A DNA stretch of 37,374 nt, taken from assembly GCA_025352985.1 (NCBI GenBank), contig JANXRL010000017.1, positions 1 to 37,374 on the forward strand, in the 5' to 3' direction. This document shows, one piece after another, positions 1 through 37,374 of the stretch; positions within the stretch are counted from its first letter, which is position 1; every line of letters starts with the position of its first letter. The notes under the pieces are model-generated. The model had not been told where the DNA came from and searched no databases. It saw only the letters and a program-made list of their open reading frames with translations. The DNA comes from Verrucomicrobiota bacterium. GTDB taxonomy: Bacteria > Verrucomicrobiota > Verrucomicrobiia > Opitutales > Opitutaceae. Made by a program: the position numbers and the translations under genes.

Positions 1-743
1 CCGCGGAAATCGCGGGCGGCCATGCGCTGCAGGCCGGCGAAGGTCGTGCCGTTGGGGGACGTCACCTGGTTGCGCAGGGTCTCGGGTTCCGTGCCCGTCT
101 GCTCCATGAGCTTGGCCGAGCCGATGACGGTCGCGAGGGCGAGGTCGTGGGCCGCTTCGGGAGAGAGGCCGGCGGCGACCCCCGCTTCGCGCAGGGCCGC
201 GGTGAACTCGAACACGTAGGCCGGACCGCTGCCGCTCACGGCGGTGATGGCGTCGATCTGGGATTCGTTGACGGCGACGTGGCGGCCCAGCGCGTTGAGC
301 AGGGACTGCACGAGGGCGGTGTCGGCGGGGGAGAGGGGGGCTTGGCTGCACCAGCCGGTGATGCCGGCGCCGATCTGGCCGGGGGTGTTGGGCATGGTGC
401 GCACGAGGTTGCGGGCGCGGGGGAAGACCCGGGCGAGGGCGGCGAGGGGCTTGCCGGCGAGGATGGAGAGCACGAGTTTGCCGGCGGTGAGCTCGGCGAG
501 GCGCGGATCGGCGGAGGCGAGGTGCTGGGGCTTGAATGCGAGCACGACGAGGTCGGCCCCGTCGAGCAGGGCGGGGAGATCGGCGCACACGCGGATGCCG
601 GTGCGGGCGGAGAGGAGGCGGGCGGTGTCGTCGGGGCCACCGAGGCAGGCGAGGTCGGCGGGAGTGGTGACGTGTTGGTTGAGGAGGCCGTTGACGATGG
701 CCGAGGCCATGTTGCCGGCTCCGATGAAAGCGATCTTAGGCAT
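1..743 (-). CDS. proC: Pyrroline-5-carboxylate reductase, C-terminus cut by window edge
   Basis: Last step of proline synthesis: reduces 1-pyrroline-5-carboxylate to proline with NAD(P)H in the cytoplasm. The minus-strand frame opens with MPKIAFIGAGNMASAI, the Rossmann glycine motif GxGxxxxA of the ProC family, and continues with no stop to base 1. Further family signatures are the VRTMPNTP block in mid-protein and ITAVSGSGPAYVF, which starts the C-terminal dimerisation domain. About 247 of the usual 265-280 residues are present, so only the extreme C-terminus is missing. The ATG at 741-743 lies 23 bp downstream of the receiver-kinase gene on the same strand, so the two may be co-transcribed. 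Family call is secure; the 3' end is simply outside the window. Confidence 0.95.
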   Translation of the reverse strand, partial: MPKIAFIGAGNMASAIVNGLLNQHVTTPADLACLGGPDDTARLLSARTGIRVCADLPALLDGADLVVLAFKPQHLASADPRLAELTAGKLVLSILAGKPLAALARVFPRARNLVRTMPNTPGQIGAGITGWCSQAPLSPADTALVQSLLNALGRHVAVNESQIDAITAVSGSGPAYVFEFTAALREAGVAAGLSPEAAHDLALATVIGSAKLMEQTGTEPETLRNQVTSPNGTTFAGLQRMAARDFR

Positions 744-766
744 AAAATTCAGGATCAGGCGCAGGC

Positions 767-1882
767 CTATTTCCTCATTTTGTGTTCAATGGGGTGAAGT
801 AAGATGGCGGACGTCCCGCCGCCCACGCGGTCTTCTAGCGAGAGTTCTCCGCCGAGGTTGCGCAAGGTGTGTCGCGCGACCGTCAGGCCCATGCCGACGC
901 CCACGGTGTGCTTGGTGCTAATGAAGGGCTCGAACATGTGGTCGCGGATATTCTCGTCGATGCCATTGCCCGCATCGTCGATGGTGAGACGGACAAAACG
1001 GCCTTCGGTTTTTTCGACCAAGGAAGTGCGCAGCCAGATCGGACGCGCGTCGGCTGGTTTGTCGCCGTAGGATTCCCAGGCGTTGATCAATATCTTGCCA
1101 ACGATGTCCTCAAAAACCTCGACGTGTGTATCAATGGCCAGCGAGCCCAGTGGGTTTTCGATGACCACCGCCTGATTGATATTGGAATCGTTCCGGTAGC
1201 GCGCGACCGCTCCATCCAGCAGTTCGTCGAGCTTGCAGCGCGCAAGGGGAAAGCGTGACTTGATGATAAGTGAGCTGAGCTGGCGAATGATGACAACGAT
1301 GCGTTGCACCGCACTTTCGACTTGGGCGGCGTTACGCTTCACCTGCTCGGGTTTTTCATAGTGTGTCTTTATCAGATCCAGATAGCCGAGGACCACTCCG
1401 AGGAGGTTGTTGAGATTATGGGCGACTCCCTGGGTGACGGCACCGATCGTGGCGGCCCGGCGGGCTTCGGCAAGACGCCGTTGCAGATCGATCATCTCCC
1501 GGTTGATGGCGACAAAGCGGAGCTGGGTCTGCACGCGTGCGAGGGTTTCATCGAGGTCGATGGGCTTGGTGATGTAATCCACCGCGCCTACGCCCAAGCC
1601 CTCAATCTTGCCTTCTTTGTTGTTTCTGGCCGTAACGAAAATCACCGGTATGGCGCGGGAGGCTTCGTTAGCCTGCAAACGCTGGCATACTTCAATGCCA
1701 TCCATATCCGGCATCATCATATCAAGCAGGATGAGGTCGGGTTTGTTTTTTGCCACGCTGTCCAAGGCTTCCTGACCGTTGAAGGCGGTGGTTATTTCTA
1801 TGCCTTCCTTTTCCAGTTTGCGCTTAAGGAGCTGGACGTTGATGGGCTGATCATCGACGACCAGGATTTTTGGGGCAGGCAT
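767..1882 (-). CDS. Receiver-histidine kinase hybrid (receiver first)
   Basis: 371-aa soluble signalling protein with no membrane segment. Residues 1-120 are a CheY-like receiver: acidic pair D10/D11, phospho-acceptor D54 in LLDMMMPD, and K106 in TKP. Residues 125-205 form a dimerisation/phosphotransfer helix pair with H155 in GVAHNLNNLLG, the NtrB-like H-box. Residues 255-365 form the HATPase: N267 (N box), DDAGNGID (G1), FEPF (F box) and GVGMGL (G2). The receiver precedes the kinase, the reverse of most hybrid kinases, so phosphorylation of D54 by another kinase may gate the kinase core, or the protein may phosphorylate itself. It has no sensor domain. It lies 44 bp after folD and 23 bp before proC. 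Partner and signal are unknown. Confidence 0.9.
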   Translation of the reverse strand: MPAPKILVVDDQPINVQLLKRKLEKEGIEITTAFNGQEALDSVAKNKPDLILLDMMMPDMDGIEVCQRLQANEASRAIPVIFVTARNNKEGKIEGLGVGAVDYITKPIDLDETLARVQTQLRFVAINREMIDLQRRLAEARRAATIGAVTQGVAHNLNNLLGVVLGYLDLIKTHYEKPEQVKRNAAQVESAVQRIVVIIRQLSSLIIKSRFPLARCKLDELLDGAVARYRNDSNINQAVVIENPLGSLAIDTHVEVFEDIVGKILINAWESYGDKPADARPIWLRTSLVEKTEGRFVRLTIDDAGNGIDENIRDHMFEPFISTKHTVGVGMGLTVARHTLRNLGGELSLEDRVGGGTSAILLHPIEHKMRK

Positions 1883-1926
1883 CGTGAGGGCTGTTATGCG
1901 AAAAAAACTTGGTGACGCAAGGGCGG

Positions 1927-2799
1927 TCAGTTTCCGGCCTGTTTGTAGGCTTTGACGGTGTTTTTCATAAGCATGGCGACCGTCATGGGGCCGACGCCGC
2001 CTGGGACGGGAGTGATTTTGGCGGCCAGTGGAGATACGGTGGGGAAGTGGACGTCGCCGGTGAGGCGGTAGCCGGTCTTTTTGGTGGCGTCGGGCACGCG
2101 GTTGATGCCCACGTCGATGATGACGGCGCCGGGTTTGACCATGTCGGCGGTGACGAACTCGGCGCGGCCGATGGCGGCGATGAGCACGTCGGCTTGGCGG
2201 GTAAGGGCGGCCACATCCTTGGTGCCAGAGTGGCAGATGGTGACGGTGCCGTTGGCGCCGGTTTTTTTCTGGAGGGCGAGGAGTGCGACGGGTTTGCCGA
2301 CGATGAGCGAGCGGCCGATGACGACGACGTGTTTGCCTTTGAGGTCGGTGCCGGAGCGGGCGAGGAGCTCCATGATACCAGCGGGGGTGCAGGCGACGAA
2401 GCCGGTGTCGTCTTCCTGGGCGACTTTGCCGATGTTGAGGGTGTGAAAGCCGTCCACGTCCTTGTGGGCGGCGAGGCGGCGGAAGGCGGCGGCTTCGTCG
2501 AGGTGCTTGGGCAAGGGGGACTGCACGAGGATGCCGTCAACGGTCGGGTCGGCGTTGAGCTCGTCGATGAGTTTTTCGAGCTCGGCCTGCGTGGTGGTTT
2601 CGGGTGGAAGAATGATGCGGCTGAGAATGCCGATCTCCGCGGCGGTCTTTTCTTTCTTCTTCACGTAGGAGACGGAGGCGGGGTCTTCGCCGACGCGCAC
2701 GAGGGCGATGCAGGGCTGGCGACCGGTAAAGGCGGCGACTTGGGTTTTGAGTTCGGCGATGATGTCCGCCGCGATTGCGTTGCCGTCGATCAGTTCCAT
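1927..2799 (-). CDS. folD: Bifunctional methylenetetrahydrofolate dehydrogenase / methenyltetrahydrofolate cyclohydrolase
   Basis: 290 aa, the normal FolD length. It interconverts 5,10-methylene-, 5,10-methenyl- and 10-formyl-tetrahydrofolate, supplying one-carbon units for purines and formyl-Met-tRNA. Evidence: substrate-binding YVKKKEKTA near residues 50-58 with the catalytic lysine, [12 protein letters not shown] near 90-101, [10 protein letters not shown] near 137-146, the NADP-binding [14 protein letters not shown], and the C-terminal [15 protein letters not shown]. Start ATG at 2797-2799 fits the family N-terminus. The 5' leader carries a short repeat shared with the GGCT-fold gene leader (see findings). 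It is first in a likely minus-strand run folD, receiver-kinase, proC. Confidence 0.97.
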
Positions 2800-2849
2800 G
2801 GGAAAATAGGCCGGAGTTGAGGGCCAAGAGTTGAGAGCAAGAAACGGAA

Positions 2850-2889
2850 AATCCAGAGCTTCGGAATGACGGTTGTCTGGCTCTGGATT
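2850..2889 (-). terminator. Hairpin after the SH3-protein gene
   Basis: Inverted repeat AATCCAGAGC (2850-2859) / GCTCTGGATT (2880-2889), 10 bp with a 20-nt loop. Read on the minus strand the stem is followed by TT and a pyrimidine-rich tract. It lies between the SH3-protein stop (2918) and folD start (2799), as expected for a terminator separating the two units. The loop is long and the U-run short, so efficiency is uncertain. Confidence 0.5.
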
Positions 2890-2917
2890 CTCATCTCCAG
2901 ACTCTAAGCCGGTTCGA

Positions 2918-3727
2918 TCAGTGCAGTTGAAGGCTCTCGGCGAGGATGACCATGTCTTTCGCGCCGGTCACGGCCTTGGCGGTGCCGTAAACGACGACGG
3001 TGCGGTCGAGGTAGCTGTTGAACTGTTCGATCGCGAGGAGCTTGCTCACGTCGAGGTAGGCGTAGCGTTCGCCGGAGTTGTCGTTGAGCTGGTAATCGTA
3101 GGGGCGCTTGGGGCGGAAGGCGCTGTAGGTGGAGACGAGTTTGCCTTGGAACAGGCGGGGAAGGGCGCTGGAACCGCCGTCACCCATTGGGGAGGCCTTT
3201 CCGGGGACGACGATGGCGGCCGCAGCGGGGGCGTCCGTCGCGACGGCGGGGGTAGGGGCGGTGATCGTTTTGGCGGGGATGGAGACGGTTTTAGGTGCGG
3301 TCTTGGCGGGGGTGCTGGACGATTTGATGTAGCCGATGACGTTTTTGGAGAGCTTGAACTGAGTCCAGCGGCCGTGAATATCGGAGATCTCGGCTTTGTC
3401 GCCGGCGGCAGCGAGCGCAAAAATCGGGGCGTCGGCCTTGGGTTCGGTGCGATAGGCGGCACCAATTTTGACTTCGAGGGCTTTGCTGATGTCCTTGTTG
3501 GCGGCGTAAACCTTGTGCGGACCCGCGAGAGTGACGGCGGCCCAGCCGGCGGGGGCCGGAGTGTCGGCGGCGAACGCGGGCTCGGTGCCGGCTTTCAGGA
3601 AGGCGACGGAAGGAGCGGTAGAGTCCGGCTTGGCGAAGACGGCGGTGGTCTCGGTGAGCGGGGTGGCGCCGAGGGTGGCGACGGACGCGGCGAGAGTGAG
3701 GGCGAGGAGGAGGCGATTAAGCTTCAT
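2918..3727 (-). CDS. Exported SH3-domain-like protein, function unknown
   Basis: 269 aa from the ATG at 3725-3727, chosen because it gives a classical signal peptide ([21 protein letters not shown]) rather than the upstream in-frame start. The mature part begins with two bacterial SH3-like segments (about residues 25-70 and 80-135), each with an early bulky start, a glycine turn and a final hydrophobic strand ([21 protein letters not shown]). An Ala/Pro/Thr-rich linker (about 138-180) follows, then a C-terminal module of about 85 residues ending ILAESLQLH that resembles an OB-like fold. Likely periplasmic or cell-wall-associated. The start overlaps the end of the pseudouridine synthase by 11 nt, so translation may be coupled. 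No enzymatic motif seen. Confidence 0.75.
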
Positions 3728-4538
3728 TTTTCTTGGAAGGTTCGGGGCGCTTGTGGGCGGTGCGTTTGGCGAGGGCCACGGCATGCGGATGCACGCTGGG
3801 GACTTTGAAGAGCAGACTGATTTCTTTGGTAGAAAGTTGTTTCATCGCGCGCAAAGGAATTCCTTTCAGCGGGAACGAGCCGATCTGGTAACGCTTGAGG
3901 CGTTTCACGTCGTAGCCGAGGACGCTGAAAAGCTGGCGGATCTCGCGCTTCTTGCCGTGGTGCATGTGGACGTCCATGTCGCTGCCGACGCCTTCTACGT
4001 TGGGATTGACGAGCGTGGCGTGTTCTACCTTGAGGCGTTCACCTTCGACGGTGATGCCCTTGAGTAGGAGCGGAATGCGGGCGCGGGGGAACGGTTTCTT
4101 AAGGGCGACGAAGTAGCGTTTGATGACGACGTTGCTCGGGTGCATGAGCTTGTTGGCGAGGTCGCCGTCGGTCGTGAGAATCAGCAGGCCCTCGCTGTCC
4201 TTGTCGAGGCGGCCGGCGCAGAAAAAACGGAATTTCGTGAACTCGCGCGGGAGCAAGTCGAACACGGTGTCGGGGTTGAACGGGTCGTCGTTGGAACACA
4301 CGAGGCCGGTGGGCTTGTGCATCGCGAGGGTGATTTTCGGCTGCGCCTTGGCGTGCTTGATGGGCTTGCCGTTGACGGTGATTTTATCGACGCCGGGCGT
4401 GACCTTCTGACCGGGGATGGCCTGCTTGGCGTTTACCCAGACTTCACCCTCGCGGATCATGACTTCGGCATTGCGGCGCGAGCAGATGCCGGTTTCGGCG
4501 AGGTATTTTTGAAGACGGATGGGCTCGGAATCACTCAT
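3717..4538 (-). CDS. rRNA pseudouridine synthase, RsuA/RluB family
   Basis: 273 aa from ATG 4536-4538 (MSDSEPIRLQKYL). An N-terminal S4 RNA-binding domain (residues 5-50: RLQKYLAETGICSRR, VWVNAK) precedes the catalytic domain with the family signature GRLDKDSEGLLILT, in which D112 is the nucleophile that isomerises uridine. The later KKREIRQLFSVLGYDVKRLKR block is also typical. The basic C-terminus (HKRPEPSKK) resembles the tail of RluB/RluE-type enzymes. Family is secure, but the modified site (23S or 16S) cannot be told from sequence alone. Divergent from the flavin reductase gene across 119 bp. Confidence 0.9.
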   Translation of the reverse strand: MSDSEPIRLQKYLAETGICSRRNAEVMIREGEVWVNAKQAIPGQKVTPGVDKITVNGKPIKHAKAQPKITLAMHKPTGLVCSNDDPFNPDTVFDLLPREFTKFRFFCAGRLDKDSEGLLILTTDGDLANKLMHPSNVVIKRYFVALKKPFPRARIPLLLKGITVEGERLKVEHATLVNPNVEGVGSDMDVHMHHGKKREIRQLFSVLGYDVKRLKRYQIGSFPLKGIPLRAMKQLSTKEISLLFKVPSVHPHAVALAKRTAHKRPEPSKKNEA

Positions 4539-4657
4539 GTGCGTTGGGAGTTGGCGGCAAAGTTCCCGCTTGTGCAAGCTTGCGCGCCTTGGGGAGTCCG
4601 CCGCTGAAACAAAGGCTTGCGCGTCTCCGGCGCGTTACGCTCTTTTAAGTGATAGCC

Positions 4658-5827
4658 ATGTCTGCTCCCGCAACCACCCCCGCCTTTTCCAAAGACCATC
4701 CGTTCCCGGCCAAAATCACCGAGAACCGCCTGCTCAACAAAGCCGGTTCCGCCAAGGAAACGCGCCACTTCGTCGTCAATCTTGGCGATAGCGGCCTGCA
4801 CTACAAGGCGGGTGACTCGCTCGGCGTGTTTCCTGCCAACCGCCCGACCGAAGTCGCAGAGATTCTTGAGCGTCTCGGCGCCACCGGTGACGAGTTGGTT
4901 TCGCCCGCGATGCTTAAGCTGCCCGCGCCTCTCAGCCTGCGCGAAGTGCTGAGCCACCGCCTCGCCCTCGGCAGCCCGACTGCGAAGATCATCAATACGT
5001 TTTTCGCCAAGACCTCCGACGTCGGCGAAAAGGCCAAGCTCGAGGCGCTGCTCAAGCCCGAGGCGAAGGATGAGTTGACGGGCTATCTCGACGAGCGCGA
5101 ATACGTTGACCTGCTCGCCGAGTTTCCGTCCGTCAAGCTCGCGCCCCAGGAGTTCGTTGATCACCTGCGCAAGCTGATGCCGCGCCTCTACTCGATCGCG
5201 TCTTCCTCGAAGGTTTACCCGAACGACATCCATCTGACCGTGGCTATCGTCCGCTACACCACGAATCACCGCGAACGTCATGGCGTGTGTTCTACGTTCA
5301 TGGCCGACCGTGTGCGTGTCGGGGAAACTCCCACGCCTGTTTTTGTTTCCAACTCCCACTTCGGGCCGCCCGAGGACGCGACGAAGGATGCCATCATGGT
5401 TGGTCCGGGCACAGGCATCGCGCCGTTCCGCGCCTTCGTGCAGGACCGCGTCGCCGCCGGGGCCACCGGCCGCAACTGGGTGTTCTTCGGCGACCAGAAG
5501 AGCCACACCGATTTCCTTTATCAGGAAGAGTGGGAGGGCTACCTCGCCAAAGGCCAGGTCACGCATCTCGATCTCGCCTGGTCCCGCGACCAGCTCCTTA
5601 AAGTTTACGTCCAGGACAAGATGCGCGAGAAGGGCGTCGAGCTCTGGAACTGGCTCAAGAACGGCGGCTACTTCTTCGTATGCGGCGATGCCAAGCGCAT
5701 GGCCAAGGACGTGGATGTCGCCCTTCACGACGTCATCGCGCAGCACGGCGGCATGACTGCCGAGCAGGCCGTCGAATACGTGAAGCAGATGAAGAAGGAC
5801 AAGCGCTACCAGCGCGACGTGTATTGA
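4658..5827 (+). CDS. CysJ-like NADPH-flavin reductase lacking the flavodoxin domain
   Basis: 389 aa from the ATG at 4658; a GTG at 4649 is the alternative. It matches the C-terminal two-thirds of sulfite reductase alpha subunit: connecting/FAD domain with RLYSIASS (about 175-182) and HGVCSTFM, NADPH domain with GPGTGIAPFRAF (about 248-259), FFGDQK, AWSRD, YVQDKM and FFVCGDAKRMAKDV, and the C-terminal RYQRDVY, identical in style to CysJ, whose last aromatic residue stacks on FAD. The N-terminal FMN/flavodoxin domain is absent, so electrons from NADPH must pass from FAD to a separate carrier or directly to a reductase. No cysI or flavodoxin is adjacent. Annotated elsewhere as sulfite reductase subunit alpha; the physiological acceptor is unproven. 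Confidence 0.88.
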   Translation: MSAPATTPAFSKDHPFPAKITENRLLNKAGSAKETRHFVVNLGDSGLHYKAGDSLGVFPANRPTEVAEILERLGATGDELVSPAMLKLPAPLSLREVLSHRLALGSPTAKIINTFFAKTSDVGEKAKLEALLKPEAKDELTGYLDEREYVDLLAEFPSVKLAPQEFVDHLRKLMPRLYSIASSSKVYPNDIHLTVAIVRYTTNHRERHGVCSTFMADRVRVGETPTPVFVSNSHFGPPEDATKDAIMVGPGTGIAPFRAFVQDRVAAGATGRNWVFFGDQKSHTDFLYQEEWEGYLAKGQVTHLDLAWSRDQLLKVYVQDKMREKGVELWNWLKNGGYFFVCGDAKRMAKDVDVALHDVIAQHGGMTAEQAVEYVKQMKKDKRYQRDVY

Positions 5828-5831
5828 GCTG

Positions 5832-5945
5832 GAAGTAGCGAGTAGCCGGTAGTGGGTAGCGAGCATCAGGCTTCTCTCCAACTCCCGACACTCGCTGAAT
5901 CCCCGTCTTACTACCCGCTATTCACCACCCGATACTCGCTACTTC
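5832..5945. repeat. Inverted repeat built from GTAGCG-type units
   Basis: Left arm 5832-5863 and right arm 5907-5945 are inverted copies. The first 13 positions (GAAGTAGCGAGTA) are identical and about 26 of 32 positions agree overall. Each arm is itself made of tandem GTAG/GTGG-type units (GTAGCGAGTAGCCGGTAGTG). The element fills nearly the whole gap between the flavin reductase and fabG and would form a long imperfect hairpin. It may serve as a terminator or be a mobile repeat; no T-run follows. Confidence 0.75.
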
Positions 5946-5953
5946 TAAACCCC

Positions 5954-6694
5954 ATGACCTTCACCAATCGCACCGCCATCGTTACCGGAGCCGGCCGCGG
6001 CATCGGCAAAGCCATCGCCGAGGTTCTCGCCGCCAAGGGCGTGACCGTTATCTGTGTTTCCAAATCCGCCGAGACCTGCGGGGCCGTCGCCGCCGCTATC
6101 ACCGCTTCCGGTGGCAAGGCCTTCGCCCGTCCCGTGGACGTTGCCGACGGTGCTGCCGTCGCCAAGGCGTCCGAGGAATTCATCAAGGAATTCGGCAAGA
6201 TCGACATCCTCGTGAACAACGCCGGTATCACCCGCGACGGCCTGCTCGCGCGCATGTCCGACGATGACTGGAACGCCGTGCTCCAGACCAACCTTACAAG
6301 CTGCTTCCACTGGACCAAGCACATCGGCTGGCCCATGTGCCGCAACCGCTGGGGGCGCATCATCAACATTTCCTCCGTCACCGGCATCATGGGCAACGCG
6401 GGTCAGGCGAACTACGGCGCAGCCAAAGCTGGCATGATCGGCTTCACCAAGTGCATCGCCAAGGAATTCGCCAAGCGCGGGGTCACTTCCAACGTCGTCG
6501 CCCCCGGCTTCATCAAGACCGACATGACTGCGGAACTCGGCGAGGAAGTTCAAAAGGGTGCCACCGCGCTCATCCCCATGCAGCGTTTCGGTGAGCCGGC
6601 CGACATCGCCCACGCCGTCGCCTTTCTCGCATCGGAAGAAGCCGGCTACGTCACGGGCCAAGTTTTTACCGTTGACGGCGGTATGGCGATGTGA
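5954..6694 (+). CDS. fabG: 3-oxoacyl-[acyl-carrier-protein] reductase
   Basis: 246 aa, normal for FabG. NADPH-dependent reduction of 3-oxoacyl-ACP in each elongation round of type II fatty-acid synthesis. Short-chain dehydrogenase motifs: TGAGRGIG near residues 10-17, NNAG near 91, catalytic S141, Y154 and K158 (YGAAK), and the C-terminal YVTGQVFTVDGGM. Start ATG 5954 sits directly before the family N-terminus; the frame is open further upstream but that part is the repeat. Followed after 28 bp by acpP, as in many fab clusters, so fabG-acpP are probably one transcript. Confidence 0.96.
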   Translation: MTFTNRTAIVTGAGRGIGKAIAEVLAAKGVTVICVSKSAETCGAVAAAITASGGKAFARPVDVADGAAVAKASEEFIKEFGKIDILVNNAGITRDGLLARMSDDDWNAVLQTNLTSCFHWTKHIGWPMCRNRWGRIINISSVTGIMGNAGQANYGAAKAGMIGFTKCIAKEFAKRGVTSNVVAPGFIKTDMTAELGEEVQKGATALIPMQRFGEPADIAHAVAFLASEEAGYVTGQVFTVDGGMAM

Positions 6695-6722
6695 CCCCTT
6701 CAATTTCCAGTAAATACTTATC

Positions 6723-6986
6723 ATGGCCGACCAAAAAACCATCGAACAGCGCGTCAAAGAAATCATCGTTAACCAGCTCAATGTTAACGAGGAGCAGATC
6801 ACTCCCCAAGCCTCCTTCCTGGATGACCTTGGCGCAGATTCCCTCGATACCGTCGAGCTCATCATGGCCTTCGAGGAAGAGTTCAAGGATGAGATCAAGG
6901 GCGAGATTCCCGAGTCCGACGCCGAGAAGCTGACCACCGTCGGACAGATCATCGAATACATCACCGCCAAGGCCGCCGCCAAGTAA
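6723..6986 (+). CDS. acpP: Acyl carrier protein
   Basis: 87 aa, acidic. Carries growing acyl chains on a 4'-phosphopantetheine attached to S40 in the invariant [10 protein letters not shown] motif. Four-helix ACP pattern with the usual acidic helix II ([10 protein letters not shown]). Slightly longer than E. coli AcpP because of an Ala/Lys-rich C-terminus (ITAKAAAK). Lies between fabG and fabF, with a terminator-like hairpin right after it. Confidence 0.98.
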
Positions 6987-7002
6987 GCGCCTTTTCACTT
7001 CC

Positions 7003-7056
7003 GGCGTTCTACCGAGCCTCACGCGAGACTGCCGGGTAGAACGCCTTTTTGTTTTT
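7003..7056 (+). terminator. Rho-independent terminator after acpP
   Basis: Perfect 11-bp stem GGCGTTCTACC (7003-7013) / GGTAGAACGCC (7035-7045), followed by TTTTTGTTTTT. It lies between acpP and fabF, so fabG-acpP transcripts probably end here, or partial readthrough sets the acpP:fabF ratio. The loop of 21 nt is long but the stem and U-tract are clear. Confidence 0.8.
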
Positions 7057-7078
7057 GGACCCCACGTATTTTCGCACC

Positions 7079-8329
7079 ATGGAAACCCTCCCTGATTCCC
7101 AGCGCGTTGTCGTCACCGGTCTCGGCGCTATCCACGGCCTCGGCCAGACCGCCGATTCCTTTTGGGCCAGCCTGCTGGCCGGCAAAAGCGGCATCGACCG
7201 GATTTCCTTATTTGATCCCGCCGCCTTCGCCTCCCAGATCGGCTCCGAAGTGCGCGGCTGGAATCCCGAGGATCACATGGACCCCAAGGAGGCGCGTCGC
7301 AACGACCGCTACACCCACTTCGGCTTCTGCGCAGCCAAGCAGGCGTTTGCGGACTCCGGCCTCGACATGGCGCAGGAAGACCCCGACCGCGTGGGCGTGA
7401 TCATCGGCTCCGGCATCGGTGGCATGATGACCTACGAGACGCAGTTGAAGAAATTTTCCGAAGGCGGGCCGCGTAAGGTTTCGCCGTTCACCATTCCGGC
7501 GCTGATCGGCAACATCTGCTCCGGTATGTTCGCCATCGAGATCGGCGCGCGCGGCCCTAACTTCGGGGTCGTCTCCGCCTGCGCCACCGGCACCCACGCC
7601 ATCGGCGAGTCCATGCACATGATCAAGCGTGGCGACGCCGATATCATGATCGCGGGCGGCGCCGAGGCGGCCGTCACGCCGTTCGCCTACGCCAGCTTTT
7701 GCTCCATGCGCGCCATGAGCACGCGCAATGGCGATCCCGCCACGGCCAGCCGTCCTTTTTCGCTCGGTCGCGACGGCTTTATCATGGGCGAGGGTGCCGG
7801 CGTGCTCGTTCTTGAATCGCTCGCCCACGCGAAGAAACGCGGCGCACGCATCTATGCCGAGGTCGGGGGTTACGCGGCCACGGCCGACGCCCACCACATC
7901 ACCATGCCCGATCCCGAGGGTAAGGGTCTCGGCATGGCCATGACCCGCGCTATTCGCGCCTCCGGCATCACGCCGGACCAGGTTGATTACATCAACGCCC
8001 ACGGCACCTCCACGCCTTACAACGACAAATTCGAAACGCTCGCCATCAAGCGCGTGTTCGGCGACCGGGCGAGATCGATTCCGATCAGCTCCACCAAGTC
8101 GATGACCGGCCACCTGCTAGGCGCGGCGGGCGGCATCGAGAGCGTCATCAGCGTCAAGACGCTCCAGACCCAGTCTATCGCGCCTACGATCAACCTTTAC
8201 GAACCCGATCCCGAGTGCGATCTTGACTACGTCCCCAACGTAGCGCGCCAGGCCAGGGTGAAGGTCGCCATGAGCAACAACCTCGGTTTCGGCGGCCAGA
8301 ACGCGGCGATCATTTTCAAGGCGTTCTGA
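7079..8329 (+). CDS. fabF: Beta-ketoacyl-ACP synthase II
   Basis: 416 aa from ATG 7079; an in-frame TTG at 7049 lies inside the terminator T-tract and is rejected. Condenses malonyl-ACP with acyl-ACP to elongate fatty acids. The catalytic triad is visible: C168 in SACATGTHAIGE, H308 in NAHGTSTPYND and H345 in STKSMTGHLLGAAGG. The C-terminal NNLGFGGQNAAIIF is the usual glycine-rich end. Third gene of the fab cluster but separated from acpP by a terminator. Confidence 0.97.
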   Translation: METLPDSQRVVVTGLGAIHGLGQTADSFWASLLAGKSGIDRISLFDPAAFASQIGSEVRGWNPEDHMDPKEARRNDRYTHFGFCAAKQAFADSGLDMAQEDPDRVGVIIGSGIGGMMTYETQLKKFSEGGPRKVSPFTIPALIGNICSGMFAIEIGARGPNFGVVSACATGTHAIGESMHMIKRGDADIMIAGGAEAAVTPFAYASFCSMRAMSTRNGDPATASRPFSLGRDGFIMGEGAGVLVLESLAHAKKRGARIYAEVGGYAATADAHHITMPDPEGKGLGMAMTRAIRASGITPDQVDYINAHGTSTPYNDKFETLAIKRVFGDRARSIPISSTKSMTGHLLGAAGGIESVISVKTLQTQSIAPTINLYEPDPECDLDYVPNVARQARVKVAMSNNLGFGGQNAAIIFKAF

Positions 8330-8369
8330 GTTGCTCCGTTGCACGCATCTCACGCCTTAAATTTTGCTG

Positions 8370-9089
8370 ATGAACATCCGAAAATGGCTCTTGAGCATGG
8401 TCCTGCCGCCGCCGATTCCGCTAAGGCACCGGGTCTATTCGATGTCCATCCCCCCGGATGCATCACGGTCCGAGCCGAGCGAGCGCCTGGTTGATCTTGC
8501 CTTGAAGGCGGCCGTGCGTGCGCGAAACTTGAAAATTGAGGGCGCCGAGGAGCGCAACATGGGCCGGATTAACAAGTGGCCGGGTGAACACTATCGCATG
8601 CTGGCGGCGCTGGTCGCCGAATTACAGGCCAAGACGATTGTCGAAATTGGCACTTATCAGGGCCGGGCTTCCTTCGCGATGCGTTCGCAACTGCCGCTCG
8701 ATGGCCGTCTCGTGAGTTTTGATGTCGTGCCTTGGACCAGTGTGCAGCCCGTGCTGCTCAAGCGGGAGGATTTCGCCGACGGCCGGATGCGACAGGAGAT
8801 AGCCGATCTGCGCGATTTCAATGTCATGAAACGCCATGCCGACCTTTTGCAGGCTGCGGACTTCATCCTGGTGGACGCCGCCAAGGACGGGGAGATGGAA
8901 CAACTCTTTATAAATAATTTCCGTAGACTAGGATTGCCCAAGGGACCCATCGTCATGTTCGACGACATCCACGAGTGGAAGATGCTTAAGATCTGGCACG
9001 AACTGCCCGAGGCCAAACTCGACATATCCAGCTTCGCCCATTGGGCCGGCTCCGGCCTGGTGGATTGGCCGCGTTCCGCCGTTTCCTGA
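8370..9089 (+). CDS. Class I SAM-dependent methyltransferase-like protein
   Basis: 239 aa from ATG 8370. The central VEIGTYQGRASFAM (about residues 92-105) fits motif I of the Methyltransf_24 group (cephalosporin hydroxylase/O-methyltransferase-like). FILVDAAKDGEMEQLFINN and GPIVMFDDIHEWKM match the later strands, including the DD pair seen in that family. The N-terminal 60 residues are poorly conserved and basic. Substrate unknown. It ends at the bidirectional terminator before rpmB, 40 bp after fabF, but nothing ties it to lipid synthesis. Confidence 0.7.
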   Translation: MNIRKWLLSMVLPPPIPLRHRVYSMSIPPDASRSEPSERLVDLALKAAVRARNLKIEGAEERNMGRINKWPGEHYRMLAALVAELQAKTIVEIGTYQGRASFAMRSQLPLDGRLVSFDVVPWTSVQPVLLKREDFADGRMRQEIADLRDFNVMKRHADLLQAADFILVDAAKDGEMEQLFINNFRRLGLPKGPIVMFDDIHEWKMLKIWHELPEAKLDISSFAHWAGSGLVDWPRSAVS

Positions 9090-9117
9090 ACGAATCGCGC
9101 ATTTCGCCCTAAAAATA

Positions 9118-9149
9118 AAAAACCGCGACCTGTAAAGGTCGCGGTTTTT
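9118..9149. terminator. Bidirectional terminator between the methyltransferase and rpmB
   Basis: Perfect stem AAAAACCGCGACCT (9118-9131), loop GTAA (9132-9135), AGGTCGCGGTTTTT (9136-9149). The A-run on one side and T-run on the other make it work on both strands. It lies between two convergent genes, the expected place. Confidence 0.93.
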
Positions 9150-9169
9150 GCTTAAAAAAGCGGATAGGT

Positions 9170-9400
9170 TTATACTTTCTCCACGAGGCCGGCTTTGATG
9201 GCCTTGACCGAGACGAGGACGCGCTTCGTGCCGCCGTTGGCGGTGCGGATGCGGATCTTCTGCAGGTTCGGGCGGAACTTGCGCTTGGTGATCGTCGTGA
9301 TGTGCGTGCCGATGCCGCCGCTCTTCTTCGACTGACCTTTACGGTGAATGATGGAGCCCTTGACGGGGCGTTTGCCGGTGATTGCGCAGATTCTGGCCAT
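9170..9400 (-). CDS. rpmB: 50S ribosomal protein L28
   Basis: 76 aa, basic, normal length for L28. Begins MARICAITGKRPVKG, the family hallmark (tGkrp), followed by NxxHxKxxxK-like IIHRKGQSKK and the KFRPNLQKIRI strand. Component of the large ribosomal subunit. The zinc-type CxxC pair of some L28 proteins is absent; only one Cys (C5) is present. It lies 70 bp downstream of the MidA-like gene on the same strand. Confidence 0.97.
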   Translation of the reverse strand: MARICAITGKRPVKGSIIHRKGQSKKSGGIGTHITTITKRKFRPNLQKIRIRTANGGTKRVLVSVKAIKAGLVEKV

Positions 9401-9470
9401 GGTTGGAAGTTGGTTAAAGGGTCAGAGGTAAAAGTCGGCTCACTCGCGAGGCAAGGGCAAATTTGGAGTT

Positions 9471-10451
9471 TTAACGACAGGCGTGCAGCACCTGGAATTT
9501 TTGCCCGAGATGCGAGGGGTGAAGCAGTTGCAAGAGGGCCAGCTTGCGCTGGCTTAGCCGGCTGGCCTCGGCCGCCATCGCTTTGGCCAGAAAGTCGCCG
9601 GCGTGACGGATGAAGAAAGCCTCCTGCGACTCGACGTGCGCGTTTGCGAAACCGCCGTCCGTGAGGGCGGCCTGAAGCCAGTCCCAGCACACATGGCCCG
9701 TAAGATCCTGTTCGCCGGGTCTGGCCAGCAGGTCGTTCGACTGCGTGTGCTTGAAATACGCCCGCGCCGTGCCGATGGGGGTCTCGGAGGCGAGTTCGGC
9801 GTAGGCTTTGCCATAGTCGAAGGCGACAAACAGCCCGGTCCACGGTTGCGCGGCGATGGTCGCCGCCAGGGTGGCCGCCGCCCGTGGCGCATCGAAAACG
9901 TAGCCTTCGGGGGCGGCGGCGGGCAGCCAATCCTCGGCCGCAGCGGCCAGCTCCACCTCGCGCAAACCGCCATCACCCCACTCGACGCCGAGTTCGCGCC
10001 AGCCATTGCCGCGTCGCACGAAACGGCGCAGCGGTTGCGCGTCGAAAAGCTCATTGGAGAACACCACGCACCGCCCGGTGTTCTCGACGGGTTCGCCGAC
10101 CCGCACGGTCCTGGCGGATGCGAAAGGATGAATCACTCCGGCCAGCACGCCACCGCCCGGTTCGGCGCCGATTTCCACAAACGCATGTTGGGAGGCCGCT
10201 TCTTCGCCGCCCAGAAGCGTGACGCACGCGGCCGTCACCATTTCGCCGAAGACCGCGCCCGAGCTGCTCGCCGTGTAGAAATCGGTATTCGCGGCATAGC
10301 CCACGCGGGCGGTGTCGCGCCGGTAGTAGCCCAGCTCCGGATGATAGAGGGCGAGTTCCATGAAGCGGAGGAACGGCATCCGGCGTTCCGCGCCGCTGGC
10401 GTCGAGGAAGGCTTGGGCGAACGCGGGTGAAAGTGTGTGTGACGATCCCAT
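9471..10451 (-). CDS. MidA/NDUFAF7-like class I methyltransferase (DUF185)
   Basis: 326 aa. Features of the DUF185 family: FMELALYHPELGYYRR near residues 30-45, TASSSGAVFGEMV near 60-72, a glycine-rich EIGAEPGGG SAM-binding motif near 92-100, VFSNELFDAQPLRRF near 127-141 and FDYGKAYAEL near 210-219. The eukaryotic relative NDUFAF7 methylates an arginine of complex I subunit NDUFS2; the bacterial substrate is not established. Divergent from the ctpA-type protease, 34 bp between start codons. Confidence 0.85.
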   Translation of the reverse strand: MGSSHTLSPAFAQAFLDASGAERRMPFLRFMELALYHPELGYYRRDTARVGYAANTDFYTASSSGAVFGEMVTAACVTLLGGEEAASQHAFVEIGAEPGGGVLAGVIHPFASARTVRVGEPVENTGRCVVFSNELFDAQPLRRFVRRGNGWRELGVEWGDGGLREVELAAAAEDWLPAAAPEGYVFDAPRAAATLAATIAAQPWTGLFVAFDYGKAYAELASETPIGTARAYFKHTQSNDLLARPGEQDLTGHVCWDWLQAALTDGGFANAHVESQEAFFIRHAGDFLAKAMAAEASRLSQRKLALLQLLHPSHLGQKFQVLHACR

Positions 10452-10485
10452 TTACAAAACCGATCAGTTGGCCACAGTGCCGGAC

Positions 10486-11772
10486 ATGCTCAAACGCATT
10501 CTCATGATCGCCGCCGGGGTTTTTCTCGGCGTGGTGCTGTCCCTTGGCGCCGTGCGGATGGCGGCGGCGTGGGGATTCTGGCCGAATCGAGACCTTGAGA
10601 AATCGTCCGGCTATGTCCGCGAGGTGCTGAAGCTGGTCAACGAAAACTACGTTAAGGCTGAGGATGCGGAATATTCCCTCCTCACGCAGGCGGCCTTGCG
10701 CGGCATCCTGGGCACGCTCGATCCGCATTCGGAATACATGGACGCGAAGAGCTACAAGGCGCTTACCGAGGAGATCAGCAGCGAGTTCGGTGGCATCGGC
10801 GTGCAGGTCGAGATGCGCGATGGCAAGGTCGTGGTCATCGCCCCCATCGCCGGCACTCCCGGGGCGCGCGCCGGCATCCGACGCGGCGACCAGATACTCC
10901 GCATCGAGGACGAAAAACTGGAAAAACCTTCCCTCGACGGCGTGGTTTCCCACTTACGCGGCAAGCCTGGCACCAAGGTCACCCTCACGTTTTACCGCCC
11001 TCAAACGCTGAAGGAATTCACCGTCACGCTCGTGCGCGAGAAGATCAAGGTGGACAGCGTGCGCTCCGTCCACCTGATGCCGGGCGGCATCGGCTACGTG
11101 CAGCTCACCCAGTTTTCCGAGCGCACCGGCGAGGAGTTCATCAACGCGCTCAACAAGCTCAACGACGAGGGCATGCGCGCCCTCGTTATCGACCTGCGCG
11201 ACAATCCCGGCGGTCTGCTCGACGCCGCCGTCGAGGTTGCCGAACCGTTCTTCAAGAAGGGCGAGCTCATCGTCTATACCCAGGGCCGCCGTCCCGAGGA
11301 TCGTGACGAATACCGCGCCCAGGCGCCGGAGGATCCCATCACGATACCCGTCGCGGTGCTCATCAACTCCGGCACGGCCAGCGCGGCCGAGATCGTCTCC
11401 GGCGCGCTCAAGGACACGCACCGCGCCGTCATCGTCGGCGAGCGTTCCTTTGGCAAGGGCTCCGTCCAGACCATCATCGACCTGCACAACGGCGATGGTA
11501 TGCGTCTCACCACCGCGCGCTACTACACGCCCAGCGGCGTGACCATTCACGAACATGGTGTGTCGCCCGACGTCGAAGTCGTGATGACGGAGGCGGAAGA
11601 TCAAAACGTCCGCCTGCAACATTCGCGTGACGACGTGGCCGATGCCGCCGCCTTTAAAGAGGAGTTCGATGTCGAGGCTGTGCCCGATCGCCAGCTCGAC
11701 GCCGCGCAGGCCGTGCTCAAGGCCGCGCTCCTGCTGGAAAATACCAGTCCGTCTCCGCCCGCCGGCAAGTAG
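10486..11772 (+). CDS. C-terminal processing protease (S41 family) with PDZ domain
   Basis: 428 aa from ATG 10486, giving an N-terminal signal-anchor (MLKRILMIAAGVFLGVVLSLG); the longer upstream reading overlaps the MidA gene and is rejected. Periplasmic serine protease cleaving hydrophobic C-termini. Order: signal anchor, helical N-domain, PDZ (about 95-180, GGIGVQVEM...GIRRGDQILRI), then the S41 core with S299 in NSGTASAAE and K324 in FGKGSVQT, the Ser/Lys dyad with canonical spacing of 25. VIDLRDNPGG precedes it. It lies 15 bp upstream of tsaD, suggesting co-transcription. Confidence 0.94.
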   Translation: MLKRILMIAAGVFLGVVLSLGAVRMAAAWGFWPNRDLEKSSGYVREVLKLVNENYVKAEDAEYSLLTQAALRGILGTLDPHSEYMDAKSYKALTEEISSEFGGIGVQVEMRDGKVVVIAPIAGTPGARAGIRRGDQILRIEDEKLEKPSLDGVVSHLRGKPGTKVTLTFYRPQTLKEFTVTLVREKIKVDSVRSVHLMPGGIGYVQLTQFSERTGEEFINALNKLNDEGMRALVIDLRDNPGGLLDAAVEVAEPFFKKGELIVYTQGRRPEDRDEYRAQAPEDPITIPVAVLINSGTASAAEIVSGALKDTHRAVIVGERSFGKGSVQTIIDLHNGDGMRLTTARYYTPSGVTIHEHGVSPDVEVVMTEAEDQNVRLQHSRDDVADAAAFKEEFDVEAVPDRQLDAAQAVLKAALLLENTSPSPPAGK

Positions 11773-11787
11773 TTAAATGTGATCGGC

Positions 11788-12813
11788 ATGATCTTCGCCA
11801 TCGAAAGCTCCTGTGACGAAACCGCGCTCGCGGTGTTCGATCCTGCGCGCGGATTGCAGGGCGAGTGGATTCACAGCCAGATCGCGCTGCACGGCCGCTA
11901 TGGCGGCGTAGTGCCCGACCTCGCCACCCGTGAGCACCTGCGTAACCTAACTCCTCTCCTGCAATGCGCCCGGGCGGAAACTGATTTTAAAAAACTCACC
12001 CGCGTGGTCGTCACGCACGGGCCGGGGCTGGCAGGCTGTCTGGCCATCGGCGTGGCCGCCGCCAAGGCGCTCGCCTTGGCGTTGCGCGTGCCGCTCGTCG
12101 GTGTGAACCACCTGCGCGGCCATGCGTTTTCGCCGTTCATCGCGGTTCATGCGGAGGCTCCGGCCGGGTTCGACTCCCGTTTTGAGGCGTTGCTCCCGCA
12201 TCTCGGGCTCGTTGTCTCGGGGGGAAACACCCTGCTGTTTACGATGGATCGTGCGCGGCGTATCACGGTCATCGCGTCCACAAAAGACGACGCTGCGGGC
12301 GAGGCGCTCGACAAGGGCGCCAAGCTGCTCGCGCTCGGCTACCCGGGTGGCCCAATCGTCGAAAAACTCGCCGCCGCTGGCCGTGCCGATGCCTATGACT
12401 TTCCGCGCGGCAACGGTCCGCGCAGCGACCTCGACTTCAGCTTTTCGGGCCTTAAGACGAGCCTGCGCTACCAACTAGAAAAAATGACGCCGACCGAGAT
12501 CGAGGTGCGCACTCCCGATCTCTGCGCGAGCTATCAGCAGGCCGTGATCGACGCGCTCGTGCGCAAGACGACCTTCGCCTTGCAGCGTGACTCGTTCCGC
12601 AGCCTCGGCCTTTCCGGTGGCGTGGCCAACAACCGCACCCTCCGCGCGGCCCTCGCCGCAGTGGCGGCGGGGCGGGGGATTGCCCTGCTCGCCGCCGAAC
12701 CGAAGCACACCGGCGACAACGCTGGCATGATTGCGTTTGCCGCGTGGGCGGATCCGTCGGTGCAGGCGGTCGCGCTTCCAGCGCTGGGCATCGAGCCGAG
12801 CCTGGCCTTGTAA
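11788..12813 (+). CDS. tsaD: tRNA N6-adenosine threonylcarbamoyltransferase
   Basis: 341 aa from ATG 11788 (a GTG at 11779 is possible). Transfers the threonylcarbamoyl group to A37 of ANN-decoding tRNAs, with TsaB/TsaE. ASKHA-type fold: IESSCDETALAV at the N-terminus, metal-binding H108/H112 in NHLRGH, VSGGNT near 149, GGPIVEKLA near 190 and LSGGVANNRTLR near 270. The ending GDNAGMIAFAA is typical. tsaB/tsaE are not in the window. Between the S41 protease (15 bp) and glcD (29 bp). Confidence 0.97.
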   Translation: MIFAIESSCDETALAVFDPARGLQGEWIHSQIALHGRYGGVVPDLATREHLRNLTPLLQCARAETDFKKLTRVVVTHGPGLAGCLAIGVAAAKALALALRVPLVGVNHLRGHAFSPFIAVHAEAPAGFDSRFEALLPHLGLVVSGGNTLLFTMDRARRITVIASTKDDAAGEALDKGAKLLALGYPGGPIVEKLAAAGRADAYDFPRGNGPRSDLDFSFSGLKTSLRYQLEKMTPTEIEVRTPDLCASYQQAVIDALVRKTTFALQRDSFRSLGLSGGVANNRTLRAALAAVAAGRGIALLAAEPKHTGDNAGMIAFAAWADPSVQAVALPALGIEPSLAL

Positions 12814-12842
12814 TTTGCCGCCGCCGGTTGAACCCTTGCGCC

Positions 12843-14276
12843 ATGCCGAATTTCAGCTCCGCGACCGCTGTGCTCAAACGCCGCCTCGGTGCGTGCGTCT
12901 CGACCGATCACGACGCGCTGTTCGCCGCTTCGTTTGACGGGAGCAAACTCTCCTTTTTGCCCGACGCGGTCGTGCGTCCGCGCACCCGCGCCCACATCAC
13001 GGCCGTGCTGACGCTCGCCAACAAGCACCGCGTGCCCGTCACCACGCGCGGCGCCGGCTCGTCGCTCACCGGCTCCGGTTCGCCGGTCAAAGGCGGCTGG
13101 GTGCTCGACCTGTCGAAGTGGAACAAGATCACGGTCGATGCCGACGTCGGCATGGCGCAGGTGCAGGCTGGCGCGGTGGTGGGCGATGTTCACCAGGCGG
13201 TCGAGGCGCTCGGTTGGTTTTACCCGCCCGATCCGGCGTCCAAACAATACTCCACTATCGGCGGCAACATCGCCTGCAACGCCGGCGGCATGCACGGCGG
13301 CAAATACGGCGTGACGCGCGACTTCGTCCTCGCACTAAAAGGTTTCCTGCCGACGGGCGAATACGTGGAGTGGGGCGCTTCCACAAAAAAATTCTCCGCC
13401 GGCTTCAACCTGCGCGACCTATGGATCGGTAGCGAGGGCATGCTCGGCGTCATCACCGAGGCGACGTTGAAACTCATTCCGTTGCCCGCCGCCCGCTGGA
13501 CGCTTCTCACCGCGTTCGAGGACGAGCTGGCGGCGTTCAAGGCGGTGCGCGCGCTCTTCGCGCAGCGCGTTCAGCCGGCGATCTGCGAATTTCTTGATCG
13601 CTACAGTGTGCAATGCGCAGAGAAGAAGAGCGGGAAAATCGTCTTCGCCGGACAGGCTGGCCGTCCCGTTGTGTTGTTGGAATTCGCCGGCACGCCGAGT
13701 GAAGTCGCCGATCAGAAAGCCGTCGTGCTGGCGTGGGCTAAGGCGAGCACGCTTGCGTTCCGCGAGGCCCGCGACCGCGCCGAGTCGGAGCAGTTGTGGG
13801 AAGTCCGCCGCAAGTGCTCGGGCGCGATGTTCGCGCTGGGCGACTCGAAGCTTAACGAGGACATCGTCGTGCCGATGCGCAACTACGAGAAGTTCGCCGT
13901 GTTTTTGGACAAGCTGCGCAAGTCATCGCGGCTCCCCATCCCGACGTTCGGCCATCTCGGTGACGGGAATTTGCACGTGAACATCATGTATCACCGCGAG
14001 AACCGCGCCGAATACCTGCGCGCCGAGAAGGCTGTGGGCACGCTCATGGCGGGCGTGGTGAAGCTGGGCGGGGCTATTTCCGGAGAGCACGGGATCGGGC
14101 TGGCGAAGACGCCTTTTCTCCGGCTCCAGCATTCCCCTGCTCAGATCAAGGCGATGAAGGCCGTGAAACTCGCGCTTGATCCCAACGGCATCCTCAACCC
14201 GGGGAAAATGTTCACGCTCTTCAAAGTATGGGAGCACCCGCGCCTGAAGATCGCGCTGCCTTGGGACCACAAGTAG
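12843..14276 (+). CDS. FAD-linked oxidase, glycolate oxidase GlcD type
   Basis: 477 aa from ATG 12843. N-terminal PCMH FAD-binding domain (about 40-215) with TTRGAGSSLTGS, which binds the FAD pyrophosphate, and GGNIACNAGGMHGGKYG. C-terminal FAD-oxidase domain with HLGDGNLHVNI and SGEHGIGLAK, the histidines that bind substrate carboxylate/metal. Oxidises a 2-hydroxy acid such as glycolate or D-lactate. The partner subunits GlcE/GlcF are not adjacent, so D-lactate dehydrogenase-like activity is equally possible. Third in a tight plus-strand run after tsaD. Confidence 0.87.
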   Translation: MPNFSSATAVLKRRLGACVSTDHDALFAASFDGSKLSFLPDAVVRPRTRAHITAVLTLANKHRVPVTTRGAGSSLTGSGSPVKGGWVLDLSKWNKITVDADVGMAQVQAGAVVGDVHQAVEALGWFYPPDPASKQYSTIGGNIACNAGGMHGGKYGVTRDFVLALKGFLPTGEYVEWGASTKKFSAGFNLRDLWIGSEGMLGVITEATLKLIPLPAARWTLLTAFEDELAAFKAVRALFAQRVQPAICEFLDRYSVQCAEKKSGKIVFAGQAGRPVVLLEFAGTPSEVADQKAVVLAWAKASTLAFREARDRAESEQLWEVRRKCSGAMFALGDSKLNEDIVVPMRNYEKFAVFLDKLRKSSRLPIPTFGHLGDGNLHVNIMYHRENRAEYLRAEKAVGTLMAGVVKLGGAISGEHGIGLAKTPFLRLQHSPAQIKAMKAVKLALDPNGILNPGKMFTLFKVWEHPRLKIALPWDHK

Positions 14277-14306
14277 GTTGGACGTTGTTTTGCGTCTTCC
14301 CTCAAG

Positions 14307-14380
14307 TGGCTGCCCGACATGGATTCGAACCATGACTAGGTGAGTCAAAGTCACCTGTGCTGCCATTACACCATCAGGCA
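14307..14380 (-). tRNA. tRNA-Gln (anticodon TTG)
   Basis: Cloverleaf on the minus strand. Acceptor TGCCTGA pairs with TCGGGCA (one T-G pair), D-arm GGTGTAATGGCAGC, anticodon stem GGTGA/TCACC with loop CTTTGAC (anticodon TTG), T-loop GGTTCGAATCC, discriminator G and encoded CCA (14307-14309). The U1-A72 acceptor start and G73 are features of bacterial tRNA-Gln. Lies between convergent glcD and hflX. Confidence 0.95.
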
Positions 14381-14481
14381 AAAGGAAGATGCAATGTGCC
14401 CCGCCTTCCCTCTGCGTCAAGGCCCGAGATGACGGAGGCGCATTTGGGATGCGTAGCGTCCAGGCGGACGTATGGCCAACC

Positions 14482-14507
14482 GGCGCGCCCAGCGGTCGCG
14501 CCCTACC
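14482..14507 (-). repeat. REP-like GTAGGG hairpin
   Basis: On the minus strand this reads GTAGGGCGCG then ACCGCTGGG then CGCGCC: a GTAG head followed by a GGCGCG/CGCGCC stem. It lies in the 142-bp gap between tRNA-Gln and hflX, which is otherwise featureless. The head resembles the REP pair at 23902-23981 but the stem differs. A single copy is seen here, so assignment as a repeat is inference. Confidence 0.45.
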
Positions 14508-14522
14508 TCCAAAGACACGGCA

Positions 14523-15833
14523 TCAGGCTTTTTTCGCGTTCGCCGCGACCACGTAGGCGGCGAAGGGCGCCGACTGGGCCGGCGGGATGCGCACGTGGAG
14601 GTGGACGCCGTCGTCGGTCGTTTCTTCGCTTTGGACGTGCCCGATGGCGTGCAGCCGAGCTATGAGGTCGTGGCGGCTGTGGGGAATAAAAACTTCCGTC
14701 GAACCAAACTCGTCGGCGATCAGCTCGATGCAGTGGTCAACGAGGCTGTCGAGGTTCTGGCCCGAGTGCGCGCTGATGAGCAGGCCGTCGGGGGCGAGCA
14801 GACGGGCGCGGTGGATGTGGGCCTCGGTCGCGGCGTCCACTTTGTTGAAGACGGTGAGGATGCGTTTATCGGTCGCGCCGAGTTCCTTGAGCACGCCGAG
14901 GGTCGTCGCGTGATGGGCGGCGAGGTTGGGCGTGGTGATGTCGAGAACGTGGATGAGGAAGTCGGCGACGAGCGCCTCTTCGAGCGTGGCCTTGAACGCT
15001 TCGACGAGGCCGTGCGGAAGGCGGCGGATAAAGCCTACGGTGTCGGTGACGAGGAGCTTCTGGTTGCCGCGCAACTGGAGTTGGCGCGTGGTCGGGTCGA
15101 GCGTGGCGAAGAGCTTGTCCTCGGCGAGGACATGCGCGCCGGTGAGGGCGTTGAGGAGAGAGGATTTGCCGGCGTTAGTATAGCCGACGATGGCGGCCGT
15201 GGGAATGGGCACGCGCTGGCGTTTGTGACGCTGGACGCCGCGTTGTTTGCGGACGTCGAGCAGCTCGCGTTTGAGGCGGGTGATGCGGTCGTTGACGAGA
15301 CGGCGGTCTTGTTCGAGCTGGGTTTCGCCTTCGCCGCCCATGCCGGCGCCGCCACCGCCGCCACGTTGACGGGACAAGTGGGTCCAGGCGCGGGTGAGGC
15401 GGGGCAACGAATACTGCATGCGTGCGAGGGCGACTTGGAGGACGGCTTCGCGGGTGCTGGCGCGGTCGGCGAAGATGTCGAGGATGACTTCCTCGCGGTC
15501 GATGACGGCGAGCTCGGAGGCTTTTTCCCAGTTGCGCTGCTGGGCGGGGGAGAGGCTGTCGTCGAAGACGATGAGGTCGGCGTTGAGGGCCTTGGCCTCG
15601 GCGATGATTTCCTCGGTCTTGCCGCTGCCGAGGAGGGTGGCGGGCGTGGGGGCGCGGAGTTTGACGAGGATCTTGCCGACGACGGCGATGCGGAGATTTT
15701 CCACGAGCTCGACGAGTTCGGTGAGGAGTTCGTCGCCTTCACCGTCGGCCATGTCGTGGGTCTGAACGCCCACGAGGAAGGCGCGTTCGCAGCGTTTGGA
15801 GTCGGAGGGCGTGTTGTCGAGAAAGTCGGCCAT
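14523..15833 (-). CDS. hflX: Ribosome-associated GTPase HflX
   Basis: 436 aa from ATG 15831-15833 (MADFLDN); an upstream in-frame start exists. HflX splits or rescues stalled and heat-damaged ribosomes. N-terminal HflX domain (about 15-175) includes LLGSGKTEEI and FDDSLSPAQQRNWE, followed by the glycine-rich linker RQRGGGGGAGMGGEGETQLE with the invariant GEGETQLE. GTPase motifs: G1 GYTNAGKSSLLN, G3 DTVGFIRRLPHGLV, G4 NKVD. The C-terminus ends in a basic AKKA. Divergent from dnaX across 103 bp. Confidence 0.96.
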   Translation of the reverse strand: MADFLDNTPSDSKRCERAFLVGVQTHDMADGEGDELLTELVELVENLRIAVVGKILVKLRAPTPATLLGSGKTEEIIAEAKALNADLIVFDDSLSPAQQRNWEKASELAVIDREEVILDIFADRASTREAVLQVALARMQYSLPRLTRAWTHLSRQRGGGGGAGMGGEGETQLEQDRRLVNDRITRLKRELLDVRKQRGVQRHKRQRVPIPTAAIVGYTNAGKSSLLNALTGAHVLAEDKLFATLDPTTRQLQLRGNQKLLVTDTVGFIRRLPHGLVEAFKATLEEALVADFLIHVLDITTPNLAAHHATTLGVLKELGATDKRILTVFNKVDAATEAHIHRARLLAPDGLLISAHSGQNLDSLVDHCIELIADEFGSTEVFIPHSRHDLIARLHAIGHVQSEETTDDGVHLHVRIPPAQSAPFAAYVVAANAKKA

Positions 15834-15936
15834 TAAGGGGAGGTCCAAGGTGGGGCGGCGGGCAGGGAAGGTCAACCGTGCGGGCGCGATGAGTTTTCAG
15901 TTGCACCGGGCGCGATCCGCTTTGCACTAGCGCGCA

Positions 15937-17103
15937 GTGTCTTCGTCCTACCAAGTCATCGCACGCAAGTGGCGCCCGCAGACGTTTAACGACGTCGTCG
16001 GGCAGGACCATGTGATGCGCACGTTGAAAAACGCCATCGCGCGCAACCGCATCGCCCACGCCTACCTGTTCGTGGGGCCGCGCGGCACGGGCAAGACTTC
16101 GACGGCGCGCATCTTTGCCAAGGCGCTCAATTGCACCGGCGGGCCCAACGCCGACTTCGATCCGAAAGACCCCGCCGTGCAGTCCATCACCGAGGGCACG
16201 TCGATGGACGTGATCGAGATCGACGGCGCGTCTAACAACTCCGTGGATCAGATCCGCGACCTGCGTGACGACGTGCGCTACGCCCCAACGCAGGGGAAGT
16301 TCAAGATATACATCATCGACGAGGTTCACATGCTCTCCAACCAGGCGTTCAACGCGCTGTTGAAGACTCTCGAAGAGCCGCCCGAGCACGTGAAGTTTGT
16401 CTTTGCCACGACCGATGTGCAGAAGGTGCTGCCGACGATCCTTTCGCGCTGCCAGCGTTTCGACCTGAAGCCGATTCCGGACAACCTGATCGTGGGCCGC
16501 CTGAAGCAGATCGCCACCGACGAGAAGATACAGGTGACCGACGCCGCGCTCGCCTGCATCGCGCGCATGGCGGACGGCGGCATGCGCGACGCGCAGTCGA
16601 TTTTCGACCAGATGATTTCGTTCTGCGGCACGCAGATCGCCGAGCCGGACGTGCTGGATGTCTACGGTCTCGTCTCGGCCGAGAAAATCACGGCGCTGGC
16701 CGGAGCCGTCGCGGCGGGCGACCACAAGAAGATCATCTCAATCGTGGACGAGTGCGACGAAAGCGGACGCGACCTCGTGCGCCTGCTCACCGATTTGCAG
16801 GCGCTCGTGCGGCAGGCGCTGCTCGACGCCATCGCGAAGAATGGCCGCACGGATATTCTGGGCGGCGTCGCCCTCACGACGGAGCAGCTCACGCGCTTGC
16901 TCGACGGTCTGCGCGAGGGCGAGGGCGGCGTGAAGCTTGGGTTATCCGAGAAAATCAATTTCGAGGTGACGTTGCTTAAGGCGGTGGACGCGAGCCGTTC
17001 GCGGGCGATTGATTCGCTCATCAAGGAACTCGCCGCGCTGGCGGACGAATCCCCCGCCGTCGCGGCGTCTTCCGACGCGGGCGGCGAAAAAAAAAAGGGC
17101 TAA
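15937..17103 (+). CDS. dnaX: DNA polymerase III clamp-loader subunit, zero-frame (gamma-like) product
   Basis: 388 aa from a GTG start at 15937; no ATG precedes the conserved [14 protein letters not shown]. Motor ATPase of the clamp loader that opens and loads the beta clamp. AAA+ motifs: Walker [10 protein letters not shown] (about 48-56), Walker [11 protein letters not shown], sensor 1 [11 protein letters not shown], arginine-finger SRCQRF, sensor 2 [12 protein letters not shown]. Domain III (about 225-365) is present. The zinc-binding Cys cluster of E. coli DnaX is missing (see findings). The frame stops two codons after an A10 run; a -1 shift there continues for 155 more codons. As it stands the zero-frame product corresponds to gamma. 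Confidence 0.95.
17087..17097 (+). promoter_or_regulatory. Slippery A10-G site in dnaX, predicted -1 frameshift
   Basis: Ten consecutive A (17087-17096) then G. In the zero frame the codons are GAA AAA AAA AAG GGC TAA, so the stop is the second codon after the slippery heptamer A-AAA-AAG. A -1 slip (ribosomal), or one extra A in the mRNA (polymerase slippage), continues into an open frame to 17564. dnaX is the classical gene for this: ribosomal in E. coli, transcriptional on an A-run in Thermus. A homopolymer sequencing error could give the same picture. Confidence 0.75.
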
Positions 17104-17564
17104 TTGAGCGGTTGGAGATGCGGTTGTCGGCCGTGCTTGAGGCGGATCGTGTCGCGCAGCCGTTGATAACGAATCCGCCGGAGGACGCGCCCGACGAGGA
17201 TGGTGGAGACGAGGTTCAGCCGCATATTCCGTCGGTTGAGGTGGCGGCGATCGCTGCGGCGACAGCGACGACGGGCACGACGGGCGCCCCGACGTTTGAC
17301 GAGGAAGGCCCGGTGTGGCCCGATGCGTCGGCGGAGTCGGCGATGCGCGCGGAAGTGGCGGAGCGAGGAGAGACGTTGAATTCCAAAGCGACGCGCGAGC
17401 TGGCTGAGGCGGCCGCCGAAGCCGCAGCGGAGAAAAAAGACCTGCCCACCCTCGGCGACCTCGTGAACCGACTCCCCGACGACGTGCGGGAGACGTTGGG
17501 AGATCTCTTCGCCGTCAAGTGGACGAAGGTCATCCGCGTGCCCCGCAAAGTTCTTAAGGAGTAG
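17097..17564 (+). CDS. dnaX: -1 frame extension of dnaX (tau-specific C-terminus)
   Basis: 155 codons in the -1 frame after the A-run, starting [13 protein letters not shown] and ending PRKVLKE. Joined to the first 387 codons this gives a 542-aa tau-like protein, close to the size of other tau subunits. Composition fits a tau tail: acidic, Pro/Ala/Thr-rich linker (about residues 20-105 of the extension), then a compact conserved-looking end [23 protein letters not shown] with basic terminus. In tau this part contacts the replicative helicase and the polymerase alpha subunit. The frame has no good independent start (TTG 17112 or ATG 17118 without ribosome site), which favours extension over a separate gene. 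Confidence 0.7.
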
Positions 17565-17622
17565 CGCCGACTAGCGCTTGCCACCCGCGCCGCCGTCGCT
17601 GCATCGTTGCCGCACTTCGCCA

Positions 17623-20600
17623 ATGTCCGCGCCCTTCGCCCTCAAACCCACGCACAAGGCCGTGCGCGCCTATTATCTGGCGCTCTCGCAACTGGCCAAC
17701 GTCGGGGCGGCTCACGAATCCGCCGTGCGGGCGGCGTTTGACCAGTTGATCGAGGCCGGCGCCGGTCCCCTTGGCTGGACGCTCGTGCGCGAATACGCGC
17801 TCACCCGCAAGGGCACCGTCCCCCTCAAGCTCGACGGTGCGCTGCTCGACTCCTACCGCCTCGTCCACGGCGTGATCGAGGCCAAGGACGATGCCGACGA
17901 TCTCAAGCGCGAGATGGTCGCCAAGCTCAAGCTCGGCTACCCCGGCAAAAACATCCTCTTCTGGCAGCCCCGCCGCGCCATCCTCGTGCAGGACGGCAAG
18001 GTCGTGCTCGACTACTATCTCGATACGAAGCCCGAGCAACTGGTCGAGCTTTTGGAAAAGTTCTTTAGCTACACGGAGCCCGCCATCGCCGACTGGGCGC
18101 GCGCCGCCGAGGAGTTCAAGGAGCGCGTGGCCGAGCTTGGGGCCAGCCTAGGCACGCTTATCCGCCGGGCGCGCGGCGCGGAGGGCACGCAACCCAACAA
18201 GAAGTTCGTGGCGGCTTTCAACGACTTCACCGAAGTCTGCCGCGCCGCCATCAACCCCGGCCTTTCCGTCGAGGCCGTCGAGGAGATGCTCATCCAGCAC
18301 CTGCTCACCGCGCGTCTCTTCACCTCGGTTTTTCGCAATCCCGACTTCATCCGCCGCAACGTCGTCGCGGTTGAGATTGAGAAGGTGATCGAGTCCCTCG
18401 CTTCGGGCCATTTCGACCGGGCCGATTTTCTTAAAAAACTCGACCGCTTCTACCTCGCCATTGAGCACGCCGCCGCGACCTTGGAGGATTTTTCGGAGAA
18501 GCAGAAGTTCCTCAACACGGTTTACGAAAAGTTCTTCCAGGGCTTCGCCGTGAAGGTGGCCGACACGATGGGCATCGTTTACACGCCGCCCGCCATCGTG
18601 GGCTTCATGATCGAGAGCATCCGCGAGCTGCTGAAGACGGAGTTCGGCAAGGGGCTGGGCGACGCGGGCGTCCACTTCCTCGATCCGTTCACCGGCACGG
18701 GCAACTTCCTCGTCCACCTCCTGCGCGCCCTGCCCAAGACGGCGTTGCGCAAAAAATATCTCGGCGAGCTGTGGGCCAACGAGATCATGCTGCTGCCCTA
18801 CTACATCGCGGCGCTGAACCTGGAGCACGAGTATTTCGAGGCGACGGGCGAGTATGAGCCGTTCCCCGGCCTGTGCCTGGTGGACACCTTTGAACTGGCC
18901 GAGCCGCGCGACACGGAGTTTGAGTTCATGACCGCCGCCAACACCGAGCGCGTGAACGCGCAAAAGAAGGCGCCTATCCGCGTGATCCTCGGCAACCCGC
19001 CCTACAACGCGAACCAGCAAGACGAGAACGACAACAACAAGAACCGGAAATACCCCCGGCTCGATGGGCGGATCAAAAATACCTATGCGGCAGATTCTAA
19101 GGCGACCTTGCTCAATAAACTGAGCGATCCCTACATCAAATCTCTACGCTGGGCCAGTGACCGGATAGGCGAAGAAGGCATCGTCGCCTTGGTGACCAAC
19201 GGAGGTTATCTCGATGGTATTGCCACTGATGGCGTCCGTTTCCATCTCGCACAGGATTTCGATGCTATCTACGTTGTCGATCTTGGCGGCAATGTGCGAA
19301 AGAATCCGAAGCTCTCAGGCACAACTCACAACGTCTTTGGCATCCAAGTTGGAGTGAGCATAGCGCTTTTTGTCCGCCACAAACAAAAAGAGTCAAAGAA
19401 ACGAAAGGCCGTCATTCGCTATGCCGCCCTCGGCGATGACTGGAAGAAGGAACGGAAATGGGAGTGGCTCGAAGAGAAGCAAAGTGTCGCCGGTGTGAGG
19501 TGGCGGACGCTCAAACCTGACGCACGAAACTCTTGGTTGCACGATGGAGAAAGTGCCGGGTTTGATAAATTTATTCCGATCAGTTCTAAAAAAACCAAGG
19601 CGCTTGATAGTCTCGATGCGCAGGCGATCTTTCGCACTTATTTCCTCGGGGTTTCAACCAATCGGGATTCAGTCGTCTATGACTTCGACCATGAACGCTT
19701 AGCGCAGCGCGTGGAGCAATTCTGTGATGATTATAACGCGGAGGTTGTGCGTTGGAAAATGAAAGGACGACCTGAACAGACCGATAATTTCGTGCGCTAC
19801 GAGAAGGTGAAATGGAGCGAAGGTCTTAAAAACAACCTGCGAGCCGAGCTACTCGTTGAGTATGATAAAAAGAGAATTTGTTCAGCCACTTATCGACCGT
19901 TCACCAATCGTTATCTTTACCTAGATCCCTTGCTTATTGATCGCCCAGGTTTGGCCGAGCGAATTGGTAGATCTTCGAAAGCAGATAACTCGTGCATCTG
20001 CGTGTCGGGTCCAGGCTCATTTCGGCCATTTCAAGCTCTGGCAGTTAGCTCCATCGCTGATCTGCATTTAGCCGGTGACTCACAGTGCTTCCCCCTCTAC
20101 ACCTACGACTCAGACGGCGGGAGTCGGCGGGACAACGTGACGGACTGGGCGTTGGCGCAGTTCAAGGCGCGTTACCCGCAGGCCAAGGTCACCAAGGCGG
20201 CGATTTTCCACTACGTTTACGCGGTGCTGCATCATCCGCAGTATCGCGAGAAATACGCGGCCAACCTGCGCCGCGAGTTGCCGCGCATCCCGTTTGCCGA
20301 CGACTTCGCCGCGTTTGCCAAGGCGGGCGAAAAGCTCGCCGCGCTGCACACCGGCTATGAGTCGCAGAAGGAATTTAAATTGAAGCGCGTCGAGACGCCC
20401 GGCGCGAAGCTCGACCTGCGGGTGGAGCGCATGAAGCTGGCCAAGGACAAGGCGTCGCTCGTTTACAACGACTACCTCGCGCTCGCGGGCATCCCGGCGG
20501 CGGCGCACGAGTATCGGCTGGGCAACCGCTCGGCGCTGGAATGGGTGATCGACCAATACCGCGTGGAGCGCGACGAGCGGGGCGAGATCACGAGCGACCC

Positions 20601-20790
20601 GAACCGGGCGGACGACGAGGAGTATGTTTTACGCCTCGTCGGCCAGGTGGTGACGGTAAGCGTGGAGACGATGAAGCTCGTGAAGGCGTTGCCGCCACTG
20701 GAACCACCTGTCGCCGGCTATACGCAGGCCGAAATGGATGCGGCGCATGTTTACACGGTGGACGAGGAATCGTCCGGCGGCGGCGCCTGA
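17623..20790 (+). CDS. Single-chain restriction-modification enzyme (type ISP/IIG-like, N6-adenine methylase)
   Basis: 1055 aa from ATG 17623. Residues 1-130 resemble a PD-(D/E)xK nuclease: D76, then E86-A-K88 in VIEAKD, with a following beta strand NILFWQPRRAILVQ. A helical coupler (about 150-310) precedes the methylase: DPFTGTGNFLV (D354, SAM binding) and NPPY (458-461), the gamma-class N6-adenine catalytic motif. DLGGNVRKNPKL and HNVFGIQVGVSI are typical of type ISP/LlaBIII-like enzymes. From about codon 485 to 825 the DNA is AT-richer and presumably encodes the target-recognition domain; the GC-rich end (about 826-1055) matches the conserved C-terminal region. No RecA helicase lies between nuclease and methylase, unlike LlaGI/LlaBIII. 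Cleaves unmethylated foreign DNA and protects self DNA; the site is unknown. Confidence 0.88.
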   Translation: MSAPFALKPTHKAVRAYYLALSQLANVGAAHESAVRAAFDQLIEAGAGPLGWTLVREYALTRKGTVPLKLDGALLDSYRLVHGVIEAKDDADDLKREMVAKLKLGYPGKNILFWQPRRAILVQDGKVVLDYYLDTKPEQLVELLEKFFSYTEPAIADWARAAEEFKERVAELGASLGTLIRRARGAEGTQPNKKFVAAFNDFTEVCRAAINPGLSVEAVEEMLIQHLLTARLFTSVFRNPDFIRRNVVAVEIEKVIESLASGHFDRADFLKKLDRFYLAIEHAAATLEDFSEKQKFLNTVYEKFFQGFAVKVADTMGIVYTPPAIVGFMIESIRELLKTEFGKGLGDAGVHFLDPFTGTGNFLVHLLRALPKTALRKKYLGELWANEIMLLPYYIAALNLEHEYFEATGEYEPFPGLCLVDTFELAEPRDTEFEFMTAANTERVNAQKKAPIRVILGNPPYNANQQDENDNNKNRKYPRLDGRIKNTYAADSKATLLNKLSDPYIKSLRWASDRIGEEGIVALVTNGGYLDGIATDGVRFHLAQDFDAIYVVDLGGNVRKNPKLSGTTHNVFGIQVGVSIALFVRHKQKESKKRKAVIRYAALGDDWKKERKWEWLEEKQSVAGVRWRTLKPDARNSWLHDGESAGFDKFIPISSKKTKALDSLDAQAIFRTYFLGVSTNRDSVVYDFDHERLAQRVEQFCDDYNAEVVRWKMKGRPEQTDNFVRYEKVKWSEGLKNNLRAELLVEYDKKRICSATYRPFTNRYLYLDPLLIDRPGLAERIGRSSKADNSCICVSGPGSFRPFQALAVSSIADLHLAGDSQCFPLYTYDSDGGSRRDNVTDWALAQFKARYPQAKVTKAAIFHYVYAVLHHPQYREKYAANLRRELPRIPFADDFAAFAKAGEKLAALHTGYESQKEFKLKRVETPGAKLDLRVERMKLAKDKASLVYNDYLALAGIPAAAHEYRLGNRSALEWVIDQYRVERDERGEITSDPNRADDEEYVLRLVGQVVTVSVETMKLVKALPPLEPPVAGYTQAEMDAAHVYTVDEESSGGGA

Positions 20791-20792
20791 AG

Positions 20793-21152
20793 TTATTCGC
20801 TCCACGTAGGGCCGATCAAGGGCAGGCCTTCGACAGATTTTGCGTAAAGGTAGGTGTCGGCGTGAGGGGTTCCTGCGGGCTTTGCGACGGGCACGGATAC
20901 ACGGCAATACTGGCCCTCGGGCACGCCTTCAAATTCGTCGAGACGGGCGAGGGCGGCGTCATTTACGTCCCAGAGTTCTCCGGTGACGCCTTCGAGGTCA
21001 GCCGGGTCGGCCGTCATGCCAGGATAACTGCCGAGATGGTAGAGGCGGAAACCCGGCGCGGTGCGGGCTTCGCCGCCGTAGATTTGGCCAGCGAGATGGT
21101 GGTGGTTTTTGCAGCCGCGTTTGAGCGTGCCGTAAACGAAAATGCGGGTCAT
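20793..21152 (-). CDS. Gamma-glutamylcyclotransferase-fold protein (GGCT/AIG2-like)
   Basis: 119 aa. Begins MTRIFVYGTLKRG, the YGTL substrate-binding loop of the GGCT fold, and contains LDEFEGVP, where the glutamate in the E-F-E-G motif is the usual catalytic acid/base. GxLW-like TGELWDVN and the final YLY strand are also typical. Possible roles: cyclising gamma-glutamyl amines or peptides to 5-oxoproline. Tail-to-tail with the restriction enzyme, only 2 bp apart. The leader carries a short repeat also seen before folD. Confidence 0.9.
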   Translation of the reverse strand: MTRIFVYGTLKRGCKNHHHLAGQIYGGEARTAPGFRLYHLGSYPGMTADPADLEGVTGELWDVNDAALARLDEFEGVPEGQYCRVSVPVAKPAGTPHADTYLYAKSVEGLPLIGPTWSE

Positions 21153-21205
21153 GGCCGGGAATGCTGAGAGCTAAGAGGTTAGAGCTGAGAGCAGGAAACG
21201 TGCGC

Positions 21206-22063
21206 TCAGGACGTGGCGGAGAGTATCTCCACGACGACAGCGGTGATGTTGTCGCGGCTGGCGTTTTCCAAGGCACCGTTGATGAGGAGTTGCGCGGTCG
21301 AGAGAGTGGCCTGTTCAGGCGGTGGGGGCGTGCGAACGGTGGTCTCGATATGGTGATCCCAAAGGCCGTCCACGAGGCCGTCGGAACAGATGACAAAATG
21401 ATCGCCGGGCCGGTAGCCGACCGCGCCTATATGCGGATCGATGAACGGGTTGCCGCCTCCTAGAACCTGATTGAGGACGTTGCGCCGCGGGTGAGCGCGG
21501 GCCTCGCGCTCGTTGAGCTGGCCGGCGCGGCGCATCCAGCCGACCTGGCTGTGATCGTAGGTAATCTGGGTCATGCCGCCTTCTTTCGGGAGGTAGTAAA
21601 TGCGGCTGTCGCCGATGTGGGCGAAATACATCCATTCGGGTGAAAACCAGCACAGGCTGAGCGTCGCACCCATGCCGGCGCACTCTTCGTAGGCCTGGCC
21701 CAGCTTCAGGAGCTCGTGATGAATCGCCTCGAAGAGTTCCGTCAACAGATCTTGAAATCCACTGGAAATGCCGCTGGCCGACAGGCGGTAGCTTTTGGGA
21801 AGAAGCTGGGTGATTTTTTCGACGGCGATGCGGCTGGCGAATTCGCCGGATTTGGCTCCGCCCATGCCGTCGCTTACGGCGAACACAAAGTCGGACGAGG
21901 ACATGGAAGCCACGCCGGTCTTGCCCAGATAGCGAACCTCGTGGCCGTCGAAAGTCACGCCGAGGAAGGCATCCTCGTTGTTCAGCCGGACGGGACCTTT
22001 ATCCGTAAGCCCGGACCATAGGATTCGCGCAGAGGGGGCGGTGGGTAAGGGGGGTGGGGGCAT
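21206..22063 (-). CDS. PP2C-family protein serine/threonine phosphatase
   Basis: 285 aa, soluble. All metal-binding motifs of the PPM/PP2C family are visible: RLNNEDAF (D31), VSDGMGGAKSGEFAS (D65, G66), IGDSRIYYL, CSDGLVDGLWD and SRDNITAVVVEI. It dephosphorylates Ser/Thr phosphoproteins using Mn/Mg. An insert of about 15 residues (GHEVRYLGKTGVASM) lies between the first two motifs. It is 75 bp downstream of a very small kinase-like gene on the same strand, so a kinase-phosphatase pair is likely. The gap between them contains a TGCTCA/TGAGCA dyad (22087-22102). Confidence 0.93.
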   Translation of the reverse strand: MPPPPLPTAPSARILWSGLTDKGPVRLNNEDAFLGVTFDGHEVRYLGKTGVASMSSSDFVFAVSDGMGGAKSGEFASRIAVEKITQLLPKSYRLSASGISSGFQDLLTELFEAIHHELLKLGQAYEECAGMGATLSLCWFSPEWMYFAHIGDSRIYYLPKEGGMTQITYDHSQVGWMRRAGQLNEREARAHPRRNVLNQVLGGGNPFIDPHIGAVGYRPGDHFVICSDGLVDGLWDHHIETTVRTPPPPEQATLSTAQLLINGALENASRDNITAVVVEILSATS

Positions 22064-22138
22064 GGCAGCTTAATTAAGATGAATTTTGCTCATATTTGAG
22101 CAGTGCGGCGGGAATGATGGCCAAAATTGGGCACGGAT

Positions 22139-22543
22139 TCAGCCGGTTTGTGCGGGCGGGTGGTTGCTGCCGTCAAGGAGGGTGGCGTATTCGAAATCGA
22201 TGATGCAAAAACGGCCATCGGAGGAGCGATAGGTGATATTGCGCTTGAAGGCGTCATCATGGCGGACCCCGTATTCCTCAAGTTCGGCGAAAATCTCCTT
22301 CATCCGCGCATCACTCAGGTGATCCACGCGGGTGCCGGAGTTGGTGGTGACAAACTTAAGGTTCTCGGGCTCGACCTCCAGAAGACGGGGAACGAAGTCG
22401 CAGCCTTTTTGTTCAAGATGTTTGAGCACAAGGACCTCGTTGTCGAAACGCTCCTTGGCCTGATGGCCGCGAAAGGTCTTGTGAACCCGGCCGTCATAGC
22501 CGATGCGCACAAGGGCGCGGGCGGTGTCTTTGACTTCGTGCAT
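22139..22543 (-). CDS. Minimal protein-kinase-like protein
   Basis: 134 aa. Residues fit the protein-kinase fold in compressed form: VHK with K22 as the beta3 lysine, E36 in FDNEVLVL as the helix-C glutamate, VPRLL as beta4, KFVTTNSG as the hinge, then HDDAFKRN, which has exact HxDxxxxN spacing (H95, D97, N102) of the catalytic loop, and IIDFE (D116) where most kinases have DFG. The glycine-rich loop is reduced and there is almost no C-lobe after the metal-binding Asp. This resembles RIO/Bud32/lipopolysaccharide-kinase-type small kinases rather than Hanks kinases. Activity is unproven. ATG 22541-22543. Adjacent to the PP2C gene, same strand. Confidence 0.7.
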   Translation of the reverse strand: MHEVKDTARALVRIGYDGRVHKTFRGHQAKERFDNEVLVLKHLEQKGCDFVPRLLEVEPENLKFVTTNSGTRVDHLSDARMKEIFAELEEYGVRHDDAFKRNITYRSSDGRFCIIDFEYATLLDGSNHPPAQTG

Positions 22544-22667
22544 GAGTGACGCGACCAGACCATCCGTCCGAGGTGTGGTTCTGGCAAGCGGGAGTTTTCA
22601 CAGCTTGTAGGCGTCTGAATTGGACTTTGTTGAAATCTATGAAGCGTCGCCAAGTTCGGATTGCCTA

Positions 22668-22683
22668 TGGCATGTAAGGTGCT
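22668..22683 (+). promoter_or_regulatory. Sigma-54 (RpoN)-type promoter upstream of glnA
   Basis: TGGCATGTAAGGTGCT matches the consensus TGGCACGNNNNTTGCW at all but two positions and has the exact GG-to-GC spacing. It lies about 90 bp upstream of the glnA ATG. glnA promoters are classical RpoN/NtrC targets. A dyad CCAGACCA...TGGTTCTGG at 22555-22584, about 85 bp further upstream, could be an enhancer site, but its sequence is not an NtrC consensus. Confidence 0.65.
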
Positions 22684-22773
22684 CATGTGAAATTCGCGTT
22701 TATGTCTGTGTTACAGGAAGCCCAATTGCTTTCGGGAACACATCGTAAAACCTCACCCAAACGACCTAACTCT

Positions 22774-23808
22774 ATGGCTAAATACAAACTGGAATACATC
22801 TGGCTCGACGGCTACAAGCCCGTGGCCGGTCTGCGCGGCAAAACTCAAATCAAGGAATTCGCCAGCTTTCCGAAGCTCGAAGAACTTCCCCTTTGGGGCT
22901 TTGACGGCAGCTCGACCAAGCAGGCCGAAGGTCGCAGCTCCGACTGCGTGCTGAAGCCTGTCGCCGTTTATCCCGATTCGACCCGCAAAAACGGAGTGTT
23001 GGTGCTGTGCGAAGTCATGATGCCGGACGGAAAGACCCCGCATCCCTCCAATTCTCGCGCCACCATCGTGGACGACGAGGGAACCTGGTTCGGCTTCGAG
23101 CAGGAATATTTCCTTTATCAAGACGGTCGCCCCCTGGGTTTCCCCGAAGGCGGTTTCCCTTCCCCCCAAGGTCCTTACTACACGGGCGTGGGTTACAAGT
23201 ATGTGGGCGACATCGCCCGCCAGATCGTCGAAGAGCATCTCGACCTCTGCTTGGAATGCGGCATCAACCACGAAGGCATCAACGCCGAAGTGGCCAAGGG
23301 CCAGTGGGAATTCCAGATCTTCGGCAAGGGTTCCAAGAAGGCCGCCGACGAAGTCTGGATGGCTCGTTACCTGTTGGTCCGCCTCTGCGAAAAATACCAG
23401 GTTGACGTCGAGTTCCACTGCAAGCCGATTCTCGGCGCCTACTCCGAGCCCTTGGATTGGAACGGTTCCGGCATGCACGCCAACTTCTCCACGAAGTTTA
23501 TGCGCGAAGTCGGCGGCAAGGACTACTTCGAGAAGCTCATGGCGGCGTTCTCCAAATACACGGCCGAGCACATCGCGGTTTACGGCCCTGACAACCACCT
23601 GCGTCTCACCGGTCTCCACGAGACCCAGTCGATCGACAAGTTCTCCTACGGCATCGCCGACCGCGGCGCGTCCATCCGCGTGCCGCACAGCTTCGCGAAC
23701 AACGGCTACAAGGGTTACCTTGAGGACCGTCGTCCGAACTCCGCCGGTAATCCCTACGAGATCGCGTCCCGCATCCTCAAGACGATCCAGACCGTTCCGA
23801 CGGCCTGA
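22774..23808 (+). CDS. glnA: Glutamine synthetase, eukaryotic-type GSII
   Basis: 344 aa from ATG 22774 (MAKYKLEYIW); earlier in-frame starts add an unlikely 29 residues. ATP-dependent ligation of ammonia to glutamate. Length and motifs fit the short GSII class (eukaryotes, rhizobial GlnII) and not the 470-aa GSI: LWGFDGSSTKQAEG near residue 45-58, FGFEQEYFL near 107-115 (metal-binding Glu pair), NAEVAKGQWEFQI near 171-183, NGSGMHANFSTK near 230-241, RGASIRVP near 302-309 and LEDRRPNSAGNPYE near 321-334. No adenylylation loop is present, so regulation is probably transcriptional, in keeping with the sigma-54 signal. A strong terminator follows. Confidence 0.95.
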   Translation: MAKYKLEYIWLDGYKPVAGLRGKTQIKEFASFPKLEELPLWGFDGSSTKQAEGRSSDCVLKPVAVYPDSTRKNGVLVLCEVMMPDGKTPHPSNSRATIVDDEGTWFGFEQEYFLYQDGRPLGFPEGGFPSPQGPYYTGVGYKYVGDIARQIVEEHLDLCLECGINHEGINAEVAKGQWEFQIFGKGSKKAADEVWMARYLLVRLCEKYQVDVEFHCKPILGAYSEPLDWNGSGMHANFSTKFMREVGGKDYFEKLMAAFSKYTAEHIAVYGPDNHLRLTGLHETQSIDKFSYGIADRGASIRVPHSFANNGYKGYLEDRRPNSAGNPYEIASRILKTIQTVPTA

Positions 23809-23840
23809 GTTCGCCGCAGGTTCGCCTGTGTTTTTCCCAA

Positions 23841-23873
23841 AGCCGCGTCACCTTCGGGTGGCGCGGCTTTTTT
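23841..23873 (+). terminator. Terminator of glnA
   Basis: 12-bp stem AGCCGCGTCACC (23841-23852) with loop TTCG and GGTGGCGCGGCT (23857-23868), followed by TTTTT. One G-T wobble; the stable UUCG tetraloop is typical of rho-independent terminators. Confidence 0.93.
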
Positions 23874-23901
23874 GCGGGCGGAGGCCGGCTCCCTTTGGTC
23901 C

Positions 23902-23981
23902 ATGTAGGAGCCCGTTTACGGGCGATGCGTGGTGGGTGAGATCGTTTGATTTCCGAATCGCCCGTAAACGGGCTCCTACAT
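23902..23981. repeat. Inverted pair of REP elements (BIME-like)
   Basis: 24-bp copies at 23902-23925 (plus) and 23958-23981 (minus) are perfect inverted repeats. Each reads TGTAGGAGCCCGTTTACGGG plus CGA and is itself a hairpin (GCCCG TTTA CGGGC) with a GTAG head, the signature of REP sequences mobilised by RAYT transposases in Pseudomonas and relatives. The spacer is 32 bp. The pair sits between the glnA and ilvB terminators, a usual location. Confidence 0.85.
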
Positions 23982-23992
23982 CGGAAAAAACG

Positions 23993-24023
23993 AAAAAGCC
24001 CGGGCGTTTCCGCACCGGGCTTT
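23993..24023 (-). terminator. Terminator of ilvB
   Basis: Stem AAAGCCCGG (23995-24003) / CCGGGCTTT (24015-24023) with an 11-nt loop. On the minus strand it ends in a run of T (complement of AAAAA at 23993-23997). It lies 33 bp beyond the ilvB stop. Confidence 0.85.
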
Positions 24024-24056
24024 GAAATCTGGCACGCGTGGCGCCGGCGGGTTCTC

Positions 24057-25832
24057 TTACTTGAGGATCATTTCCTTCACGGTTTTGCCGGCGGGGATCA
24101 TGGGCAGCACGTGCTCGGTGTAGGGCACGATGACGTCGAGGACGTAGGGACCGTCATGGTCGAGCATCTCCTGGATGGCTTCGCGGAGCTCGCTCTTCTT
24201 GATGACGCGGCGGCCCTTCACACCAAAGCCCTCGGCAACCTTCACAAAGTCGGGATACAGGCCGGAGGGATTGTCGGGACTTCCGATGTTGTCGTGATGG
24301 CCGAGAACGGTGTTGCCGCGCACGCTGCCGTAGAAGCGGTCTTCCCACTGCACGACCATGCCGAGGTGCTGGTTGTTTAGAATCATCGCCTTCGCGGCGA
24401 TCTTCTCGACGCAGGCGGTGGCGAGTTCCTGGATGTTCATCAGGAAGGAACCGTCGCCATCGATATCGATGACCTGCTTGTCGGGGCAGGCAACTTTCGC
24501 GCCCATCGCGGCAGGATAGCCGTAGCCCATGGCGCCGAGGCCGAGCGAGCTGATGTAGCGGCGCGGCTCGTCAAACTGGTAGAATTGTGCCGCCCACATC
24601 TGGTGCTGGCCCACGCCGGTGGCGATGATGGCCTCGCCCTTGGTGAGTTCGTAGAGGGTCTTGATCGCCTCTTGCGGGATGATGTGGCGGCTCTCTTCGA
24701 AGCTGAAGGGATAGTCTCGTTTCCAGGCGTCGATCTGCGTGTGCCAGGGCTTGGTATCGGGCGCGGAGAACTTGGCGGCGGCGATCAGTTCGTTGAGGCG
24801 CTTGAGGGCGTATTTGATGTCGCTGACGACGGGGAACTGGACGCGCTTGTTCTTGTTGTGCTCGGACGGATCAATGTCGATGTGGACGATGGTCGCGGCG
24901 GCGGCGAATTTGGAAACGTCCCCCGTGATGCGGTCGTCGAAGCGCGCGCCGAAGCAGAGAAGTAGGTCGCTCTGGTCAACGGCCCAGTTGCCATAGGCCG
25001 CGCCGTGCATGCCGAACCAGCGCATCGAGAGCGGATGCGACTCCGGGAATGCGCCAATGCCCATGAGGGTTGTGGCGACGGGGATGTTGGTCTTTTCTGC
25101 GAAGGTCTTCAGGTCCGCGTGCGCTTCGGCCGAGATGAGGCCGCCGCCGACGTAAAGGACGGGCTTCTTGGCGGTCGAAATGAGGTCGAGGATACGCTTG
25201 AGCTCGTCGTCGGTGGCCTGCGGGAGTTCGCCGAGGGTCGGGTTGGCGAAGGAAACAGTGGCGGGGAAAACGGGCGTGAGCTTGGCCTGCTGGACGTCCT
25301 TGGGGATGTCGATGACGACGGGGCCGGGACGGCCGGTGCGGGCGAGGTAGAAGGCTTCCTTGATGATGCGGGGCAGGTCGGTCGCGTTGAGCACGAGGTA
25401 GGAGTGCTTTACGATCGGCAGGGTCATGCCGAAGAAATCGGTTTCTTGAAACGCACTTTTGCCGATGTATTTGGTGAATACCTGGCCGGTGATCGCGACC
25501 ATGGGGGTTGAGTCCATGTAGGCGTCGGCAATGGCGGAAACGAGGTTGGTGGCGCCGGGGCCGCTGGTGGCCATGCACACGCCGACCTTACCGGTGGCGC
25601 GGGCGTAGCCTTCAGCGGCGAACGAGCCGCCCTGTTCATGGCGGGGGAGGATGACGCGGACTTTGTCGCTACGGGCGAAGGCTTGGTGAAGTTCTTGCGA
25701 AGCGCCGCCCGGATAGGCGAAAATCACGTCCACGCCTTCGCGGGCGAGGGATTCTACGACGACGTCGGCGCCGTTCATGGCGCGGCCAATTTCAGGTTTG
25801 GGGAACGACGCGGGAGAGGTGGACGATTTCAT
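24057..25832 (-). CDS. ilvB: Acetolactate synthase large subunit (AHAS)
   Basis: 591 aa. Thiamine-diphosphate enzyme that condenses two pyruvate (or pyruvate and 2-oxobutyrate) to acetohydroxy acids, first common step of branched-chain amino acid synthesis. N-terminal ThDP domain with [11 protein letters not shown] and E66 in [16 protein letters not shown], the glutamate that activates ThDP. Central FAD-binding domain (about 200-350) with [12 protein letters not shown]-terminal ThDP domain with [15 protein letters not shown] and [16 protein letters not shown], the AHAS-specific tryptophan/arginine block. ATG at 25830-25832. The regulatory subunit gene ilvN is not adjacent. Divergent from ymdB. 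Confidence 0.96.
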
Positions 25833-25956
25833 GATGGTTGCGGGTTAAGGCAAAAGAAGGAAAAAGAAAACGGTTTTGGCTCTTGGGAGGCAAGAGTGGA
25901 AAACAGTCACTTAGGGGTTGGTTTGGGCGCGCGGTTGTGTTCCCTAATTCACTGTG

Positions 25957-26748
25957 ATGAAGATTTTGTTCATTGGCGACATCGTGGGAAAACCGGGACG
26001 GGAAATCCTCCAAGAAAGGTTGGCGCGTCTGCGCACCGAACTGGGCGTGGATGTCGTCGTGGCTAACGGTGAGAACGCCGCCGCCGGTTCCGGCATCACG
26101 GGAACCATTGCAAAGTCTCTCCTGGCGATCGGCATCGACGTGATCACCTTGGGCGACCATGTGTGGGACCAGCGCGGTTGGGAGGACGAGATCGACGATT
26201 TCCCTATGGTTTGCCGTCCGGCCAACCTGCCCGAGAGCAATCCGGGGCGCGACCATGTGATCGTCAACGTGAAGGGCTTCCGGCTGGCCGTGTGCACGTT
26301 TCTGGGGCGCACGTTCATGGGGATGAAGGCCGAGTGCCCTTTTCTGGGGGCCGACGCCATGCTCGCGAAACTCTCGGGGCAGGCGGATGGCGTGTTCGTC
26401 GAAATCCACGCCGAGGCCACGAGTGAAAAAATCGCGCTCGGCTGGCACTTGGACGGGCGGGTGATCGCGGTGCTCGGGACGCATACGCACGTGCCGACGG
26501 CGGATGCCAGCGTGCTGCCCAAAGGCACGGGCTTCATGTGCGACGTGGGCATGACCGGGCCTTATGCGTCGGTGCTGGGGCGCGAGGTTGCGCCGGTGCT
26601 GGGACGTTTTATCGACGGTATGCCGCGCCGCTTCGAGGTGGCCGAGGGTGACGTGCGCATATCGGGTGCGCTGGTCGAGTATGATGAGGTCGCGAAGCGC
26701 GCGACCAATGTCACGCTGATCACGGTGCGCCGCGCGGGCGGGCGTTAA
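25957..26748 (+). CDS. YmdB-family metallophosphoesterase (TIGR00282)
   Basis: 263 aa from ATG 25957 (a GTG immediately before is an alternative). Dinuclear-metal phosphodiesterase related to Bacillus YmdB, which hydrolyses 2',3'- or 3',5'-cyclic nucleotides and affects biofilm/motility choice. Motifs: FIGDIVGKPGRE (D8), VANGENAAAGSGIT (N/E ligands), LGDHVWDQ (H), and GTHTHVPTAD with the metal-binding histidines. The final GMTGPY is typical. The physiological substrate here is unknown. Confidence 0.9.
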   Translation: MKILFIGDIVGKPGREILQERLARLRTELGVDVVVANGENAAAGSGITGTIAKSLLAIGIDVITLGDHVWDQRGWEDEIDDFPMVCRPANLPESNPGRDHVIVNVKGFRLAVCTFLGRTFMGMKAECPFLGADAMLAKLSGQADGVFVEIHAEATSEKIALGWHLDGRVIAVLGTHTHVPTADASVLPKGTGFMCDVGMTGPYASVLGREVAPVLGRFIDGMPRRFEVAEGDVRISGALVEYDEVAKRATNVTLITVRRAGGR

Positions 26749-26758
26749 TTTAAAAGTG

Positions 26759-26787
26759 AAAAGGTGGACCATGCGGCCCGCCTCTTT
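26759..26787. terminator. Possible bidirectional terminator between ymdB and accA
   Basis: AAAAGGTGGACC (26759-26770), loop ATGC, GGCCCGCCTCTTT (26775-26787). Imperfect stem of about 12 bp with a bulge, one wobble and one mismatch, A-run on one side and T-rich on the other. It lies between convergent genes. Confidence 0.5.
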
Positions 26788-26810
26788 CGTTATTTGTCTG
26801 TGAAACAGCC

Positions 26811-27791
26811 TCAGTTGTGAACCACGCCCTCTTCCTCGTAAATGCCGAGGCGGCGGTAGCGCTCGTAGCGTGAGTCGAGCAGGGTTTCGCCCTTGAGTCC
26901 GCGCAGGTCGTTGAGGTGCTTTTGCAGCGCGTAACTGAGGGTTGCGGCGGCCTTCACATAGTCGTTGTGCGCGCCGCCAAATGGTTCCGGTATGACTTCG
27001 TCCACGACGCCCAGTTTTTCGAGTTGGTCTGCGTTGAGCTTGAGGGCTTCGGCGGCTTTGGGGGCGGCGGCGGGGTCTTTCCAGAGAATCGCGGCGCAGC
27101 CTTCGGGGGAAATCACTGAGTAGTAGCTGTTTTCAAAAATGAGCACGCGATCAGTCACGCCAATGCCAAGGGCGCCGCCCGATCCCCCTTCGCCGATAAT
27201 GACGGAGATCGAGGGAACGCGGAGCATCGCCATTTCGCGGAGGTTGACCGCGATGGCCTCGGAAACATGGCGCTCTTCGGAGCCAATGCCGGGATAAGCT
27301 CCCGGGGTATCGATGAACGTGATGACTGGTATGCCGAATTTCTCGGCGAGCTTCATCAAGCGGAGGGCCTTGCGATAGCCTTCGGGCTGGGGCATGCCGA
27401 AATTGCGGGCGATTTTCTCCTTAGTTTCGCGGCCCTTTTGCTGGGCGATGACCATGATGGCCTCGCCGTTGAAGAAGGCGGTGCCGCCGATCAAGGCGCG
27501 GTCGTCGTTGAACTGGCGGTCGCCGTGCAGCTCGACGAACCCTTCGCAAATCATGCCGACGTAATCGAGGGCGTAGGGGCGCTTGGGATGGCGGGCGATC
27601 TGAACCTTCTGCCAAGGGGTGAGACTGGAGTAAATCTCACGCTGGGTGGAGGATATCTTGCGTTCGATGGCGGCTATCTCGCTGGCGACGTCGAGGTTGT
27701 TTTCAAGCGACTGCTGGCGAAGTTGCTCCAACTGGGCGCTGAGATCGCGCAGGGGCTTCTCGAACTCCAACGTGTAGGCGGGCTTTTCCAT
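26811..27791 (-). CDS. accA: Acetyl-CoA carboxylase carboxyltransferase subunit alpha
   Basis: 326 aa, normal AccA length. With AccD it transfers the carboxyl group from biotin-BCCP to acetyl-CoA, making malonyl-CoA for the FabF reaction. An N-terminal helical region (about 1-65, coiled coil LSAQLEQLRQQSL) precedes the crotonase-like core with ARHPKRPYALDYV, DDRALIGGTAF, IDTPGAYPGIGSEER and GEGGSGGALGIG, whose glycines form the oxyanion hole. ATG 27789-27791. accD is not in the window. The TPR gene is 78 bp upstream on the same strand. Confidence 0.97.
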   Translation of the reverse strand: MEKPAYTLEFEKPLRDLSAQLEQLRQQSLENNLDVASEIAAIERKISSTQREIYSSLTPWQKVQIARHPKRPYALDYVGMICEGFVELHGDRQFNDDRALIGGTAFFNGEAIMVIAQQKGRETKEKIARNFGMPQPEGYRKALRLMKLAEKFGIPVITFIDTPGAYPGIGSEERHVSEAIAVNLREMAMLRVPSISVIIGEGGSGGALGIGVTDRVLIFENSYYSVISPEGCAAILWKDPAAAPKAAEALKLNADQLEKLGVVDEVIPEPFGGAHNDYVKAAATLSYALQKHLNDLRGLKGETLLDSRYERYRRLGIYEEEGVVHN

Positions 27792-27869
27792 GTAGATGAA
27801 AGGCTAGGGAGCTTCTTTAGGGGCTGTCAATTGAGGCCGTGAGGGGTGGTAGTGTCGTGAAATACGAAC

Positions 27870-28232
27870 TTACTGCACGCCGCTTTTGTGCTCATCGGGA
27901 TTCGTGAGCTGGTCTTTCCAACTGAGAATCTTCGCTTTTGCGCCATATTTCTCAGCGGTGGCTTTGTCGCCTTTTTCCATCCAAATACGCGAAAGCGTCG
28001 TGTTGATGAACAGATCGTCGGCTCGCAGGGCCAGGCCATGTTCTGCGGCGGCGAGGGCGGCGTCGAATTGGCGGAGGTTGAAATTGATCTCGGCCAGCGC
28101 GTGCCAAGCCTCGAATGCGGACGGGGCGACTTCGGTGGCGCGGGCAAGCTTGGCGAGGGCGGCGTCATTGTCGCCCATCGTGTAGTCGAAGGTCGCATCC
28201 TCGATGAGCGTCTGGATCTCGGCGTCGGTCAT
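27870..28232 (-). CDS. Small TPR-repeat protein
   Basis: 120 aa. About two and a half tetratricopeptide repeats: residues 12-36 (DYTMGDNDAALAKLARATEVAP), 38-70 (AFEAWHALAEINFNLRQFDAALAAAEHGL) and 75-104, each with the W/L-G-Y-A-P spacing. No signal peptide, so probably a cytoplasmic scaffold for a partner. Function unknown. Co-oriented with accA, which begins 78 bp downstream. Confidence 0.8.
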   Translation of the reverse strand: MTDAEIQTLIEDATFDYTMGDNDAALAKLARATEVAPSAFEAWHALAEINFNLRQFDAALAAAEHGLALRADDLFINTTLSRIWMEKGDKATAEKYGAKAKILSWKDQLTNPDEHKSGVQ

Positions 28233-28296
28233 GGCGGTGAGGTATACGGGGAAACGGTGCGAAAGGGAGAAGTTTTGCTTCTTTTAGAGCGGGCGT

Positions 28297-28326
28297 AAAA
28301 AAGCCGCCTGTCGGTCAACAGGCGGC
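28297..28326 (-). terminator. Terminator of the YceI gene
   Basis: Stem GCCGCCTGT (28303-28311) / ACAGGCGGC (28318-28326) with a 6-nt loop. Read on the minus strand it is followed by TTTTTT (complement of AAAAAA at 28297-28302). It lies 22 bp past the gene. Confidence 0.92.
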
Positions 28327-28348
28327 CTGGTATTGAAACCGGGACCGT

Positions 28349-28936
28349 TTACTTTTTGTAATCGGCCTCGATGTTGATCGTGACGACGACTTCGTCCCCC
28401 AGCGCCTTTCCGAGCATGGAGGGGCCGTTCACGCCGAAGTCGGCTTTGTTGAGGGTCGTCGAAATTTCCCAGCCGGAGAGCTGCGCGCCGCCCATGCCGG
28501 GGCCGAAGCCCAAGAGGTGGGTTTTAAGAACGACGGATTTGGTCACGCCGTGGATGGTGAGGTCGCCGGTGACGTCGAAGGTGTCTTCGTCGGTCTTTTT
28601 CCAAGATACGCTCTTGAAAGTAATGGCGTCAAATTTGGCTGCATCGAAGAAGTCGGCCGACTGGAGGTGGCCGTCGCGTTTTTCGTTGGCAGTGTTGACG
28701 CTGGCGACGGCGATGGTGGCCTCGACGGTGCTCTTTTCGAGGTGGTCGCGGTCAACCGCAATGGAGCCGGACACCTTGGTGAAGTTGCCGGAGACTTTGC
28801 TCACGAAGTGACGGATCGTAAAGCCAATGGAGGAGTGAACCGGATCGATGGTATAGGTCTCAACGGCGGCACGGGACAGACCGAGGGAACCGAGAGCGAG
28901 GGCAGCGAGGGTGATGAATCTGACGGATGTTTTCAT
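28349..28936 (-). CDS. YceI-family periplasmic protein
   Basis: 195 aa from ATG 28934-28936, chosen because it opens with a signal peptide (MKTSVRFITLAALALGSLGLSRA, cleavage after about residue 23). The mature part is a YceI lipocalin-like barrel: YTIDPVHSSIGFTIRHFVSKV, GSIAVD, LQSADFFDA, FKSVSWKK, FDVTGDLTIHGVTK and the closing ITIEADYKK-type end. YceI proteins bind isoprenoid-like lipids such as polyprenyl chains; the ligand here is unknown. Monocistronic, with its own terminator; an AT-rich upstream region (28937-29038) may hold its promoter. Confidence 0.9.
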   Translation of the reverse strand: MKTSVRFITLAALALGSLGLSRAAVETYTIDPVHSSIGFTIRHFVSKVSGNFTKVSGSIAVDRDHLEKSTVEATIAVASVNTANEKRDGHLQSADFFDAAKFDAITFKSVSWKKTDEDTFDVTGDLTIHGVTKSVVLKTHLLGFGPGMGGAQLSGWEISTTLNKADFGVNGPSMLGKALGDEVVVTINIEADYKK

Positions 28937-29038
28937 GTTATTCGTATGGTCAGGCAATTGAGTGTTGGAATGAGCAGAACGATTCCGAACAAAACGATGC
29001 GGATTTAATATGCAACCAAAATAGTTACTTATTGGTTT

Positions 29039-30127
29039 TTATTCGATCAGCATGGCGTCACCGTAACTTAAGAAGCGGTATTCGCGGGCGATGGCGTCAG
29101 CGTAGATTTCGCGCAGCCAGGCGATGCCGTCGGTGGAGCCAGGGGTGAGAAATGCCGATACGAGGCAGAGCAGGGTGGAGCGGGGCTGGTGAAAGTTGGT
29201 GATGAGCGCATCTACGCCGCGAAATATGCGCGGTGGATAAATGAAAATGCCGGCTTCGGCGAGATGGGTGTGGGCTGCCGGCGTGTCGTGCAGGGAGAGG
29301 AAATCCTCGATGGAACGCACGCTGGTCGTGCCCACTGCGATGCGGCGGCCGGCAGTGGTGCGCGTGGCGGGGAAAAGCTCACGCTGGGTAGCAACGGGCA
29401 GCTCGTAGATTTCGCGGTGGATGGCGTGTTCCTCGACCGTGTCGCTCATGATCGGTTTGAACGTGCCGAGTCCGACATGAAGCGTGATTTCGGAGGCCGC
29501 GACGCCTTGGGCGGTCAACGCGGCCAGCAATTCCGGCGTGAAGTGAAGGCCGGCGGTGGGGGCGGCGACCGCGACTTGACGGGCGCGGTCGGCGTAGACG
29601 GTCTGGTAGCGTTCCAGATCGCGCGGACGATCGGCAGGGTTGCCATTGCGCTCAATGTAAGGCGGGAGCGGCACATCGCCGAGGCGGTTGGCAACGGCGG
29701 TGATTGAGCCGTGCGGAGTCGTGAAACGGATGAGCCCGGCACCTTCGGAGTCCTTGGCGAGGACAGTGCCGGTAAAATCATCGCCGTGTGCGAAGGTGGC
29801 GCCGACTGGAAGTTTTTTACCGGGGCGGATGAGGCACCACCACGTGTTGTCACCGTGGGCAGGGTCGGGGCGGAGCAACAAACACTCGACGGTGCCGCCG
29901 GTGGGGCGTTGGGCGTGGAGGCGTGCGGGAAGCACGGCGGCGTTGTTGCGGAAGAGGGTGTCGCCCGATTTGAGAAATTGTGGAAGGTCGGCGAAAATGT
30001 GGTGGGAGACGGTGCGCGAGTTGCGGTTCACGACCATGAGGCGGGAGTCATCGCGTCGCGTGGCAGGGGTTTGCGCGATGAGGTTGGGCGGCAGGGTGTA
30101 GTCGAAAAGATCGGTGGAGAGAGGCAC
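29039..30127 (-). CDS. queA: S-adenosylmethionine:tRNA ribosyltransferase-isomerase
   Basis: 362 aa with a GTG start at 30125-30127. Adds the epoxycyclopentane moiety from SAM to 7-aminomethyl-deazaguanine at position 34 of tRNA, making epoxyqueuosine. Motifs: FDYTLPPNLIAQTPATRRDDSRLMVV at the N-terminus, DTLFRNNAAVLPARL, the TAGLHFTPELL block, LHVGLGTFKPI, and the C-terminal LITNFHQPRSTLLCLVSAF. Other queuosine genes are not in the window. Oriented away from tRNA-Thr. Confidence 0.97.
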   Translation of the reverse strand: MPLSTDLFDYTLPPNLIAQTPATRRDDSRLMVVNRNSRTVSHHIFADLPQFLKSGDTLFRNNAAVLPARLHAQRPTGGTVECLLLRPDPAHGDNTWWCLIRPGKKLPVGATFAHGDDFTGTVLAKDSEGAGLIRFTTPHGSITAVANRLGDVPLPPYIERNGNPADRPRDLERYQTVYADRARQVAVAAPTAGLHFTPELLAALTAQGVAASEITLHVGLGTFKPIMSDTVEEHAIHREIYELPVATQRELFPATRTTAGRRIAVGTTSVRSIEDFLSLHDTPAAHTHLAEAGIFIYPPRIFRGVDALITNFHQPRSTLLCLVSAFLTPGSTDGIAWLREIYADAIAREYRFLSYGDAMLIE

Positions 30128-30199
30128 GGTTGGGACGAGGAGGTAAAATGAAGCTTGCGGTTATCGCTTCGGCGAGTTTCTTCCGCTCTTCTAATTAAT

Positions 30200-30274
30200 G
30201 CCGATGTAGCTCAGTGGTAGAGCAACGCTTTCGTAAAGCGTGGGTCGTCGGTTCAATCCCGACCATCGGCTCCA
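30200..30274 (+). tRNA. tRNA-Thr (anticodon CGT)
   Basis: Acceptor GCCGATG pairs perfectly with CATCGGC. D-arm GCTCAGTGGTAGAGC, anticodon stem ACGCT/AGCGT with loop TTCGTAA (anticodon CGT, reads ACG), T-arm GTCGG TTCAATC CCGAC, discriminator T and encoded CCA. A short AT-rich tract precedes it. No clear terminator seen downstream. Confidence 0.95.
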
Positions 30275-30339
30275 TGTTTTTAGCGGTATAAAAATGGGTC
30301 TGCACGCCAGACGTAAATGATCTTTGATCGCAGCTTGAG

Positions 30340-30708
30340 TCAGGCTAGTCTGGCTTCAATACATGCGGCCAGCGTGTCCATGGAGAAAGGTTTTTCCAGG
30401 GCTTCTTGAACTCCTAAACCTTTGGCGATTTGGATACAATTAAAAGCAGGGATGAGGTGGCCGCCTCCTGATATGGCAATGATGCGGGTCGTGGCGTCGA
30501 TACGCCGCAATGCCAGGATGGTTTCAATGCCATCTTTTATAGGCATGATGATGTCGGTGATGACCAGATCAAATTTGTCTGCGACAAAGCGTTTTAATCC
30601 CTCTTGTCCGTCGCGGGCTTCCGTTATCTTGTGCCCCCGTTCTTCAAGCGAAGTGCGAAGCATTTCTCTGTAGGAATCATCATCTTCAATCACTAAAATG
30701 TGCGCCAT
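30340..30708 (-). CDS. Single-domain response regulator (CheY-like receiver)
   Basis: 122 aa, receiver domain only. Acidic pocket E8/D9/D10, phospho-acceptor D52 in LVITDIIMP, S80 (switch Thr/Ser) and K106 in EKPF. No output domain, so it must act by protein-protein interaction or in a phosphorelay. A possible kinase partner in the window is the receiver-kinase hybrid at 767-1882, but nothing links them. The 294 bp upstream (30709-31002) show no supported gene. Confidence 0.93.
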   Translation of the reverse strand: MAHILVIEDDDSYREMLRTSLEERGHKITEARDGQEGLKRFVADKFDLVITDIIMPIKDGIETILALRRIDATTRIIAISGGGHLIPAFNCIQIAKGLGVQEALEKPFSMDTLAACIEARLA

Positions 30709-31002
30709 GAAAATTGGTTGTGCTTTTAAGCTGAGGGAGGGTTTTGTGAACGCAACCGTTCATTTCCATTTCTGAAAATTCAAAATCTTTGGATACATCG
30801 CGACTGAACTCACGGACGTATATTTCCCGAGAATCGATGCGGAGGAGAGCTTTCACATCAAGCGCTGGCTGGAGGGCGTCTCCGAGTCTGATGACCGGGC
30901 GTTCAGCTTATAACAGTATGGAAAATCCTTCGGAGAGCATTCATGCTCACAATGGTGCGTTTGTCGCAGTCCGCTGGGTGCATTTGGAGGAGAGGGATCA
31001 AC

Positions 31003-31680
31003 CTAATTGGTGACGATCCGATCGTCGGGCAAATCACCTTGGAGTTTTTTACAGAGCTTGAGCGTGTTTACCTCTGCACGAAGGTGGCGGTTGAGAAGTC
31101 TCAAGCGTTCATGCACGTCCAGCGTTTCGAGCAATTTTTGTTTTAGGCTCGGGTCTTCACAAATGCTGAAAGCGGCAAGATCGGCAAAGACTTCGGGGTC
31201 TTTCACGGTTTTCAGGAAGCGGGTGAAATCGTCCGAGACCCTTCCGCCCAAGCGTTGTTTGGTCGTGATCAAGCCAGCGAGGCTGGTGCGTAAACGAAGG
31301 TTTTCGTCGTTCTCCGCCCCGGGGTTGCTGGCGAGCGCCCTGATGCGGATGCGCCGGTAGGGTTGTTCGTCCGTGATGGCCTGCACTTCGACGCGGGCGA
31401 GTCCTTGCAGCAGCAGGTTGGACGTGCCGTCATTATTGCCTTGGCAGGCGCGCACGATGCCGATGGTGGCGATGCGGTGGAGAGGCTCAAACTGGCCGGG
31501 TTCACTCTTTGGATTGAGCCCTGCGACTGCAAAGAGTCGGTTGGTGGCAAGCACGTCGCGCAGCATTTCCTGATAGCGGGCCTCGAAGATGTGAAGAGGG
31601 AGAAGCGCCTGCGGGAAAAAGGCCAGATTCGGCAGGGTCATTACGGGAATTTCGTCGGGCACCACGATTTCCATTTCCAT
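31003..31680 (-). CDS. LON substrate-binding-domain protein
   Basis: 225 aa. Resembles only the N-terminal domain of Lon protease: LPNLAFFPQALLPLHIFEARYQEML near residues 16-40, the LON signature, then IGIVRACQGN, LLLQGLARVEV and QPYRRIRIRAL strands. A helical half (about 120-225) follows. No ATPase or protease domain, as in the stand-alone YcaC/LonN-type proteins. Substrate unknown. It lies 71 bp downstream of the RND permease on the same strand. Confidence 0.85.
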   Translation of the reverse strand: MEMEIVVPDEIPVMTLPNLAFFPQALLPLHIFEARYQEMLRDVLATNRLFAVAGLNPKSEPGQFEPLHRIATIGIVRACQGNNDGTSNLLLQGLARVEVQAITDEQPYRRIRIRALASNPGAENDENLRLRTSLAGLITTKQRLGGRVSDDFTRFLKTVKDPEVFADLAAFSICEDPSLKQKLLETLDVHERLRLLNRHLRAEVNTLKLCKKLQGDLPDDRIVTN

Positions 31681-31751
31681 ATCGGAAAAGCTGGGCGTGC
31701 CGGGCTGGAAATCAACCTTCGGATGGATTTTACCTCAGTTTCGATTTCCGG

Positions 31752-34700
31752 CTATGCGGCTAGTTTGCGCCGATTGGCGAGGCGGTCGAAAAAGAGATAC
31801 ACGACAGGCGTCGTGAACAAAGTGAGCGCCTGGCTTAGGATGAGGCCGCCTACGACGGCGTAGCCCAGCGGTTGGCGGAGTTCAGATCCGACGCCATGGC
31901 CGAGTGCGAGGGGGATACCGCCAATCATCGCGGCGAGGGTCGTCATCATGATCGGTCGAAAGCGTTTGAGGCAGGCTTCATGAATGGCGTGGTGCGCAGA
32001 AAGTCCGCGAGAGCGTTCGGCCTCTATGGCGAAGTCGATCATCATGATGGCGTTTTTCTTCACGATGCCGATCAAAAGAAGGATGCCGATGATGGCGATC
32101 ACGCCGAGATCCTGTCCAAACGCCCAGAGGGTGAGCAGAGCGCCCAAGCCGGCGGAGGGCAGGGTGGAGAGGATTGTGAGCGGATGGATGAAGCTCTCGT
32201 AGAGAATGCCTAGGATGATGTAGATCGTGATGATCGCGGCCAGGATGAGAAGAGGCTGTGACTTGAGGGAATCTTGGAAAGCTTGCGCGGCGCCCTGGAA
32301 ACTGGCGGTGAGCGTGGCGGGTGGGGCAAGGGATCGGGCGGCGTTTTCGACGGCGGCTACCGCTTCTCCCAAGGCCACGTTGGGGGCGAGGTTGAAGGAT
32401 AGGGTGACGCATGGGTATTGGCCGAGGTGGTTGATCGTGAGGGCCTTGGTTGCGCGGGTGTCGATCGTTACCAGGGATGAGAGCGGGATCTGCCCGCCGG
32501 TGAGGGGCGAGGAGATGAAGAGTTTGTCGAGGGTAGAGACATCGGCCTGCAATGCTGGCGATACCTCGATGATGACCTTATATTGGCTGACCTCGGTGTA
32601 GAATTGGGTGATCTGACGTTGGCCAAAGGCGTTGTAGAGGACGCGGTTGATCGCGTCCGCGCCGATGCCGAAACGGGAGGCGGTTTCGCGGTTGATCTGG
32701 ATGCTGAGGGCGGCCGCGTTTGATTCCTGATCGGACGTGACGTCGCGCAGTTCCGGCAGCTGTTGGAGTTTTTTTAGCAGTAGGGGAGTCCAGGCGTTGA
32801 GCACGTCGGAGCTCACGTCGCGAAGCGTGTATTGATACTGGGTTTTGGAGGAGATGCCGCCGATCCTCAGGTCTTGGCGGGCCTGTGGGTAGAATGTGAT
32901 GCCGGGAATGGCGGAGATTTTTTCCCGTAGCCGCGCCATGACGACGCGCGACGGGTCGCGCTTGCCGGGGGGCTTGAGGTTGATTAAGGTGCGTCCATTG
33001 TTGAGGTTGCCGCCGCCTACGTAAGATGCAAATGATTCCACGGCGGGATCGGTCACGATGATGGCATTGACCTGCTCCATGCGCTCATAAATCCCGCCGT
33101 AGGAAATGTCGGAGGCGGCTTCCACGGTCGCGGTGATGAAGCCGGTGTCTTGCTCAGGGAAAAAACCTTTGGGCATGCGCACGAAGACGATGGTGGTGAG
33201 CGCAAACGTGGCCAGGAGCGACACGAGCGTGGCCCGCTGGTGTCGCAGGACAAAATCCAGTCCGCCAGCGTAGATTGATTCGAAGCCGGCGAGAAATCGC
33301 TCGAGCGCCCGGTCTAGGCGGCCGCGCACCGTGGTGCTTGAAGGCGGGTGGTGCGGTCGCAGGAACAGGGAACTGAGCATGGGGACAAGCGTCAGCGAAA
33401 CGAAGGCCGACACGAGGACGGCCACGGTGACGGTCACGGCGAATTCGCGGAAAAGGCGGCCGATGATGCCACCCATGAGCAGCACGGGGATGAAGACGGC
33501 CACGAGGGACATCGTGATGGACAGGATGGTGAAGCCGATTTCACGCGCGCTTTGCAGGGCGGCCTCCATGGGCTTCATGCCGGCCTCGACGTGGCGGTAG
33601 GTGTTTTCAAGCATCACGATGGCGTCGTCTATGACGAAGCCGACCGAGATGGTGAGGGCCATGAGCGAGAGGTTGTTAAGGCTGTAGCCGAGCAGGTAAA
33701 TCACCGCAAAGGTCGCGACGATGGAGACCGGCACGACCACGCTTGAAATGAGGGTGGCGCGTATGTTTCGGAGAAAAAGAAACACCACTACCGTCACCAT
33801 GATCATGGTCAGGAAGAGGTGTTGCTCAACTTCGTTGACCGAGGCGCGGATGGTGCCGGTGCGGTCGGCGAGGATCTCGATCTTGAGGGCTGGCGGCACG
33901 GAGGCTTGGAGGGCCGGCAGCAGCGCGCGGATGCGGGCGATCGTGGCGATGACATTGGCGTCGTTTTCCTTAGATATCATCACGGCTACGCCGCGCTTGG
34001 CGTTGACCCAGGCGGCGGAGCGGATGTTTTCCGGCCCGTCGATGGCGCGGCCAATGTCTCGTATGCGCACGGGGGCGCCGTTGCGGTAGGCTATGATCAG
34101 GTCGTTATAGGGTGCCGAGTTGGTGAGCTGGTCGTTGGCGTAGATGGAGAGGCTCTGGTGTTTGCCGTCGATGCTGCCCTTGGGGGCGTTGACCGTGGCG
34201 CGGGCGATGACGCCTTGAACGTCGTCCATGCCGAGTCCCATAGAGGCGAGGCGGGCGGGATCGACCTGCACGCGAATGGCGGGTTTTTGCTGGCCGACGA
34301 CGTTGGCCTGGGAAACGCCGGAGATTTGGGAGAGTTGCTGGGCGACGACGTTATTCGCAAAATCGGTGACGGTGGTGAGCGGGAGCACATCGGAGCGCAC
34401 GCTCAATATAATGATGGGGGCATCGGAAGGGTTTACTTTCCGATAGGTTGGAGGAGAAGGGAGTTGGGAGGGGAGCTGGCCGCCGGCGGCATTGATGGCG
34501 GACTGGACATCCTGCGCGGCGGCGTTGATGGAAACGTCGAGGTCGAACTGGATGGTGATAGATGTTGAGCCGAGCGAGCTGGTCGAAGACATCTGCGTAA
34601 TGCCTGCGATCTGGGAGAGTTTGTTTTCAAGCGGGGTGGCGACCGACGAGGCCATTGTTTCGGGGCTCGCGCCAGGCAACGAGGCGGAGACTTGAATGGT

Positions 34701-34829
34701 CGGAAATTCAACCTGCGGTAGAGGGGCGACCGGAAGTAGCGGAAACGATAGGAGCCCGACCATAAAGATGCCTATCGTCAGCAGGGTGGTGGCGATGGGA
34801 CGCCGTATGAACGGAGTCGAAAGGCTCAT
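31752..34829 (-). CDS. RND multidrug efflux permease (MdtB/MdtC-like)
   Basis: 1025 aa, the usual length for the HAE1-type inner-membrane pump. Proton-driven trimer that exports drugs or other amphiphiles through an outer-membrane channel. Twelve transmembrane segments fit the pattern: one at residues 12-33, a block 335-540 after the first periplasmic loop, and a second half beginning near 525. The charged pair D401/D402 in GFVIDDAIVMLEN of TM4 is the proton relay. The porter-domain signature RPIATTLLTIG and PLPQVEFPTIQV opens the protein. ATG overlaps the adaptor stop (ATGA), so it is translated with the adaptor. No outer-membrane TolC gene is adjacent. Substrate unknown. Confidence 0.96.
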   Translation of the reverse strand: MSLSTPFIRRPIATTLLTIGIFMVGLLSFPLLPVAPLPQVEFPTIQVSASLPGASPETMASSVATPLENKLSQIAGITQMSSTSSLGSTSITIQFDLDVSINAAAQDVQSAINAAGGQLPSQLPSPPTYRKVNPSDAPIIILSVRSDVLPLTTVTDFANNVVAQQLSQISGVSQANVVGQQKPAIRVQVDPARLASMGLGMDDVQGVIARATVNAPKGSIDGKHQSLSIYANDQLTNSAPYNDLIIAYRNGAPVRIRDIGRAIDGPENIRSAAWVNAKRGVAVMISKENDANVIATIARIRALLPALQASVPPALKIEILADRTGTIRASVNEVEQHLFLTMIMVTVVVFLFLRNIRATLISSVVVPVSIVATFAVIYLLGYSLNNLSLMALTISVGFVIDDAIVMLENTYRHVEAGMKPMEAALQSAREIGFTILSITMSLVAVFIPVLLMGGIIGRLFREFAVTVTVAVLVSAFVSLTLVPMLSSLFLRPHHPPSSTTVRGRLDRALERFLAGFESIYAGGLDFVLRHQRATLVSLLATFALTTIVFVRMPKGFFPEQDTGFITATVEAASDISYGGIYERMEQVNAIIVTDPAVESFASYVGGGNLNNGRTLINLKPPGKRDPSRVVMARLREKISAIPGITFYPQARQDLRIGGISSKTQYQYTLRDVSSDVLNAWTPLLLKKLQQLPELRDVTSDQESNAAALSIQINRETASRFGIGADAINRVLYNAFGQRQITQFYTEVSQYKVIIEVSPALQADVSTLDKLFISSPLTGGQIPLSSLVTIDTRATKALTINHLGQYPCVTLSFNLAPNVALGEAVAAVENAARSLAPPATLTASFQGAAQAFQDSLKSQPLLILAAIITIYIILGILYESFIHPLTILSTLPSAGLGALLTLWAFGQDLGVIAIIGILLLIGIVKKNAIMMIDFAIEAERSRGLSAHHAIHEACLKRFRPIMMTTLAAMIGGIPLALGHGVGSELRQPLGYAVVGGLILSQALTLFTTPVVYLFFDRLANRRKLAA

Positions 34830-35986
34830 CGGGCGGAGGCGTCGGAAGCTGCGGGCGCTGAGGGGTGGGGTAATTTGGCGGACGCTATACTTGCGCCGGG
34901 TTGAAGTTTGTTTTGGCCTTCGCGGACGACTTTTTCGCCCGCAGACAGACCGGTGATGACTACAGTCAAATCGCCCACCTTGGGACCGAGTGCGATTGTG
35001 CGCGCCTCGACGTTCGAGTCGGGTTTCACGACGTAAACAAAAGGTCCGTCCAAGCCTGGCACGACGGATTCAGCGGGGATGGTGAGAGCGTTCGTGAGTG
35101 TTTGGACGAGGATGCGGGCGGTCACGAACTGGCCGGGCCAGAGAGTCTGGTCGTCGTTGGGAAAGGTGGCTTTGAGTCGGAGCGTTCCGGTGCCCGGGTC
35201 GATTTGGTTGTCCACGAGGAGCAGGTGGCCGCGGGCGAGGGTGCGGCCGTTTTCGTCGGTCGCCTCGACCGCCAGTGGCTTTTCGCCGGCGGCGATGATG
35301 CTGTGGCGGAGATTGGAGAACGTTTGCTGGGGAAGAGTGAAGAGGACGGAGACGGGCGTTGTCTGCGTGATGACGACAAGGCCGGTGTTCTGGCTGGCGG
35401 TGACGAGATTGCCGGCGTCAACAAGGCGCACGCCGGTGCATCCGTCGATGGGGGCGCGGAGTGTGGTGAAATCGAGATTGAGCTGGGCGGTATCCACGGC
35501 TGCCTGGCTGGCCAGCACGAGTGCGGCGGATTGGGCGAGTGTGGAGGTGTGTTGGTCGAGGAGTTGGCGGCTTTCGGTGTTGGTTTCAACGAGCACTCGG
35601 ATGCGCTCGTATTCACGCCGATCGTTGGCGAGGCGCGCTTCGTCCTGGGCTTTTTGGGCGAGAGCTTGGGCGAGGGCCGCGCGGTAGGGCCGGGGATCAA
35701 TCTGGGCGAGGATGTCACCGGTTTTCACCATCTGACCCTCGGTGAACTGGATGGATTCCAGTTGACCGCTAACTTGAGGGCGGACGGTCACGGTGTTGTT
35801 GGCCTGAACATTGCCTATTCCGGATAGCCACAGAGGGACGTCGCGGGCTGAGACGGTGGCAAGTTGGACGGCGACGGGCTTGGGTTGGCCAGATGATGGG
35901 GGCTTACGAGGACTTCGAATACCCCAAGCAATCAAACTACATACGGCTATGACCAAGACGAAGATGAGAACGGGGCTTTGTTTCAT
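34826..35986 (-). CDS. RND efflux periplasmic adaptor (membrane fusion protein, MdtA-like)
   Basis: 386 aa from ATG 35984-35986 (MKQSPVLIFV). The N-terminal signal-anchor (about 3-22) is followed by a barrel-sandwich half (VTVRPQVSGQLESIQF), an alpha hairpin (about 90-155, KAQDEARLANDRREYERIRV), the second lipoyl half (TLRAPIDGCTGVR) and a beta-barrel with PVSVLFTLPQQ and NQIDPGTGTLRLKATF. It bridges the pump to an outer-membrane channel. First gene of the adaptor-permease operon. The 230 bp upstream to dnaK hold a strong palindrome that may be its operator. Confidence 0.93.
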   Translation of the reverse strand: MKQSPVLIFVLVIAVCSLIAWGIRSPRKPPSSGQPKPVAVQLATVSARDVPLWLSGIGNVQANNTVTVRPQVSGQLESIQFTEGQMVKTGDILAQIDPRPYRAALAQALAQKAQDEARLANDRREYERIRVLVETNTESRQLLDQHTSTLAQSAALVLASQAAVDTAQLNLDFTTLRAPIDGCTGVRLVDAGNLVTASQNTGLVVITQTTPVSVLFTLPQQTFSNLRHSIIAAGEKPLAVEATDENGRTLARGHLLLVDNQIDPGTGTLRLKATFPNDDQTLWPGQFVTARILVQTLTNALTIPAESVVPGLDGPFVYVVKPDSNVEARTIALGPKVGDLTVVITGLSAGEKVVREGQNKLQPGASIASAKLPHPSAPAASDASAR

Positions 35987-36082
35987 GCGGATGCTGTGCG
36001 ACACACTTATGCCCAAAGAAAGAGCGGCACAGGGTTGAATGTGTCAAATGCCCGTAGATGAGTTTCTAAATAGCGCCAAACT

Positions 36083-36097
36083 GCGACACAGTGTCGC
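36083..36097. promoter_or_regulatory. Palindromic operator candidate upstream of the efflux operon
   Basis: Perfect 15-bp dyad GCGACAC-A-GTGTCGC. On the minus strand TATAGC (complement of 36096-36101) directly precedes it, so it would overlap a -10 box and start site of the adaptor gene. The half-site TGCGACACA recurs at 35997-36005, just before the adaptor ATG. This layout suits a dimeric repressor, but no regulator gene is adjacent. Confidence 0.5.
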
Positions 36098-36216
36098 TAT
36101 ACGGACGCGTTTAATTGATAATGATTCGAACCAATTATTTTTTAAGCCACTACACATTAGTTGATAATACCATTATTTAGTCTGCGGGAATGCGTATTGC
36201 TATGCAGTGTATTACT

Positions 36217-37374
36217 ATGAGCCGAATTCTTGGTATCGATCTTGGAACCACCAACTCCTGTATGTCCGTGATGGAAGCCGGCGAGCCGGTGGTCATACCC
36301 AACGCTGAAGGCGCCCGCACAACTCCGTCGGTCGTCGCTTTCACCAAAACTGGCGAGCGCATCGTCGGTCAGGCCGCGAAACGCCAAGCCGTCACGAATC
36401 CTCGCAACACGATTTTCTCCGCGAAGCGCCTGATTGGCCGCAAATTTTCCGAGGTCGGCGAAGAAGCGAAGAATCTCCCCTACAAAGTAGTGGCTGGTAA
36501 AAACGGCGACGCCGTTATTGAGGCGCAGGTCGGCGACAAAACCGAGCAGTTTGCTCCTCAGCAGATCGCCGCGTTTGTCCTCGGCAAGCTAAAGGCTGAC
36601 GCCGAAGCCTACCTCGGCGAAAAAGTCACACAGGCTGTAATCACGGTCCCTGCTTATTTTAACGACGCCCAGCGCCAAGCCACCAAGGACGCCGGCAAGA
36701 TCGCCGGTCTCGAAGTCCTCCGTATCATCAACGAACCCACGGCCGCCTCGCTCGCCTACGGTCTCGACAAGAAGAAGGACGAGAAGATCGCGGTGTTTGA
36801 CTTGGGCGGCGGCACGTTCGACGTGTCCGTTCTCGAAATCGGCGACGGCGTCTTCGAGGTGAAGGCCACCAACGGCGACACCCACCTCGGCGGAGACAAC
36901 TGGGACGAGACGCTCATCAACTGGCTCGTGGACAGCTTCAAGGCTGAGCAAGGCATCGACCTCCGCAAGGATCCGATGGCCCTCCAGCGCCTGAAGGAAG
37001 AGGCCGAAAAAGCCAAGATAGCCCTCTCCTCGACCCAGTCGGTCGATATCAATCTCCCTTTCATCACCGCCGACGCCTCCGGTCCGAAGCACCTGAACGT
37101 CACGCTCTCCCGCGCCAAGATGGAGCAGGTCTGCGACAGCCTCTTCGAGCGCACGATCAAGCCGTTCCAAAACTGCTTGAAGGACGCCGACCTCACCTCC
37201 GCCAAGATCGACGAGCTCGTGCTCGTCGGCGGCATGACCCGGATGCCCAAGGTCGTCGAGATCGCCAACAAGCTCGCCGGCAAGCCCGCCCACCAAGGTG
37301 TGAACCCCGATGAGGTCGTCGCTATCGGCGCGGCCATTCAGGGCGGCGTGCTCAAGGGCGACGTGAAAGACGTC
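36217..37374 (+). CDS. dnaK: Chaperone protein DnaK (Hsp70), C-terminus cut by window edge
   Basis: 386 residues, the complete ATPase domain; the substrate-binding half lies beyond the window. Start ATG 36217 gives the classical [14 protein letters not shown]; ATGs at 36190 and 36202 are in frame but add a non-family extension. Hsp70 motifs: phosphate-1 [41 protein letters not shown], phosphate-2 [14 protein letters not shown] and adenosine [15 protein letters not shown]-dependent folding of unfolded proteins with DnaJ/GrpE. Upstream there is no CIRCE (TTAGCACTC) element; the 180-bp leader is AT-rich. Confidence 0.97.

Follow-up and report, generated by a model that had tools for sequence, protein, structure and literature searches.

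The dnaX gene of an Opitutaceae bacterium (Verrucomicrobiota) carries a run of ten A at the point where its frame splits into a short and a long product. We consider it probable, at roughly three chances in four and judging from the sequence and its relatives, that this gene makes both gamma and tau by transcriptional slippage. The gene lies in a DNA stretch of 37,374 nt, hereafter the window, which belongs to an assembly of 2.88 Mb in 199 contigs (contig G000:C198); the closest match with a name is an Opitutaceae MAG, at 95%. Among relatives of the same order, Opitutales, the run is kept while the DNA frame of the tau extension drifts, and this combination suggests that the RNA polymerase is what slips.

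The dnaX gene of the window

The zero frame (15937-17103, plus strand) codes for a gamma ORF of 388 aa that goes from GTG 15937, a start assigned by the ORF tool and predicted only, to the TAA at 17101-17103, and that comprises, in order, the AAA+ clamp-loader ATPase, the lid, domain III and the slippery Lys run. The gene is a genuine dnaX: its core reaches 426 bits against TIGR02397 (cut-off 250), contains the clamp-loader domains PF13177, PF22608 and PF12169 of Pfam and is matched by the DnaX chains of the PDB (best E 3e-78).

Downstream from domain III the codons in the zero frame are GAA AAA AAA AAG GGC TAA. The A10 run occupies 17087-17096 (plus strand) and is followed by GGG, and an in-phase A_AAA_AAG heptamer, the E. 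coli-type ribosomal site, lies at 17091-17097. The tau extension is written on the same strand in the -1 frame, which is also the frame obtained by inserting one A, from 17097 to 17564, where it ends with TAG (17562-17564). Counted from the coordinates, tau has 542 aa with one A added and the protein has 388 aa as written. The frame obtained by removing one A stops at TGA 17105-17107, 3 codons past the run, hence gamma would come from two frames and tau from one. The extension consists of an acidic, Ala/Pro-rich linker and a conserved end, whose C-terminal block LPxxxRxxLxxLFRxxFxxVxx (17433-17561, plus strand) is found in relatives in whichever frame is open. A G+C-rich hairpin (17055-17086, plus strand, -20.1 kcal/mol) abuts the run on its 5' side.

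The first-pass annotation had described the run, the stop and the open -1 frame, and had predicted a gamma of 388 aa and a tau of 542 aa from a single dnaX: the former were all confirmed in the sequence, and the two lengths agree with the coordinates of a gene that TIGR02397 recognises. Its further statement, that the polarity is reversed with respect to E. coli, with the short product in the zero frame and the long one obtained by slippage, is supported by both the sequence and the relatives. It mentions neither the early TGA of the third frame nor the movement of tau among three frames, gives no published precedent for the reversed layout, and leaves the choice between transcriptional and ribosomal slippage to RNA reads.

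The run exceeds what chance would give: only 5 sites of the 2.88 Mb genome have nine or more A in a row, and the one at dnaX is the sole A10. The Lys codons of the dnaX core are AAG in 17 cases and AAA in 4 and, over 56 Opitutaceae, AAG accounts for 770/1087; since core Lys is mostly AAG, the A-run is kept against the codon habit of the gene.

As regards the neighbours, the gene upstream (14523-15875, minus strand) codes for a GTPase with PF13167, PF16360 and PF01926, presumably of HflX type. Downstream, at 17623-20790 (plus strand), there is a type ISP / IIG restriction-methylation enzyme (Type_ISP_C 330 bits, PADLOC REase_MTase_IIG 743 bits), which starts about 60 bases past the tau stop if ATG 17623 is its start.

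Conservation of the A-run in Opitutales

We considered 202 Opitutales loci, one per genome. They include 50 of a 56-genome set, the remaining 6 of which had no dnaX core; the other loci come from a search of 273 genomes, 252 of which matched, and 180 of these 252 were read, hand-picked over genera and families. Of the 202 loci, 182 had nine or more A in a row at core residue 364-394, and 176 of the 189 runs of length 7 or more were A9 or A10. Among 53 Verrucomicrobiia members outside Opitutales (part of 94 with a match) no A-run of 9 or more was found, and their dnaX frame is uninterrupted, with 442-647 aa (three exceed the fetched piece). The first-pass annotation had named relatives with an uninterrupted dnaX and no homopolymer as evidence against its reading: such relatives are what we find outside the order, whereas the order itself retains the run.

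For the frame counts 22 loci were excluded, which left 180 usable ones. Precisely, 17 had a run of only 7 or none at all (among these G030, cut by a contig end), 4 were cut by a contig end behind an A10 and 1 had an A8 beyond the stop.

Within Opitutaceae 57 loci were read and 56 were usable, 55 of which have the arrangement of the window, namely A9 or A10 with a stop behind it in the zero frame, and the one-A-added frame open. Ten of these come from single-contig genomes (G015, G016, G025, G032, G077, G278, G288, G336, G348 and G352), and the layout is also that of the isolate Cephaloticoccus primus (L037). A continuous dnaX frame was found in only one of the 56 usable loci (G367, with A12). 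The run and the split frame are thus not a sequencing error, since the same layout is observed in relatives, the ten single-contig Opitutaceae included; as far as the architecture is concerned, this also counters the A11 or A8 genome error that the first-pass annotation had left as an alternative.

Two further observations concern single loci. In L244 (G291, family f21) dnaX has no run of 7 or more and ends at 379 aa; tau by insertion is the form of all 13 usable loci in this family. In L313, a locus of the same genome as the window, another A9 run (1501-1509, minus strand) lies inside a 608-codon frame that is open throughout.

The frame of tau across the order

The tau frame in the DNA was assigned at the 180 usable loci: in 115 (window included) tau is reached with one A added, 41 have it in the zero frame, and in 24 it is reached with one A removed. 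In the last 24 loci tau requires a +1 shift, not a -1 shift. Two loci, G222 and G270, were assigned the zero state manually, since the frame is decided by homology and not by length. As a check independent of length we used an HMM trained on the insertion-frame ends only, which gave its best match in the assigned frame for 64 of the 65 other loci (52 with E below 0.01, 12 weaker); among these 65 loci none was discordant and one had no match.

The tau DNA frame therefore drifts within Opitutales, with about 11-17 changes by parsimony. On a FastTree of 180 rows we counted 17 state changes, which became 13 when only A9/A10 loci were considered and 11 once 10 rows of odd length or standing alone were removed; a quick maximum-likelihood tree (101 rows, 78 with one of the three states) gave 15 changes. 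These counts are approximate, because 25/98 inner branches of the quick maximum-likelihood tree are poorly supported and several branches are long. Two single-contig genomes (G169, G223) have the deletion state, and a genome in two contigs (G054) has the zero state. Congeners can differ by one A (A11 in G203, A10 in G190; likewise the pairs G200/G213 and G353/G254); some of these one-base differences may be assembly errors, and the case for frame drift does not need such switches. The runs occur in all three codon phases and are followed by G, C or T.

The tau extension as a protein

The tau end is conserved throughout Opitutales. For 11 congeners (55 pairs) the median dN/dS was 0.076 in the core, 0.21 in the extension and 1.8-1.9 in the extension read in either shifted frame, the ratio for the extension being rough since its median dS (1.27) is near saturation. 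The extension is under protein-level selection, and conservation of both the run and the out-of-frame extension in related dnaX genes, the check that the first-pass annotation had proposed, is what we obtained.

No convincing match to the extension, and no known domain, was found in Pfam, NCBIfam or PDB. A comparison by hhalign of the Opitutales tau end with the uninterrupted tau ends (LFKGxIVEVR) of 50 other class members gave a weak likeness, with P 0.005 and a probability of only 2.9% (controls P 0.84 and 0.91). The best hit of the tau-end HMM in 73 "outgroup" proteins, which include one order member (L153), had E 0.03 and lay at the extreme end of one protein from outside the order. The extension would presumably bind the polymerase and work like tau.

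Early stops in the two other frames

In 158 of the 180 loci both non-tau frames stop within 10 codons past the run, whereas the number expected from other positions in the same genes is 18.5. After thinning by identity the proportion was 99/120 at 90%, 50/64 at 80% and 21/26 at 70%. Of the 115 loci of the insertion group, 95% have a stop within 10 codons in the deletion frame (31% at control positions); early closure of the insertion frame is less frequent in the zero group, at 78% (control 37%). In loci with the insertion state the deletion frame is never entered by -1 ribosomal shifting.

In Opitutaceae the early deletion-frame stop persists after thinning (34/35 at 90%, 8/9 at 80%). The motif CTGATTGA, which carries this stop, is common to 28 of 55 Opitutaceae, hence the early deletion-frame stops are not all independent. 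The single-contig genome G025 has no early stop in this frame, which goes on for 81 codons.

Mechanism

The mechanism that we propose starts with the RNA polymerase, which on the A10 run would produce mRNAs with 9, 10, 11 or more A. Those with A10 and A9 would meet a stop within 1-3 codons and yield gamma, and those with A11, i.e. with one extra A, would be read through the linker and the conserved end and yield tau, the translation of the slipped mRNAs being normal. Selection would preserve a run of A9-A10, an open frame for tau and a prompt stop in each of the remaining frames; which DNA frame tau occupies would matter little, because slippage fills all three.

We infer from these comparisons that slippage occurs, that the RNA polymerase and not the ribosome is the slipping agent, and likewise any ratio between the products. 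The evidence favours transcriptional over ribosomal slippage and does not prove it. Frame drift with the run retained suggests that the RNA polymerase slips, and three observations agree better with slippage of the RNA polymerase than with a programmed shift of the ribosome: tau occurs in all three directions, the runs stand in all phases with G, C or T after them, and frames that a shift in one direction would leave unused are closed. According to PMC1088944, a run length of 9 is where selection against slippage becomes visible in a large share of 108 genomes. For the order as a whole we lean towards a broader reading, although with less confidence than for the window: dnaX of Opitutales may be frame-agnostic, with slippage supplying all three frames, the genomic frame of tau nearly neutral (about 11 or more moves by parsimony), and selection acting only on the run and on the stops that close the two other frames.

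The best surviving alternative, which we regard as unlikely, is a programmed -1 ribosomal frameshift at A_AAA_AAG with the roles reversed, so that ribosomes staying in frame would make gamma and shifted ones tau. An in-phase heptamer is found in the window, in 43 of the 55 Opitutaceae loci with tau by insertion and in 75 of the 115 of the order. One tRNA-Lys, with anticodon UUU, was found among the 37 tRNAs of the genome (92% complete); in E. coli likewise a single tRNA-Lys reads both codons, as stated in PMC5009743. With an in-phase heptamer and a single tRNA-Lys-UUU, a ribosomal -1 share is possible in the window. Moreover, reversed dnaX candidates seem to be ribosomal in the account of Atkins 2016 (PMC5009743), where Chlorobium phaeobacteroides has potential stimulators.

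Other observations speak against such a frameshift. In 12 of the 55 Opitutaceae loci the run is followed by C instead of G. A -1 shift cannot yield tau in the 24 relatives with the deletion state, is not needed in the 41 with the zero state and leaves the early stop of the deletion frame without a reason. As regards stimulators, SD-like motifs were found in 5/55 Opitutaceae loci against 2.5 expected, and none in the window, where they were searched for at 17072-17085. In other families there is an excess (21/124 against 6.3 expected), on which we did not build because 5 of the 21 cases belong to one family and the motifs differ. Downstream from the run no consensus structure was found over the 55 Opitutaceae. 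In 11 congeners RNAalifold gave a downstream stem slightly better than in shuffled columns (-9.0 vs -5.7 +/- 2.6), a point in favour of the frameshift. The 50 nt starting 20 nt past the run were more stable in Opitutaceae than windows of the same gene (mean z -1.0), whereas against dinucleotide shuffles the effect was much weaker (-0.4 to -0.6). A conserved downstream stem-loop or SD acting as stimulator was thus not found family-wide.

We also considered the hairpin upstream from the run as a general aid to slippage, and rejected it, since the excess is weak and varies within the genus. The 17055-17086 hairpin is also present in G005 and G006 and absent from the other congeners. The proportion of loci with an upstream hairpin z below -1.5 was 11-27%, depending on the set and the window length, compared with 6-10% in the controls.

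Much less probable is a second ribosomal explanation, in which ribosomes slide in both directions on poly(A) and the mRNA length is correct. It is equally blind to frame, it would account for the double stops, and sliding on A-runs was demonstrated in E. coli extract and cells, as reported in PMC4363877. In E. coli extract, however, A9 and A10 gave little product and A11 gave it robustly (same source), whereas here 176/189 runs are A9 or A10, and many runs contain only two full AAA codons (A10 in phase 1, A9 in phases 1 and 2).

It is more improbable still that the downstream ORF is a separate protein with a new start behind the gamma stop. A TTG-started ORF of 150 aa is present at 17112; an ATG or GTG within 20 codons past the run in the tau frame was found in 17/55 Opitutaceae, less than in the controls (0.64, TTG being uncounted), and the segment is fused in frame to the core in the 41 zero-state relatives. 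Finally, that a normal dnaX was split by an error of sequencing or assembly, or is decaying as a pseudogene, has a negligible probability even though homopolymers are error-prone and the window assembly is in 199 contigs, being contradicted by the arrangement of the 55/56 usable Opitutaceae, ten of them single-contig, and by the median dN/dS of the extension (0.21).

Origin and loss of the arrangement

Seven planctomycete loci (L087, L089, L091, L092, L104, L111, L114) all have tau in the zero frame and an A9/A10 run, which lies at core residue 384-408; at least one other frame is closed within 3 codons, and in six of the seven both are closed within 5. These runs imply that the slippage device is older than Opitutales or arose more than once, and Thermus-type slippage may be general in planctomycetes. 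The dnaX of a gammaproteobacterial MAG (L108, SI039_bin4) has the form of the window, with A9, a zero-frame stop after 2 codons and a one-A-added frame open for 202 codons.

The small-genome families f6 (1 locus), f7 (4) and f61 (2) lack a run of 9 and nevertheless retain a tau end in one frame, a point against the proposed mechanism; in f6 and f7 this in-frame tau end is compact, with the linker almost gone. In L203, L209 and L211 (f64) and in L201 and L208 (f63) DnaX ends at 353-369 aa with no in-frame tau end; these small-genome Opitutales possibly have gamma-only clamp loaders.

Comparison with known systems

The reversed layout itself is an already published type. Antonov 2013 (PMC3711429) reported reversed dnaX in 17 genes of 12 genera, where the zero frame codes for gamma and tau is reached by a -1 change only; poly-A was present in 12 of the 17 genes, nine of them with 10 As, and transcriptional realignment was favoured. 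The window resembles these genes in having two ORFs, poly-A at their junction, a zero-frame stop at the run and a -1 tau kept in relatives. Opitutales as an order differ in that the -1, zero and +1 forms occur, with repeated switches. Opitutus and Coraliomargarita are absent from the main text of PMC3711429, and Opitutales may be in its supplement. In the open-licence dnaX literature, supplements aside, we found neither a tau in the +1 frame nor frame drift in Opitutales; in particular, neither appears in the available text of PMC3711429, PMC5009743, PMC1088944, PMC4363877, PMC3290774 and PMC3017870.

In Thermus thermophilus dnaX undergoes transcriptional slippage on A9 (PMC1088944 and PMC5009743, in the parts citing Larsen 2000). 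The window shares with it a late-gene run of at least 9 A and the closure of both non-tau frames nearby; in Thermus, however, tau is in the zero frame, as in 41/180 members of the order, whereas the window requires an added A. In E. coli tau is in the zero frame and gamma is produced by a -1 ribosomal frameshift (PMC5009743 and PMC3711429). The in-phase A_AAA_AAG and the N-terminal part common to gamma and tau are found in the window as well, which differs from E. coli in the reversed frame roles, in the longer A-run and in that a conserved SD or stem-loop was not found. With an efficiency near 50%, a change of one nucleotide could reverse the roles, as remarked by Atkins 2016 (PMC5009743).

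Opitutales dnaX is also comparable to the paramyxovirus P gene, since in both cases polymerase stuttering gives, or would give, several frames. In that gene the product of the faithful copy differs between lineages. It differs from dnaX in that the polymerase is a viral RNA polymerase, the added base is G and the gene is unrelated (for P-gene editing see PMC8204654).

Significance

Gene callers may list a dnaX of this kind as gamma alone or as broken. A long product written in any of three frames within one order is a natural experiment on a replication gene. It separates transcriptional from ribosomal slippage, raises the question of how far gamma is needed, and shows selection on the length of the run and on both off-frame stops.
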